Assembly (NCBI GenBank): GCA_016235545.1
Contig: JACRKB010000032.1
Span: 1 to 64,000, forward strand
Source of the DNA: Verrucomicrobiota bacterium
GTDB lineage: Bacteria > Verrucomicrobiota > Verrucomicrobiia > Limisphaerales > SXTU01
DNA length: 64,000 bases
Reading direction: 5' to 3'
Below are positions 1-64,000 of this stretch, piece after piece (positions within the stretch are counted from its first letter, which is position 1; the number at the start of each line of letters is the position of its first letter). Below the pieces are notes generated by a model, which saw only the letters and a program-made list of their open reading frames with translations, did not search any database and was not told the origin of the DNA. Both the position numbers and the translations under genes were made by a program.

Positions 1-1540
1 GAAGCTCCGTCGAGCCCCATTTGCCGACAGAGGAGGCCGGATCGGAGCGAGAGTTCTGGCTGAGTGCGGTTCCGCCCGAGGTGCTCGCTGCGCTCGCCTC
101 GCTTCGCTCGATATGGGGCTCGACGGGGTCTCGCCCTACCGGGCGGAGCACCACGGGGAGCGCGGGGTGAACTTCCTCCTCAGGCTTGTCGAACTCGCCA
201 CGGCGGAGGATGTGGACAGGCGTGGGCTTGGCAGTGTCGAAGACGGCGTGGATTTGCGGTGGCACGGGGCGGCGGGCGTTGATGGCGGCGATTTCCTTGT
301 CGAGCCGTTCCCACTCGGCCTTGTCGGGCGGCGTGAGCGCTGCGCGAACTTCGTCGGTGGTCAAACGCAGCAGCCGCTCGAAGCGCCCGACGAGGCGGCG
401 CTGTTCCTCGGAGCGATTCTCAAAGGGCGTGCGCGCCGCGATCCGCGCCTCGGCCCGGAGTTCCGCCGGCACGCGCGGCAGGCGGGCTTCGAGCAACTGG
501 TCGCGGTAGAGGTCGCGGATGGCTAGCTGCGCTTTCTTCAGAGCAGCCACCTCGGCATCCAACGCGGCGAGCTGTTTCGCGTGCGTCAGTTGAACGGATT
601 TTGGAAGGTCGGTGATCACGCGGTCCTTGGGGCGCAGCCAGGCTTGCGGATTGAAGGCGGGCGCGAAGTGGGCGAGGAGGCTGAAATAATCGCGCTGGGT
701 GAGCGGCTCGTATTTGTGGTCGTGGCAGCGGGCGCAGTTGAGCGTGAGGCCGAGGAGATTGCCGGCGACGGTCTCGACGGTTTCTTGGAGGAGGATGTGG
801 TGGATGTCAGGGGTGTTCGTCTCGTCGGCATCGGTCGTGTCTGCGGCGATGCGCAGAAATCCCGTGGCGGTGAGCAGCGTCCGCATTACCACGGTTAGGA
901 CATCAGCACCGCGCCAGTCCACAAGCTCGTCACCAGCGAGTTGCTCGATGAGGAAGCGATCAAAGGGTTTGTCCGCGTTGAACGACTCGATGACATAGTC
1001 ACGATAGCGCCACTTGTCGGCAGCGACGGGGACGTTGATGGGATCGTTGTCATGGTCCAGCACATCCACGTAGCCGACGGCGTCAAGCCACCAGCGGGCC
1101 CAACGCTCGCCGAACTGGGGCGTGCTCAGGAGCCGCTCGACGGCGCGGCTCTCGCTTTCCCGCTTTCCCGCTTTCCCACTTTCTCCCGTGGCAGGCGAGT
1201 GGGTGTGAGAGTGAGAGGGTGTGAGGGCGGGAGCGAACGTGTCGGCCTCCTCCGGGCTTGGCGGGAGGCCGGTGAGGTCGAAGGTGAGGCGACGGAGCAG
1301 CACATTGGCGGACGCGGCGGGTGAGAGGCGCAGGCCGGCGGCGTCGAGCCGGGCGACGACGAAGGCGTCCACGGGGTTGCGGATGCGGGAGCCGTCTTTG
1401 ACTGCTGGAATGCTCTGCGGCGAGAGAGGCTGGAATGCCCAGTGGTTGGAAGTGGCCGCGGCGGCGGCGCTGTCGGTCTGGGCTGCGACGCAAAGCAGCG
1501 CGCACGAGGTGAAGCGCACAAGATGTTGCCGGAGTCGCAT
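1..1540 (-). CDS. DUF1549/DUF1553-type (PSD1 cytochrome-associated) secreted protein, 3' end beyond window
   Basis: Not in ORF track because it has no stop in the window. Reverse-strand reading from ATG at 1540 gives MRLRQHLVRFTSCALLCVAAQ...NHWAFQPL...DAFVVARLDAAGLRLSPAASANVLLRRLTFDLTGLPPSPEE...FGERWARWWLDAVGYVD...LTLNCARCHDHKYEPLTQRDYFSLLAHF, with family-typical RR(L)TFDLTGLPP and CxxCHDHKYDP-like motifs. Confidence 0.88.
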   Translation of the reverse strand, partial: MRLRQHLVRFTSCALLCVAAQTDSAAAAATSNHWAFQPLSPQSIPAVKDGSRIRNPVDAFVVARLDAAGLRLSPAASANVLLRRLTFDLTGLPPSPEEADTFAPALTPSHSHTHSPATGESGKAGKRESESRAVERLLSTPQFGERWARWWLDAVGYVDVLDHDNDPINVPVAADKWRYRDYVIESFNADKPFDRFLIEQLAGDELVDWRGADVLTVVMRTLLTATGFLRIAADTTDADETNTPDIHHILLQETVETVAGNLLGLTLNCARCHDHKYEPLTQRDYFSLLAHFAPAFNPQAWLRPKDRVITDLPKSVQLTHAKQLAALDAEVAALKKAQLAIRDLYRDQLLEARLPRVPAELRAEARIAARTPFENRSEEQRRLVGRFERLLRLTTDEVRAALTPPDKAEWERLDKEIAAINARRPVPPQIHAVFDTAKPTPVHILRRGEFDKPEEEVHPALPVVLRPVGRDPVEPHIERSEASAASTSGGTALSQNSRSDPASSVGKWGSTEL

Positions 1541-1693
1541 GGTGGCCTGAGTCGCGGGAAGTTTCGCCAGCACAACGGCGAAAGCAACGGGGAGTTTTCC
1601 GGAAGCGCTCCAAAACGGTGGCCATCGGCCTCTGTTGAAGCGACTGCTCAAAACCAGACTTGCCCCGCCGGACCTGCGCGTCCGCGTTCCACT

Positions 1694-2197
1694 TCACTTC
1701 CCGCGCTTCGGAGATTTCTCGGCGGCATCGCGGCAGGCGATGGCTACGGCGGCAAGCTGCGTGAGGAAGGCTTCGCGTTCTCCATCCGGCAGGACGGTCA
1801 GGACACTGGCTTGCAGCTCGATGGCGAGCTGGCGCAGTTGCTTGTAGAGGAGCCTGCCAGCGGGCTTCACGCGGATACGGTAGGCTCGGCGGTCTTTCTC
1901 GTGCGCAAGTCGCTCGATCCAGCCGGCGGCCTCCATCCGCTCGACAAGCGAGGCGATGGTGTTCGGGTCGCTGCTCATCATCTGGGTCAGCTCGCCTTGC
2001 GTGATGCCTTTCGGATCCGCCTCGGTGAGGCAGCGCAGGGCGGTGAACTGGTCGGGCGTCGCCTTCGTGTGCGCGATGCGCCGGCGGAAAGCCTGGTTCA
2101 AGCCATACCAGGCGCGGCGGAGCAGGGGCGGCAGCCGTCGGCGGTCGGGCGAGTCAATCGGGGGGGCGGAACGTTTTGAATTTGGGCGGGCAGGCAT
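1694..2197 (-). CDS. MarR family transcriptional regulator
   Basis: MPARPNSKRS...TPDQFTALRCLTEADPKGITQGELTQMMSSDPNTIASLVERMEAAGWIERLAHEKDRRAYRIRVKPAGR: winged-helix plus D-x-R-A wing motif; ORF extends further upstream but this internal start fits. Confidence 0.85.
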   Translation of the reverse strand: MPARPNSKRSAPPIDSPDRRRLPPLLRRAWYGLNQAFRRRIAHTKATPDQFTALRCLTEADPKGITQGELTQMMSSDPNTIASLVERMEAAGWIERLAHEKDRRAYRIRVKPAGRLLYKQLRQLAIELQASVLTVLPDGEREAFLTQLAAVAIACRDAAEKSPKRGK

Positions 2198-2363
2198 GGG
2201 TCGGAAACTGGGTGTGCGGATAATACGTGTCCGTAGTATTTGGTTGCACTGCGCCCGGCACTGTGGAAAATCACCGCAACGCTGGGAAGAAAAATAGTTG
2301 CCGCCCGGTGTGTGTTTGCCAACGTAGCCGCCGCTTTTGCCATCGACTTGAACGCTTAAGGCC

Positions 2364-4691
2364 ATGAAACCACTCACCCCCGTCCTCCTCGCCTTGCTCT
2401 GCGCCTGCTCGCCGACGCAGCCCGCCTTCACCGCTCCCGCCGCCGGCCCCGTGAAGGGCTGGCTCGCGTGGCGCGGGCCCAACCAGAATGGCTCCTCCGC
2501 CGAGAAGGGCCTGCCATCCTCGGTTGATCCGAAGAAGCCGCTCTGGACCGCCAGCTTCCCCGGCCAGTCCGCGCCGGTCATCGCCAACGGAAAGCTCTAC
2601 ATCATGGGCTACCTCGGCGAGGGCGCGGAGTTGCAGGAGGGTGTGCGTTGCCTCGACGCCGAGACGGGCAAGCTGATTTGGGAGAAGCGTTACACGGACT
2701 TCCTTTCCGACACGATTTACCTGCGCTACGCGACGAGCAGCCCGGCGGTGGACCCGGAGACGGGCAATGTCTATGCGCTCGGCACGCAGGGGTTGCTCAA
2801 GGCGTTCACGGCAGACGGCAAGGAGCTGTGGGGCTATTCGATGATGGAGCAGTTCGGGCGGCTCACGTTCCCGAACTCGCGCACAGCCTCGCCGCTGATT
2901 GACGGTGAACTCGTCATCGTGCGCGGCATCACCTCGAACTGGGGCAACCAAGGCGCTGCGGGCGACCGGCTTTACGCCTTCGACAAGAAGACCGGCGAAC
3001 TCGTCTGGGCTTGCTGGTCGGGCGAGCGGCCCAAGGACAATTCCTTCTCCCATCCCGTGCTGACGTGGTTCAAAGGCAAGCGCGTCCTCATCACCGCGAC
3101 GGGTGACGGCAACGTGCTCTGCGCGAACGCCCGAACTGGCGAGCCCATCTGGCGCGTGCCGCTCTTCAAGGCGGGCATCAACTCCACCACCGTCGTCCAC
3201 AACAACGACAAGGTCGTCGCCATCTTCGGCACACCCTACGAGCCGGGCCAGATGGTGTGCATGAAGATTCCGCAGGTGGAGCCGACGCACGCGACGAACG
3301 CGCCGGTGGTCGTCGAGCGGCAGGCGGTTGAGCTGTGGCACACGCCTGAGATTTCCACCTCCACGAGCCACCCGATTCTTGTCGGCGACCGCGTGTATGT
3401 CGTGGCGGAGAAGGGCGACCTCTGCTGCGTGGATGTGAACTCCGGGAAGATTCTCTGGCGCGTGAAGCTGGGCATCGAGCAGCGCAACGCCGGCCTTGTC
3501 CACGCGGACGGCAAGCTCTACGTGCCCATGCTCGACGACCCCGCGAGCAAGGGGACAGGCGACAGCGAGACGGGCTCAAGCGGCGCGTTCTACATCATCG
3601 AGCCAAGCGACAAGGAGGGGAAGATTCTCAGCCATGTCGCACTAGAAGGCCGCTGCTTCGGCACCCCTGCGGTCTATGACGGCAAGGTGTATATGCAGAC
3701 CACCAAGAAGCTCTACTGCTTCGGCAAGTCAGGCAGCAACCCCGGCCTGCCGCCTGAGCCTGCCCCTGTCAAGTGGCCGGCAGCCGGCAAGGCAACGCAG
3801 CTCCAAGTCATCCCAAGCGAGGTGCTGCTCAAGCCCGGCCAGACCGCGTCCTTCCGCATCCGGTCGCTCGACGCAAATGGGTTTGTCGTGCAGGACAACA
3901 TCGACCCGAAGAAGGTGAAATGGGCCGGATACATCCCGCCGACGGCGAAGGTGCGCGCGAGCATGAAGGGCGCGTTCAACCCGAGCGGCCAGCTCGTCGC
4001 CGGGCCGGACGTGGTGCCCAGCGCGGGCGCGTTCGAGGGGACGCTGGAGGGAATGAAGGGCTACATCCGCGGCCGCGTGCTTCCGGGCCTGCCCATCAAG
4101 GAAGACTTCGAGGGCTTCGACGTTGCAGTGACGCATGAGACGGAGGAAGGCGTGAAGTTCGCCTATCCGCCGCTGCCGTGGATTGGGCCGCGCTTCAAAT
4201 TCGAGGTGCGCCAGACTGACAACTCGAAGTCACTCGTGAAGACGATTGACAACAAGTTTTTCCAGCGCGCCTACGCATTTCTCGGCGAGCCGAGCTTGAA
4301 GAACTACACAGTGCAGACCGACGTGATGAGCGAGGGCAAGGCGCGCAAGATGTCCGAGGTCGGCCAGGTCAACCAGCGCTACCTCATCGTGCTCAAGGGC
4401 AACGCGCAGGAACTCGAGGTGAACTCAAACCAGGAGCGGCTCAAGGTCGCCGTGCCCTTCAAGTGGAAGGCGAACGAGTGGATGACTCTCAAGTCCCGCG
4501 TGGACGTGAAGCCCGACGGCTCCGGCGTGGTGCGCGCGAAGGCCTGGAAGCGTGGCGAGCCGGAGCCTGCCGCGTGGACCATCGAGGTGCCGCACAAGAT
4601 AGCGCACCAGCAAGGCTGCCCCGGCCTCTACGGCTTCGCCCCGCAGGAGATGCGCGTCTTCATTGACAACGTCAGCGTGACGGCGAACTGA
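2364..4691 (+). CDS. PQQ-binding-like beta-propeller repeat protein (secreted)
   Basis: Signal peptide-like N-terminus, WRGPNQNGSS, repeated AxxG(K/N)LYxxxxxGxLxCxDxxxGxxxW units. Confidence 0.85.
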   Translation: MKPLTPVLLALLCACSPTQPAFTAPAAGPVKGWLAWRGPNQNGSSAEKGLPSSVDPKKPLWTASFPGQSAPVIANGKLYIMGYLGEGAELQEGVRCLDAETGKLIWEKRYTDFLSDTIYLRYATSSPAVDPETGNVYALGTQGLLKAFTADGKELWGYSMMEQFGRLTFPNSRTASPLIDGELVIVRGITSNWGNQGAAGDRLYAFDKKTGELVWACWSGERPKDNSFSHPVLTWFKGKRVLITATGDGNVLCANARTGEPIWRVPLFKAGINSTTVVHNNDKVVAIFGTPYEPGQMVCMKIPQVEPTHATNAPVVVERQAVELWHTPEISTSTSHPILVGDRVYVVAEKGDLCCVDVNSGKILWRVKLGIEQRNAGLVHADGKLYVPMLDDPASKGTGDSETGSSGAFYIIEPSDKEGKILSHVALEGRCFGTPAVYDGKVYMQTTKKLYCFGKSGSNPGLPPEPAPVKWPAAGKATQLQVIPSEVLLKPGQTASFRIRSLDANGFVVQDNIDPKKVKWAGYIPPTAKVRASMKGAFNPSGQLVAGPDVVPSAGAFEGTLEGMKGYIRGRVLPGLPIKEDFEGFDVAVTHETEEGVKFAYPPLPWIGPRFKFEVRQTDNSKSLVKTIDNKFFQRAYAFLGEPSLKNYTVQTDVMSEGKARKMSEVGQVNQRYLIVLKGNAQELEVNSNQERLKVAVPFKWKANEWMTLKSRVDVKPDGSGVVRAKAWKRGEPEPAAWTIEVPHKIAHQQGCPGLYGFAPQEMRVFIDNVSVTAN

Positions 4692-4732
4692 AAACTTTTC
4701 CGACGACAACACCGCTCCAAATCGAAACCAGC

Positions 4733-6319
4733 ATGAAACACCTCTCCATCATCACCGCCGCGCTGCTCACGGGCGGAATCATCTCTCACGCGCAGGACTG
4801 GACCCAGTGGGGCGGCGCGCAGCATCGGAACATGTATTCCCCGGCCAAGGGCCTGCCGGACCGCTTCGATCCGGGCAAGCTCGTCAAGGGCACGGAGAAC
4901 TACGACCCCGCCACGCAGAAGAACGTGAAGTTCACCGTGAAGCTCGGCTCCCAGAGCTACGGCAACCCCACCATCGCCAGCGGCCGCATCTACGTCGGCA
5001 CCAACAACGATGTGCCGCGCGACACGCGCCACCTCGGTGACCGCTCCATTCTCCTGTGCCTTGACGAGAAATCCGGCGCACTCAACTGGCAGCTCGTCGT
5101 CTCCAAGCTCAAGTCCGGCAAGGTCAACGACTGGGAAAGCCTCGGCCTCTTCTCCTCCGCCGTCATCGAGGGCAACCGCCTCTACGTCGTCACCACCCGC
5201 TGCGAGATTCTCTGCCTCGATGTCGAGGGCATGGCCAACGGCAACGACGGCCCTTACAAGGACGAGGCCAAATACGTCGTGCAGGACGTGCTTGGCGCGG
5301 ACGGCAAGGCGGCACCTCCCATCCCGCCCGGCCCGAAGGACGCCGACATCATCTGGCGCTACGACATGATGGATGAGCTGGGTGTCTTCCCGCACAACGC
5401 CTCCAATTGTTCCATCCTCATCATCGGCGACATCCTCTACGTCTCCACCTCCAACGGACAGGACTGGACTCACGTCAACGTCCCCTCCCCGCTTTCGCCC
5501 AGCCTCATCGCGGTCAACAAGAAGACCGGCGAACTCCTCGGCGAGGACGATGCGAAGATTGGTTCCCGGCTTTTCCACGGCCAGTGGAGTTCGCCCTCGA
5601 CCGGAAAGGTCAACGGCAAGGACCTCGTCTTCTTCGGCGGTGGCGAGGGCTTCTGCTACGCCTTCGACGCGATCCCAAGGAAGGAAGCCGACGGTTCGTT
5701 CCTGAAGACAGTCTGGAAATACGACGCCAACCCGCCCGAATACAAGGCCAAGGACGGCAAGCCCATCAAGTATCCCGCCGCCGAAGGCCCGAGCGAAATC
5801 ATCGCCACGCCGGTGTTCTGGAAGAACCGCATCTACGTCGCCACCGGGCAGGACCCCGAGCACGGCGAAGGCGTCGGCCACCTCGTCTGCCTTGATGCCA
5901 CCAAGACCGGCGACATCACCAAGACCGGCGTCCTCTGGGAGTTCAAGGGCATCAACCGCAGCATCTCGACGGTCTCCATCGACCCCGCCACCGGCCTGCT
6001 CTTCGTCGGCGACTTCTCCGGCTTCGTCTATTGCATCGACTCCGAGACGGGCAAGCTGCACTGGAAGTATGACATGAAGGCGCATATGTGGGGCAGCACC
6101 ATGGTCGCCGACGGCAAGGTCTATGTCGGCGACGAGGACGGCGACTTCGTGGTGCTCGCCGCAAAGGGCGGGGCGAAGGCCGAGGTCCTGAGCGAGTGCA
6201 ACCTCGGCGCACCGGTCTATTCCACGCCCGTCATCGCCAACGGCGTCATCTACATCGCCAGCAACTCGCACCTCTTCGGCCTGCACGACGCCGCAAAGGC
6301 GAAGGCACCGAAGCCCTGA
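4733..6319 (+). CDS. PQQ-binding-like beta-propeller repeat protein (secreted)
   Basis: Signal peptide, repeated G-x-x-Y-x-G-x-x-D-G-x-x-x-x-L / D-x-x-T-G-x-x-x-W propeller units. Confidence 0.85.
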   Translation: MKHLSIITAALLTGGIISHAQDWTQWGGAQHRNMYSPAKGLPDRFDPGKLVKGTENYDPATQKNVKFTVKLGSQSYGNPTIASGRIYVGTNNDVPRDTRHLGDRSILLCLDEKSGALNWQLVVSKLKSGKVNDWESLGLFSSAVIEGNRLYVVTTRCEILCLDVEGMANGNDGPYKDEAKYVVQDVLGADGKAAPPIPPGPKDADIIWRYDMMDELGVFPHNASNCSILIIGDILYVSTSNGQDWTHVNVPSPLSPSLIAVNKKTGELLGEDDAKIGSRLFHGQWSSPSTGKVNGKDLVFFGGGEGFCYAFDAIPRKEADGSFLKTVWKYDANPPEYKAKDGKPIKYPAAEGPSEIIATPVFWKNRIYVATGQDPEHGEGVGHLVCLDATKTGDITKTGVLWEFKGINRSISTVSIDPATGLLFVGDFSGFVYCIDSETGKLHWKYDMKAHMWGSTMVADGKVYVGDEDGDFVVLAAKGGAKAEVLSECNLGAPVYSTPVIANGVIYIASNSHLFGLHDAAKAKAPKP

Positions 6320-6356
6320 ACAACAATCCACCACAAACAATTCCTGACCTGACCCC

Positions 6357-7439
6357 ATGCCCATCCCCACCGTAGCCCCTGAACTCGTCGCCAAGGCCAA
6401 GGCCGAACTCGACGCCCACCTCCGCGAAATCGTCCAGTGGCATTTCAGCCCCGAGACCGGCTGCCCCTACTGGCTCGATTGGGCCAGCAAGAACTTCGAC
6501 CCTCGCAAGGAAGTCGCGAAGATCGAAGACCTGCTAAAATTCGGGCATTTCGCCGACGAATCCCTGCGCGACCTCCAGCCCGAGGTTTGGGTGCCCGCCG
6601 CGTTCAAGGGCAAGCCGTTCAACATCTTCGAGACCGGCGGCACCACCGGCATGCCCAAGCAGCGCATCGGCTGGAACGACTACAAGGTGGATTACTCCGA
6701 GTTCAGCGAGAAGATTTCCGACGCGCACTTCCCGCGCGGCGGCGCTTGGCTGATGATGGGGCCGACCGGCCCCCGCCGCCTCCGCCTCGCCATCGAGCAC
6801 CTCGCCAACGTGCGCGGCAGCTCCTGCTACTTCATCGACCTCGACCCGCGCTTCGTGAAGAAGCTCATCACCAACAAGCAATTCGACGTGGCCAAGCAAT
6901 ACATGGCCCATGTCGTGGACCAGGCCACCCTCATCCTCAAGCACCGCAAGGTCACCGGCCTCTTCACCACGCCCAAGCTCCTCGAGGCCATCGCCGAGAA
7001 GGTCAACCTCTGGGACGCCGGCATTCGCGGCGTCTTCTGCGGCGGCACCTCCATGAAGCCGCAGGAAGTCCGCTTCATCGTCGAGGAGCTGCTCGAAAAC
7101 CGCATCGGCTTCTACCCGACTTACGGCAACACGCTCATGGGCCTCGCTGCCAGCGTCCCGCTCCAGCCCGAGGACAACTTCAGCGTCACCTACTACGCCC
7201 CGCAGCCCCGCGCAGTCCTGCGCGTCGTGAACCCCGACGCGACCGACGAGACCGTGGCCTACGACACCTGGGGCCGCGCCGAGCTCACCACGCTGACGAA
7301 GGAATTCTTCATGCCGCGCTTCCTTGAGCGCGATGAAGTCATCCGCCGCGCCCCGCGCCCGCCCTACGCGTGGGACGGCGTCGGCGATGTGCGCCCCTTC
7401 GGCGCGATGACCAAGACCATCGTCGAAGGCGTTTACTGA
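6357..7439 (+). CDS. AMP-binding (ANL superfamily; phenylacetate-CoA ligase/PaaK-like) N-terminal domain protein
   Basis: FETGGTTGMPKQRI adenylation P-loop; PTYGNTLMG; 360 aa, appears to lack the usual C-terminal domain. Confidence 0.65.
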   Translation: MPIPTVAPELVAKAKAELDAHLREIVQWHFSPETGCPYWLDWASKNFDPRKEVAKIEDLLKFGHFADESLRDLQPEVWVPAAFKGKPFNIFETGGTTGMPKQRIGWNDYKVDYSEFSEKISDAHFPRGGAWLMMGPTGPRRLRLAIEHLANVRGSSCYFIDLDPRFVKKLITNKQFDVAKQYMAHVVDQATLILKHRKVTGLFTTPKLLEAIAEKVNLWDAGIRGVFCGGTSMKPQEVRFIVEELLENRIGFYPTYGNTLMGLAASVPLQPEDNFSVTYYAPQPRAVLRVVNPDATDETVAYDTWGRAELTTLTKEFFMPRFLERDEVIRRAPRPPYAWDGVGDVRPFGAMTKTIVEGVY

Positions 7440-7879
7440 CAAGCCCAGTGGCGGACGAATGTTCTCCCTCTCCCGGCGGGAGAGTGCCGGGGTGAGGGAG
7501 AACGGCCCCGAGATCAGCAGTCGCAGGCTTCCGCTCACACTCTCACACCCGCCCCTCCCCTCAGTGCCGCCACCAATGGCCGGCTCGCGGGGGCTGCGGC
7601 CATGCTAACCCACGGGGTCGCGATCGCGTCGCGCCACCATTGGCAATCGGGCCTACTTCCGCGTCATGCACGCGGGGATTTTAGCACGCCACACGCGCCG
7701 CCCAAACCCAGTTACTCACTCGCCGGCAAAGGCTCTGTGGCCTGTTCAGGTGCTAACCATGCTCCGCTGATCAACGGGAGGATCAAGATTAGGATCAGGA
7801 TTACGAGCAGGAGACTAAAACCACCCCACACTTGACGCTCCCCCTGCCCCGCTTCTACGTTGCGCCCAATCAAAACCCC

Positions 7880-9268
7880 ATGAACTCCACCGAGCCAGCC
7901 ATCCGCGAGTTCGCCAACCGCATCACGGCGTTGCTCATCTTCCGCACCGCGCTGCGCTGCGCGACCGTGTGGCTGCTCGGCGTCGGCGTCGCCGTGCTCG
8001 TGGCACGAGTGACGGGCTTGGTGGCGTCGCACTGGCTCATCGGCGGGTTGGCGGGCTTGGTGCCCGTCATCGCGGGAGCAGCGTGGATCGAGTGGCAGCG
8101 CCGCCCACAGCTCGCCACCGTGCGCGCGGCAATGGACCGCCACAACCACTCCGGAGGTCTCCTCATGGCCGCCGCGCAGGCCGATGTCTCCGCGTGGCAG
8201 AACGGCTCAAAGCCGACGCAGCCCACCGTGCGCTGGAACAGCGGCCGGCCCATGACTCTCTTCTGCGCGGCGGCGCTCTTCCTCGGCGCGTCCATGATGA
8301 TGCCGGAACGCTTCATCGTCGGCGCAGCGCAGCGTCCGCTCGACGTGGGCAAGCTGGTCACGGAATTGACCGAGCAAATCACCGCGCTCGAGGAGGAAAA
8401 GATTTTGCCGGAGGACAAGGCGCTTGAACTCAAGAAGGAACTCGCCCGCCTCGGCAAGGAATCCGCCGCGAAGGACCCCGCCAAGACCTGGGAATCCCTC
8501 GACCACCTCAAGCAATCCAACAGCGACCTCGCCAAGCAGGCCGCCGAGGAAGCCATCCAGAAGACCGACGCCATGAAGCAGGCCGAAACCCTCGCCGCCG
8601 CGCTGGGCCTCCTGCCGGACTCCGCGTCCTCGCTGCTGGAGCGCGCCATGCAGGACCTCGCCTCGCTCCTCCAGCAGGCGAAGCTGGAGCAGGGCCTCCT
8701 CGCCGCGAAGCTCCCCGAGGAACTCCTCAAGGCCGCGAAGGAAGGCAAGCTCAACGCCGAGCAGCTCAAAGAATTGATGAAGGCGCTCCAGGCCAACAAG
8801 GACAAGCTGGGCGATGTCCTCAACAAGCTCGCGAACCTCAAGATGATTGACCCCAAGCTCCTCGAAGCCTGCAAGAACGCCGGCCAATGCCCGAACCCTG
8901 CCGGCCTCGCCGCCTTCCTCGCCGAGAACGGCGCGAACCTCGATTCCGTCCTGCTCGTCGTGCAGTCCTTCAGCCAGGGCGGCGTGGGTCGCGGTCGCGG
9001 CGACGCCCCGCTGACGTGGACCGACCCGTCGGACGAGTCGGGCATGAAGTTTAAGGACACCGCGCTGCCGATGGGGCCGCTCAGCGGCCTGAAGGACGCG
9101 CAACTCGTGGGCATCAGCCGCAGCGCGCCCGAGGTGACCGGCGACAAGGAAACCGCCTCAGCCGGTGCCCTCGCCGGAGCCGAAGCCGGCGGCGGCGCGG
9201 CGAACGTCCAACAACTCCTCCCCCGCCACAAAGGCGCGGTGCAACGGTTCTTCAAGCGGGAGAATTAA
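7880..9268 (+). CDS. Hypothetical membrane-anchored, coiled-coil-rich protein
   Basis: Two N-terminal hydrophobic segments followed by long Ala/Lys/Glu/Leu helix-rich stretch. Confidence 0.6.
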   Translation: MNSTEPAIREFANRITALLIFRTALRCATVWLLGVGVAVLVARVTGLVASHWLIGGLAGLVPVIAGAAWIEWQRRPQLATVRAAMDRHNHSGGLLMAAAQADVSAWQNGSKPTQPTVRWNSGRPMTLFCAAALFLGASMMMPERFIVGAAQRPLDVGKLVTELTEQITALEEEKILPEDKALELKKELARLGKESAAKDPAKTWESLDHLKQSNSDLAKQAAEEAIQKTDAMKQAETLAAALGLLPDSASSLLERAMQDLASLLQQAKLEQGLLAAKLPEELLKAAKEGKLNAEQLKELMKALQANKDKLGDVLNKLANLKMIDPKLLEACKNAGQCPNPAGLAAFLAENGANLDSVLLVVQSFSQGGVGRGRGDAPLTWTDPSDESGMKFKDTALPMGPLSGLKDAQLVGISRSAPEVTGDKETASAGALAGAEAGGGAANVQQLLPRHKGAVQRFFKREN

Positions 9269-9422
9269 CCTCCCCTTCGCAGGCTTAAGCCCGCGCTTCA
9301 GCGTTTTCTCCGACGCGCAGGCTGAAGAGTGCGACTACGACGCCTCCTCCCGCGCTCGACGGAGTCCTTTGCGCTCGACCCTGCTGGCACCGGTGTTTAG
9401 CGTGCGCGCCTTTGCGGAACTC

Positions 9423-11192
9423 ATGTTGCACCTAAAACTTCAGACCAGTCTTCAGGCCGCCGTCCGCGCTGTGCTGCCGGATGCGGATGTCGCCAATGTT
9501 CTCGTGCGCCCGTGCCCGGATGCGCGGCACGGGGATTACCAGTCCAACGCCCTCATCGCGGTCGCCAAGCAGGGCAAGCTGAACCCCCGGCAACTTGCCG
9601 AGCAGGTGCAGGCGCGGCTCGATGTGACCGAGATATGCGATGCGGTGGAAATTTCCGGGCCGGGCTTCCTGAACTTCCGCGTGCGCCCTGCCGCGCTGGC
9701 CGGCGTGCTGCAAGCCGCCGCGCGCGGTGAACATCTCTTCTTCGCCAAGGCAGCGCAGCCGCGCACCGTGGTCATTGATTTCAGCTCGCCGAACGTCGCC
9801 AAGCCGATGCACGTCGGCCACATCCGCTCGACGGGCATTGGCGACTCTTTGCAGCGCGTCTTCCGCCTGCTCGGCCACCGCGTCATCACGGACAATCACA
9901 TCGGCGACTGGGGCACGCAGTTCGGCAAGCTGCTGCTGGGCTGGAAGCAAATCCTCGACCGCGACGCGCTGGCCGCCGACGCGATTGCCGAACTGGAACG
10001 GCTCTACAAGGTCATCAACGCAGAGTGCGACGCGACGCCCGCGCGGCTGGAGGAGGCGAAGCAGGAGCTGGTGAAACTCCAGGCTGGCGACGCGGAGAAC
10101 ATCGCCGTGTGGCAGGAGATGATTCGCGTGTCGCAGGCGCAGTTCGACACGATTTACGGACGGCTCGGCGTGAAGTTCGACCACGCGCTGGGCGAGAGCT
10201 TTTACAATCCGCAGCTCGGCGCGGTGGTGAACGATTTGCTGGCGCGCGGCATCGCCCGCGAGAGCGAGGGTGCGGTGGGTGTGTTCAGCGATGGCTCGCT
10301 GCCGCCGAAGTCGGACCCGTTTCTCGTCAACCGCGACGGCGAGTGGAGTGCGGACCCGGCGCTCGTGCGCAAGAGCGACGGCGGCTTCAACTACATGACC
10401 ACCGATCTCGCGACGGTGGACTACCGGCTCAGGACGTGGTCGCCCGACGAGATTGTGTATGTGGTGGACGACAGGCAGGCGCCGCACTTCCGCAAGTTGT
10501 TCCTCACCTTCGCGCGCTGGCAGCCGGAGGCTGCGGCGAAGGTGAAACTGGTGCACGTGGGGTTCGGCAAGATTCTCGGCGAGGACGGCAAGCCGTTCAA
10601 AACGCGCAGCGGCGACACGGTGAAGCTCGGCGATTTGCTCGACGAGGCAGAGGCGCGGGCGTTGAAAGTCGTGACGGAGAAGAATCCTGATTTGCCCGGC
10701 GCGGAGCGGAATGAGATTGCGCGCATCGTCGGCCTCGGCTCGGTGAAATACGCCGACCTGCTGCCCAACCGGCAGAGCGACTACCAGTTCAGTTGGGACA
10801 AGATGCTGGCGCTGCAAGGCAACACCGCGCCGTATCTGCTGTATGCCCACACACGGGTGCGGAGCATCCTGCGCAAGGGGGCGGAGCTTTCAGCGGTCAG
10901 CGGTCAGCAGCCAGCGGTCAGCTTGAACGCGCCGGATGAGATCGCGGTTGCGAAGCAGCTCTTGAACTTCGGCCTCGTGCTCGAGGCGGTCGCGGAGGAA
11001 TACCGGCCCAACTTCCTGTGCAATTATCTCTACGATCTCGCGGGCCGTTTCGCGCGCTTCTACGAGAGCTGCCCGGTGCTCAAGGCCGAGGGAGCCGAGC
11101 GCGCCACGCGCCTGCTGCTGTGCGAGCTGACGGGCCGCGTGCTCAGGCAGGGATTGGAAGTGCTCGGCATCGAGACGACGGATCAGATGTGA
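9423..11192 (+). CDS. argS: Arginyl-tRNA synthetase
   Basis: VIDFSSPNVAKPMHVGHIRSTGIGDSLQRVFRLLGHRVITDNHIGDWGTQFGKL; C-terminal ALLCELTGRVLRQGLEVLGIETTDQM. Confidence 0.96.
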   Translation: MLHLKLQTSLQAAVRAVLPDADVANVLVRPCPDARHGDYQSNALIAVAKQGKLNPRQLAEQVQARLDVTEICDAVEISGPGFLNFRVRPAALAGVLQAAARGEHLFFAKAAQPRTVVIDFSSPNVAKPMHVGHIRSTGIGDSLQRVFRLLGHRVITDNHIGDWGTQFGKLLLGWKQILDRDALAADAIAELERLYKVINAECDATPARLEEAKQELVKLQAGDAENIAVWQEMIRVSQAQFDTIYGRLGVKFDHALGESFYNPQLGAVVNDLLARGIARESEGAVGVFSDGSLPPKSDPFLVNRDGEWSADPALVRKSDGGFNYMTTDLATVDYRLRTWSPDEIVYVVDDRQAPHFRKLFLTFARWQPEAAAKVKLVHVGFGKILGEDGKPFKTRSGDTVKLGDLLDEAEARALKVVTEKNPDLPGAERNEIARIVGLGSVKYADLLPNRQSDYQFSWDKMLALQGNTAPYLLYAHTRVRSILRKGAELSAVSGQQPAVSLNAPDEIAVAKQLLNFGLVLEAVAEEYRPNFLCNYLYDLAGRFARFYESCPVLKAEGAERATRLLLCELTGRVLRQGLEVLGIETTDQM

Positions 11193-11289
11193 GCGGCTTT
11201 CAGCGCGGGCAGGGCCGCCGCGCCGTCGCTCACGTGTTCCGCATCGGGCGCGAGTCAGCTTTTGAACGGTCGCGTAGCGACCCCCTGAT

Positions 11290-11454
11290 GGTAGCCGTGG
11301 GTTTCAAACCACGGATCGGCGTCCGATAGTCATGCGTCGCGTAGCGACGCCGGAACGCCGGCCACGAAAGTGTGTGGAAGGCGGGTGGTTCAAGCGTCGC
11401 TACGCGACGCGGGTTGTCGTTGGCCCGAACCGCGGGTTGAAACCCACGGCTACC
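11290..11454. repeat. Nested inverted repeat (TAGCCGTGGGTTTCAAACCACGG / CCGCGGGTTGAAACCCACGGCTA arms with internal GCGTCGCGTAGCGACGC palindromes)
   Basis: Seen directly in sequence in the argS/11579 intergenic region. Confidence 0.85.
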
Positions 11455-11578
11455 TTCAAACTCTCGCTCCTGCTCAAATCATGATTTGCGACCTTCCGCA
11501 TCGAATGGCGTAGTTTCGGATTGCGTCGCAAATGGCATTCCGGCATTTAACTCGGCAGCACCAAGCAAGGGATACTTC

Positions 11579-12283
11579 ATGGGCGAGCAAGCAGAAGTCG
11601 GTTACAAAATCTGGGCAACGGACGATGTCGTCTATGGCCCGGTGGATATGCCAACGCTTGTGGAGTGGGTGAAGGACGAGCGCGTGGTGACCGACACCTG
11701 GGTCTTCGTGTGTCACGATAACAAATGGAGCGAGGCCGGCAAAATGTCCGAGCTGCGCTCCGTCTTCAACGCGGTCCTGCCCGGCAGCGTCCCTGTCAGC
11801 CACACCCCGCTCGTCGCGGGCATCAAGCCGGGCGCGCTGCGGCGCGTGAAAATCCTCGGCGAGATGACCGACCAGCAGCTCGGGCGCTTCGCGCAGTTCA
11901 TGGAGGTGGAGAACGCCCGGCAGTTTCACACCATCGTGACGCAGGGCGCCGTCGGCGACGCGATGTATCTCATCCTCGAGGGCGAGCTGCGCGTGCGGCA
12001 GTTGGTGGGCGGCAAGGAAACCGTCCTGGTCACGCTCAACGCCGGCGAGTTCTTCGGCGACATCTCCCTCTTCGACCACGGACCGCGCTCGGCGGACGTG
12101 GTGGCGAACAACCCCTCCGTGCTGCTCAAGGTTTCCGCCACCAACTTCCTGCGGCTCGTGCAGGAGGCACCTGAGCTGGCCACGCCGTTCCTCGTCGCCG
12201 TCTGCAAGACCCTCACCGCCCGCATCCGCGCGGACAACAAGCGCCTGCGTGACTCGATCAACATCGGGCGCGCGGCTCGTTGA
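11579..12283 (+). CDS. GYF-like domain plus cyclic-nucleotide-binding domain protein
   Basis: YKIWATDDVVYGPVDMPTLVEWVKDERVVTDTWVF (GYF_2-like) then ILEGELRVRQLVGGKETVLVTLNAGEFFGDISLFDHGPRSADVVANNPSVLLKVS (cNMP-binding). Confidence 0.8.
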   Translation: MGEQAEVGYKIWATDDVVYGPVDMPTLVEWVKDERVVTDTWVFVCHDNKWSEAGKMSELRSVFNAVLPGSVPVSHTPLVAGIKPGALRRVKILGEMTDQQLGRFAQFMEVENARQFHTIVTQGAVGDAMYLILEGELRVRQLVGGKETVLVTLNAGEFFGDISLFDHGPRSADVVANNPSVLLKVSATNFLRLVQEAPELATPFLVAVCKTLTARIRADNKRLRDSINIGRAAR

Positions 12284-12360
12284 GCGGGCGCGGCGGGCAC
12301 GCCCCACCCCATCACGCGCGAGGCTTGTGCGCTCCTGCTGATTCCGCAAAACTGCGCGCC

Positions 12361-13389
12361 ATGAACCGCCGCAACTTCCTGCAAGCCGCCGCCGTTTCCA
12401 CCGCTGTCCTGCCCGCGCTCGGGGCCGAGCCGCGCCGCATCCGCATCGGCTTCCTCGGGTGCGGCCACTCGCATGGGATTTCAAAGGTGAAGCTCGCCCT
12501 GACCTCGCCCGACTGGGAGTGCGTCGGCATCTTCGAGCCGGACCCGAAGCCCCGCACGGCTGCGGAGAAACTGGGGGCCAAGGCGCTTTCGCAGGAACAA
12601 GTCCTCGCAGCCAGCGAGGTCATCGCCGTGGAGTGCGAGGCGAAGGACCGTTATCAAATGGCGAGAGCCGCACTGCTCGCCGGCAAGCACGTCCACATCG
12701 AGAAGCCCCCGAGCGTGACGCTCGCGGAGTTCCGCGAGCTGCTCGGGCTTGCACAAGACAGGAATGTGCTGATGCAGATGGGCTACATGTGGCGCTTCAA
12801 TCCCGGCATCAACGCCGCTCTCGAAGCCGCGCGGAAAGGCTGGCTCGGCGATGTGTATCTCGTGCGCGGCGTCATCAACACGAACATCTCCGGCGAGTCG
12901 CGCCGCTCCTTCGGCGAGATCGCCGGCGGCACGATGTATGAGCTGGGCTGCCATCTCGTTGACCCGCTCGTGCGACTGCTGGGCAAGCACGCGAAGGTCA
13001 CGCCCATCCTGCGCCACGACGCGAAGGACGCCGACCATCTCGCCGACAACTGCGTTGCCGTCTTCGACTTCAAGCACGCCCTCGGCATCATCAGCAGCGC
13101 GACGATGCAGCCCACTGCCGGGGCACACCGGACGTTTGAGATTCAGGGGACAAACGGCGTCGCCATCGTGCGGCCGCTGGAGCAGCCGGTGTTGACCGTG
13201 GACCTCGCGAAGGAGGCCGGGCCATACAAGAAAGGCTCGCAGGTCATCAGCTTCCCACGCTACGAGCGCTACGCGCCGGAGTTTGCCGAACTGGCCGCGT
13301 GCGTGCGCACCGGCAAGCCTCTGGGCGTCACGCCGGAGGAGGACGCACTGGTGCAGGAAGCTTTGCTGAAGGCCAGCGGAATGCACTGA
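12361..13389 (+). CDS. Gfo/Idh/MocA family oxidoreductase, exported-type N-terminus
   Basis: MNRRNFLQAAAVSTAVLP leader; RIGFLGCGHSHG; GKHVHIEKPPSVTLAEFRELL; GGTMYELGCHLVD. Confidence 0.88.
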   Translation: MNRRNFLQAAAVSTAVLPALGAEPRRIRIGFLGCGHSHGISKVKLALTSPDWECVGIFEPDPKPRTAAEKLGAKALSQEQVLAASEVIAVECEAKDRYQMARAALLAGKHVHIEKPPSVTLAEFRELLGLAQDRNVLMQMGYMWRFNPGINAALEAARKGWLGDVYLVRGVINTNISGESRRSFGEIAGGTMYELGCHLVDPLVRLLGKHAKVTPILRHDAKDADHLADNCVAVFDFKHALGIISSATMQPTAGAHRTFEIQGTNGVAIVRPLEQPVLTVDLAKEAGPYKKGSQVISFPRYERYAPEFAELAACVRTGKPLGVTPEEDALVQEALLKASGMH

Positions 13390-13532
13390 AGCGGGAGCAG
13401 CCGTGAGGGAGGACACTCTTGTCCCCCTGCCCTGATGGGTGAAACCAGAACTCGGGGACAGAAGTGTTCACTGAATTTCCAAAACAGCGCTTGCCAAGCC
13501 GCGCATCGTTTGTATTCTGCGCGCCCTTTGAC

Positions 13533-13787
13533 ATGAAAACGGACATCCATCCGAAATACGAAGCCGCCGAGTTCCGTTGCGCCTGTGGCAACGTGATTGC
13601 CACCCGCTCCACCCGCAAGGCTGTCCTTCTGGGCATCTGCAACGTCTGCCACCCGTTTTACACGGGCCAGCAGAAGTTTGTCGATACCGCTGGACGCGTG
13701 GATAAATTCCAGCAGCGCGCCGCCAAGACTCAGGCCGCCCAGCTTGCGGTGGCCGATGCGGCTGCCGCCAAGAAAAAGAAGAAGTAG
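13533..13787 (+). CDS. rpmE: 50S ribosomal protein L31 (zinc-type)
   Basis: [29 protein letters not shown]...[29 protein letters not shown]. Confidence 0.95.
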
Positions 13788-13801
13788 CTTTCCGCCACGC
13801 C

Positions 13802-13840
13802 ATCGCCCGCCAGGTTCACGCCCGGCGGGCGATTGCTTTT
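13802..13840 (+). terminator. Rho-independent terminator downstream of rpmE
   Basis: Hairpin ATCGCCCGCC...GGCGGGCGAT followed by TGCTTTT. Confidence 0.75.
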
Positions 13841-13941
13841 CTTGCGCCGGGTTGACAATTGAGAGTTCAAAGCTGCGCTCTCAGCACCACCTCCGCCCCT
13901 CAACTTTCAAGTCCCCTCTCTGAGCTTCCTCTCAATCTCAC

Positions 13942-15021
13942 ATGGAACTCCGCCCTCATATCGAGAAGTTCAACCGCCGCTTCGCGGAGGTCGAGGCTGC
14001 GTTGAGTGATCCCAAAGTCTTCGACATCCCGGCCCGCGCGCAGGATCTGGGGCGGGAATACGCGAGGCTCAAGGGCCTCGTCGCCACTGGCGCAGTGTAT
14101 CTCAAGGCGCTGCGCGACCTCGATGAGAACCGCGCGCTGCTCGCCGCCGAGCCGCCCGACTCCGAGCTTGCTCTCATGGCCAAGGAGGAAGTCGCGCGGC
14201 TCGAAACGGAAGTCCAGCGTCTTGTCCTGGATGTCCAGCGCGGTGTCCTGCCGCCTGACCCGACTGATTCGCGCAACACCATCGTCGAAATCCGCGCGGG
14301 CGCGGGCGGTGCCGAGTCCGCGCTCTTCGCCGCCGACCTCTACCGGATGTTCACGCGCTACGCCGAGACGCAAGGTTGGAAGATCGATCCGATGGATTCC
14401 AGCCCGTCGGACTTGGGAGGAATGAGGGATGTCACCTTCGGAGTCATCGGGCAGGATGTCTACAAGCGGCTCAAATACGAGAGCGGCGTCCACCGAGTCC
14501 AGCGCGTGCCCGCCACCGAGGCGCAGGGGCGCATCCATACCAGCACCTGCACCGTAGCCGTGCTGCCGGAGGCCGAGGAGGTGGACATTGAGATTCGCCC
14601 CGAGGATCTCGAAATCCAGGTCTGCCGCGCGGGCGGGCACGGCGGGCAGGGCGTGAACACCACTGACTCCGCTGTCCGCATCTTTCACAAGCCCTCCGGC
14701 ACGGAGGTCCGGTGCCAGGACGAGCGTTCACAGCACAAGAACAAGGCCAAGGCGATGAAGGTGCTCCGCTCACGCCTGCTGGACCGAAAGATCGCCGATG
14801 AGAAGGCCAAGTATGAGGCGCAGCGCAGCTCGCAGGTCGGCACCGGCGAGCGCAGTGAGAAAATCCGCACCTATAACTTCCCTCAGAACCGCGTGACCGA
14901 CCACCGGATCGAGCTGACGCTCTACAACCTTGCCAACGTCATCGAGGGGGACCTCGACGGCATCATCGAGCCGCTGATGAATCACGATTTGGACCAGAGG
15001 CTCGCGGCGCTGCCGACGTGA
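13942..15021 (+). CDS. prfA: Peptide chain release factor 1
   Basis: GGHGGQGVNTTDSAVRI (GGQ motif), HRVQRVPATEAQGRIHTSTCTVAVLPE. Confidence 0.95.
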   Translation: MELRPHIEKFNRRFAEVEAALSDPKVFDIPARAQDLGREYARLKGLVATGAVYLKALRDLDENRALLAAEPPDSELALMAKEEVARLETEVQRLVLDVQRGVLPPDPTDSRNTIVEIRAGAGGAESALFAADLYRMFTRYAETQGWKIDPMDSSPSDLGGMRDVTFGVIGQDVYKRLKYESGVHRVQRVPATEAQGRIHTSTCTVAVLPEAEEVDIEIRPEDLEIQVCRAGGHGGQGVNTTDSAVRIFHKPSGTEVRCQDERSQHKNKAKAMKVLRSRLLDRKIADEKAKYEAQRSSQVGTGERSEKIRTYNFPQNRVTDHRIELTLYNLANVIEGDLDGIIEPLMNHDLDQRLAALPT

Positions 15022-15096
15022 GCCACTCTGGTCCAAAGTGAGGACTGGATGGCCGGACGCCGACTTTGGACTTTGAACCTTTGGACTCCCTTTCCC

Positions 15097-15693
15097 ATGA
15101 TTAAGGCGCTCATCTTCGATTGCGACGGAACGCTCGCCGACACCATGCCGCTGCACTGGCACGCGTGGCAGGTCATCGCGCAGCGGCACGGCATCCACTT
15201 CACCGAGGAACGCTTCTATTCGCTGGGCGGCGTGCCCTCGCGGGACATTCTCAAGATGCTGCGCGAGGAGCAGGGGTTGAACTACGACCATCACGAGGTC
15301 TCGGTCGAGAAGGAGCACGCGTTCCTGCCCTTCATCCCGGCCGTGCAGCCGATTCACGAGGTCGTCGCCATCGCGCGCGAGCATCACGGCAGGCTGCCGA
15401 TGGCCGTGGCAAGCGGCGGGAGGAAGCGCGTGGTGGAGGAAGTCCTCCTGCATCTGGGGATCCGCCACTGGTTTGCCGCCGTGGTCACGAGCGAGGACGT
15501 GACGCGGCAGAAGCCGGAGCCGGACATTTTCCTGGAAGCCGCGCGCCTGCTGGGGGTGGAGCCGCAGTTCTGCCGGGGTTTCGAGGACACGGATCTGGGG
15601 ATGACTTCCATTCGCTCGGCAGGAATGGACGCGGTGGATGTGCGGGCCTTCGCCAGCCCGCCGGCTCAGACGCGCTTTCCCTCCTCCTCGTAA
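15097..15693 (+). CDS. HAD-superfamily hydrolase (beta-phosphoglucomutase-like)
   Basis: MIKALIFDCDGTLADTMPLHWHAW; VASGGRKRVVEEVL; KPEPDIFLEAARLLG; FEDTDLGMTSIRSAGM. Confidence 0.9.
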   Translation: MIKALIFDCDGTLADTMPLHWHAWQVIAQRHGIHFTEERFYSLGGVPSRDILKMLREEQGLNYDHHEVSVEKEHAFLPFIPAVQPIHEVVAIAREHHGRLPMAVASGGRKRVVEEVLLHLGIRHWFAAVVTSEDVTRQKPEPDIFLEAARLLGVEPQFCRGFEDTDLGMTSIRSAGMDAVDVRAFASPPAQTRFPSSS

Positions 15694-15756
15694 TTCTGAT
15701 CCTAATCCTGTTCCTCCCTTCCGAACCCAGCGGCAGAGCAGGATTAGGATTACGAG
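15687..15756. repeat. Inverted repeat of degenerate hexad array (CTCGTAATTCTGATCCTAATCCTG / CAGGATTAGGATTACGAG)
   Basis: Arms read directly; same GATTAGGATCAGGATTACGAGCAG family also near 7782-7815. Confidence 0.8.
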
Positions 15757-15810
15757 CAGGAAGGAAGGGTTCGTTCGTGTCTCAATGAACCCGCCTCCGA
15801 ACCTCGGCGG

Positions 15811-17253
15811 CTACACGAGCGGGAAGAGCTTCGCCAGCAGCATCACCACGCCGAGGCCGACCACGCCCATCATGCTCAACATCACGGTGAACGTGCTGAG
15901 GCATTCCTTCTCGGTGAAGCCGCTCACCTTGCAAATCACCCAGAAGCCGCTGTCGTTCATCCACGGTCCCATCTTCGAGCCGCAGCCTATCGCCAGCGCC
16001 ACCCAGACGGGATGGAAGCCCAGCAGTTCCGGCTTGGCCATGCCGCCGAGCATGCCCACTGCCGTGACCATCGCCACGGTGGCGGAGCCTTGCGCGATGC
16101 GCACCACAGCCGTAACCGCCCACGCCAGCGGCAGGATGCCGATGCTGTGGGTCGCCGACAATTCCTGGAGGCGCGGGCCGATGCCGGTCTGCTGGAGGAC
16201 GCCGCCAAACGCGCCGCCCGCCGCGATGATGAGAATGATCAAGCCCGCCTCTTCCAACGCCACACCCACGCCCTTGTCCAGCACTTCGCCGGCCTTCTTC
16301 CCCTGCATCACCACGGTGCCCAGCGCGATAAGCGCCGCGATGCCCAGCGCGGTGGTCGAGTCGCCCAGCACGCGGATCACGTCCATCACCGCCGGACACG
16401 AGGCAAAGAGGTTCGCGTAAAATTCCGCCCCGCGCGCCGTCTCCAGTGGAGTGGCCGCGCTGATGAGCAGCACCGGCAGGAGGATCGGCATCACCGCGAG
16501 CCAAAAAGGTGGGAGAAGTTTCTCGTCCCGGTTCATCAATGTCTCCACATCGGTGAGCGATGACTTGGCGGTGTCGCGCAGCGGGATGTCCAGCCGGCGG
16601 TTGATCCAGCGCGCATAGAGCCAGCCCGAGGTGGCGGTGATGGCGCCCACCACGCATCCGGCGAGGATCATCAGGCCCATGTCCACGTTCAGCTCCTTGG
16701 CCACGAAGAGCGGCCCCGGCGTCGGTGGCACGAGGGAGTGCGTCATCGTCGCGCCCGCGATGATGCACAAGACATAGAGCGTGTAGTCCCGTCCCGTGCG
16801 CATCCGCATCGCCTTGCCCAGGGGAATCAACAGCAGGAAGACCGTCTCGAAGAAGACCGGGATGCCGAGCAGGAAGCCGCTGGAGATCAACGCCAGCGGC
16901 GTGCGCTGCTCGCCCAGGACACGCAGGGTGGAGCGCACGATGCGGTCCGCGCCGCCGCTGTCCAGAATGCATTTCCCAACGATGGAGGCGAACGCGATCA
17001 GCACTCCGATGCGCCCCGCCGTGGCCCCGAACTCGCGGGTGACGCGCTCGATCACGGGCTGGCCAGCCAGCTTCTGGGCGGCCTCGGGTGTCAGTTTCTT
17101 GCTCAGCCCATGCTGGACAACGGCCGCAGCCGGCGTGAGCGCGGCCACGACGAGCGCGCCAAGCACGAGCGCGAGAAACGCGTGCAGGCGCAGCGCGAGA
17201 ATGCCGCCGAGCACCACAACCATGCCGAGCAGAAATATCCAGAGCGGGTCCAT
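15811..17253 (-). CDS. GntP family permease (gluconate:H+ symporter family)
   Basis: 480 aa, multi-TM; HSLVPPTPGPLFVAKELNVDMG; GFTEKECLSTFTVMLSMMGVVGL. Confidence 0.88.
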   Translation of the reverse strand: MDPLWIFLLGMVVVLGGILALRLHAFLALVLGALVVAALTPAAAVVQHGLSKKLTPEAAQKLAGQPVIERVTREFGATAGRIGVLIAFASIVGKCILDSGGADRIVRSTLRVLGEQRTPLALISSGFLLGIPVFFETVFLLLIPLGKAMRMRTGRDYTLYVLCIIAGATMTHSLVPPTPGPLFVAKELNVDMGLMILAGCVVGAITATSGWLYARWINRRLDIPLRDTAKSSLTDVETLMNRDEKLLPPFWLAVMPILLPVLLISAATPLETARGAEFYANLFASCPAVMDVIRVLGDSTTALGIAALIALGTVVMQGKKAGEVLDKGVGVALEEAGLIILIIAAGGAFGGVLQQTGIGPRLQELSATHSIGILPLAWAVTAVVRIAQGSATVAMVTAVGMLGGMAKPELLGFHPVWVALAIGCGSKMGPWMNDSGFWVICKVSGFTEKECLSTFTVMLSMMGVVGLGVVMLLAKLFPLV

Positions 17254-17324
17254 AACGAAGTCAGCAAACCGGGTGACGCGCGAAGTGTTCCGATGGGGGA
17301 GGGATGTGTCGAGGCGGGAGTGAG

Positions 17325-17718
17325 AAGCCAGAAGTCAGAAGTCAGGATGGGGGAGACGCAAGTTGGTTCTCCGCTGTTTTCGGTGGAATGAAAGCCAGCG
17401 GGCGGCGGCACTTCTCCCGGAGGGAGCTTGAAGCTTCGCCGGAGGATGAAGTGGAAGCTGGCGTTGCCCTTCAACGCAGAGACGCAGAGGACGCGAAGGA
17501 ACGCAGAGGGTTTCAACACCAGCAGGGTTCAGCTTTTCGTGCCTTCGCCCAGCCCTTCTCTGCGCAACTCTGCGTCCTCTGCGTCTCTACGTTGAAGGGA
17601 AACGCCCTCATGCAAGGGCATCGTTGTGGCTGATAACCCCGCAATCCATTCCACCGAAAACAGCGGGGAACCCGCAAGTTCGGCACTGCTGCCTTCTGGC
17701 TCCTGGCTTCTGGCTTCA
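17325..17718. repeat. Nested inverted-repeat cassette made of three repeat families
   Basis: Outer heptads AGAAGCC AGAAGTC AGAAGTC / GCCTTCT GGCTCCT GGCTTCT GGCTTCA; middle GTTCTCCGCTGTTTTCGGTGGAATG / CATTCCACCGAAAACAGCGGGGAAC; inner CCCTTCAACGCAGAGACGCAGAGGACGC / GCGTCCTCTGCGTCTCTACGTTGAAGGG. Confidence 0.85.
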
Positions 17719-17725
17719 AGGGGCC

Positions 17726-19648
17726 TCACTGATTCGTGAACAGCTCCCAGTCTCCCACTTGTGCGAGGAGGCGCAGCGGCTTGCCACGCGCGAGCGGACG
17801 GGAGCTGGTGAAGGAGCCCTTGAACCCCACCACCAGCACGCGCCGCTGGCCGGCGAGCAGGTTGCTGAAGATGGAGTCGTCCTTGAGCACGCGGTCGCCG
17901 AAGCGGGCACGGTTGCCGGGAAACTCGAAGGGCATCCGGTGCTCTGGCAGGCCGGACAGCCAGGGCCGCCGCTCCGCGCTGATGACCGGGTGCGCGTAGA
18001 AGGGCAGCCCTTGCGGGATGCGGTGGCGCACGATGATCATGTCGCCCTCGCGGAACTCGCGCTTCAGGGCAAGACCCAGCGGCTTGAGCGTCTGGTTGCT
18101 GCGCAGGTCCGCCTCCACCAGCGGCGTGAGCGCCACCACGGCCAGGAGCGCAAGCGTGGCCAGTCCGCATGCCCAGCGGGTGCAAAGCGTCACCGACCAT
18201 TTGCGGCTCTCCCACACGACGGCCCCGAGCAACATCGTGGCGGCGAGCGGTGTGACCTTCACCCACAGATGATCGTGGACTTTGAAGACGAACCAGCACG
18301 CGATGGGAAAGGCAATGAGCGGGAGCAGCGCGGCGGCAGGAAGCGCACGCCACAGCCAAGCTTGCGGGCCGGCCTCCGACTTGGCGTGTGGCGGCACAGT
18401 CGATGAACCTGCCGGGTCGTGTGCCGGCGCTCCGAAGACGGCTGGCCAACGCAGCGCCACCAGTGCGGCGAGTGCGGGAAACATCGGCAGGATGTAGTGC
18501 ATCAGCTTGGCGCTGTTGACCGAGAAGAGCACGAAGGTGAAGCCCGCCCAGACGCTCAACACCAGCCATGCCTCTTGCGTGCGCGCGTCCATCGACCGCC
18601 AGTGCGCGCGCCGCCAGAGCCAGCCCAGCAGCAGCGTCCACGGCAGGAATCCGACGGCGAGCACGGGCAGGAAAAACCAGAAGGGCTGCGCGCGGTTCTT
18701 CACCGCCGCCTGCACCGCGTGGCCGACGATCTGCCCCTTGACCATGAACTCGAACGAGTTCGGCACAGTTTCCCAGACCATCAGGAACCACGGCAAGGCA
18801 AGCGCCACAAAGAGCGTCACGCCCGCGAGCGTTCCAAACAGCAAGATGCTCAAACGCGCGTCCGCAGTTCCGCTCCGCCACCAGAGCAACCCGCCGAACG
18901 GGACAAGTGTGAAATCTTCGGCCCCGGATTTTGGGATGCGCTTGCAACGCCACCAAAGGAGCGCGCCAAAGGCGACGAGCGGAATCACCAAAGCAATCGG
19001 TCCCTTCGTCAGCGCACCGCCCGCCATCGCAGCCCACGCCGCAAGCTGCCAGCCGAAACTCCTTCGCGCTGCCAGCCCCTGAGCATCCGCCGCCGGATCC
19101 TCCTCGCCTGACTCCTGACTACCGCCCGCTGACTGCTGACCGCTGACCGCTGACTGCTCCTCGATTCCGTCGAGGCTCCGCCAGCTCTGCCAGAAAAAGT
19201 AAATTGCCCACGCGATGAACTGCGTGAGGAAGATGTCCGTCGTCAGCATCCGCGCCATCACCCAGTAGAGGGTGGACGTGCTGAGGAGGAGCACGGCCCA
19301 ACGCGCCGCAGCCGCGCCCGCGATCGAGCGAATGAGGAGGAAGGTGGCCCACGCCGCGCTGAGGCCCGCGAGCGCCAGCGGCAGGCGCACGGCCCATTCG
19401 TTCACGCCGAAGACGGAGAGCGACGCGGCGACGGCCCAGTAGGTGAATGGCGGCTTGTCGAGGTGCGGCACATACCAGATGTGCGGCACGAGCCAGTTGC
19501 CAGTCTCGACCATCTCGCGGGCGATCTCGGCGTAGCGGCCCTCGTCCGGCTCGTTCAGCGAGCGAGTGCCGAGCAGGCCGAGGAAGAGCAGGAGCACGAA
19601 TGGCAGAAACCACCAAGGCGGGCGTTGGTCGGAATCGGCTTGCGGCAC
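17726..19648 (-). CDS. ArnT-like/PMT-family membrane glycosyltransferase
   Basis: LLGTRSLNEPDEGRYAEIAREMVETGNWLVPHIWYVPHLDKPPFTYWAVAASLSVFGVNEWAVRLP; multi-TM. Confidence 0.88.
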   Translation of the reverse strand: MPQADSDQRPPWWFLPFVLLLFLGLLGTRSLNEPDEGRYAEIAREMVETGNWLVPHIWYVPHLDKPPFTYWAVAASLSVFGVNEWAVRLPLALAGLSAAWATFLLIRSIAGAAAARWAVLLLSTSTLYWVMARMLTTDIFLTQFIAWAIYFFWQSWRSLDGIEEQSAVSGQQSAGGSQESGEEDPAADAQGLAARRSFGWQLAAWAAMAGGALTKGPIALVIPLVAFGALLWWRCKRIPKSGAEDFTLVPFGGLLWWRSGTADARLSILLFGTLAGVTLFVALALPWFLMVWETVPNSFEFMVKGQIVGHAVQAAVKNRAQPFWFFLPVLAVGFLPWTLLLGWLWRRAHWRSMDARTQEAWLVLSVWAGFTFVLFSVNSAKLMHYILPMFPALAALVALRWPAVFGAPAHDPAGSSTVPPHAKSEAGPQAWLWRALPAAALLPLIAFPIACWFVFKVHDHLWVKVTPLAATMLLGAVVWESRKWSVTLCTRWACGLATLALLAVVALTPLVEADLRSNQTLKPLGLALKREFREGDMIIVRHRIPQGLPFYAHPVISAERRPWLSGLPEHRMPFEFPGNRARFGDRVLKDDSIFSNLLAGQRRVLVVGFKGSFTSSRPLARGKPLRLLAQVGDWELFTNQ

Positions 19649-20044
19649 AGCGGAGTTTTAGCGGGTGAAGCGAGGAAGCGGAAGCGGCGAGTTGCGGGAA
19701 GTAGAGGACAGAGCGTGGCTGGGAGAGAATGGAGGACAGAGGAAAGCGTCGTGGCTGCTCGCAATCCTCCATCCTGTCTCAACCAGATTTCCCTGGGAGC
19801 GCAGTCGCATGGGCGCGGAGGGCTCGACCTTTGGGAAGCAGCGCCGAGGGGCGGAGCGCAAGGGGTTGAATCCGGACGCGGCGGGTCACCCAACTAATAG
19901 TGGTTCCGGCATGAAATAACCGTTGTCGGCAGTGTGGGTTTTCCGATAGATTTTGCGGCGTCTCGAAGTCGGGTTGCCGTGCCGTTTCCAAGCGGTTTTT
20001 TCCGGTGGGTTTGCCGTGCTTCGCGACAGCATTTTACAGAACCA

Positions 20045-22503
<2,459 letters not shown>

Positions 22504-22521
22504 AGAAAGAAATTGACGGAT

Positions 22522-22540
22522 GTAGTCACATGTGACCACA
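22522..22540. promoter_or_regulatory. Candidate VapB operator palindrome around GTCACATGTGAC
   Basis: Perfect 12-bp palindrome 22525-22536, nearly symmetric flanks (TGTaGTCACATGTGACcACA), about 12 nt upstream of antitoxin ATG. Confidence 0.5.
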
Positions 22541-22548
22541 TTGCAGCC

Positions 22549-22881
22549 ATGAAGACCAAACCACGCCCAACAAAACTCCCCGAACCGAAGTCGCAGACGA
22601 TGGTGCTCAACGACGCCATCGCGATGCCCGAGCTTGGGCTGACGTTCCCCGTCCGCGTCGCCAAAGCCAAGCTCTCGGCCCTGCTGGAGTTGGTCGCTTC
22701 CGGGCAGGATGTGGTCATCACCTCGGATGGTGAGCCCAAAGCCAGACTTGTTGGCATCAAACAACGCGAGCGTGGCAAGGTGTTCCGTGGCATGGGGGAT
22801 TACCTCATGAGCCAGCCCGTCCACGTTGGGCCCACGGCGGATGAAGTCATCCGCGAGGACCGTGACGCGCGGGGCTGGTAA
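22549..22881 (+). CDS. Phd/YefM-like antitoxin
   Basis: FPVRVAKAKLSALLELVASGQDVVITSDGEPKARLVGI. Confidence 0.82.
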   Translation: MKTKPRPTKLPEPKSQTMVLNDAIAMPELGLTFPVRVAKAKLSALLELVASGQDVVITSDGEPKARLVGIKQRERGKVFRGMGDYLMSQPVHVGPTADEVIREDRDARGW

Positions 22882-22883
22882 CG

Positions 22884-23333
22884 ATGTATCTCGACTCCGC
22901 CATCATCGTGAAGCTGCTTGTCCGCGAACCGGACAGCGGGTGGTTCAACGAGCACCTCGACGGGTTGAAGTTTCAGACATCGGAGCTGGCGCTCACCGAA
23001 GTGCCCGCCGCTCTCTTGGCCAAGGAGCGCGCGGGTCAACTCACCGACCTGAAGCGCGCCGCCGCGCGCGTGCGGTTTGAGGAAATGGTCGAAGACGAGG
23101 CCCTCGTCCTGCTGCCGCTGAATCGCGCCGTCCTCCAGAGGGCCGCCAACATTATCCAAGCCTGTCACCCGCGCGTGCCCTTGCGGACGCTGGATGCCAT
23201 TCACGTTGCGACCTGCGACTTGAGCAACTGCGCCCCGCTGTGCGCCACCGACAACCGGTTGCGCGCCGCCGCGCAGCATCTCGGCCTCCAACTTTTCCCC
23301 GATCGACCCGAAGACGTCACGATCGCCAACTAG
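22884..23333 (+). CDS. PIN-domain toxin, VapC-like
   Basis: MYLDSAIIVKLLVREPDS...LRTLDAIHVATCD...LCATDNRLRAAAQHLGL: PIN acidic residues and DAIHVATA-like motif. Confidence 0.88.
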   Translation: MYLDSAIIVKLLVREPDSGWFNEHLDGLKFQTSELALTEVPAALLAKERAGQLTDLKRAAARVRFEEMVEDEALVLLPLNRAVLQRAANIIQACHPRVPLRTLDAIHVATCDLSNCAPLCATDNRLRAAAQHLGLQLFPDRPEDVTIAN

Positions 23334-23342
23334 CTTTTCCCC

Positions 23343-26015
23343 ATGCCCGACGAAACTCCACCCACTCCCACGCCCGCACAGACCGGCTCCGCCTACACGC
23401 AGGGCGAAAAAATCACCAAGATAAACGTCGCCGACGAGATTAAGAACTCGTTCCTCGACTACTCGATGTCCGTCATCATCTCGCGCGCGTTGCCCGACGT
23501 GCGCGACGGCCTCAAGCCCTCGCAACGCCGCATCCTTTACGCGATGCACGAGCTGTCGCTCTTCCCCGGGCGCAAGCACTACAAGTGCGCCAAGATTTGC
23601 GGCGACACCTCCGGCAACTACCACCCGCACGGCGAGGCGGTGATTTACCCCACGCTCGTCCACATGGCCCAGCCGTGGGTCATGCGCGAGAAGCTCGTGG
23701 ACGGCAAAGGCAACTTCGGCTCCGTCGAGGCCGACCCGCCCGCCGCGATGCGTTACACCGAGGCCCGGCTCACGCACCTGGGCGCGGCGCTGATGCAGGA
23801 CATGGACCGGGACACGGTGGACTTCGTCCCGAACTACGACGAGCGCATGACGGAGCCCACCGTCTTCCCGGCGGCCTTCCCGAACCTGCTCGTCAACGGC
23901 GGCACCGGCATCGCCGTCGGCATGGCCACGAACATGCCGCCGCACAATCTCGGGGAAATTGTGGACGGCATCTGCGCGCAGATTGACGACCCGGCCATCA
24001 CCATCGCGGGCCTGATGAAGTTCATCAAAGGCCCTGACTTCCCGACCGGCGGCTTCATCTGCGGCATCGAGGGCATCAAGAATTATTTCGAGACCGGGCG
24101 CGGCTCCATCAAGCTGCGCGGCAAAATCGGCAGCGAGGAATTGCGCGGCAACCGCGAGCAGCTCGTCATCACGGAAATCCCCTTCAACGTGAACCGCGCT
24201 GCGCTCGAATCGAGCATCGCCGACCTCGTGAACCAGAAAATCATCACGGACATCTCCGCGATGCGCAACGAGTCCGACGAGCACTGCCGCCTCGTCATCG
24301 AGCTCAAGCGCGACGCCCTGCCCAAGGTCGTCATCAACAATCTCTTTCAGCACACCCAGCTCGAGATTTCCTTCAGCGTCAACGCCCTCGCCATCGACCA
24401 CGGCAAGCCCAAGACGCTGAACCTCAAGCAGCTCATCTCCGCCTACATTGACCACCGCCGCGAGGTCATCCTGCGCCGCACCCGCTTCGAGCTGCGCAAG
24501 GCCGAGGACCGCGCCGAGATTCTCGAAGGCCACCTTGTCGCCCTCGCCAACCTCGACGAGTTCATCCACATCATCCGCAGCAGCGACAACAAGGAGGAAG
24601 CCCGCGTCAAACTCCTCGCGTTCGAATGGACGCGCGAGCAGGTCGAGCGCTGGGGCATTCTCATTCGTCGCGAAAACCAGCTCACCGACGGTCGTTACTC
24701 GCTCGCCGAACGCCAGGTGGACGCCATCCTCGAACTCCGCCTCTACCAGCTCACCGGGCTTGAAATTGACAAGGTCGAGGCCGAATACAAAGCCCTCCTC
24801 GAAGTCATCAAGGACCTGATGGACATCCTCGCGAAGGAACCGCGCGTCATGGGCATCATGAAGGCCGAGCTGAAGGCCATTAAGGAAAAGCACGCCACGC
24901 CGCGCCTCAGCCAGATTGTCCCCGACGAAGGCGAGATTGCCATCGAGGACCTCATTGCCAACGAGGGCGTCATCATCACCCTCACCCATGCCGGCCTGCT
25001 CAAGCGCACCGCCGTCTCCGCTTACCGCGCCCAGCGTCGCGGCGGCAAGGGCGTCATCGGCATGACCACGCGCGAAGCCGACACGCCCGAGGAGAGCGAC
25101 TTCATCGAGCACCTCTTCACCGCCAGCACGCACGACTACCTGATGTTCTTCACGAACAGCGGCCGAGTGTATGTCGAGCGCGTCCACGAAATCCCCGACA
25201 TGGGTCGCGCCTCGAAAGGCCGCAGCATTGCGAACCTCCTCGAACTCCAGGCCAACGAGAAAATCGCCGCCCTCATCCGGATCCAGTCCAAGACCGATGC
25301 CAACAAGGCCGACGTGACCTGGCAGCAGCCGGGCGAACTCTTCTTCGCCACGCAGCAGGGCACGGTGAAGAAGACCACCCTCAACGAATATGGGAACGTC
25401 CGCAAAGGTGGCATCATCGCCATCGGCATTGATGCAGCCGACAAGCTCATTGACGTCAAGCTCACGCGCGGCAGCCTCGTGGAGAGCGACGAAGTGAAAG
25501 ACCCCGGCGACGATGTTGTCCTCATCACCCACAGCGGCATGAGCATCCGCTTCAGCGAAGCCGATGTGCGCTCCATGGGCCGGGGCGCAGGCGGCGTCAA
25601 AGGCATCACCTTGGAAGCAGGAGATGAAGTCGTCGCCCTCGCCATCGTCGTGCCCGACGCGACCCTGCTCGTCGCCGGCGAAAATGGCATCGGCAAGCGC
25701 ACCTCCTTCGACGAATATCTCGTGCAATCCGAAAGCGGCGCGCGCAAGCAATCCCGCGGCGGCAAGGGCCGGATCACCATGAAAGTCGGCGACAAGACCG
25801 GCGGCGTGGTCGGCGCGCTCACCGTGCAGGATGCCGACGAAATCATGCTCATCACCGCCGGAGGCCAGATGGTCCGCATCCCCGTGCAGGGCATCCGCGA
25901 GGCGGGCCGCAACACCATGGGAGTGAAGCTCGTCAACCTCGACCCCGGCGACAAGCTCCTTGCCATCGCCCCCGTCATCAGCGAGGAGCGAGGCGAGGAA
26001 GCCCCATCCGCCTGA
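23343..26015 (+). CDS. gyrA: DNA gyrase subunit A
   Basis: SVIISRALPDVRDGLKPSQRRILYAM; GDTSGNYHPHGEAVIYPTLVHMAQPW; GyrA-box AQRRGGKGVIGM. Confidence 0.96.
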   Translation: MPDETPPTPTPAQTGSAYTQGEKITKINVADEIKNSFLDYSMSVIISRALPDVRDGLKPSQRRILYAMHELSLFPGRKHYKCAKICGDTSGNYHPHGEAVIYPTLVHMAQPWVMREKLVDGKGNFGSVEADPPAAMRYTEARLTHLGAALMQDMDRDTVDFVPNYDERMTEPTVFPAAFPNLLVNGGTGIAVGMATNMPPHNLGEIVDGICAQIDDPAITIAGLMKFIKGPDFPTGGFICGIEGIKNYFETGRGSIKLRGKIGSEELRGNREQLVITEIPFNVNRAALESSIADLVNQKIITDISAMRNESDEHCRLVIELKRDALPKVVINNLFQHTQLEISFSVNALAIDHGKPKTLNLKQLISAYIDHRREVILRRTRFELRKAEDRAEILEGHLVALANLDEFIHIIRSSDNKEEARVKLLAFEWTREQVERWGILIRRENQLTDGRYSLAERQVDAILELRLYQLTGLEIDKVEAEYKALLEVIKDLMDILAKEPRVMGIMKAELKAIKEKHATPRLSQIVPDEGEIAIEDLIANEGVIITLTHAGLLKRTAVSAYRAQRRGGKGVIGMTTREADTPEESDFIEHLFTASTHDYLMFFTNSGRVYVERVHEIPDMGRASKGRSIANLLELQANEKIAALIRIQSKTDANKADVTWQQPGELFFATQQGTVKKTTLNEYGNVRKGGIIAIGIDAADKLIDVKLTRGSLVESDEVKDPGDDVVLITHSGMSIRFSEADVRSMGRGAGGVKGITLEAGDEVVALAIVVPDATLLVAGENGIGKRTSFDEYLVQSESGARKQSRGGKGRITMKVGDKTGGVVGALTVQDADEIMLITAGGQMVRIPVQGIREAGRNTMGVKLVNLDPGDKLLAIAPVISEERGEEAPSA

Positions 26016-26019
26016 GCCT

Positions 26020-26085
26020 CGTGCCGGCGACTTGCAGTCGCCGTCATCTGTGTGCACGACACCCGACGGCGAGTGCAACTCGCCG
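26020..26085. repeat. Bipartite palindromic element (CGTGCCGGCGACTTGCAGTCGCCGTC ... CGACGGCGAGTGCAACTCGCCGACG)
   Basis: 26-nt segment 26020-26045 is exactly the reverse complement of 50877-50902; diverged copy at 28471-28496. Confidence 0.85.
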
Positions 26086-26158
26086 ACGCAGGTTCATGGG
26101 CAGCCGAACGCCCACCTTTTTCATTCTCTCCACTTCGCACCACGACTAGCCTGCTCGC

Positions 26159-26899
26159 GTGTTGCCGGAACGAAAATGGGAAGCTGAACCGCTGCTGCGC
26201 TTCGTCGCGGGCGTGTGCTTCTGCCTCTCCATCGGCACACTGGCGACCAGCGCCATTCTCCCCGCAGCTGCCTTTGCCACGCAGGAGGGAAAGTTCTTTC
26301 TGTTCGTGAGCAACTCCATCGTGCTGCACGGCGGCACATTGCTGCTCGTGGCCATCTTCCTGCGCGAGCACGGCATTGGGTGGCGGGAGGGATTTGGCTT
26401 CAAGAGCGCCGGTCTGCTGCGCACGCTCTCGCTCTCCCTCGCCGGAGTCGTCATCGCGTTGCCGATGGCACTGGCGCTTCAGCAGCTTTCCGCGATGGGC
26501 ATGAAGAGCGTCAGCGTGCAGCCGGAGGTGCAGTTGGTGGTGCAGACCTTGCAGGCGACACAAACCCTGCAACAGCGCGTGTTCTTCGCGTTCGTCGCCA
26601 TCCTTGGCGCGCCGGTGGTCGAGGAAATCATCTTCCGCGGCATCCTCTATCCCGCCCTCAAGCAGCGCGGCTGGCCGCACCTCGCGCTCTGGGGCACGTC
26701 GCTTTTTTTCGCGCTCACGCACGCGAACGTGGCCACCTTCCTGCCGCTGACCTTCCTCGCGATGGTGCTGGTGTTCCTCTACGAGCGCACCGGCAACCTC
26801 CTCGCGCCCATCCTGACCCACAGCCTGTTCAACGCGGCGAACTACTTCGCCCTCGTCTTTCAGTCCGAGCTGAAGGAGTTCTTCAAAGTGCAACCGTGA
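26159..26899 (+). CDS. CPBP family intramembrane glutamic endopeptidase
   Basis: APVVEEIIFRGILYPAL; SLFFALTHAN; ILTHSLFNAANY. Confidence 0.88.
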   Translation: MLPERKWEAEPLLRFVAGVCFCLSIGTLATSAILPAAAFATQEGKFFLFVSNSIVLHGGTLLLVAIFLREHGIGWREGFGFKSAGLLRTLSLSLAGVVIALPMALALQQLSAMGMKSVSVQPEVQLVVQTLQATQTLQQRVFFAFVAILGAPVVEEIIFRGILYPALKQRGWPHLALWGTSLFFALTHANVATFLPLTFLAMVLVFLYERTGNLLAPILTHSLFNAANYFALVFQSELKEFFKVQP

Positions 26900-27831
26900 A
26901 GGAGTTCGACCTCATCGCGCGCCTCAAGGCCACGCTCCCCACGCACGAGTCGGTGCTGGCCGGCGCGGGCGACGACTGCGCCGTGCTGGACCTCGGCCTG
27001 CCGCACCATCTCGTGCTCTTCAAAACCGATGCTGTCGTCGAGGGCGTCCACTTCACCATCGACGCGCCTCCGGAAAAAATCGGCCACAAAGCGCTTGCCC
27101 GCTGCCTCAGCGACATCGCCGCGATGGCCGGCACGCCCACGCACGCCGTCGTCACGCTCGCGCTGCCAGAGAAGTTCGACACCGCGCGCATCGAGGCAAT
27201 CTACGCGGGGATGAACGCGCTCGCGCGGAAGCACGGCGTCGCCATCGTCGGCGGCGAGACAACCACCAACCCCGAGCGGCTGCTGCTCTCCATCGCGCTC
27301 CTCGGCACCGTGCCGCGCAGCCGCCAAGTGCTGCGCTCCGGGGCGAAGTCCGGCGACGCCATCTTCGTCACCGGCACGTTGGGCGGCTCGTTGATCGGGC
27401 GGCATCTCGAATTTGAGCCGAGGCTGGCGGAGGCTCGCTGGCTGGCCGAACGCTTCACCGTCCACGCGATGATTGATTTGAGCGACGGCCTTGCGGGTGA
27501 CCTGCGACACATTCTCGAAGCCAGCGAAGTGGGTGCCGACCTGCTGGCGAGCGCCATTCCCATCAGCCGGGCCGCCAAACTTCAGACACGCGAGGAATCC
27601 TCCGCCAAGCCACCGCTGCTTGCCGCACTCACGGACGGCGAGGATTTTGAACTGCTCTTCACCGTCGCCAGCCGGACAGCCGTGCCGCTTCTGGACGCGT
27701 GGAAGGCGCAGTTCCCCGACGTGAAGCTCTCGTGCGTCGGCAAGATCACGTCCGCACCTGGCCTGCGCCTCCGCGACGAGCGCGGACTGCGCGAGTTCAA
27801 CCTGCGCGGCTTTGAACACTTTTCGAGTTGA
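26896..27831 (+). CDS. thiL: Thiamine-monophosphate kinase
   Basis: GAGDDCAVLD...KTDAVVEGVHF...GHKALARCLSDIAAMAGTP...GGETTT...MIDLSDGLAGDLRHI; GTG start overlaps the upstream stop. Confidence 0.92.
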   Translation: MKEFDLIARLKATLPTHESVLAGAGDDCAVLDLGLPHHLVLFKTDAVVEGVHFTIDAPPEKIGHKALARCLSDIAAMAGTPTHAVVTLALPEKFDTARIEAIYAGMNALARKHGVAIVGGETTTNPERLLLSIALLGTVPRSRQVLRSGAKSGDAIFVTGTLGGSLIGRHLEFEPRLAEARWLAERFTVHAMIDLSDGLAGDLRHILEASEVGADLLASAIPISRAAKLQTREESSAKPPLLAALTDGEDFELLFTVASRTAVPLLDAWKAQFPDVKLSCVGKITSAPGLRLRDERGLREFNLRGFEHFSS

Positions 27832-27971
27832 GCCACAGATGAACACAGGCGAGAAGCTTTGTCAGGAGGGCAGGAAGGCAGGAGGGAAAAGGCGGTCTAT
27901 GGCCTTTGTTTCCTGGCTTCCAGCCCTCCTTATGAACTCTTTTTCTCCTTCATCTGTGTCCATCTGTGGCT
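27831..27971. repeat. Intergenic nested inverted repeat between thiL stop and tsaE start
   Basis: AGCCACAGATGAACACAG / CTGTGTCCATCTGTGGCT outer arms, GGAGGGCAGGAAGGCAGG / CCTGGCTTCCAGCCCTCC inner arms. Confidence 0.85.
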
Positions 27972-27972
27972 G

Positions 27973-28431
27973 ATGAAAGTGTGCCTCACCAATTCGCCGG
28001 AAGAGACCGCCGCGCTCGGCGAGGCGTGGGCGAGAGAAACTGCGCATGGCTGGACGTTGGCGCTCTGCGGCGACCTCGGCATGGGCAAGACACAGTTGGT
28101 GAAGGGTCTCGCGCGTGGGCTGGGCATCACGGCGCGCATCGCCTCCCCGACCTTCGCGCTTGTCAACGAGCACACCGGCGGACACCTGCCGCTCTTCCAT
28201 CTCGACCTCTACCGGCTCGACACCCGTGCGCAAATCGCCGGCGCGGGGCTGGACGAATACTTCTTCACCCCGCGCGGCGTGACGGTGGTGGAGTGGGCGG
28301 AGCGGTGGTTCGGCACCGCTCCGAGTTCCGAGTTCCGAGTTCCGAGTTTCTCCGGTCGGCTGCGCTGGGTGAAGCTCACATCTGAAAGCGAGACGACACG
28401 GCGCATCGAGTATGAAGATTTTGGCTCTTGA
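27973..28431 (+). CDS. tsaE: tRNA threonylcarbamoyladenosine biosynthesis ATPase TsaE
   Basis: LALCGDLGMGKTQLVKGLARGLGI...SPTFALVNEH...FHLDLYRLD...VVEWAERW. Confidence 0.93.
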   Translation: MKVCLTNSPEETAALGEAWARETAHGWTLALCGDLGMGKTQLVKGLARGLGITARIASPTFALVNEHTGGHLPLFHLDLYRLDTRAQIAGAGLDEYFFTPRGVTVVEWAERWFGTAPSSEFRVPSFSGRLRWVKLTSESETTRRIEYEDFGS

Positions 28432-29128
28432 GTTCTCCTCCGCCCGGCGCGGCGCGGCGGTCGTCGAGGTCGTGCCGGCGGTTTGCAATCGCCGACTAGA
28501 CGCATCGTCAGCCACAGAAGGGGACAGCACGTCAGCGGCGCGGGGCGGGCGTGTCCTCGGGCTTGCCGTGGCTGAGGGCATCGTGCCGGGGCCGTTCGAG
28601 TTGATTGAGTCGGCCCTGCGATCGGCGGGAGTCGAGCGTGAGCAGGTCGAATGCATCGCGGTTGGGCTGGGGCCGGGATCTTACACGGGCATCCGATCGG
28701 CCATCGCGCTGGCGCAAGGCTGGCAGCTCGCGCTCGGGGTGAAATTGCTGGGCATCAGCACCGCTGAAGTGCTGGCGAGCACGGCGCAGGCAGCGGGTGT
28801 GGCAGGCCGCGTCACCGTGGTGATAGATGCTCTTCGCGAAGAATTTTACTCGGCCAGTTACGAAATCACAGCGGGTGGCTGGCGTGAGACAGCTCCGCTG
28901 CGACTGCTCAAACGCGAAGCCGTCGAGGCGCTGGCGGCAGCTGGCGAGATTCTCCTCAGCCCGGATGGGAAATGCTTGCCTGCTGGAGCCAAGCTGGTTT
29001 TGCCTTCCGCTGCCGAACTCGGGCGGCTGGCTTCCCTGCGCGACGACTTCCAACCAGGCGAAAAGCTGGAGCCGATTTACTTGCGCGAGACGAGCTTCGT
29101 GAAGGCACCTGCACCGAGGTTTTACTGA
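28412..29128 (+). CDS. tsaB: tRNA threonylcarbamoyladenosine biosynthesis protein TsaB
   Basis: MKILALEFSS; AVGLGPGSYTGIRSAIALAQGWQLAL; VVIDALREEFYSASYE. Confidence 0.92.
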   Translation: MKILALEFSSARRGAAVVEVVPAVCNRRLDASSATEGDSTSAARGGRVLGLAVAEGIVPGPFELIESALRSAGVEREQVECIAVGLGPGSYTGIRSAIALAQGWQLALGVKLLGISTAEVLASTAQAAGVAGRVTVVIDALREEFYSASYEITAGGWRETAPLRLLKREAVEALAAAGEILLSPDGKCLPAGAKLVLPSAAELGRLASLRDDFQPGEKLEPIYLRETSFVKAPAPRFY

Positions 29129-29413
29129 ACTGGAGCGCGGACGCCAAAGTCCGCCGGAGCCGACACCATCCGGTTTCAACCCTGACTCCAAAGTCGGACT
29201 CGATCCTTCGGCGAGGAACGCGGCCTTCAGGCCGATGAAATATGCGCAGGCCAACTGGTTGCCGAATGCGCTTTTCCTCCCGAGCCAGCTGCGACGTGAA
29301 CGCCCCGCTCAGTGCGCCTCTTACGGGTCCCCTGCGGTTCCGATTTCGGAACTCGTGGTTGGTTTCCCAAGAAGGCCAGGCTCCAACCAGGCGCGGAGGG
29401 CTGGCACTTCTCT

Positions 29414-30574
29414 CTACCTTTTCCTGGGGTTTGTCAGCTCAAAGGTCGCCGCCATGCTGAGATGCTGGGCCTTCCTTCCGGCCTGCTCCGCCTCTGCGTG
29501 GATGGGGATCAAGCCATTCCTGCTGCAATAAATGTTGTCCAGACGCATCCACGCGGGGATATGCGTGTTGCCGGGAAAAGTCGCGCCCACGCCTTGCCCG
29601 CGTTCGTTGAAGGCTTCGATCCAGTTTTCGCGGTAGTGCCGGTAGGCCTGTCCGTGCGTCGGCACGTTGAAATCGCCGCAGACGATGAACGGGACTGAGA
29701 GGGAGCGTGTGGCGGAAACCATTTTTTGCGCGAGATCGAGCTGATGCCGGAAAAACTTTGAGTTCTCCTCGCGGATCTTGTCGCCGTGCCCTCCCTCGCG
29801 CCCCAGCAGCGCGGAGAATGCGCCCAGGCCCTTCATTGCGTTGATCTGGTCGCGAGGTGTCGGCATGTGGACGACGAAGACCAGAAGGGATTGGCCGTGT
29901 GCCTCCACTTCAAACCACGCCGCCACCCGGCGCCGGGTTTCGGCAGGGTCGGGCCACGGCAGCGCGTCGGCGGCGCGGATGGGAAATTTGCTGATGAGCA
30001 TGAACTGGTCCTTCACCACGATGTAGCGGTCGGGATACATCTCCGCGAGCTTGGGCCCACGACCGGCAGCGGTGTCCTGCAACGCGATGATGTCCGCCTT
30101 CTGCAGGTCGGCAAAATCCTTGAAGCCAGTCTCGCTGGCCTGGCCGATGTTGTTGGTGACGATCTTGACGGTCGGACCGATGGGGACCTGCCATCCGTGC
30201 CATCGCAGATCCATGAAGCCAAAAAGCACCACAGGGATGCACAGCGCCTGCGGCAGTAGCAGGCGTGCGTAAAACAGCAGCGACGGAGGCGCGAGCACTG
30301 CCACCGGCAGCAGCCAGCCCCAGGGTGGCAGATACATCCCAGTGCTCAGAAACTGGTGGGTCTCCGCGTGGTATTCGAGTCCGTAGAGGATGGCCAGCAG
30401 CGCCACGCAGTAAATCACCGTCAACGCCGTCAGTGTGAAGCGCGTCCACGTCAGGAGCCGTTGCATCATGGTCACTCCGCTTCCGTGAAGCACGCCGTGC
30501 TCGCGCGGACGGGAGTAGTGCGCATCGGGCTGCGGTTCATCGGTGTTGTCGGGGGGATAGTCACGTGCGGCCAT
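29414..30574 (-). CDS. Endonuclease/exonuclease/phosphatase family protein with N-terminal TM region
   Basis: VKIVTNNIGQ...ADIIALQDTAA...FIVCGDFNVPTHGQAYRHYRENWIEAF...RLDNIYCS. Confidence 0.85.
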   Translation of the reverse strand: MAARDYPPDNTDEPQPDAHYSRPREHGVLHGSGVTMMQRLLTWTRFTLTALTVIYCVALLAILYGLEYHAETHQFLSTGMYLPPWGWLLPVAVLAPPSLLFYARLLLPQALCIPVVLFGFMDLRWHGWQVPIGPTVKIVTNNIGQASETGFKDFADLQKADIIALQDTAAGRGPKLAEMYPDRYIVVKDQFMLISKFPIRAADALPWPDPAETRRRVAAWFEVEAHGQSLLVFVVHMPTPRDQINAMKGLGAFSALLGREGGHGDKIREENSKFFRHQLDLAQKMVSATRSLSVPFIVCGDFNVPTHGQAYRHYRENWIEAFNERGQGVGATFPGNTHIPAWMRLDNIYCSRNGLIPIHAEAEQAGRKAQHLSMAATFELTNPRKR

Positions 30575-31202
30575 AAGTGTCGTTTCCAATGAACGGCCAA
30601 TCAGCCGTGCCGTCCTGCTTGGTGGCGCAAAGAAGTAGTCGGCGGCAGTGCGGATTGCACGGAAAAAGAAGCGCCTCAAGAGGGACGCTCCGGCCTTTGC
30701 GGTGCGCCACCGCTACTCGTTGATCCCGCTGTGTGAAAAATCCCTCTCCTCCGGCAGCCATGTCTCTTCCAGCTCTTCCCATCGGGAAAGTTTGCGAGCT
30801 CCACCGGGGGCGCTGTCATCGGCGATGGGAACTCCGGGTGGCGGGATGCTCAGTGGGAACAATGCGACAGCAGGCGGCGCTTCGGGTGGTGGCGACGATG
30901 ATGGCTGCGTGCTCATGTCAGCAATTTCTTCTAAGGAACTCCGTGTAAGTTGTTCACGAATCTCATTCGCGCAAGGGGCAATTTTTCGCAGCCCGAATCT
31001 TGGCGGTCTCCCAACGGCCCTTGCTTGTCCCCCGGGCGCAAATCAGGAATTGCGAACCTCTCATTAGCACACGGCTTCAGGGTGTTGGTGCATGAGCACG
31101 ATGGCCAGGCGTTTCAACGGCTTTTGCAAACCGCCCAGCAAGCCATCTGGGGCAGACTGCTGAATTCCTGAGCCGCAAGCCGAATTCGTCGAGGCCAACC
31201 CT

Positions 31203-31928
31203 TCAGCCGATCCCTCGCCGCATCGACTCCAAACGGTAGGTTCCCATGATGCACTCGTCCACAGCTCCGCGTTCTTTGAGCAGAGCGGTAGTCAGCGTCG
31301 TGCCGCACGCGGTCCGCAGCCGTTCGGCAGAGGTCCCCTCGATCAAGAGCACCCAAGACGGGACCTCGGTAGCATTGTTACGCGCCTGCTGCTCCACGGT
31401 TTTTATCCCGGAGCCCGCCGCATCCGTGACGCCCAGGTGCGCACTCAGGACGCCGACGCAGCCCAAAAGCGCGGGGAACGCCTCGGCCAGCAAAAACCAC
31501 TGCAAGGATTCAGCGCGGGCCTCGGCAACAGACAAGCGCAGCGTGGCGATCATGCCGCCATGGCCCATGCCCTGCGAGCCGGCCACGCGGCACAAGCCCC
31601 TCGACACGTTGCGAAAATACGGAAGAGCTTGTTTTGTCCAAGGCGTCGGAGCATTGAGCCGGGCAAGATACGCCTCGCCGACAAGAACCTGAAACGTGTC
31701 CACCTCGTAGAGGTTGAAGTAGTCTTGGCCATCACCCTCAACGCGGAGGTAGCGCCGGCCGCGCCGGAAGCCGGGGATGGCGAGGCGCTCGGGCATGTGC
31801 TCCCGATCATGCCATTGGTAAAAGGTCTCCAGGCCCTCGGGAGCGAGGTCGTGCCAGATGGCGACGAAGGCATCACCCGCCAGTCCGTTTGCCTGCTGCG
31901 CGTTCATCGGTGTCATAAGAGGCGTCAA
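31203..31928 (-). CDS. Hypothetical protein, possible dimeric alpha-beta barrel
   Basis: FVAIWHDLAPEGLETFYQWHDREHMPERLAIPGFRRGRRY. Confidence 0.65.
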   Translation of the reverse strand: MTPLMTPMNAQQANGLAGDAFVAIWHDLAPEGLETFYQWHDREHMPERLAIPGFRRGRRYLRVEGDGQDYFNLYEVDTFQVLVGEAYLARLNAPTPWTKQALPYFRNVSRGLCRVAGSQGMGHGGMIATLRLSVAEARAESLQWFLLAEAFPALLGCVGVLSAHLGVTDAAGSGIKTVEQQARNNATEVPSWVLLIEGTSAERLRTACGTTLTTALLKERGAVDECIMGTYRLESMRRGIG

Positions 31929-32003
31929 CCCGTGTAGGAATTTGCTTTCTGGCTGCGGCGCAGCTCCGTCGCAGAAGGTCGCCCTTCCCCGATGCAGTGT
32001 GGG

Positions 32004-33092
32004 TTACGGTTTGGGTTGCCTCGATCGCATGAACTCGGCGATCTGCTCGATGGCTTCCCGGGACTCCGGAAGCCCCCGAATCTGGAACACGTGGACCATG
32101 CCCGGCCAGACTTCGAACCTCACAGGGATCCCGTCCGAACGAGCCTTCTTTGCCACTCGGACACTGTCGTCACGGAGCATTTCGTGCTCGCCGACCTGAA
32201 TGAGCAACGGCGGGATGCCGCGGTAGTCGCCAAAAACAGGAGAAGCCAGTGGGTTGCGGGGATCGATCTTGGCCAAGTAGCGGTCCCGGAACTCGGGCAT
32301 GGTTCGCGCACTGATAATGGGGTCATGAACGGTTTTCAGGGACTCGCTCGCCAGCGTGAAGTCCGTGGCCGCCGACAGAGCGATTCCTCCCGCCGGGAGC
32401 GGCCGCTTCCGGTCTCGCAGTGCCAGCAGCGTTGCCAAAGTCAGGTTGCCGCCCGCCGAATCCCCGGCGATGAATGTGGCCTTGGCGGGACTGGGGCCGG
32501 ACGGCCCGTTCCCGATCAACCAATCGTGAGCGGCGATACAATCCTCAAGCCCGGCGGGGAAGGGATGCTCCGGCGCGAGCCGGTAGTCGGGCAGGAGAAC
32601 GGCACACTTGGCCGCCACCGAGATGTCGGCCGCCAGCGCAAGATAGTTTCCTCCCGACCCCGAGACCCAGCCGCCGCCGTGCAGATAGAGGAGCCGCAGA
32701 TCGGGGTTCGCGCCGGGCGCCAGAACCCATTCACACGGAATCTCCCCGACCTTCGAGCGAATGAGCCTGACGCCGTTGATGGTGGGCTCGCGGCGGGCGC
32801 CCATGCCAGCACGCAAGCCTTTGAGATCGAAGTCGGCTGCGCCGAAGGGCGGATTCTTGCGCCGACTTTCAAGGTATGCGACGCCTTCGGGAGAGACCAC
32901 CCGCTGCTTGTCTGCCGACCCTTCCGACGACGACGGAATGCTGCCCTTGTCCTTCTTGGAACTTGCAGCAAAAACTGTCTGAGCTGGGACTTGCTGAAGA
33001 GCCACCTGCGGCTCTGGCAGGTTGTCGGCCGCTACAGACGCGCCGACAGCTACCACGAAGAGGAGCAGCGCGGTGCAAGAACAGCGTTTCAT
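32004..33092 (-). CDS. Alpha/beta hydrolase (HSL/BD-FAE-like esterase), secreted
   Basis: LLYLHGGGWVSGSGGNYLALAADIS...LLPDYRLAPEHPFPAGLED...FIAGDSAGGNL. Confidence 0.9.
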   Translation of the reverse strand: MKRCSCTALLLFVVAVGASVAADNLPEPQVALQQVPAQTVFAASSKKDKGSIPSSSEGSADKQRVVSPEGVAYLESRRKNPPFGAADFDLKGLRAGMGARREPTINGVRLIRSKVGEIPCEWVLAPGANPDLRLLYLHGGGWVSGSGGNYLALAADISVAAKCAVLLPDYRLAPEHPFPAGLEDCIAAHDWLIGNGPSGPSPAKATFIAGDSAGGNLTLATLLALRDRKRPLPAGGIALSAATDFTLASESLKTVHDPIISARTMPEFRDRYLAKIDPRNPLASPVFGDYRGIPPLLIQVGEHEMLRDDSVRVAKKARSDGIPVRFEVWPGMVHVFQIRGLPESREAIEQIAEFMRSRQPKP

Positions 33093-33332
33093 CACAAGGC
33101 TCCATTTTGGTGATGAGCGGGGTGATGCTCGCATAATTGACAGAAATTTGGTTTTGGAATTCGGAGCGGGTCTTGAACCATTGGAGTTGCTATCAGCCTA
33201 CTTCTCCCCGTTGTCCTGCGCGTGGAGCGCGACGAGTGAGAGCACGAAGGACAAGGCGAAAGGGAAGGGTTTCACGCACGAGAATTTGCCAGCTTGAGGC
33301 GGAGTGACAATGCGAAAGTCCATCCCCGATTT

Positions 33333-34682
33333 TCATTCCCGCTTCCGCAAGCAATACAGCTTCGTCAGCGTCCGGATGAGCAGGCGGTCGCCGGCGATGG
33401 CCGGGGTGGCCATGCACATTTCATCGAGGGGGTTCTTGTGGAGCAGTTGGTATTCGGGGCCGGCGGCGAAGACGTAAGTGTCGCCATCTTCGCTCAGCGC
33501 GAAGATCTTTCCGTTCGCCGCCCACGGTGACGCGGTGAAGGCGGTGTTGCCCCCGGGGCGGATGCGTTGCTTGTCGTAAACCGGTCCGCCGGTGCGCGCG
33601 TCGTGGCAGCTCAGGAATCCAAAGTCGAACAGCACATAGAAGTGGTCTCCATAGATGAGCGGCGAAGGATTGTAGGGCGCGGCGACCGGCTGCGACCATG
33701 CGATGAACGCGTTGCTCGTCTCGCCTGGCTTGAGGCTGATGTCGCCGGACGCGCCAGGTTTGATGGCGAACACGGGCCGGGTCTTGTCGCCCACGTAACC
33801 GGAACAGACGTAGAGCAGGCCGAATTTCGAGAACGGGGTGGGGATGACAATCGTGGACATGCCGCCAAGCTCCCAGAGCAGTTTGCCGTCGAGGTCGTGG
33901 GAGCGGACGCGTTTGGTCCCGCAGGTGATGAGTTCGGTGCGCAACTCGTTCTGCCAGACATAGGGCGTGGCCCAGTTGCTTTTCTCGTCGCGTTCCACGC
34001 GCCACAGTTGGCGTCCGGTCTTCGCGTCTAGTGCGACGGCGAAAGATTTTTCGTCGTTGTCATTCACGATGAACACGAGGCCGCCATGGACCACGGGCGA
34101 GGCAGCCGAGCCCCAGCCGTAACGCGTCTTAACCGGCGGCCAGTTGGTCTGCCAGAGTTTCTTGCCGGCCATGTCGTAGCAGAACAGACCCACGTTGCCG
34201 AAATAGGCATAGACGCGCTCGCCATCGGTGATGGGCGTTTCGGAGGCGTAGCTGTTCTTGACGTGCAGCCGATTCAGCGGGGCGGCGCGGTGCGCCTCCT
34301 GGCGCCACAGTTCACGCCCGGATTTGAGGTCATGACAGAGGGTCAGCCAGCGATGCGCCGCCGTGGGAATCTCTTTGCGCTCACCACCGAAATAGAGGCC
34401 CTTCTTGGGCGGCTCGACTTCACCTTCGCTTGTCACCGTTGTCACGAACACGCGATCGCCCCAGACGATGGGCGCGGACCAGCCGCGTCCGGGCACCTCG
34501 ATCTTCCACGCGACGTTCTCGTTCGTGCTCCAGCGGTCGGGCAGGTCCGGGTTGTCAGCCACGCCCAGGGCACCGGGTCCTCGGAACTGGGGCCAGTTGC
34601 TGACAGCGGCACAAACAGACGCGGCGGATAAAACGAGCTGGAGCCCAATAATGACTCGGCAGACATGGCGCGGGAAACTCAT
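33333..34682 (-). CDS. PQQ-binding-like beta-propeller repeat protein (secreted)
   Basis: NWPQFRGPGALGVADNPDLPDRWSTNENVAWKIEVPGRGWSAPIVWGDRVFVTT; later propeller units. Confidence 0.9.
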   Translation of the reverse strand: MSFPRHVCRVIIGLQLVLSAASVCAAVSNWPQFRGPGALGVADNPDLPDRWSTNENVAWKIEVPGRGWSAPIVWGDRVFVTTVTSEGEVEPPKKGLYFGGERKEIPTAAHRWLTLCHDLKSGRELWRQEAHRAAPLNRLHVKNSYASETPITDGERVYAYFGNVGLFCYDMAGKKLWQTNWPPVKTRYGWGSAASPVVHGGLVFIVNDNDEKSFAVALDAKTGRQLWRVERDEKSNWATPYVWQNELRTELITCGTKRVRSHDLDGKLLWELGGMSTIVIPTPFSKFGLLYVCSGYVGDKTRPVFAIKPGASGDISLKPGETSNAFIAWSQPVAAPYNPSPLIYGDHFYVLFDFGFLSCHDARTGGPVYDKQRIRPGGNTAFTASPWAANGKIFALSEDGDTYVFAAGPEYQLLHKNPLDEMCMATPAIAGDRLLIRTLTKLYCLRKRE

Positions 34683-35000
34683 GAGCGCAGTCTTGTGAGG
34701 GCACGGCTTGTCAGCAAGCAAAAGAGCCGACGCAAACCTCCGAAAAGATTGATTCACTTGATCCGCTTCAGTGCTGCCCTCAGCCACGCTTGAACCGCGA
34801 AGCGTCCGAATGGCGCGGCCGCCCGCCGCATCGCGGGCGGATGCTCATTCACCACAACCGCTCCGGCCGCACGGCACAGCCGCTCGCCTCCTCCCCCGCA
34901 CACGAGGCCGGATGCGGTTCACGTCGGGAGCCTGAGGCGTGATGTTGCTCATCAGGAACTTCCCCCCACCGCGTCCGTTTGATGCCATTTCGGAATGAGA

Positions 35001-35140
35001 TTCGGTGGAATGGCAATGAACCACGACGTGCGCTGACTCCCTCCCCCTTCCTCGGAGGAAGGGAGAAGGCGCGCGTCGTGGCATCCTGTTTGCATTCCAC
35101 CGACCGGCATTGGGAATTGGTATGATTCCACCGGGTTTCG
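35001..35140. repeat. Dispersed palindromic repeat containing CCTCGGAGGAAGGGAGAAGGCGCG...GCATTGGGAATTG
   Basis: 35055-35119 matches 52953-53018 at about 57 of 65 positions by eye; GGTGGAAT / ATTCCACC arms. Confidence 0.8.
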
Positions 35141-35224
35141 GCAGCGCTCAGCCAGTCATCTTCGGCCCGTCTGTCGCAGATATGGCCAGCCGCGCCGACT
35201 TTCCAGAGAGGGACGAGCCACGCG

Positions 35225-36781
35225 TTACCTGCGTGGAGGGGTGCTGATGAAGTTCTCCGCGTCGTCCGGGTTACCGCTGCCCTTGTATTTCGCCACGTGC
35301 GGAAACGGGAAGAGTGGACGGGTGCGAATGACCTTGCCGCTCGCGTCGCGCTTCTCTGCCATGAGCTTCTCCGGTGCCTGGCCTTCCTCGACCCAGCGGA
35401 GGATGGCTTCATTCAAGCCAGTGGGGGTTGCGCCCGCGCCGCGGAAGCCGTGGTCCACGCCGGGCACAAGGAACAGCCGGGCGAACTCGGCGGTCTTCGC
35501 TTCGCCACCCATGCGTTGCTGCAACCGCCGGTAGTAATCAATGCTGCCCGCCGCCGGAATCAGCTGGTCGGCAAGCCCGTGGTAGATGATGACCTTGCTG
35601 CCGCGGTCACGGAAGCGGGTGAGATCGGGGTCGTCGGTGCCGATCACCGCGCCGTATTGCTCCACGGACTTGGTCCAGAGCTGCTCAAAGCCCGCGTGGT
35701 TCAGCGTGGTCCAATCCCACTTGGCATCTTGCGCCAGAAAGTAGATCCAGTAGTCGAGCGAGATGCTAAACGGCCTGCCCTTGAGCGGCGAGCCCGTGGT
35801 GCCGGCATATGCGAACATGTCCGCACCGCGTTCCAAGCCATGCCACATGAAGCTGCCATCACGCCGGCGCGGGCCTTGCCAAATCTTGCGGATCACCTCG
35901 GCGTCGGGGGCTGTGAACGTCTCCCCGCCCACCTTGGTGCCCACCAGTGCCTGCGGGTCGTAGGCGCAACGAAGCGGATCGTCGATGACCCCGTCCTTCA
36001 CGCCGTCATCCGTGTCGCTGGCGGCGATGGCAGCGGCGGTGGCAGCGTCCAGTTTTGCCTTCGACACGAAGTTCGACGTGGAGAGCATGACCACCTCGGG
36101 CCAGAGGCCCGCGGGCACGAAGCGCTGCCAGTTGATCGCGGGGCAGGCGGAGAGAATGCCATCGTAGTCCTCAGGGAAGCGTTGCGCCTCCATCAGGCCC
36201 TGACGTCCGCCTGTCGAGCCGCCGACGAAATACGAGTAGCGCGGAGCCTTGCCGTAAAACGCCTTGGTGACCGCCTTGCCCACCACGGTCATCTCGTGGA
36301 TGCCGAGATAGGCGTTGTCAATGATGCCCTGCCAGTTCTGCCGCCCGGTCGCGTCGAGCGCGAAACTCCCGCTGCCCCCCTCGTGCCCGGTGTCCGTCGC
36401 CCCGGCCGAAAAGCCCCGGGCCACCGGGCCGCGCACGCTGCCGGGGTTCCCCCCGACGAAGCCGCCGCCGCCCGTGCCTTGAAAGCGCCCGTTCCAGTTC
36501 GTCAACGGCAGCCCGACCCAGACCTTGATGCGGTTGGTCGCCGGTGGATGCGTGACGATGGCGGTCACGAGACAGGTGTTGAGCTTCTCATCCACCACCA
36601 CCGACTCGATCGTGGTGTTCGGCAGCAACAGCCGCTTGAGGGCTTCCGGGGCGCATACCGGTGCCAGCCCCGGATACAGCCGTGATTCTGCGGCGGGCGC
36701 AGCCGTCAGAGCGTTCGCGACCAAGAGCACGGACAGGAGTCGGCGGATTCGAAGGCAAGTCAGGCAGCGTGGGAGGTTCAT
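35225..36781 (-). CDS. Tannase/feruloyl esterase family alpha/beta hydrolase
   Basis: WNGRFQGTGGGGFVGG...GFSAGATDTGHEGG...YSYFVGGSTGGRQGLMEAQRFPEDYDGILSACPA. Confidence 0.9.
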   Translation of the reverse strand: MNLPRCLTCLRIRRLLSVLLVANALTAAPAAESRLYPGLAPVCAPEALKRLLLPNTTIESVVVDEKLNTCLVTAIVTHPPATNRIKVWVGLPLTNWNGRFQGTGGGGFVGGNPGSVRGPVARGFSAGATDTGHEGGSGSFALDATGRQNWQGIIDNAYLGIHEMTVVGKAVTKAFYGKAPRYSYFVGGSTGGRQGLMEAQRFPEDYDGILSACPAINWQRFVPAGLWPEVVMLSTSNFVSKAKLDAATAAAIAASDTDDGVKDGVIDDPLRCAYDPQALVGTKVGGETFTAPDAEVIRKIWQGPRRRDGSFMWHGLERGADMFAYAGTTGSPLKGRPFSISLDYWIYFLAQDAKWDWTTLNHAGFEQLWTKSVEQYGAVIGTDDPDLTRFRDRGSKVIIYHGLADQLIPAAGSIDYYRRLQQRMGGEAKTAEFARLFLVPGVDHGFRGAGATPTGLNEAILRWVEEGQAPEKLMAEKRDASGKVIRTRPLFPFPHVAKYKGSGNPDDAENFISTPPRR

Positions 36782-37014
36782 AGTTCAGAGGCGTGTTACT
36801 GGAACTTGAGCGCGATGACAACTGCCGTGTTGCTGGTGTTGCTGGAGCAGTCCGCACACGGCGTCAATCGAGTGACAGTGGGCGGAGACTTACTCACTCC
36901 GCGCTCTCTTGGCCGCAATTGCTTCTCTTTGCGTTTTTTGCGGCCATTCCATTTCAGAGTTCGGGCTAAAGAAGCGCGCTTGTTTGCCGATGATCCCCGG
37001 GCGACGCGCACTGC

Positions 37015-38982
37015 ATGTCTCACGCCCCACAAGCCCCACTTGCGCGCCCGCCTGACGGCGGCGCTTCCGTCCCGGCTTCGGAGCCGACACAGGGCGGTGC
37101 GCCCTTCCGTTCCACGGAGGCGTTCTACCATGTGATGGTGGACAACCTGCCGCACTTCGTGTTCCGCAAGGATCCGCAGGGCCACTTCACCTACGCCAAC
37201 CAGCTCCTGTGCGAAAACCTCGGAAGAGACCTGGAAGAACTGCTCGGCAAGACGGACTACGACCTGTTTCCGCCGGAATTGGCGAAGAGATACCAGGACG
37301 GCGACCAGCGCGTCATGGGCTCGGGCCAGAAACTTCAGGCCACAGAGGAATACCGCCTGCCCGATGGCACCCAGCGCTTCATCGAATCCATCAAAGTGCC
37401 ACTCTTCGACCCCTATGGGCGCGTCGTGGGTGTGCAAGGCGTCTTCTGGGATGTCACCGAGCACAAGCAAGCCGAGGAGTCCATCCGCGAGCAGGCCGAA
37501 CTGCTCAATCTCGCCGGAGACGCCATCATTGTGCGCGATTCCCGGGGCCACACAGCCTTCTGGAACCGGGGTGCCGAGCGCCTCTACGGCTGTAGCGCCA
37601 CCGAGGCCAAGGGCCAGCCCACAGCCGCACTCACCGGCGGGGATGCGGACAAGCTCATGGAGATCGAACTCAGTCTCCAGACCCGCGGCGAGTGGAGCGG
37701 GGAGCTTAAACAGAAGTCCCGCTCCGGCACCGAGCTGACCGTGATGAGCCGCTGGACGCTCGTGCGCGACGCGCAGGGCCAGCCCAAGTCCGCACTCATC
37801 ATCAACACCGACCTCACCGAGCGCAAACGCCTCGAAGCGCAATTCCTCCGCGCACAACGCATGGAAGGCGTCGGCACCCTGGCCAGCGGACTCGCGCATG
37901 ACCTCAACAACATCCTAGCCCCCATCATCATCGCCGTCCCCCTGCTGCGCTGCAAACTCACCGAGGGCGAAGCCAACGAGATCGTCACCACCATCGAGAG
38001 CAGCGCCCAACGCGGAGCCAGCATCATCCGCCAGCTCCTCACCTTTGGCCGAGGCGTCGAAGGCGAGCGCATCCCAGTCACCGTCCGCTACCTCATCCAG
38101 GACACCATGAAGATCGCCCGCGAGACCTTCCCGCGGAGCATCCGCCTGCGCGCCCTCCTCCCCGACGACCTCTGGTCCGTCCTGGGCGACCCCACCCAGA
38201 TTCATCAAGTCCTCCTCAACCTCGCCGTCAACGCCCGGGACGCCATGCCCGCCGGCGGGGAACTCTGCTTCGTCGCGCAGAACCTCGTGCTGGACGAGCA
38301 ATACGCCGCGATGAACATCAAGGCAAAACCCCTCCCCCATGTCCTCATCCGCGTGCAAGACACCGGCTCCGGCATCCCCCGCGAGTTGCGCGACAAGATT
38401 TTCGACCCCTTCTTCACCACCAAAGAGGTGGGCAAAGGCACCGGGCTGGGACTCTCCACAGTCGTTGGCATCGTCAAATCCCACGGCGGTTTCATCGAAC
38501 TCGACACCGAGCTGGGGCGAGGCACCGCCTTCAGCATCTACCTCCCCGCCCTGCCAGACGCGCAGCCCATCGAGGGCATCGTGGACATCCTCCCCTCACC
38601 CAACGGCTCCGGCGAGTCCATTCTCGTCGTGGACGACGAGGAAAGCGTGCGCGACACGACACGCAAGATGCTCGAACGCCACGGCTACCGGGTGCATACG
38701 GCAGGTGAAGGCTCCCAAGCCCTCGCCCTCTTCTCCACGCGCCTGGGAGAAATCAGCCTCGTCATCACCGACGTGGACATGCCCGTGATGGACGGCCTGG
38801 CCCTCGTGCGCGTCCTGCGCAAGATGTCACCCGACCTCCAGATCATCGCCTCCACCGGCCTCAGCACCGACCAACGCATCGGAACCCTGCGTGACCTAGG
38901 CATCCAACAACCCCTCTTCAAGCCCTACACCGCAGATGAACTGCTCCAAGCCGTCCACGCAGCACTGCACAAGGCCGGGTAG
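37015..38982 (+). CDS. PAS-domain hybrid sensor histidine kinase / response regulator
   Basis: PAS domains; SGLAHDLNNILAPIII; GLGLSTVVGIVKSHGG; receiver ILVVDDEESVRDTTRKMLERHGY. Confidence 0.93.
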   Translation: MSHAPQAPLARPPDGGASVPASEPTQGGAPFRSTEAFYHVMVDNLPHFVFRKDPQGHFTYANQLLCENLGRDLEELLGKTDYDLFPPELAKRYQDGDQRVMGSGQKLQATEEYRLPDGTQRFIESIKVPLFDPYGRVVGVQGVFWDVTEHKQAEESIREQAELLNLAGDAIIVRDSRGHTAFWNRGAERLYGCSATEAKGQPTAALTGGDADKLMEIELSLQTRGEWSGELKQKSRSGTELTVMSRWTLVRDAQGQPKSALIINTDLTERKRLEAQFLRAQRMEGVGTLASGLAHDLNNILAPIIIAVPLLRCKLTEGEANEIVTTIESSAQRGASIIRQLLTFGRGVEGERIPVTVRYLIQDTMKIARETFPRSIRLRALLPDDLWSVLGDPTQIHQVLLNLAVNARDAMPAGGELCFVAQNLVLDEQYAAMNIKAKPLPHVLIRVQDTGSGIPRELRDKIFDPFFTTKEVGKGTGLGLSTVVGIVKSHGGFIELDTELGRGTAFSIYLPALPDAQPIEGIVDILPSPNGSGESILVVDDEESVRDTTRKMLERHGYRVHTAGEGSQALALFSTRLGEISLVITDVDMPVMDGLALVRVLRKMSPDLQIIASTGLSTDQRIGTLRDLGIQQPLFKPYTADELLQAVHAALHKAG

Positions 38983-38988
38983 TGGAAG

Positions 38989-39131
38989 GACTCAGCAGCA
39001 GGAAAAGAGGAGTCAGCAGCCAGAAGTCAGAAGTCAGAAGTCAGAATGGGGAGTGACGAGGCCCGACACTGTTGCTCTCCTCCCTCGGTCTCCTGTCTTC
39101 TGTATTCTGGCTCCTTTCTTCTGACTTCTGG
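38989..39131. repeat. Inverted arrays of degenerate heptads (AGTCAGA-type / ACTTCTG-type)
   Basis: AGTCAGC AGCCAGA AGTCAGA AGTCAGA AGTCAGA; opposite arm TCTCCTG TCTTCTG TATTCTG GCTCCTT TCTTCTG ACTTCTG. Confidence 0.88.
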
Positions 39132-39204
39132 CCTCTCTACCAGTAGTCGCAGGCTTTAGCCTGCGCGCGGTGAGGGGAGAGATGGGACATACGACCCCGA
39201 GTGG

Positions 39205-39320
39205 CCAAGCCCTGAAAGGGCGGCAAAAAAAATGTTCCGCCCCTTCAGGGCGGCGAGGCTTCGTTCCTTTTACCCAGGGCGTTGCCCTGGGCTGTTATGT
39301 GGAAGGCCTTCAGCCTGTGA
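39205..39320. repeat. Cluster of palindromic elements (GCCCTGAAAGGGC, CCCTTCAGGGCGG, CCCAGGGCGTTGCCCTGGG)
   Basis: Palindromes read directly. Confidence 0.8.
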
Positions 39321-39364
39321 CTTCGGAACCCGGGATGAGGGATGCAGTTGGAGCTGCCAGCCCT

Positions 39365-39399
39365 TCATCCCTCATACTTCATCGCTCATACTTCATCCC
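39365..39399. repeat. Degenerate heptad array TCATCCC TCATACT TCATCGC TCATACT TCATCCC
   Basis: Five 7-nt units in register. Confidence 0.9.
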
Positions 39400-39408
39400 T
39401 CCCCCCTC

Positions 39409-40341
39409 TCACGAGCCAAACGCCTTCAAGTCCGCCTCCGCTGCCTCAAGCTCCTGCTCCGTGTCCAGCTCCAGCCCATGCACAGGGTCGAATTGCAGCA
39501 GCAGCGCCCACTCCGGCAGCTCGTCGTAGGGCGTGGTGATCACTCGCTCGCCCCCGATGCCTTCGCTGGCCATGTGCGCGAGCGCGTCCGCGAAACCCAC
39601 GACGGCTGCGAGGAACCCGTGGTCTCCACCGTCCATTTTCAGCAGGCGCTGGTCCGTCGGGTCGTGATGAAACCACACGGCGGCGCGCACGTGGGGATGG
39701 ACTTGCAGGCAGTGGCAGAGCGCCGCGCCGACCTGGGTGTGGTCGAGGCCGAGGATTTCGCGCTCGGCGATGAAGTGACCTCGCTTGGCCATCCACGCGC
39801 GTTGGAGGATGCCCTCAAATTCCCGGGGGAAGTGGTGTTCGATGAGCAGCTTGCCGGAGTCGTGCAGCAGACCGGCCAGGTATTCCATGCCGCTGGACTG
39901 GCGGAACGCGCGGGCAATCTGGTCGCAGAGCCGGGCGACCAGCAGGCTGTGCAGCCAGAAGCGCTGCCAGTCCACCTTCACGCGCAGATGATTGAAGCGC
40001 TCCATCACGCCCAGCGACGTGGCCAGTCGGCGGATCTCCTGCGTGCCCAGCCGCAGCCCGGCGTCGGGGATGCTGCGCACCACGCCGCGTCCGTAACGCG
40101 ATGTGGAGGCGGCGCGAAGGCAGTTGGCGGCCAGCCCCGGCTCCTTGCTGATGAGGTCCGTGAGTTCATCCATGCCCACGTCATCATCCTGCGCCAGCCG
40201 CGTCAACTTGAGCACGGCGGCGGAGAAGGAGGGAAAACTTCCGCCCGTGGCGAAGACATCGAGCAGCCGGTCCCGCGCCCAGAGCTGCGAGGGGCGGGAG
40301 ACTTGGAGGTAGGAGGCGAGTGAGAGGGCAGGCGGTGGCAT
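39409..40341 (-). CDS. HDOD domain protein
   Basis: FSAAVLKLTRLAQDDDVGMDELTDLISKEPGLAANCLRAA...LAGLLHDSGKLLIEHHFP...HTQVGAALCH. Confidence 0.88.
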   Translation of the reverse strand: MPPPALSLASYLQVSRPSQLWARDRLLDVFATGGSFPSFSAAVLKLTRLAQDDDVGMDELTDLISKEPGLAANCLRAASTSRYGRGVVRSIPDAGLRLGTQEIRRLATSLGVMERFNHLRVKVDWQRFWLHSLLVARLCDQIARAFRQSSGMEYLAGLLHDSGKLLIEHHFPREFEGILQRAWMAKRGHFIAEREILGLDHTQVGAALCHCLQVHPHVRAAVWFHHDPTDQRLLKMDGGDHGFLAAVVGFADALAHMASEGIGGERVITTPYDELPEWALLLQFDPVHGLELDTEQELEAAEADLKAFGS

Positions 40342-40351
40342 GACGGGGGGA

Positions 40352-40440
40352 AGTATGAGGTATGAAGTATGAATGATGAAGGATGAACGGTGAGTGTTCA
40401 GCAACGCCGCATTCATCCTTCATACTTCATACTTCATAAT
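40352..40440. repeat. Inverted arrays of degenerate heptads (AGTATGA-type / TCATACT-type)
   Basis: AGTATGA GGTATGA AGTATGA ATGATGA AGGATGA and TCATCCT TCATACT TCATACT TCATAAT. Confidence 0.9.
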
Positions 40441-40454
40441 TTTCCCGATTTGCA

Positions 40455-41588
40455 TCACGCCTCGACATAGATGGGTTCCTTCACGCCGGAGAGCGCGGCG
40501 AAGTTGCGCAGCCGTTCCAGCAGGCTGGGTGTGATACGGTTCCCGGCGGCGAGGATGAGCAAGCCCCCGGTCGTGGTGACATCCGAGACGAGCACATGGC
40601 CGGGCTTCAATTCTTTGAAGGTGATGCTCGCGGTCGGCTTTGCTGCGCCCGCGCCCAGCACGGCGGCGACGGCATCCAGCATCTCCGGGTCGTAGCGTCC
40701 GGCGCGCGTGCGCAACTGCGCGATGGAATCGAGGCGGGAGTTGCCACGGGCTTCCAGTTGCGCCATGTCCACGAGCACTTTCAAAAGGCGCGCGCCGTCG
40801 GGAATCTGCTTGCCCCCCGGAGCGTCCAGAGGGAAGCCCGCGCCGTCAAAATGCTTGCTCTGGAACAACACAATCCGCGCGACCGGCTCCAGTCTCGGTA
40901 TGTGCGCGAGCAAGTTGCTCCCCGCCTCCGGCACGCGGCGCACCATCGTCTCCTCCGCCGCCGAGAGCGCCGATCCAAGGCGCGCACGCACGGCCACTTC
41001 CGCCGGGAGCGTGACCTGACCGAGGCCGTGGAGCATGGCGGCCATCTCAAGTTCCCAGACATTGGGCAGCTTCAATGCCTCTGCCACGGCGCGCATCTGC
41101 TCGCGAAGCACCTGCCCGCGCCCGAATGTCTCCGGGTCCAGCAATGAGAGGATTTCGGTGAGCGCGCGCACGCTGCCGTTGAGCGTGTGCTCCAGCAGCT
41201 CGCGCTCGGCGGTGATGAGACGGTGCTGCTCCAGCGCGGCGGTCAGCGTGGTGGCGAGCCGGTCCGGCGGGCAAGGCTTGGTGAGGAAGCGGAAGATGTT
41301 TCCCTCGTTCACGGCATCCATTGCGGTCTGCTGGTCGGCGTTGCCGGTGAGCATCACGCGCACTGTGTCTGGCCAGCGCTGCCTCACGCGTTGCAAGAGT
41401 TGGAGGCCGGTCAGCCCCGGCATCCTCATGTCCGAGACGATGACGGCAAAGGGGCCGCCCTTCTCCAGCAACGCGAGCGCCGGCTCGCCGCCCTCGGCAG
41501 TCTCGATTTGGAACTGGCGGCGCAGGCCGCGCTGAAAGCCGGCCAGGACATTCGCCTCGTCATCCACGCATAGGATTTTTTCAGTCAC
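40455..41588 (-). CDS. Response regulator with C-terminal degenerate HD-GYP-like domain
   Basis: ILCVDDEANVLAGFQRGLRRQF...VSDMRMPGLTGLQLL...FLTKPC; HD-like region AAMLHGLGQVTLPAEV...KHFDGAGFPLD; GTG start overlaps upstream stop. Confidence 0.82.
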   Translation of the reverse strand: MTEKILCVDDEANVLAGFQRGLRRQFQIETAEGGEPALALLEKGGPFAVIVSDMRMPGLTGLQLLQRVRQRWPDTVRVMLTGNADQQTAMDAVNEGNIFRFLTKPCPPDRLATTLTAALEQHRLITAERELLEHTLNGSVRALTEILSLLDPETFGRGQVLREQMRAVAEALKLPNVWELEMAAMLHGLGQVTLPAEVAVRARLGSALSAAEETMVRRVPEAGSNLLAHIPRLEPVARIVLFQSKHFDGAGFPLDAPGGKQIPDGARLLKVLVDMAQLEARGNSRLDSIAQLRTRAGRYDPEMLDAVAAVLGAGAAKPTASITFKELKPGHVLVSDVTTTGGLLILAAGNRITPSLLERLRNFAALSGVKEPIYVEA

Positions 41589-42799
41589 AAGCCTCCTCCC
41601 GCTTGCACGCTTGCACGGCAGCCCTCCTGCCACGGGCCCACGCGCCCGGCCTTGCCCACGCGGACCAGGTAGTCGCTGTCAAACTCCGGGCGCCGGCCCG
41701 CCACGGCTTCCTTGTCCAGCTCGTAGGCCAGCACGTTCGCGGCGTGGACCGCCGTGAGCGGGCTGAAGGCGTTCTCGAGCGTGCGGCCCGGATGATGATG
41801 ATAGGAGACGCACTCCACGACAGGCACCGGGAGGCCCCACAGTCCGAGCAAGTAGCCGCCCACATCCGCGTGATTGCAGCCAAACACGCCGTGCTCCGCC
41901 GCAGTGAAGGAGAGGCCGCCGTCCTGCGCCAGGCGCATCGCCCGCTCATACTGCGCGCTGAAGTTCGCAGCCAGCACGAGCTTGCCGGCGTCATGCAGAA
42001 GCCCGCCGATGAACGCCTCGTCCACCAGCTTCACGTCCGCATTCTCCATGCGCGCGATGTGTTTGGCGCAGGCGGCGGTGATGAGGCTGTGGTTGCGCAG
42101 CGCGACGAGGGAGATGCCGCCCAGGTCCGTGCTCTCGTATTGCGAGAACGTGTGGAGCGAGAGCACGAGCGCCTTGATGGTGTCCAAACCCAGGTAGTTG
42201 ACCGCGTCGGATGCGTTGGCCACCCGTCGGCGCAGGCCGAAGAAGGCGGAGTTCACCAGCTTGAGCACTTGCGCGGACATGCCCACGTCCTGCGCGATGA
42301 TTTCGCCGACACGTGCGAGCGAAGCGTCTGCGGATTGCAACTCCTCGACCACCCGCAGGTAGATGACGGGAAGGCTCGGAAGCCGGCTCATCTGCGAGAC
42401 GAGGGATTTGACCTGCTCGTTGTCCAGCGAATCGCCCAGCGCGACCGCACGCTGCACCGTGGCCTTGAGCACCTCGGGTTCACAGGGCTTGTGCAGATAC
42501 TGGTGCGTGGAGCCGACGGCCTTGAGCACAAGGTCATGGTCCGCGTGGCCGGAAAGGATGATGCGGACTGTCTTGGGGAAACGCTTCATCACCTCGGTGA
42601 GGAGCTGCGCGCCGTTCATGCCGGGCATGCGCATGTCGGAGATGACCACGTCCACCGGCACGGAGGCCAGCCGCTCCAGCGCGAGCGCGCCCGATTCGAC
42701 AAACTCCATGTCCCACTCGTTGCGCATGGGCCGCAGCATCCGCTGCAAGCCCTGGAGGACCATTGACTCGTCATCCACGAAGAGCACGCGCTTCTTCAT
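41585..42799 (-). CDS. Response regulator with HDOD domain
   Basis: MKKRVLFVDDESMVLQGLQRMLRP...LKLVNSAFFGLRRRVANASDAVNYLGLDTIKALVLS...GGLLHDAGKLVLA. Confidence 0.92.
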   Translation of the reverse strand: MKKRVLFVDDESMVLQGLQRMLRPMRNEWDMEFVESGALALERLASVPVDVVISDMRMPGMNGAQLLTEVMKRFPKTVRIILSGHADHDLVLKAVGSTHQYLHKPCEPEVLKATVQRAVALGDSLDNEQVKSLVSQMSRLPSLPVIYLRVVEELQSADASLARVGEIIAQDVGMSAQVLKLVNSAFFGLRRRVANASDAVNYLGLDTIKALVLSLHTFSQYESTDLGGISLVALRNHSLITAACAKHIARMENADVKLVDEAFIGGLLHDAGKLVLAANFSAQYERAMRLAQDGGLSFTAAEHGVFGCNHADVGGYLLGLWGLPVPVVECVSYHHHPGRTLENAFSPLTAVHAANVLAYELDKEAVAGRRPEFDSDYLVRVGKAGRVGPWQEGCRASVQAGGGL

Positions 42800-45363
42800 G
42801 CCGGCCTCACTTCCCCGGTGCCCGGCGCCAGCGGCAGGCGCACGATGAAGGTGGTCCCCTTGCCCATCTCGGTCTCGAAGGTGATCGTCCCGCCGTGCTT
42901 GTCCACGACCACGGAGCGTGCGATGGCCAGCCCCTGCCCCGTGCCCTTGCCCACTTCCTTGGTGGTGAAGAACGGGTCGAAGACCTTGCCTCGCGCGTGT
43001 TCAGGTATTCCCGTGCCGCTGTCGCCAATGCGCAGCACGGCCCAGTCGCCCTCGCGGCGGGTGCGGACCGTGATGAGGCCCTTGCCCCCGGAACTGCCGA
43101 GCGTGCCGGCAATGGCATGTGCGGCGTTGACTATGATGTTGAGCACGACCTGGTTGAACTCGCCCGGCAGGCACGGCACCGGCGGCAATGAAGTGTCGAA
43201 GTCAGTTTCCATGTCAGCGAGGTATTTCCATTCGTTGCGCGCGACGGTGATCGTGCTCTCGATGGCGCGGTTCAAATCCACCGGTGTCTTGTCCTCCGAG
43301 CCGGGATGCGAGAAGTCCTTCATCGCCCGGACAATGCTCGACACGCGCTCGACACCCGCCAGCGACTCGCCAATCGCGCGGGGGATTTCGCCTTGCAGGT
43401 AGCCCACGTCCGCCGTCTCCACTGCCTCCTCGGCGGCGGTGATGATCGTCGGCGTGGGGCCGCCGTTCTTCGCAGCGGCGAGCAGGTTGCCGTGCGCGTC
43501 CAGCAGCGCCCCGAGATCGCGGAATGCATCCTGCAAGAAACGCAGGTTGTCGCCGATATACTGCGTGGGCGTGTTGATCTCGTGCGCGATGCCGGCGGCG
43601 AGCTGGCCGATGGATTCGAGCTTCTGCGCGTGGCGCAGTTGCGTCTCCAGCGCACGCCGCTGAGTCACATCCACGGCCAGCAGGATGTAGTTGAGGCGGT
43701 TCTCCACGTCCGGCTTGCTGGGCGTGACGCTCAAGTTCAGGAAGACGTCCTGATTTGGGGAATGCACGACGCGGAAGTTGTCCAATTCGAGGTGGCGGTC
43801 CGTATGCACCGATTCGCTGATGACGCCCATGAGCCTTTCCCAATCCCAGGGAATCGGCAGCGCATGGAATGGCTGCCCTATCACCGCCGCGGCTGGAAGG
43901 CCGAAGGTTTGCGCTGCCGCCTCGTTCCAACGCGCCACGCGGCCCGCCACGTCCACGCCGATGAGCACGGCGGAAATCGAGGCGAAGAGCTTCTCCGTCT
44001 CCGTGTGCATGCGGCGCATCTCCTCCTCCTGCTGCTTGCGCTCTGAGATGTCGAAGATGACGCCGTCAAGCCATCGCACGCTGCCGTCCGTGTCGAAGGC
44101 CGCCTGCCCCTTCTCATGCACCCATCGGACCGTGCCATCGCAGCGCACCAGCCGGTAGTCGGCCACGTAGGGCTGCCGGCGGTTCAGACCGTCCTGAATG
44201 GCCTGCACGATGCCAATGTCGTCCGGATGGATGATGGACTCGAACGTCTGGGTCCGTTCCTTGGTGAACTCCGAACTGGCGTAGCCGGACAACTCCCATA
44301 TCAGGTCGCTGATGAATTCGATGCGCCGCTCCGGCGGCGGCGTGCAGCGATAAACCGCGCCGGGAATATTTGAAATGAGCGAGCGGAGACGCTCATCGTT
44401 CTCGTGCGCAGCCGCCTCGACGCTCTTGCGCGCCGTCACATCACGCGCCACCAGGACGAGCTTCTCCACATCGCCACGTTCGCTGCGGATGGCGGAGCCG
44501 GTGGACTCGATCGTGCGCCACGAACCGTTCTTGTGCCGCATCCGGTATTCCACCTGGTTGTAGCCGCCTGATGCGACGGCCTCGCTCGTCGCGGCGGCCA
44601 CGCGCTCCCGGTCGTCGGGGTGGACCTGTTCGAGTGAATCGGTGCTGTTGATGTCGGATTGCGTGTAGCCCAGGACAGACCTGTAGGACGGGCTGTTGTA
44701 AAGCCGGTGGCCGTTCACATCCACGACGGAGATGAGGTCGGCGGCATTGTCGGTGATGAGCCGCAGCAACTCCTCGCTCTGCCGCAACTGCGCCTCGGAC
44801 TTGCGCCGCTCTTCCAGCTCCCACTTCACCTTGTCGAGCGCCTTGCGCGCGGCCTCGGTGCGCTCGAAGACAACGCTCTCCAGATTGGCCAGGTGGCCTT
44901 GCGCCTCGATGAAATGCTGCCACTTGGAAGTCATCGCGTTCGCAAGTTGCAGCACCTCCAGCATCTCAAAGGGTTTCTTGAGGATGATGAGCGAGTCCGT
45001 GTGGCCGAACGTCGCCAGCACCTTGGCCATCGCCGCGTCAGCCGCGCCGCTGCAAAGCACGATCTGCAATTCCGGCGAGATGTGCCACAGACGCCGCATC
45101 GTTTGATAGCCGTCCAGGCCGGGCATATACATGTCCACAAACGCCATCGCAAATGGCTGGCCGGAATTCTCCGCCACACGCGCATGCACCTCCGCCTCCT
45201 CGCCCGTGTTCGCGCTGCTCACTTGATACGGCTCTGCGGCCGGCACATGCCCCTTGGTTGCCGAAGCCGGGATGGAAAGAATCCGGCGCATGACGGAGTG
45301 GACCTGCGGGTCGTCATCCACGATCAGCACACGGCGGTTCTTTTCTGTCGGCAGGGCGCTCAT
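42796..45363 (-). CDS. Receiver-PAS-histidine kinase hybrid protein
   Basis: RRVLIVDDDPQVHSVMRRIL; multiple PAS/PAC; QLAAGIAHEINTPTQYIGDNLRFL; GTGQGLAIARSVVVDKHGGTITFETEMGKGTTFIVRLPL. Confidence 0.92.
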   Translation of the reverse strand: MSALPTEKNRRVLIVDDDPQVHSVMRRILSIPASATKGHVPAAEPYQVSSANTGEEAEVHARVAENSGQPFAMAFVDMYMPGLDGYQTMRRLWHISPELQIVLCSGAADAAMAKVLATFGHTDSLIILKKPFEMLEVLQLANAMTSKWQHFIEAQGHLANLESVVFERTEAARKALDKVKWELEERRKSEAQLRQSEELLRLITDNAADLISVVDVNGHRLYNSPSYRSVLGYTQSDINSTDSLEQVHPDDRERVAAATSEAVASGGYNQVEYRMRHKNGSWRTIESTGSAIRSERGDVEKLVLVARDVTARKSVEAAAHENDERLRSLISNIPGAVYRCTPPPERRIEFISDLIWELSGYASSEFTKERTQTFESIIHPDDIGIVQAIQDGLNRRQPYVADYRLVRCDGTVRWVHEKGQAAFDTDGSVRWLDGVIFDISERKQQEEEMRRMHTETEKLFASISAVLIGVDVAGRVARWNEAAAQTFGLPAAAVIGQPFHALPIPWDWERLMGVISESVHTDRHLELDNFRVVHSPNQDVFLNLSVTPSKPDVENRLNYILLAVDVTQRRALETQLRHAQKLESIGQLAAGIAHEINTPTQYIGDNLRFLQDAFRDLGALLDAHGNLLAAAKNGGPTPTIITAAEEAVETADVGYLQGEIPRAIGESLAGVERVSSIVRAMKDFSHPGSEDKTPVDLNRAIESTITVARNEWKYLADMETDFDTSLPPVPCLPGEFNQVVLNIIVNAAHAIAGTLGSSGGKGLITVRTRREGDWAVLRIGDSGTGIPEHARGKVFDPFFTTKEVGKGTGQGLAIARSVVVDKHGGTITFETEMGKGTTFIVRLPLAPGTGEVRPA

Positions 45364-45376
45364 CGGAACGGTTTGC

Positions 45377-48300
45377 TCATGCGGCGACAGGTTGACCGGC
45401 CTCCTCCATGGCCTCCGACAGCACGCGCGCGGCGGTGGGCAGATGTGGACGAAGCGCCTCGAGGCGTTCGTTGATGGTCGCCAGCAATTCACCCGCGCTG
45501 AACGAAATCAGCCGGCGATACCAACGAACGAATTCCCGGCTCACCGCAGCTTCCCCGGCGGCAAAGGACGCGGTCTCGGTTCCCTCCACCAACTCCAGCA
45601 GCAGGCGCGCCGACTCGTGGATGGCATTTCCCCTCTGCGAGCTGCGGCGGAGCAGCGCCAGCGCCTCGCTGCTCTGCTGCGACAGCATCAACGCCTCCGC
45701 CCGCTGCACGAGCACACCGTTGTGTTCGGGGAAATGAGCAACGGCCTCGCCAGTCCAGTCAGCCGCGAACTCGATGAACTCGGGCCGGCTCAAGGCAAGC
45801 TGCCCGCCCAGCAGCCACACATGCGGCTCTTGCGCCGCGTCGCCAACCATCGCGTGCAACGTTTGCAGCGCGTCCACCACGCGACCGCGCTCGCCCAGCC
45901 ACCGTGCGAAATCAAATCGCGCCGCCCGCGCTCCGGCATCCTCCGCAAGCGCGGCCAGAAACGCCTTCTCTGTCTCGGCGTGTTGCCCCGCGCCCCACCG
46001 GCACAGCGCGAGCACATGGTGCGGCCCGGCCTTGCGGATGTCGCGGTTCACTGGCGAGAGCGTCGGCTCATCGCGCTTCGCGAGACACTGATGCATCTGC
46101 CCGGCCCCATCAGAGAACTGCTTCAGCTCCAGCGCCGCCAGGCCGGCCATGAAATGAATCGAGGCCGTCAGCCCGCCTTGCTGCGCAAGCGGTGATTCGA
46201 CCACGCGCAGCACCTCGGCGAACTCCTTCGCCGTGTGAAGGTGGCAGACATATTGGGTCAGCAATGCTTCGCGCAACTCGGGCACAACGTCTTTCTTCGG
46301 CAGCCCCGCGAGCTGACTGAAGGCTGAACGGTAGTGTTCCAACCCTTCTCGCAACTGCCCGGAGCGCACCAGCTCCAGGCCCATGTTCATCAGCAGCATC
46401 GGTTCGCCCGGCAGTTCCTCGATGGCCCGTCGCAGCAGCCGTAGATTTCGCTCTATCTTGTTCCGGTCCGCGATGACCTCCGCGCTGTAGCCGTGGTGCC
46501 GCAAGGTTGCCGTGCCCAGGCGCGTCTCCATTCCCCATGCCTCGCACTTCACGAGGATGCTTGGGAACACCTGCTCATGGACGCGCCCGTAGAAGAACAG
46601 GCCCGGCGCGTTGCGCCACAGGCGCGGCACGTAGCACTGCCCGTCCTCTTCTTGCCCGACGTTTTGCAAACGCAGCCGCACGGCCAGAACGTCGGCCGCT
46701 GCCATGTCCGCCCGCAACTTCGCGTGCTCGCAGGCCGGCAGCTCCTCGTCCGCATCGAGGAACATCACCCAGTCCCCGGTCGCGTGCGCAAGCGCCGCAT
46801 TGCGCGCCGCGCTGAAGTCGTCCTCCCACGGATGCGAATACACCTCCGCCCCGCGCATCTTCGCGATTTCCACCGTGCTGTCGGTCGAGCCGGTGTCCAC
46901 CACGATGAGCTGGTCCGCCAGGCCCCGCACAGAATCGAGGCACTGGCCAAGAAACTTTTCCTCGTTCTTGGCGATGACGAAAATGGTCAGGCGCGGCTGC
47001 CCGGCCTTTGCGGGCAGCGCGGGCCAGCGGACGTTCGAGACGCGTCCGCGCGACTGCAGAGCCTTGTGAAATCTCTTCGCGGCCCGCCAATGCGGGACAA
47101 GCTGGCGCGCGCGCGCCGCACACTCGCGCGCCATCGCCACATCGCCGGCAGCCTGCGCCGTCTCCGCAAGCAACAGCCACGCCTCGGGGTGGAACGGGCG
47201 CGCCTCCAGCGCCATCAGCGTCTCAGTCCACGCGGCGAAGTGTTGACCCCGCTGCAATGCCGCGCGCGCCACCGTCAAGTCACCGACCCGGCCCACCGGC
47301 GGCAGCTTGAGCTGAAACGTCGGCAGGCTTCCACTGGCGGTGTCACCACCCCGCGCCACGTCCGTGATGAACGGCGCGGGCGCGGGCGCCGGAGCGGCGC
47401 GCTGCCCTTCACCCGCGAAAGCCAGCAGCAGTTTCTCCCACTCGTCCCACTCGCGCTCGCGCGGAAAGTCCTTCGCCGTCGCCAGCCCGCCTTGCACCAG
47501 GCGCTCGCGCAGAGAGCGGTCGCGCATCAGCTTTTCCACCGCCTCCGCGATGGCCTCGGGCGAGCCCACCGGCACGAGCAGGCAGTTCACGCCTTCGCGG
47601 CAATACTCCCGCGCGCCTGGCGTGTCCGTGCAGACCACGGCTGCGCCGGCGGCCATCGCCTCTTGCGGCGGGCGCGGGCAGGAGTCGTAGTGGGACGCGT
47701 AGATGAGAATGTCCGCCGTGCCGAAGAGGAATGTCTTGAGTTCATCCGCCGGCGCGACGTGAAACTCGCAGGGAAACTTCGCAAAAATCTCCGGCCCGGT
47801 GCCGGAGATGCGGACAGCGGTGAAGTGCGGGCAGCGCTTCGCCAGCAGCGTCAGCGCGTCGTGGATTTCCTGAATGCCCTTGAACGTGAGCGGCTCCTCC
47901 CGCGTGCCACGCGAGTCCGGCCCAACTATGAGGAGGCGCAGCTTCGAGCCTGGCAAGGCGCGCGACAGCGGGCGGAAAACCGTCTGGTCCGTGCAGACCG
48001 GGAGAATCGCGTCGGCCTTCCGGCCCGTCGTGCGCTCGACCGCGCGGGCGAGGTTGTGAGAATTCGCCACGAAACGCACGCCCGGTGCCTGATACGACAG
48101 GCCCGACAGCTCGCGCAGCAGCCGATGCTGCTCCGTGTCCGGCAGCGTCGCATCGGCGAAGACATACTGGTCGCCCTGTGCGTAATAGACCTTCACCGGC
48201 GCGGTGACTGCCTTCAGCTCGTGTGTGTTCGTGAAGTAGGTGCTCACCACCACGTCGCTGGGCGGAACGGACGTCGCCATCCCCTGCCCTTCCGGCACGC

Positions 48301-51300
48301 GCACCACTCGCACCTGAAACTGAAACCAATCCGGCTTCTCCGTGCGCGTGACGATGGTCACGTCGTGACCCTTGCGCCGCAGCTCCTCCGCCTGCCGCAG
48401 CAGCGTCTGGTTGCCGCCAGTCACGCCGAGAATGCTCTCGATGAGATAGGTCACGCGCAGCGTGCGGTCCGGTGTGGCTGCGGCTTCACGGGGCGGCGAG
48501 GCCGGCACGGCACTGCCTTGAGCAGCGCGCAACGCACTTTCCTCCACCCTCTCATCAGCACCGGGCTTCAGCCCGGTGGAGTGCGCGGGCGAGGCAGCAG
48601 CCGTTTCAACGGCTTCTGCCCTGTCATTTCCGCCCCCGCACAGCACCGCCAGATTCTCCTTCGCAATCGCGTTGTCCGGCTCCAACTCCAGTGCGCGCGC
48701 GATGACGAGCCGTGCCGTCTCCCTGTCGCCCGCGTGCTGAAGGCAGAACGCCAGGCCCAGCAGCGTGTCCACGCAGTCGGGTGACTGTTGCAAAATGCGT
48801 CCGAAAACCTTCGCCGCATCCGCCCAGCGGCCAGCCTCGCGGTTCAGCCGCGCGAGCAGGCGCAGCGCGTCGAGATTCTCCGGCTCCAACTCCAGCGCAC
48901 GCGCCAGCGCCGCTTCGAACTCCTCGACGCGGCCAAGCTGCACGGCCGTCGTGGCCAGCTTCAAGTGCGCAGCCGCGCTCCGTGGCTTGTGCCGGACCGC
49001 CAGCACAAATTCCACTCGGGCCGGCTCCAGTTCGCCAAGCTGGAACAGCACGCTGCCCAACGCTTCGCGCAGCTCGCCAGACTCCGGCAGCAGCGCAACC
49101 GCCTGGCGAAGCGCATCCCGTGCGCCGGGCAGGTTGCCTTGGCTGAAGTGCGTTTCGGCGCGGGCAATGTGTTCACTCACAAACACAGCCGGACGCTGCG
49201 CCTCCGCCTCCGGTGCGACGCGTGCCCACACCTGCGACGCCCACTCGTGCGACGCGGCGTCGTAAGTCTTCGGATGGTTCAGCACGATGCGCGCGCGCAG
49301 CTCCGCATCGCGCTTCGCCGCCGTGGTCAGCATGCTGCCGGCCTTGATGCGATAGCGGAACAACGGCTCGGCAATCTTCCGCGCCTTGAATCCTCGCTCC
49401 GCAGCGCCAATCCAAAAATCCCAATCCTCGTAGCCCCAGACCAGGTTCGGATTGTAGCCTCCCACCGCATCGAAGACCTCACGCCGGTAGAGCGAGCAAT
49501 AGTTGAGCTGGTTGAGCGTCGCCAGTTTCGCGAGGGAGAACTCGCCAGTCTGAAATACGCCGTCGGCATCCCCGAAGCGCAGCAGGTCGGTGAAGACGAT
49601 GTGCGTGTCCGGGTTGGCTTCGAGCACCGCGACCGTCTTTGCGAGGAAGTCCGGCGCGAGCCCATCGTCGGCGTCGAGCGGGAGAATGTGTTTGCCCAGT
49701 GCGAGGGCGATGCCGTTGTTGCGCGCCATCGCAAGGCCTTGGTTTGGCTGGTTGAGCAGGTGGATTCGGTGCGATGGATTTTCGCGAATCAGCCGCTCTG
49801 CGACCGCGCTGGTGTCATCGGGGCTGCCGTCGTTGACGATGATGATTTCCCACTCGGCGTGAGTTTGAGCGAGCACGCTGGCCACGGCCTCGGGCAGCAG
49901 GTGCGCCTGCTTGAAGCACGGGATGACGACGGACACGAGCGGCGGGCAGGCCGACTTCGCGACGAGGAGCAGCTCGACTTCCTGATGGCAGGCGTTCGGG
50001 GTGAAGCCGTCGTAAGCGGCCACGTTCACTCGCTGGCCCTCGGCGAAGAGCCGCGCCAGCGTGGCGGGCGAAAGCTCGTTGCGCGCGCCGGCACGGTTGT
50101 TGAAGTCCGCTTGGACCTTGTTGACCGGCGCGCAGAACGTGAGCGACTGCGGCACGCAGAGCAGCAGCGGATGCGACTCGCGGAAACGCGGCGCGCTCTC
50201 GGCGAGGCGGGCTTCGAGCGTGTTGGGATTATTGAAGTCGAGCGACTCCAGCAGCGGGCGCAGGTCTGCCAGCCGGTAGAGCGAGCTGGAGACTTCAAGC
50301 GGATATGCGAAGTCGCAGTCCGCACCGGGCCACGCGAAGGCGAGCGTGGCCGCGCCGGGTTCAGCGAATGTCGGCAGTGCCTGCGCACGGTTGAGCGGAT
50401 AGCAATAGGTCGTGTTCCGGCCCAGCCGCAGGGAATGGCCCACCGCGCGCGGCTCGATGGCGAGCTGGGCGCTGAGTTCAGCGAGCGTGAAATCGCGGAC
50501 GAACAAGTTGTCGTCCACGAGGAAGAGAACTTGGTCCGCACCGGCAATGGATTGAAGCAGGTCGGTCTTGAAGCGCTGCTCGGCGATGAACTCGGCGGCG
50601 GGATACTCACGGGTGAGCGCGGCGTATTGGACACGGTGCGCGGTGTCGCTGGCACAGTGAAGGACACGCAGCTTCGCGCGCCCGGCGTCGCGGCAATGGC
50701 GATAGAACGAGCGGATGGTGGCGTCGAGCTGGAGCGCGCGGTCCTTCGAGAAGATGACGGCGGTGATGGCGGCTGGCTCCAGCGGCTGTGCCGACGACTT
50801 GCAGTCGCCGGCGGTTGGAGCAACCGCAACTGGACTTGGTGCGTTGCAGCAGCCACTGGTAGCGGGGGATGCGACAGACGGCGACTGCAAGTCGCCGGCA
50901 CGGGTGCGGGCGTGAGCGAGGCGGAGATACAACTCCTCCCAGCGGTCCACGACGGAATCCCACGTCAGCTTCTCCTTCCACTCGCGGTGTCCGGCTTCGG
51001 CGAGCTGGACGCGAAGGCTCTCGTTGTCGAGCAGGTGCGAGGCTTGCGCGGCCATGTCGTCGGGCGCGCAGACCACGCCGCCCTGCCACTCGCGGACGTT
51101 GCCGCAGTCGGTGGAGACAAACGGCAGGCGCGCGGCCTTCGCTTCGATGATGACCAACGGAGACGCCTCGACGTGCGAGCCGAACAGGAACACGTCGGCA
51201 CTGCGGAACGCGGCCACAACATCTTCGCGCGGCACACCGGTGAGGAAGCGCACGTTCAGGCCGGCGGCCTGCGCACGCAGCGCGGCGAGCGTGCCGCCGT

Positions 51301-54300
51301 CGTGGCCGATGAAGACCATCGTGAAGTCCGGCCGGGCCATGCGGCGGACGGTTTCGAGGACGCGCTCCTGGCCTTTGCCCGGCATGAAGTTCGCCACGCA
51401 CAGGCCGAAGTGGCGCGTGGTGAGGCGATACTTCTCCCGGAAGTTCACGGCCAGCGGGCGCGTGAACTCGTCGGTGTCCGTGCCGTTCGGGATGACGAGG
51501 CCGTTCTTCAAGCCGAGGCGTTCGCCGAACGCGAAGTCCTGGTAGGTCGCCGAGTGATAGACCGCCGCGTCGTAGAGCGGCAGCACCGCCGGCAGGAAGT
51601 CCTGAAAGTAGGCGCGAAACTGCGGCCAGCGCAGCGTGCCCGCGTCGGCGAGCGCCGAGTAGCCGCACGGCGCAAGGACGTTGGCGCGGCGCGGGCGAAG
51701 CTCTTGAAGCAGCGGCATGGCGAGGTCGGTGGCCCATTGCTGCGCGGCGTAATTCATCATCACGTCGCAGTTGAACTCGCGGAGGAACTGCTGGTAACGG
51801 GCGAACTCGCCGTTCACGCCTTCGGCCAGTTTGCCGCTGACGGCGAACTCAACGATGCCGACGCCGTTCAACTCGCGGAACGCGCGGTCCGGCAACTTTG
51901 TCGTCGCCACCGTCACGCGATGGCCACGGCGCGCGAGCCGCTCGGAGAGCTGCTGGACGACCAGCTCCGCACCGCCGGTGTGCGGGGCGTAGAACTCGAC
52001 GGTGTGCAGGAGGTTGAGGCGCGTTGAGCCGCCGGCCCGGCGCGGGGTGCGCGCTTCCGGCGTCGTGGCGCGGGAGGCGACCTGGCCGGCCTGGTAGTCG
52101 GCGCGGATGATGGCGGCGAGTTCCTCCTGCTGCTGCGCGCGCGTGCTGCCGACGCTGGCGGGATGCAGCCGAATGCGGTGCAGGACTTCGGGCAAGTTCG
52201 CCAGCTCGAAGCCGGCGAGCAGCGCGCGGGCGAAGAAGTCGTAGTCGTCCACGGAGCGGAACGCCTCGCGATACGGGCCGACCTGCTCGAAGACGGCGCG
52301 ACGAATTAGCGCGGCGCTGTTCACCATCGAGTTCAGCTTGCCGAAGGTCGCACGAATGCGGGCTGGCTCGTGCTCCAGCGGCGGGCAGCCTAGGGATTTG
52401 CCGGTGTCGTCGAAGTATTCCGCGAAGCAACCAATGGCGGCGATGTCAGCGTGCGTCTCCAGGTGGGCCACGAGCTTCGCGAGCTTGTCCGGCAACGACA
52501 GGTCATCGCTGTCGTGGTTGAGCAAATAGCGCGAGCCGGGGTGCGCGGCCATGACAGCCTCGTTGCGCGCGGCGACCTCGCCGCGATGCGACAGGGCCAG
52601 CACGCGGATGCGTGGGTCGCGCTGCGCGTAGTCGCGAGCGATGGCGAGCGTGCGGTCGGTCGAGCCGTCGTCGGCGAGGAGGATTTCAAAGTCACCGAAG
52701 GTCTGGGCCAGCAGCGAGTCGAGTGTGGTCGGCAAGTAGTGCTCGCGGTTGTAGGCGGGGATGAAGATGGAGACGAGCGGCGGGCGTGCGCTGAGGGTGG
52801 TGGCCGTCGCGACTGGTGCGGCGCACACCGCCGCAGTCCGACTCCCGCTCGCTTCCTCGGAGGAGGGGAGAGGGTTGGGGTGAGGGGTGACGTGCGGAGG
52901 CGTTGGCACCTCCCACCCCTCATCCGGCCTGCGGCCACCTTCTCCCCTCCTCCGAGGAAGGGAGAAGGCGCGTCTCGTGGCGTTCGGTTCGCATTCCGCC
53001 GACTGGCATTGGGAATTGCTAATAGTCAGCGCGCCGTGGAGTTGTGTGAACTTTTCCATCCAGATGCTGTGCAGGCGGGTTTCGCTGGCGGAGGCATCCA
53101 CGAGGTTCTCGCGGAGGATGTCGGCCACGGCGGTGGCAAGCTCGCCGGGCGAACGCATCACGACCTTCACGGCGGTGGCGGTGACGTTGCGCGTCATCTG
53201 CCATTCGCCGAGCTGGCAGTGGACTTCGCCGAAGCCGAGCGCGCCGAGGACGCGCTGGTATTTGGCTGGATACCAGCCGTCGTAGTGGACCGCCCAGGCG
53301 GCCTCGTGCGAGCCGAAGAGGTGGCGAAGGACGACTTGTTTTTGAGCGAAGCTGGGCTGCGGCTCCGTGAGCAGACGCGCAGAAGCCTCGGCGTCGGGGG
53401 TCTCGATGGTCAGGCGACCGCCGGGCTTGAGCCAGCGTTGCCAGCGGCAGAGCAGCGCGAGCGCGGTGGGGCGGTCGAAGTGCTCGAAGACGTGGTGCAG
53501 CCGGACTTCGTCCACGCTCGCGGCGGGAAGGTCGAGGCGGATGATGTCGGCGAAAATGTCCGCCGCGACGCTGGTCTGCACGGTGTGCTCGGCGGGCGGG
53601 AAGTCCACGTTCACGTAGCCATCGAAGCGCTGCTCGCCGCAGCCGAGGTGCAGGCGCAGTGGGGCGCCGGGCTGCCAGAGGTGCGCCTGCTGAAGTTGGG
53701 CCAGAAAGCTGCGCTCAGCGGAGCCGCCGCCGGTCGGCTTCCAGCGCGGCTTCGACGCCGGGGCGGGGTGCAGGTCGCGGAGAAATTTTTCAAAAAACGC
53801 CGTGGTGGAATACTCACGCACGGCGCGCTGATGGGCGCGCTCGGCGATGGCGGCGTAGCGCGGATAGTCGGCAAGGATTGCGCGCAGGATGTCTTGAAGG
53901 CGGTCCGGCTCGAAATAGACAAACTCGGTGCCCGGCTCGAAGTAGCGCTCGACGAGATTCCACGGGTCGCGCTGGCAGAGGATGAGCGAGCGGCAGAAGG
54001 CGGCCCCGAAGAGCCGCGACTTGAGCTGCGGTGCCGGCCATGTCTGGTCGGGCGCGGCGGCGAGGAGTTCCGCGCTGCCGGGCAGCGGGAGCTGGGAGAA
54101 GGCCGTGTTCTCGCGCCAGTGCGCGTGTCGCGCGACGTTTTCAATTTGCTGCCGGGTGACGAAGAGCTGGTTGTGAACAAGTGTGACGCGGGAGCGGGCG
54201 ATGAGGGAGAGCTTCTCCTGATAGCTGCAATTGAAGTCTGTCACCGCCGGGTGCCGGAGCTGCGAGACGAAGCGATGGCGGAACGGCGCGAGGTCGCGGA

Positions 54301-54769
54301 TGAGCCTGTCAATGCCGGCGGCATGGACGCCGCCGGTGTAAATGACATCGAACTCCTTCGCGCACGGCGCTGGCGTGTGGCGCTCGTTGAAGGGGAAGAA
54401 CGCGGGCGTCCAGCGGTCGGTCTCTCCCCGGCGGTTGAGCCACTCGGCGGTGAAGGGGCAGAGCGTGAGGACATTCGCGAAGCGCTCGTCGCGGTCGAGG
54501 TGATGGAAGTCGGTGGCAGACTCGGGCACCAGGAACCGGTTCGGCTCCTCGAGTTCGAGATAGACCGCGCGCTCATCGGGTGGAAGCGCGTCGAGCGCCT
54601 TGAAATCGAAGTGGCCGGCGAAGAAAGCAAAATCGCCGGCGGTCTGGCCGGCGAAGCGGGTGAAGTCGAAGTAGCGCGCGGGGTCCTCGGGGTAGGTCCG
54701 CGCATGGTCGGTGATGACACGCATAAAGTTTTTCGGGCTGGGTGCGCCAGCCCGGTTGCAATCGCTCAA
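45377..54769 (-). CDS. Giant multi-module glycosyltransferase (3130 aa): CgeB-like, SAM methyltransferase, GT2, GT4, GT-like, GT2, TPR, GT4, TPR, GT2, TPR
   Basis: LHLGCGEQRFDGYVNVDF (MTase); PLVSIFIPAYNREHYLPTTLDSLLAQTFGDFEILLADDGSTD; PHTGGAELVVQQLSERLARRGH; PLVSVVIPCFKQAHLLPEAVASVLAQTHAEWEIIIVNDGSPDD; GVTGGNQTLLRQAEELRRKGHDV; LTIFVIAKNEEKFLGQCLDSVRGLADQLIVVDTGSTDST; TPR-like stretches between. Confidence 0.9.
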   Translation of the reverse strand: MSDCNRAGAPSPKNFMRVITDHARTYPEDPARYFDFTRFAGQTAGDFAFFAGHFDFKALDALPPDERAVYLELEEPNRFLVPESATDFHHLDRDERFANVLTLCPFTAEWLNRRGETDRWTPAFFPFNERHTPAPCAKEFDVIYTGGVHAAGIDRLIRDLAPFRHRFVSQLRHPAVTDFNCSYQEKLSLIARSRVTLVHNQLFVTRQQIENVARHAHWRENTAFSQLPLPGSAELLAAAPDQTWPAPQLKSRLFGAAFCRSLILCQRDPWNLVERYFEPGTEFVYFEPDRLQDILRAILADYPRYAAIAERAHQRAVREYSTTAFFEKFLRDLHPAPASKPRWKPTGGGSAERSFLAQLQQAHLWQPGAPLRLHLGCGEQRFDGYVNVDFPPAEHTVQTSVAADIFADIIRLDLPAASVDEVRLHHVFEHFDRPTALALLCRWQRWLKPGGRLTIETPDAEASARLLTEPQPSFAQKQVVLRHLFGSHEAAWAVHYDGWYPAKYQRVLGALGFGEVHCQLGEWQMTRNVTATAVKVVMRSPGELATAVADILRENLVDASASETRLHSIWMEKFTQLHGALTISNSQCQSAECEPNATRRAFSLPRRRGEGGRRPDEGWEVPTPPHVTPHPNPLPSSEEASGSRTAAVCAAPVATATTLSARPPLVSIFIPAYNREHYLPTTLDSLLAQTFGDFEILLADDGSTDRTLAIARDYAQRDPRIRVLALSHRGEVAARNEAVMAAHPGSRYLLNHDSDDLSLPDKLAKLVAHLETHADIAAIGCFAEYFDDTGKSLGCPPLEHEPARIRATFGKLNSMVNSAALIRRAVFEQVGPYREAFRSVDDYDFFARALLAGFELANLPEVLHRIRLHPASVGSTRAQQQEELAAIIRADYQAGQVASRATTPEARTPRRAGGSTRLNLLHTVEFYAPHTGGAELVVQQLSERLARRGHRVTVATTKLPDRAFRELNGVGIVEFAVSGKLAEGVNGEFARYQQFLREFNCDVMMNYAAQQWATDLAMPLLQELRPRRANVLAPCGYSALADAGTLRWPQFRAYFQDFLPAVLPLYDAAVYHSATYQDFAFGERLGLKNGLVIPNGTDTDEFTRPLAVNFREKYRLTTRHFGLCVANFMPGKGQERVLETVRRMARPDFTMVFIGHDGGTLAALRAQAAGLNVRFLTGVPREDVVAAFRSADVFLFGSHVEASPLVIIEAKAARLPFVSTDCGNVREWQGGVVCAPDDMAAQASHLLDNESLRVQLAEAGHREWKEKLTWDSVVDRWEELYLRLAHARTRAGDLQSPSVASPATSGCCNAPSPVAVAPTAGDCKSSAQPLEPAAITAVIFSKDRALQLDATIRSFYRHCRDAGRAKLRVLHCASDTAHRVQYAALTREYPAAEFIAEQRFKTDLLQSIAGADQVLFLVDDNLFVRDFTLAELSAQLAIEPRAVGHSLRLGRNTTYCYPLNRAQALPTFAEPGAATLAFAWPGADCDFAYPLEVSSSLYRLADLRPLLESLDFNNPNTLEARLAESAPRFRESHPLLLCVPQSLTFCAPVNKVQADFNNRAGARNELSPATLARLFAEGQRVNVAAYDGFTPNACHQEVELLLVAKSACPPLVSVVIPCFKQAHLLPEAVASVLAQTHAEWEIIIVNDGSPDDTSAVAERLIRENPSHRIHLLNQPNQGLAMARNNGIALALGKHILPLDADDGLAPDFLAKTVAVLEANPDTHIVFTDLLRFGDADGVFQTGEFSLAKLATLNQLNYCSLYRREVFDAVGGYNPNLVWGYEDWDFWIGAAERGFKARKIAEPLFRYRIKAGSMLTTAAKRDAELRARIVLNHPKTYDAASHEWASQVWARVAPEAEAQRPAVFVSEHIARAETHFSQGNLPGARDALRQAVALLPESGELREALGSVLFQLGELEPARVEFVLAVRHKPRSAAAHLKLATTAVQLGRVEEFEAALARALELEPENLDALRLLARLNREAGRWADAAKVFGRILQQSPDCVDTLLGLAFCLQHAGDRETARLVIARALELEPDNAIAKENLAVLCGGGNDRAEAVETAAASPAHSTGLKPGADERVEESALRAAQGSAVPASPPREAAATPDRTLRVTYLIESILGVTGGNQTLLRQAEELRRKGHDVTIVTRTEKPDWFQFQVRVVRVPEGQGMATSVPPSDVVVSTYFTNTHELKAVTAPVKVYYAQGDQYVFADATLPDTEQHRLLRELSGLSYQAPGVRFVANSHNLARAVERTTGRKADAILPVCTDQTVFRPLSRALPGSKLRLLIVGPDSRGTREEPLTFKGIQEIHDALTLLAKRCPHFTAVRISGTGPEIFAKFPCEFHVAPADELKTFLFGTADILIYASHYDSCPRPPQEAMAAGAAVVCTDTPGAREYCREGVNCLLVPVGSPEAIAEAVEKLMRDRSLRERLVQGGLATAKDFPREREWDEWEKLLLAFAGEGQRAAPAPAPAPFITDVARGGDTASGSLPTFQLKLPPVGRVGDLTVARAALQRGQHFAAWTETLMALEARPFHPEAWLLLAETAQAAGDVAMARECAARARQLVPHWRAAKRFHKALQSRGRVSNVRWPALPAKAGQPRLTIFVIAKNEEKFLGQCLDSVRGLADQLIVVDTGSTDSTVEIAKMRGAEVYSHPWEDDFSAARNAALAHATGDWVMFLDADEELPACEHAKLRADMAAADVLAVRLRLQNVGQEEDGQCYVPRLWRNAPGLFFYGRVHEQVFPSILVKCEAWGMETRLGTATLRHHGYSAEVIADRNKIERNLRLLRRAIEELPGEPMLLMNMGLELVRSGQLREGLEHYRSAFSQLAGLPKKDVVPELREALLTQYVCHLHTAKEFAEVLRVVESPLAQQGGLTASIHFMAGLAALELKQFSDGAGQMHQCLAKRDEPTLSPVNRDIRKAGPHHVLALCRWGAGQHAETEKAFLAALAEDAGARAARFDFARWLGERGRVVDALQTLHAMVGDAAQEPHVWLLGGQLALSRPEFIEFAADWTGEAVAHFPEHNGVLVQRAEALMLSQQSSEALALLRRSSQRGNAIHESARLLLELVEGTETASFAAGEAAVSREFVRWYRRLISFSAGELLATINERLEALRPHLPTAARVLSEAMEEAGQPVAA

Positions 54770-54788
54770 TCCACGGCGGGAAGAGGTT

Positions 54789-55826
54789 TTAGTTGCGCTG
54801 TGCGCGGCGCACGTCGCGCACCCAGGCGAGGCCCAGCTCGAAGACGACGGGCGGGATGTAGGCCTTGCCTTGCAGGCCGAGGTAGAGGCGTTCGAGCTTC
54901 TCGACGATGTCGCCGTCGCCGAGCTTTAGTTCGAGAAGGTCGCGGCAGAACTGCGGTGTGTGCTCCATGCCGAAGACCTCGTCCTTGAGGTTGCGCCACC
55001 GGCTCTGCGGGTTGCGTTCCTGCCAGACGTAGGGCTTGCCGTAATGCACATGGTAGTCAGTCTCCATCATGATGCGCTCGGCGATGTAGGAGGCCCAGAT
55101 GTCGTCGTAGCGGCCCACGCCGACGAGGACCATGAGCAGCGGGGCCAGCTCGGCGACGAAGCCGGTGTTCTGCGTGTTGAACGGCGAGAAAGTGCCGCGC
55201 TCGACGCTCACGCCGGTGTGGAGCAGGTCGGAGAAGTGCTGGACGAGCGGCTGGTTCGTGATGCGGTCCATCGCGTCAATGTCCGGGTCGCCGAGCCACA
55301 GGCCTGCGGCGACGCCGACGCGACGGTTGGTGCAGGGGCGGAGCTGGAACGGCGCGGCGGGCTGGCGCTGCTCGTAGGAGAAGCCGCGATGAAAGACATT
55401 CGGCAAGAGCATCGTGCCGATGTTGAACCAGCCGCCGGGAAGCTGGCAGTTTGATGCGGAGATGCCGGAGTAGGGGGCGTTGAAGACCTTGTCGAAGCTC
55501 GTGAAATAGTCGTCGCCGACCGGGAGGTTGTCGTCGTCAATCGAGATGATGACCTCGGCCTTCTGGCGGATGGCTTCAAGCAACGGGAGGTTGCGCCGCA
55601 TGATTTTGTTCCAGCCGATGATTTCGGAGGACTCGTAGCCGAGGTTCGCCTGGTCCTCGTCGCTGAGATACACGGCGTTGCCGAGGGACTCGACGAAACG
55701 GCGGGTCTCGGCGTGCGGCGTCTTCTTGTCGCCAGCCACGATGATGGACACGTCGGGGCCGAGCTGGCGGTAGCGTTCGAGAACTTTGGGAACGAAAATG
55801 GTGGTGGTGATGAGGGCGGTTTTCAT
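54789..55826 (-). CDS. Putative glycosyltransferase, DUF288/STELLO- or RGP-like
   Basis: MKTALITTTIFVPKVLERYRQLGPDVSIIVAGDKKTP...IIGWNKIMRRNLPLLEAIRQKAEVIISIDDDNLPVGDDYF. Confidence 0.65.
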   Translation of the reverse strand: MKTALITTTIFVPKVLERYRQLGPDVSIIVAGDKKTPHAETRRFVESLGNAVYLSDEDQANLGYESSEIIGWNKIMRRNLPLLEAIRQKAEVIISIDDDNLPVGDDYFTSFDKVFNAPYSGISASNCQLPGGWFNIGTMLLPNVFHRGFSYEQRQPAAPFQLRPCTNRRVGVAAGLWLGDPDIDAMDRITNQPLVQHFSDLLHTGVSVERGTFSPFNTQNTGFVAELAPLLMVLVGVGRYDDIWASYIAERIMMETDYHVHYGKPYVWQERNPQSRWRNLKDEVFGMEHTPQFCRDLLELKLGDGDIVEKLERLYLGLQGKAYIPPVVFELGLAWVRDVRRAQRN

Positions 55827-55856
55827 GCGGGGCGGAGAGGAGTTGACTTGGTGAAA

Positions 55857-55887
55857 CGCGGCCCCGCCCACAGCGGGCGGGGCCGCG
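55857..55887 (-). terminator. Strong GC hairpin between flagellin and downstream GT gene (possible terminator/attenuator)
   Basis: CGCGGCCCCGCCC-acagc-GGGCGGGGCCGCG, 13-bp perfect stem; only a weak T run (GTTTC) follows on the minus strand. Confidence 0.55.
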
Positions 55888-55912
55888 CCAACACCCAACG
55901 AACACAACCAAA

Positions 55913-56716
55913 TTACTGCAACAGCCGGAGCACGCTCTGCGGAAGCTGGTTGGCTTGCGCGAGCATGGCGGTGCCGGACTGGACAAGGATGTTGTAACGG
56001 GCGTAGGCGGTGGATTCGTCAGCGACGTCCACGTCCTTGATGCGCGAGCTGGCGGCGGTGAGGTTCTCGCGGCTGACGGCTACCTGCTCGGCGGTGCTGT
56101 TGAGCCGGGACTGAAACGCGCCGAGGTTGGCACGGTCGCTGGCGAGCTGGGTGATGGCCGTTTTCACGGTGGTCAGCGCGGCAGCGGCTGAAGCAGCGGT
56201 GGCCACCGAGGCGCTGGTCGCGCCCGTGTAGGCGGCGATACCCAGGTTGATGCCGGACATCGAGAAGGTGTTGCCTTCCGAATCCACGGTGACACTCAGC
56301 GAGGCGGACGCGAACAGGCTCACGCCGTTGAAGTCCTTGCTGGCCGAGCTGGTGACGAAGCTGGACAACTGGCTGAACTCCGACTGATAGAGGGACCGGT
56401 CGGTGTCGGTCTTCGTCACATCCTGCGCGAGGATGGAAAGCTCGCTCATGCGGTCGAGGGCACGGCCGATCTTCTGGAGGAAGCCATCCTGCGTCTGCGT
56501 GAACGAGATTGCGTTGCCGAGGTTTGACTTCGCGGCGGCGAGACGGTTGACCTGCGCGTCGAGCTTGAGCGAGACAGCGAGGCCTGCGGCGTCGTCGGCG
56601 GGGTTGGTGATTTTGGAGCCGGAACTGAGACGGTTCAGCGACTTGCCGAGCATGCTCTGGCTCTCCTGAAGGTTCCGGGCAGCGGACTGCGCCTGGATGT
56701 TTGTGTTGATGACCAT
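55913..56716 (-). CDS. Flagellin
   Basis: MVINTNIQAQSAARNLQESQSMLGKSLNRLSSGSKITNPADDAAGLAVS...VSRENLTAASSRIKDVDVADESTAYARYNILVQSGTAMLAQANQLPQSVLRLLQ. Confidence 0.97.
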   Translation of the reverse strand: MVINTNIQAQSAARNLQESQSMLGKSLNRLSSGSKITNPADDAAGLAVSLKLDAQVNRLAAAKSNLGNAISFTQTQDGFLQKIGRALDRMSELSILAQDVTKTDTDRSLYQSEFSQLSSFVTSSASKDFNGVSLFASASLSVTVDSEGNTFSMSGINLGIAAYTGATSASVATAASAAAALTTVKTAITQLASDRANLGAFQSRLNSTAEQVAVSRENLTAASSRIKDVDVADESTAYARYNILVQSGTAMLAQANQLPQSVLRLLQ

Positions 56717-56731
56717 AGCGGTGATGACTGG

Positions 56732-57022
56732 TTATGTTTTTTGGGTGGGCTCGACCGGTGAAACAGTCACCAGGCGGGATTTTGCCGGAGGGCAAAGGGG
56801 TTCGTTTTGAGGCGAAAGCTTGGGCAGCGGGGCTCGGCCATGCGTGAGCGCGGCCTGGTTGCTCTGCTGGATTTCGAGATATAGTTCCTCGCGGTGGATG
56901 GGAACGTCGGCAGGAGCGGTGATGCCCACCTTCACCGTGTCGCCGTCCACCCGGATGATCTTCACTGTGATGCGGCCATCAATGATGATGCTTTCACCGA
57001 GTTTGCGGGCAAGGACGAGCAT
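56732..57022 (-). CDS. csrA: CsrA/RsmA translational regulator with C-terminal extension
   Basis: MLVLARKLGESIIIDGRITVKIIRVDGDTVKVGITAPADVPIHREELYLEIQQSN plus about 40 extra residues. Confidence 0.96.
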   Translation of the reverse strand: MLVLARKLGESIIIDGRITVKIIRVDGDTVKVGITAPADVPIHREELYLEIQQSNQAALTHGRAPLPKLSPQNEPLCPPAKSRLVTVSPVEPTQKT

Positions 57023-57025
57023 GGC

Positions 57026-57457
57026 TCAGGCGGTGACGGAGATGGGCTGGCAGACGGGCAGCTCGGCAGCGTTGAGCGGGACGATCTGTTTGCCAATCAA
57101 AGTGCGACGGTTGACCAGCACGGGGCCCTTGAGATTGACCGTGGCGTTGTTCTGGCCGCGCAGAGTGACGAGGTTGAAGACGAGCGCGTCCTCCGGTGCG
57201 CGGAGATCGAGGAACCTCACATCCTCGTCGCTGATCTCAGGCTCGTAGTCTGCCGCGACCGCTGTCGGGGACACGACCACGAAGGCGAGATTCGGCTGGT
57301 CAAGCACCTGCAACCACAGGAAGGGCGCCTCCTCGGGCCGCGACAACAGGACGTAGCGTTTGAACTGCTCGAAGCCGAGCAGGCCCAGTGGAAGTTGGAG
57401 GACGTTCTCGTCACGCACCGGCACCTGATCGATTGTTGATATTTCAGAGGTCTTCAT
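57026..57457 (-). CDS. fliW: Flagellar assembly factor FliW
   Basis: VLQLPLGLLGFEQFKRYVLL...FLWLQVLDQPNLAFVVVSP...LTLRGQNNATVNLKGPVLVNRRTLIGKQIV-type sequence. Confidence 0.93.
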   Translation of the reverse strand: MKTSEISTIDQVPVRDENVLQLPLGLLGFEQFKRYVLLSRPEEAPFLWLQVLDQPNLAFVVVSPTAVAADYEPEISDEDVRFLDLRAPEDALVFNLVTLRGQNNATVNLKGPVLVNRRTLIGKQIVPLNAAELPVCQPISVTA

Positions 57458-57482
57458 AGTCTTGCGTCGTCTGGCCACGTTC

Positions 57483-57498
57483 AGCAGTGCTCGTGCCA
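57483..57498 (-). promoter_or_regulatory. Candidate sigma-54 promoter upstream of fliW
   Basis: Minus strand TGGCACGAGCACTGCT: GG-N10-GC spacing, close to TGGCACG-N4-TTGCW. Confidence 0.4.
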
Positions 57499-57790
57499 CG
57501 GGAGAAAATCGGGCTTTGCGTTCGGAAAACCAACGAATCCACGGGATTCGGATCTTGGGCTAGGCAATTTCATCCGCGCGAGGGGTGAAAGTTTCCCTGC
57601 CGTGTGGACATGGCCTCTCGCTTGAAACAATCGGCGGATTTTCTCTTCAGGCCCACCGTGCTGCTGCCGATGACTGGTTGGAACTCGCGCCTCTGCCGCA
57701 GTTCGCAACCGCCTGCGGAGAATGCTCTCCGGCAGGCAGCGAGCACGATGCAGGCGCGGTCTGCGGCGGCGCAGACAACCAACTGGCCAT

Positions 57791-58321
57791 ATGCTTTCAA
57801 CCAGCCGGGCAGGCTACGAGCAGCGCATCATCCCCATCGGCGGGCTCCTGGTCTGCGACAACCCAAAAGTCGTCCTCTGCTCCCACGCCATTGGGATGGG
57901 TGTGGTGCTCGCGGCCTGCGACCCAGTCGCGCGCGTCGGCGGCCTCTTCCATGCCTTGCTGCCGGAGGCGCAGGCGCATCCTTCGCGGGCAAAAGAGAAG
58001 CCCGGCCTCTTTCTGGACGCCGGGCTGGAGGCACTCGAATCAACCATGCGGGCAAGCGGCGCGGTCTCATCCCGGATCCAATACTTCGCCTCCGGAGGCA
58101 CTCAGGTCATGGGCACAAGCGGCAACCTCAACATAGGCCTGCGCAACACTGACACGCTTCACCGCTTGCTGGCAGCCCAGGGAATCACGCTCACCGGTGC
58201 AAACCTCGGTGGCTATTCTTGTCGATCGTTCTATCTCGCCATCGAATCCGGGGCAGCCAGCGTCATGCTCTCCGGCCACCTCCAAGAACTCCCGTTATGT
58301 CCCCCATTGACGACTACCTGA
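57791..58321 (+). CDS. CheD-like protein (chemoreceptor glutamine deamidase family)
   Basis: VVLCSHAIGMGVVLAACDPVARVGGLFHALLP...TGANLGGYSCRSFYLAIESGAASV. Confidence 0.7.
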   Translation: MLSTSRAGYEQRIIPIGGLLVCDNPKVVLCSHAIGMGVVLAACDPVARVGGLFHALLPEAQAHPSRAKEKPGLFLDAGLEALESTMRASGAVSSRIQYFASGGTQVMGTSGNLNIGLRNTDTLHRLLAAQGITLTGANLGGYSCRSFYLAIESGAASVMLSGHLQELPLCPPLTTT

Positions 58322-59145
58322 GCCGGGTCAAACACCTGCCGCCCGCCCCGCGCATCCTGCCGGAGCTGCTCCAGCTTCTGCGCCACCCCGACGTGGACGC
58401 CGACCAGGTCGTCAGCCTCATCAAATACGACCCGGCCCTCACCGCCGGCGTGCTCCATCTCGCCAACAGCGCCTACTTCGGCTCCGCCCGCCCGGCGGAA
58501 GATTTGAGCGAGGCCGTGACCCGGCTTGGCTTTCAGCAAGTCTATATCCTGGTCGCCGCCATCAGCGGTGCCCGCAGCCTGGCACCCGCTCAAAAAGGCT
58601 ACGGCATGGGCAGCGGCGACCTCTGGCGGCATTCTGCCACAAGCGCTGTTGCCGCCCAGATCATCGCCAAAGACCTTGGCGACGATATGGACCTGGTTTT
58701 CACCGCCGCCCTCCTGCACGACATCGGCAAGATTGTGCTCTCGGACACATTGGAGTCCACCTACGCAGTCATCGTGCGCGAGACATCGCTCAACCGCTAC
58801 CCGCTCCTGGAGGTCGAGCGGCGCATCCTGGGCTTCGACCATGCGCAAGTGGGCGGCCGCCTGCTGGCCAAGTGGAATTTCCCCGCCAACCTTGTCGCCG
58901 CAGTCGAGCACCACCACCAGCCCGACCAGGCAGGCGAACACACTCGGCTCGCCGCCTACGCCCACATCGGCAACCTCGTCGCCTACGCCATGGGCCAGGG
59001 CTACGGCAACGCTGCTTACGCTCTTGAACCCAGCCCCGCCGCGTTCCAACTACTTGGGCTGGCAGAAGACTCGCTGACGGAATTCATGATGCGCACCTTT
59101 GATCAGATGGGCATCATTGATGCGCTCTTCCGGGTGAAGCCGTGA
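58297..59145 (+). CDS. HDOD domain protein
   Basis: LPPAPRILPELLQLLRHPDVDADQVVSLIKYDPALTAGVLHLANSAYFG...TAALLHDIGKIVLSD; overlaps CheD-like gene end. Confidence 0.92.
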   Translation: MSPIDDYLSRVKHLPPAPRILPELLQLLRHPDVDADQVVSLIKYDPALTAGVLHLANSAYFGSARPAEDLSEAVTRLGFQQVYILVAAISGARSLAPAQKGYGMGSGDLWRHSATSAVAAQIIAKDLGDDMDLVFTAALLHDIGKIVLSDTLESTYAVIVRETSLNRYPLLEVERRILGFDHAQVGGRLLAKWNFPANLVAAVEHHHQPDQAGEHTRLAAYAHIGNLVAYAMGQGYGNAAYALEPSPAAFQLLGLAEDSLTEFMMRTFDQMGIIDALFRVKP

Positions 59146-59197
59146 TGCAGCGCGGTCGACCCGGGCCACACTGAAGCTGAAACTGCGCGCGCCCCTT

Positions 59198-60133
59198 TCA
59201 GCGCAGGTAATCCAAGAGCGACTGGTTCAGGATGCTCCCGCCGGTTTGCAGCGCCGCGCGATACGCGTTCTGAGTTTCGTTCAGGCGCACAAGCGTCTGG
59301 GCCAGATCCGCGTCCGCCTCGCCGGAGATGAGCTTCTCCACGGACAGCGACCGGCTGGCCGCGAGGCTGTCCGTCACCTCCAGCCGCGCCTGCACCGCGC
59401 CATTCTGCGCGATGTGAAAGAGAAAGTTGTCCTCGTCGCGCTGGAGCGCTGGGAGATCCGTGCCGTTCACCGCCGCCGCGTTTCCCGCCAGCAAATTGTT
59501 TTGCAGCGCGATGAGGTGGTTGAAGAAATCCGCCCCGGCCCCGCTGTCGGTGAACAGCCCGCGCGGCCCGGAGCCGCTGGTGTTCGCGCCAGCGACCTGC
59601 GCAGACACCGTCGAGCCCGCCGAAACCTCCGCCGCCGCCACGCTGGCGTTGCCCTGATACGTCACCGCCGTGACCTGGCCGCCGCTGCTCGTGCTCACCG
59701 CGAACGCGGGCTGGTCGTTCCTGGTGCCGGCAAAGACGTAGTCGCCACGGTGCTTCGTGTTCGCAAGCTGCGCCGCCTGCTGGATGAGCTGCGTCACCTC
59801 CGATGCGTAGTTGCGCAAGTCCGCCGGCGACCGCGTGCCATCGGCGAGCACGGCGATTTCGCCGGCCCGGTCCGAGATGCGACGCAGCGCGGACATGGCG
59901 CTGTAACTCACCGTGGCCTGCTCCTTGAGCGCGGCGGTGTTCTTGCGGTGCTGCTCCACCGTGCGCGCCTCGGCCTGCAAATCCAGCACCCGGCGCATCG
60001 CGCCCGGGTCGTCTTCTGGCTGCGAGATGCGCTGGCCGGTGGCGGCCTGCTCCTGCAGGCGGTTCTGCCGGTTTGAGAGCCGGGAGAGCTGGCCCACCAG
60101 GCTTTCGGAGAACATGGTGCCGGTGACGCGCAT
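59198..60133 (-). CDS. flgL: Flagellar hook-associated protein FlgL
   Basis: MRVTGTMFSESLVGQLSRLSNRQNRLQEQAATGQRISQPEDDPGAMRRVLDL; QNAYRAALQTGGSILNQSLLDYLR. Confidence 0.92.
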   Translation of the reverse strand: MRVTGTMFSESLVGQLSRLSNRQNRLQEQAATGQRISQPEDDPGAMRRVLDLQAEARTVEQHRKNTAALKEQATVSYSAMSALRRISDRAGEIAVLADGTRSPADLRNYASEVTQLIQQAAQLANTKHRGDYVFAGTRNDQPAFAVSTSSGGQVTAVTYQGNASVAAAEVSAGSTVSAQVAGANTSGSGPRGLFTDSGAGADFFNHLIALQNNLLAGNAAAVNGTDLPALQRDEDNFLFHIAQNGAVQARLEVTDSLAASRSLSVEKLISGEADADLAQTLVRLNETQNAYRAALQTGGSILNQSLLDYLR

Positions 60134-61551
60134 TATCGTTTCATGTTGACCACCACATCCAGCATCTCGTCCACGGTCGAAATCAACTTGGCCGACGCGG
60201 CGAACGCCTTCTGATACTTGACGAGTTCAGTCATTTCCTCATCAAGCGACACTCCGCTCACCGACGCGCGCTGCCGGCCGAGCATTTTACCAACGGCTTC
60301 CTGATCGCTCACCTGCTCGTTCGCCGACGCGAGCGACTGGCCCAGCGCGGCCACAGTCTGCGCGTAGTCCTGCTGCAACGTCTGGTTGCCCAGCGTGGCG
60401 AGCCTTGTCTCAGCCAACTGCGCCAGCGCCAGCGCGACTTGGTTGTCACCTGCCGCGCCCGCGACCCCCGCGGCCTGCACCAGCGCCGGGTTGGCGGTGA
60501 GCGTGGCGTTCACCGAGATCGTCGTGGCGGATGTGCCGCTGAAGAACGCTGCCCCGGTGCTCCCCGTCAGGCCGAAGCCCGCGCCATGCAGCGCGTTGAC
60601 CCGCGTGATGAGTTCGGTCGCCTCTGCGTTCAGCTTGTTCTGCAAGTCGGTCAACGCCCCGTCGCGCGCGTCAATCTCTCCCTGCATCGCACCACCCGTG
60701 AGTGTCAGCGCCGTGCTGCTGGTCGCGGTGCGGACGAGCAGCGCGCCGGTGCCGGGGTCGAAAGCTTCCAGCGTGTCGTTCACCGTCTTGCCCGTCACCA
60801 CGGCGGTGCCGCTGACGGAAAGATTCAAACTGCCGGATGGATCCTCCACGGCATCGACCTTCACGAGCTGCGCGAGCGCTTCAAGTTTCTGCTGGCGCAA
60901 GTCCCGCAGGTCATTCGCCGCGCCCCCGCCGACTTCCGAGTTCAAGATGCTGTCGTTCAACGAGGCGATGCCTGAGAGCAGTCCGTTCGCGGCGGCCACG
61001 TCGTCCTGCAACTGCTCGTTCAGCAGGTTGCGGAGCTGGCTCAACCGCTGGTCCGTCACGTTGAAACGGCTCGCCAGCGACTGCGCCTTTTGCAAGAGCA
61101 CCTGCCGGTCGGCGATGGAAGTCGGGCTTGTCGCCACGCTCTGGAAGGCGTTGAACAAGTCCTGCAACCCATCCGCGAGACCGCGCTGCGCGCCGGCGGC
61201 GGCCGCGCCTTCCGCGCCGCTGGCTTGCCGGTCAATGCCCTGGCCCAGCTCCGCCTGCGCGTATTGCAATGCCTTCTGCTGCGCGAGCCAGTAGCCGCTC
61301 ACGCTCGACTCACCACTGATGCGCTGGTCCAGAAGTCGGTCGCGAATCTGCTCGACCAGAGTGACCTGCGCGCCAGTGCCCACCGGCCCGAGGGGCGTCG
61401 GCAGGGCGCTGCTGGTGCTGAGCCTCACGCGCTGGCGGGCATAGGCGGGGTTGTTGACGTTTGCCAGGTTATGCCCAGCCGTCTCGATGCCCTGCTGCTG
61501 CGCTTGCAGCGAGCGCGTTCCCATTCCGAGTGTGCCAAAAAGTCCGAGCAT
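60133..61551 (-). CDS. flgK: Flagellar hook-associated protein FlgK
   Basis: MLGLFGTLGMGTRSLQAQQQGIETAGHNLANVNNPAYARQRV; VSGVSLDEEMTELVKYQKAFAASAKLISTVDEMLDVVVNM. Confidence 0.95.
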   Translation of the reverse strand: MLGLFGTLGMGTRSLQAQQQGIETAGHNLANVNNPAYARQRVRLSTSSALPTPLGPVGTGAQVTLVEQIRDRLLDQRISGESSVSGYWLAQQKALQYAQAELGQGIDRQASGAEGAAAAGAQRGLADGLQDLFNAFQSVATSPTSIADRQVLLQKAQSLASRFNVTDQRLSQLRNLLNEQLQDDVAAANGLLSGIASLNDSILNSEVGGGAANDLRDLRQQKLEALAQLVKVDAVEDPSGSLNLSVSGTAVVTGKTVNDTLEAFDPGTGALLVRTATSSTALTLTGGAMQGEIDARDGALTDLQNKLNAEATELITRVNALHGAGFGLTGSTGAAFFSGTSATTISVNATLTANPALVQAAGVAGAAGDNQVALALAQLAETRLATLGNQTLQQDYAQTVAALGQSLASANEQVSDQEAVGKMLGRQRASVSGVSLDEEMTELVKYQKAFAASAKLISTVDEMLDVVVNMKR

Positions 61552-61651
61552 GAGCGGGGGGAATTATGAAGGAGGAGGGAGGAAGGAGGAACGGAGCGCG
61601 GCCATCGAGGGAGTGCTTGGGAATGGTTTTATGTTCATGGCGACTCCGGCC

Positions 61652-62149
61652 TTAGCCGATGGCGTCGTAGAGCGCCCGCGACGGCAGGGCGGGTGAAGCC
61701 ATCCTGCCGGCGTGGCCGTAGGTGAGCGGCCGGGTCTGTGGCACGAGCGAGCCGATGAGGCTCTGCATCAGCTCCACCGAACGGCTCAGGAGAATGTGGT
61801 TCTGCCGCGCGCGCTGCTGCACTCGGCGGAGCAGGTCGTTGTTCTCATCCACGAGCGCCTGCACCAGCGGGCGAAAGCTCGCGGGCAGACGCGGGATCAA
61901 CTCCATAAACGGGGCCTCATCCCGCAGCCCGAATGTGCGGGCCAACGCCGTCCGGCACTCCTCGCGCAGACGGCGCGCGCCCTGCATCACGCTGCCCTGC
62001 TCTTGGAGGTTCATGACGGTCGGGAGCAGATCGTCGGTCACACGCGCGCAGACCTGTTCCTGCTGCTGGTCAAGCAGTGCAAGCATCCCGCCGTATTGCT
62101 GCAGTTCGTCGCGCAGCGCATCTATGAGGTGTTGAAGTGCGTCAGTCAT
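61652..62149 (-). CDS. flgN: FlgN-like flagellar chaperone
   Basis: Helical 165-aa protein between flgK and rod-binding gene; LIDALRDELQQYGGMLALLDQQQEQV. Confidence 0.75.
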   Translation of the reverse strand: MTDALQHLIDALRDELQQYGGMLALLDQQQEQVCARVTDDLLPTVMNLQEQGSVMQGARRLREECRTALARTFGLRDEAPFMELIPRLPASFRPLVQALVDENNDLLRRVQQRARQNHILLSRSVELMQSLIGSLVPQTRPLTYGHAGRMASPALPSRALYDAIG

Positions 62150-62489
62150 GAGCGGTGGCTCCGGAAGCCTTCGGAGCGGAGGTGTTCTGTCGGTTGAGGT
62201 CGCGGTTCAAGCCCTTCGCCAGCCCGATTCCGCCCGCCTTCGTGAGGTTGTCCGCCAGTTGGTTCACAACCATGTCCTGATAAATGCCGGCCTGCGCCGA
62301 TTGCCTGGTGAACTCGGACTTGAACACGGGCTTCATGCCCTCGCCCAGAATCTGGCGCAGCAGAATCGCCTCGAACTGCCGGCCCGCCTCCGCGACTTTC
62401 TGCACCTCAGAAAGCCGCGCATTTCCGGCGAGCCTGTCCAGCGGCAGGTGGGTCGCGTTGACGCGCGGTTGGAGGGAAATGGGCTCCAT
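62142..62489 (-). CDS. flgJ: Rod-binding protein (FlgJ N-terminal domain)
   Basis: EAGRQFEAILLRQILGEGMKPVFKS...GIYQDMVVNQLADNLTKAGGIGLAKGL. Confidence 0.88.
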   Translation of the reverse strand: MEPISLQPRVNATHLPLDRLAGNARLSEVQKVAEAGRQFEAILLRQILGEGMKPVFKSEFTRQSAQAGIYQDMVVNQLADNLTKAGGIGLAKGLNRDLNRQNTSAPKASGATAHD

Positions 62490-62490
62490 A

Positions 62491-63711
62491 TCAGCGGATG
62501 AGCAGCTCGGCCTGCAGGGCGCCGGCCTGTTTCATTGCCTGGAAAATCGCCATCATGTCGCGCGGAGTGACGCCGAGTGCGTTGAGCGCGCTGGCGACCT
62601 TCTCGACTGTTGGGAGCTCCGGCAATGTGACCATGGCGGACTTGTTCTCCGTCACGCTCGTGTCGGTGCGGGTTGTCACCGCCGTCGTGCCCCCCTGCGA
62701 GAGCGGCGTCGGCTGTGAGACATCCTGCGACGATGCGATGTTGATGGTGAGGTTGCCGTGCGAGACGGCACAGTGGGAAATCCGGATGCGCGAGTTAGCG
62801 ACGATCGTGCCGGTGCGCTCGTTGATGACGATGCGTGCCGGCATATCCGGCGTGACTTCGATGACTTCCAGGCGCGCGATGAAGTCCACCGGCACCGACT
62901 CCGTGCCGCGCGGCATCGCGACACGCACAGTGGTCATGTCCATCGCCTGGGCGGAGTTCGTGAAGACCAGGTTGATGGCAGCAGCCACCCGCGCGGCGGA
63001 AGTGAAATCCGGCTGGCGCAGCAGCAAGTCAATCTGGTTGTCACGCACGATGGTCGAGGGAATCTCGCGCTCCACAAGCGCGCCGCCGATGATCTGCGCG
63101 ACGGTGGGGTGATTCTTTTGGACGGTCGCGCCACCCGCCCCGCCCGCCCCGCCAATGAAGCCGCCGACGGAGAGCGCGCCCTGCGCCACGGCATAGACCT
63201 TCCCATCCGCGCCGGTCAGCGGCGTCTGGAGCAGCACGCCGCCCTGCAGTGTCTTGGCATCGCCCATCGAGGAGACATTCACGTCAATGCGCGAGCCAGG
63301 CTTCGCGTAGGCCGGGATCTCTGCGGTGAGCATGACGACAGCGACATTCTTCGAGGAGAGTGTGGCGGCAGGCACGGAGAGGCCGAAGCGCTGAAGCATG
63401 TTCGCAACTGCCTGCCTCGTGTAGATGGGGTCTTTGTCACCCTCGCCTGCGAGGCCGGTGACAAGGCCGAAGCCGACAAGCTGGTTGTCCCGTGCGCCGG
63501 CGATGATCGCGATGTCCTTGAGTCGGGTGCCGGCAGCGGCGGGGAGGACGAGAACGAGCAGCAGTGCAAGCGCGACGAAGGTGTTCCGTGCTCCGTGCTC
63601 CGTGACTCCTGACGGACGTGATCGAACTGCTTCACGCAACACGCAACACCGAGCACGCAGCTCCGTCCGGAAAAGGCCAGACAGACTGAGTTGATGGGAT
63701 GCGCTGCTCAT
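62491..63711 (-). CDS. flgI: Flagellar P-ring protein FlgI (start uncertain)
   Basis: RLKDIAIIAGARDNQLVGFGLVTGLAGEGDKD...ANMLQRFGL...SKNVAVVMLTAEIPAYAKPGSRIDVNVSSMGDAKTLQGGVLLQTPL...LNALGVTPRDMMAIFQAMKQAGALQAELLIR. Confidence 0.95.
   Translation of the reverse strand: MSSASHQLSLSGLFRTELRARCCVLREAVRSRPSGVTEHGARNTFVALALLLVLVLPAAAGTRLKDIAIIAGARDNQLVGFGLVTGLAGEGDKDPIYTRQAVANMLQRFGLSVPAATLSSKNVAVVMLTAEIPAYAKPGSRIDVNVSSMGDAKTLQGGVLLQTPLTGADGKVYAVAQGALSVGGFIGGAGGAGGATVQKNHPTVAQIIGGALVEREIPSTIVRDNQIDLLLRQPDFTSAARVAAAINLVFTNSAQAMDMTTVRVAMPRGTESVPVDFIARLEVIEVTPDMPARIVINERTGTIVANSRIRISHCAVSHGNLTINIASSQDVSQPTPLSQGGTTAVTTRTDTSVTENKSAMVTLPELPTVEKVASALNALGVTPRDMMAIFQAMKQAGALQAELLIR
63585..63660. repeat. 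Degenerate heptad arrays within the annotated flgI 5' region
   Basis: TCCGTGC TCCGTGC TCCGTGA and CACGCAA CACGCAA CACCGAG CACGCAG. Confidence 0.85.
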
Positions 63712-63720
63712 GGTGGCTCC

Positions 63721-64000
63721 TCAGAACGGTGTGACCTTTTCCCAGAACTTCGTGAACCACCCGCGCTTCTGCGAGTCAGACACGGCGCCCTTGCCGATGA
63801 TCTTGATGGTGGCGTCCGCGACGTTGTAGCTGAACACGGTGTTGTTGGCCTGCACGTCGTCGCCGCGCACGGTGCCACGGAGCACGATGTCCTGCTGCTC
63901 GCCGGCGGAGAACGTGTGACGGGTGCCCTCGACGACGAGGTTGCGATTGGGCAGCACGTCTATCACGCGCACGGCGACGCGCGTGGTGATCGTCTCGCTG
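63721..64000 (-). CDS. flgH: Flagellar L-ring protein FlgH, C-terminal part (gene continues beyond window)
   Basis: SETITTRVAVRVIDVLPNRNLVVEGTRHTFSAGEQQDIVLRGTVRGDDVQANNTVFSYNVADATIKIIGKGAVSDSQKRGWFTKFWEKVTPF. Confidence 0.93.
   Translation of the reverse strand, partial: SETITTRVAVRVIDVLPNRNLVVEGTRHTFSAGEQQDIVLRGTVRGDDVQANNTVFSYNVADATIKIIGKGAVSDSQKRGWFTKFWEKVTPF

Follow-up and report, generated by a model that had tools for sequence, protein, structure and literature searches.

Three families of dispersed palindromic repeats in the interdomain linkers of a giant glycosyltransferase gene of a Verrucomicrobiota bacterium

The giant glycosyltransferase gene and its modules

The window, by which we mean the whole analysed stretch of 64,000 nucleotides from a Verrucomicrobiota genome (G000; 5.01 Mb in 311 contigs), contains a giant multi-module glycosyltransferase (GT) open reading frame on the minus strand (45377..54769), which encodes 3130 aa when counted from the listed TTG. 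The start of this frame is uncertain, since our own gene caller chose ~54724 instead of the listed TTG, and a codon-usage model trained on the same genome scores 45377-54769 as a single gene. The gene is built of ~11 modules, and the Pfam domains are arranged along it in the order GT, methyltransferase, GT2, GT4/GT1, GT2, TPR, GT1, GT2 and TPR. A reversibly-glycosylated-polypeptide-like gene and a flagellin gene are found upstream on the same strand (window 54789-56716), and a role of the giant GT in flagellin glycosylation is plausible because it lies downstream of these two genes in the same orientation. Its nearest named relatives, which point to a verrucomicrobial host, are L101, L103 and L120; no orthologue was detected in the congeners at E<=1e-40, and the flagellin-locus stretches of G006 gave no match to the giant gene.

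Three linkers of the giant GT carry dispersed palindromic repeats of three unrelated families, R1, R2 (as a doublet) and R3, with one family in each. Linker 1 connects the methyltransferase (MT) module (53285..53638, minus strand, aa 378-495; Pfam Methyltransf_11/23) with the GT2 module C (52280..52771, minus strand, aa 667-830; Pfam Glycos_transf_2), and it contains an R1 element at 52842..53021 (minus strand; 180 nt or 60 codons; hairpin z = -6.9) that translates as ISNSQCQSAEC...TPHPNPLPSSEEAS. R1 has the structure of a long imperfect inverted repeat; its ends are similar and only roughly defined, and it contains no gene. Linker 2 leads from the GT4/GT1-type module D (50990..51976, minus strand, aa 932-1260; Pfam Glyco_transf_4 and Glycos_transf_1) to module E (49970..50767, minus strand, aa 1335-1600), and holds an R2 doublet at 50788..50901 (minus strand; 114 nt or 38 codons; hairpin z = -8.1). 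This doublet consists of two inverted REP-like units separated by a 68-nt spacer, has the outer ends GTGCCG and CGGCAC, and translates as RAGDLQSPS...AGDCKSSA; its deletion in silico keeps the frame open and leaves AHARTQPLEPAAITAV as the remaining linker. Linker 3 runs from a TPR region to the GT1 module H (47420..48421, minus strand, aa 2117-2450; assigned by Pfam), and its R3 element (48522..48620, minus strand; two hairpins, z = -3.9) contains CACCGGGCTTCAGCCCGGTG and AGCCGTTTCAACGGCT. The palindrome GGGCTTCAGCCC that the initial annotation had placed in this linker is present at 48563.

All three elements are predicted to fold far more stably than shuffled sequence. Linkers 1 and 2 are predicted to be disordered (pLDDT ~30), in a model that is based on a shallow alignment of eight sequences and in which GT2 itself is poorly modelled. 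With the whole 9393-nt gene as a query, no fourth repeat emerged among the 40 of 523 candidates that were scored, and an Rfam search of the window matched no known RNA family. The initial annotation had described each repeat as lying just ahead of a catalytic module; the position holds in all three cases (GT2, E and GT1), and the word catalytic is unproven for module E, which has zero matches in Pfam and zero in the PDB. Conservation of module E extends over many phyla, where it often opens a gene.

Further copies of each family are found within the window. A partial, intergenic R1 copy (35032..35122, plus strand) is 82% identical to linker 1 over 91 nt (35032-35122 versus 52931-53021), and this longer alignment includes the 57/65 identical positions reported initially, which are reproduced between 35055-35119 and 52954-53018. 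An intergenic R2 doublet of 69 nt (26021..26089, plus strand) is located directly past gyrA, and linker 2 indeed holds a 26-nt exact reverse complement of 26020-26045, just past the stop codon of the gyrA frame at 26015. A diverged R3 copy (74%) lies at 31057..31127 on the plus strand.

Copy number and genomic placement of the repeats

The proposal that the linkers are repeat DNA is borne out by tens of copies of each family in the genome. With a 196-nt query, R1 is found in ~40 distinct places of G000 at E<1e-15, and the copies are mostly 80-92% identical to that of the window, with 92% as the highest value. The linker-2 doublet has dozens of matches elsewhere in the genome and R3 has ~40, and matches to R1 and/or R3 occur in 11/11 genomes of the genus that were examined, own genome included.

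The initial annotation had also suggested a repeat search in which intergenic and intragenic copies are told apart, and the copies proved to be mostly intergenic. The placement was determined by codon-model gene calls in the window and 60 further stretches (1.07 Mb) that were picked for holding repeats, and the intragenic fractions are estimates. In this sample 37/40 R1 copies are intergenic and 3 are intragenic, with 5 more at ends; for R2 the numbers are 31/45 intergenic, 11 intragenic and 3 over 5' ends, with 2 more at ends, and for R3 23/25 intergenic and 2 intragenic. The giant GT holds 3 of the 16 intragenic copies of the sample, compared to 0.16 expected by length (Poisson P ~6e-4, calculated post hoc).

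The 1.07 Mb contain 20 R2 doublets of 66-114 nt, most of which begin with GTGCCGG and finish with CCGGCAC. Open frames are more frequent in the intergenic doublets than in dinucleotide shuffles (69/78 versus 57 +/- 3). A doublet length divisible by three was considered as a sign that intragenic copies are under selection, and it turned out to be uninformative, as the intergenic doublets are mostly multiples of three too.

Repeats in other genes and empty sites in congeners

Other genes with intragenic copies include murF, an addA-type helicase gene and genes for an MFS transporter, a hybrid histidine kinase, a class V aminotransferase, hydrolases, among them a glycoside hydrolase, and an rsmB-type methyltransferase. 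Several of these inserts occupy an evident loop or separate two Pfam domains, as in the central MFS region and in the gap between the HATPase and receiver domains. When congeneric orthologues were compared by DNA-level alignment, the aminotransferase gene provided a clean empty site, with a 71-nt R2 doublet in our genome (net +72 nt) and none in nine congeneric orthologues.

The murF loop (G000:C220 ~17773-17841; congeners L277-L283, L286 and L287) varies by species, with an R2 doublet in our genome and in G002, a single unit in G001, G008 and G009, a possible R2 remnant in G007, and no R2 in G004, G005 and G010. Similarly, one loop of the addA-type gene (G000:C269 ~18475-18650; L275, L276, L285, L291-L293, L298 and L301) is strongly variable. 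It is occupied by R1 in three species (our genome, G010 and G009) and by other sequence in five, among which G002, G003, G004 and G006 have a common non-R1 sequence, GACTCCTCACGTCGTCTCC or close to it, and G001 has a short tract only; short tandem tracts are seen in the species that lack both R1 and GACTCCTCACGTCGTCTCC. Filled and empty addA alleles were aligned in search of an R1 target-site duplication, and none was established at these edges, which are too diverged. Judging from the alignments, R1 and R2 elements are present or absent at apparently tolerated loops among close species.

Insertion versus fusion at the three linkers

Two origins had been put forward for the linkers in the initial annotation, namely that separate GT genes fused across their intergenic repeats, or that the elements inserted at tolerant linkers. 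It is very likely that the three linkers hold copies of non-autonomous palindromic families inserted in frame at tolerant sites. The support for insertion comes from fused but repeat-free relatives in the case of linkers 1 and 3, and from the loops of housekeeping genes that have empty sites in congeners. Since the congeners lack an orthologue of the giant gene at E<=1e-40, there is no DNA-level empty site at the three linkers themselves.

The broadest form of the fusion model, in which all three linkers are relics of intergenic repeats that bridged once-separate GT genes, would fit the mostly intergenic placement of the repeats and the fact that the linkers part modules that shuffle widely among genomes. 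However, the methyltransferase and GT2 modules are joined in a single open reading frame without R1 in four relatives (L103, L104, L120 and L123), where ~7-37 aa separate the two, and F and H share a single frame without R3 in two (L101 and L109), which makes fusion at every linker extremely improbable. In view of these fused, repeat-free relatives, fusion across the repeats was rejected for linkers 1 and 3. Because the MT-GT2 pair already forms a single gene without R1, the repeat of linker 1 is, on this comparison, an insertion, and no gene boundary appears to be indicated at linker 3, given that L101 and L109 join F and H without R3; none of the comparators shares the TPR-GT1 junction of linker 3 itself. 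It is also very improbable that the gene is an assembly artefact in which repeat copies caused unrelated contigs to be joined. In favour of such an artefact, the assembly consists of 311 contigs and contig ends coincide with several R1 copies. Against it, the best other R1 copy is just 92% identical, all three joins preserve the frame, and relatives have a matching order of modules across linkers 1 and 2.

Linker 2 is the only one of the three that coincides with a gene boundary in close relatives. In the comparison of GT genes that the initial annotation had suggested, modules D and E are separate in L120, and MT-GT2 and F-H are single genes without R1 or R3 in other relatives or in L120 itself. 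Neighbouring genes, one ending in D and one starting with E, might have fused, and the R2 doublet might have been located between them or have bridged the lost stop codon. Module D has its closest relative in L120 (69% identical), whose D gene terminates in an ATGA overlap with the next gene, which begins with E. In addition, the L103 gene terminates after D and one more domain, a tree places the D module of the window with L120 and L103 (support 99/98), and E opens a gene in several other genomes. On the other hand, L100, L102 and L105 of the Nitrospirota have D-E-F in one open reading frame, with ~20 residues and no R2 from D to E, and the window shares this D-E-F order. The nearest E modules by tree path are also those of the Nitrospirota, a placement of the window that is unsupported, so that the module E tree does not order the D-E fusion. 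Furthermore, the linker stays open and in frame once the 114-nt doublet is removed, and none of the other intragenic copies that were looked at is positioned at an evident fusion point. Taken together, we favour insertion at linker 2 and consider a fusion of neighbouring genes there possible but unlikely. That the R2 doublet itself took part in fusing adjacent GT genes, as a mobile palindrome that supplied the linker at fusion, is decidedly unlikely.

Under the insertion model, R1 (~180 nt, MITE-like), R2 (a REP-like doublet) and R3 (a double hairpin) would have copied themselves into sites that tolerate extra disordered residues. The few surviving intragenic copies preserve the frame, have no stops in the frame used and are sited in linkers between domains or in surface loops. 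A modular gene of ~11 modules would offer many tolerant sites, and for this reason it could have collected three repeats. The identity and copy number of the repeats, their open frame, the repeat-free relatives of the flanking modules and the empty sites in congeneric genes are observations, and what we infer within this scheme is the near-neutrality of the inserts, the sequence of events and an enzyme that mobilises the repeats.

Mobilisation and relation to known repeats

The genome encodes three Y1_Tnp (RAYT-type) genes (L185, L186 and L187), and more are found in the genus. The three genes of our genome are flanked by inverted repeat pairs, none of which is R1 or R2. The ~1.5 kb around the Y1_Tnp loci of our genome and the congeners contain no R2 unit as far as these incomplete genomes extend, and the R1 matches near the Y1 genes of congeners are short. 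Mobilisation of R1, R2 or R3 by a linked RAYT was thus set aside, as no convincing link was seen in our genome or in the genus sample. L186 has one CGGGCTTCAGCCC core that resembles the core in R3. Separately, the window contains an inverted pair with GTAGCCGTGGGT (11286-11319 and 11425-11458) that looks like a GTAG-tagged REP doublet, and GTAGCCACGGGTG, which is similar to GTAGCCGTGGGT, is present beside the Y1 gene of L185.

REPs and REP dimers of the GTAG and CGTC super-families are short palindromes that are mostly intergenic, with the inverted dimers mostly 20-100 bp apart, and the CGTC families have 8-9 bp stems with AT pairs and 4-5 nt loops (PMC3733652). Intragenic REPs are known from many species, with the highest number of GTAG ones in Opitutus terrae, a member of the Verrucomicrobia; some lie in frame, also in recBCD-type genes, and two Xanthomonas species have different REPs at nearly the same position of recB (PMC3733652). 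Flexible linkers and loops have already been proposed as tolerated REP sites, which would explain the neutrality of the inserts (PMC3733652). R2 resembles REPs in being a high-copy short palindrome with many inverted pairs and conserved outer ends. It differs from the GTAG and CGTC types in the GTGC outer tag beside its stem. Many units do have a CGTC next to the stem, on the inner side, but the CGTC families are described with the stems and loops given above. Compared to the intragenic REPs, R1 is much longer, and three families share one gene here. The two inverted units, conserved ends and variable spacer of the R2 doublet, together with the three Y1_Tnp genes in the genome, are also reminiscent of RAYT-mobilised REPINs, but no RAYT gene adjoins R2 in our genome or the genus sample. 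Similarly, the structure of R1 recalls MITEs such as ERIC/IRU and Correia elements, although neither a parent transposase nor a target-site duplication was identified for it.

Rickettsia palindromic elements (RPEs), which have been reviewed together with other in-frame fused elements, are dispersed palindromes of ~100-150 bp with open frames that are found in frame in conserved genes as well as between genes (PMC2229807, PMC10969869). Like RPEs, the elements described here have intergenic copies as well as in-frame copies within conserved genes, and are absent from orthologues; unlike RPEs, they have different sequences, belong to another phylum, and their intragenic copies are a minority.

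To conclude, the in-frame insertion of palindromes has precedents and does not prove fusion across repeats. As far as the literature was searched, the R1, R2 and R3 families and the occurrence of all three in a single glycosyltransferase gene are undescribed. In this genus, loops such as those of addA and murF make it possible to track species by species whether a protein-coding repeat is present. Three repeat families supply linker sequence to one modular enzyme, and translated repeats within linkers need not mark gene fusions.
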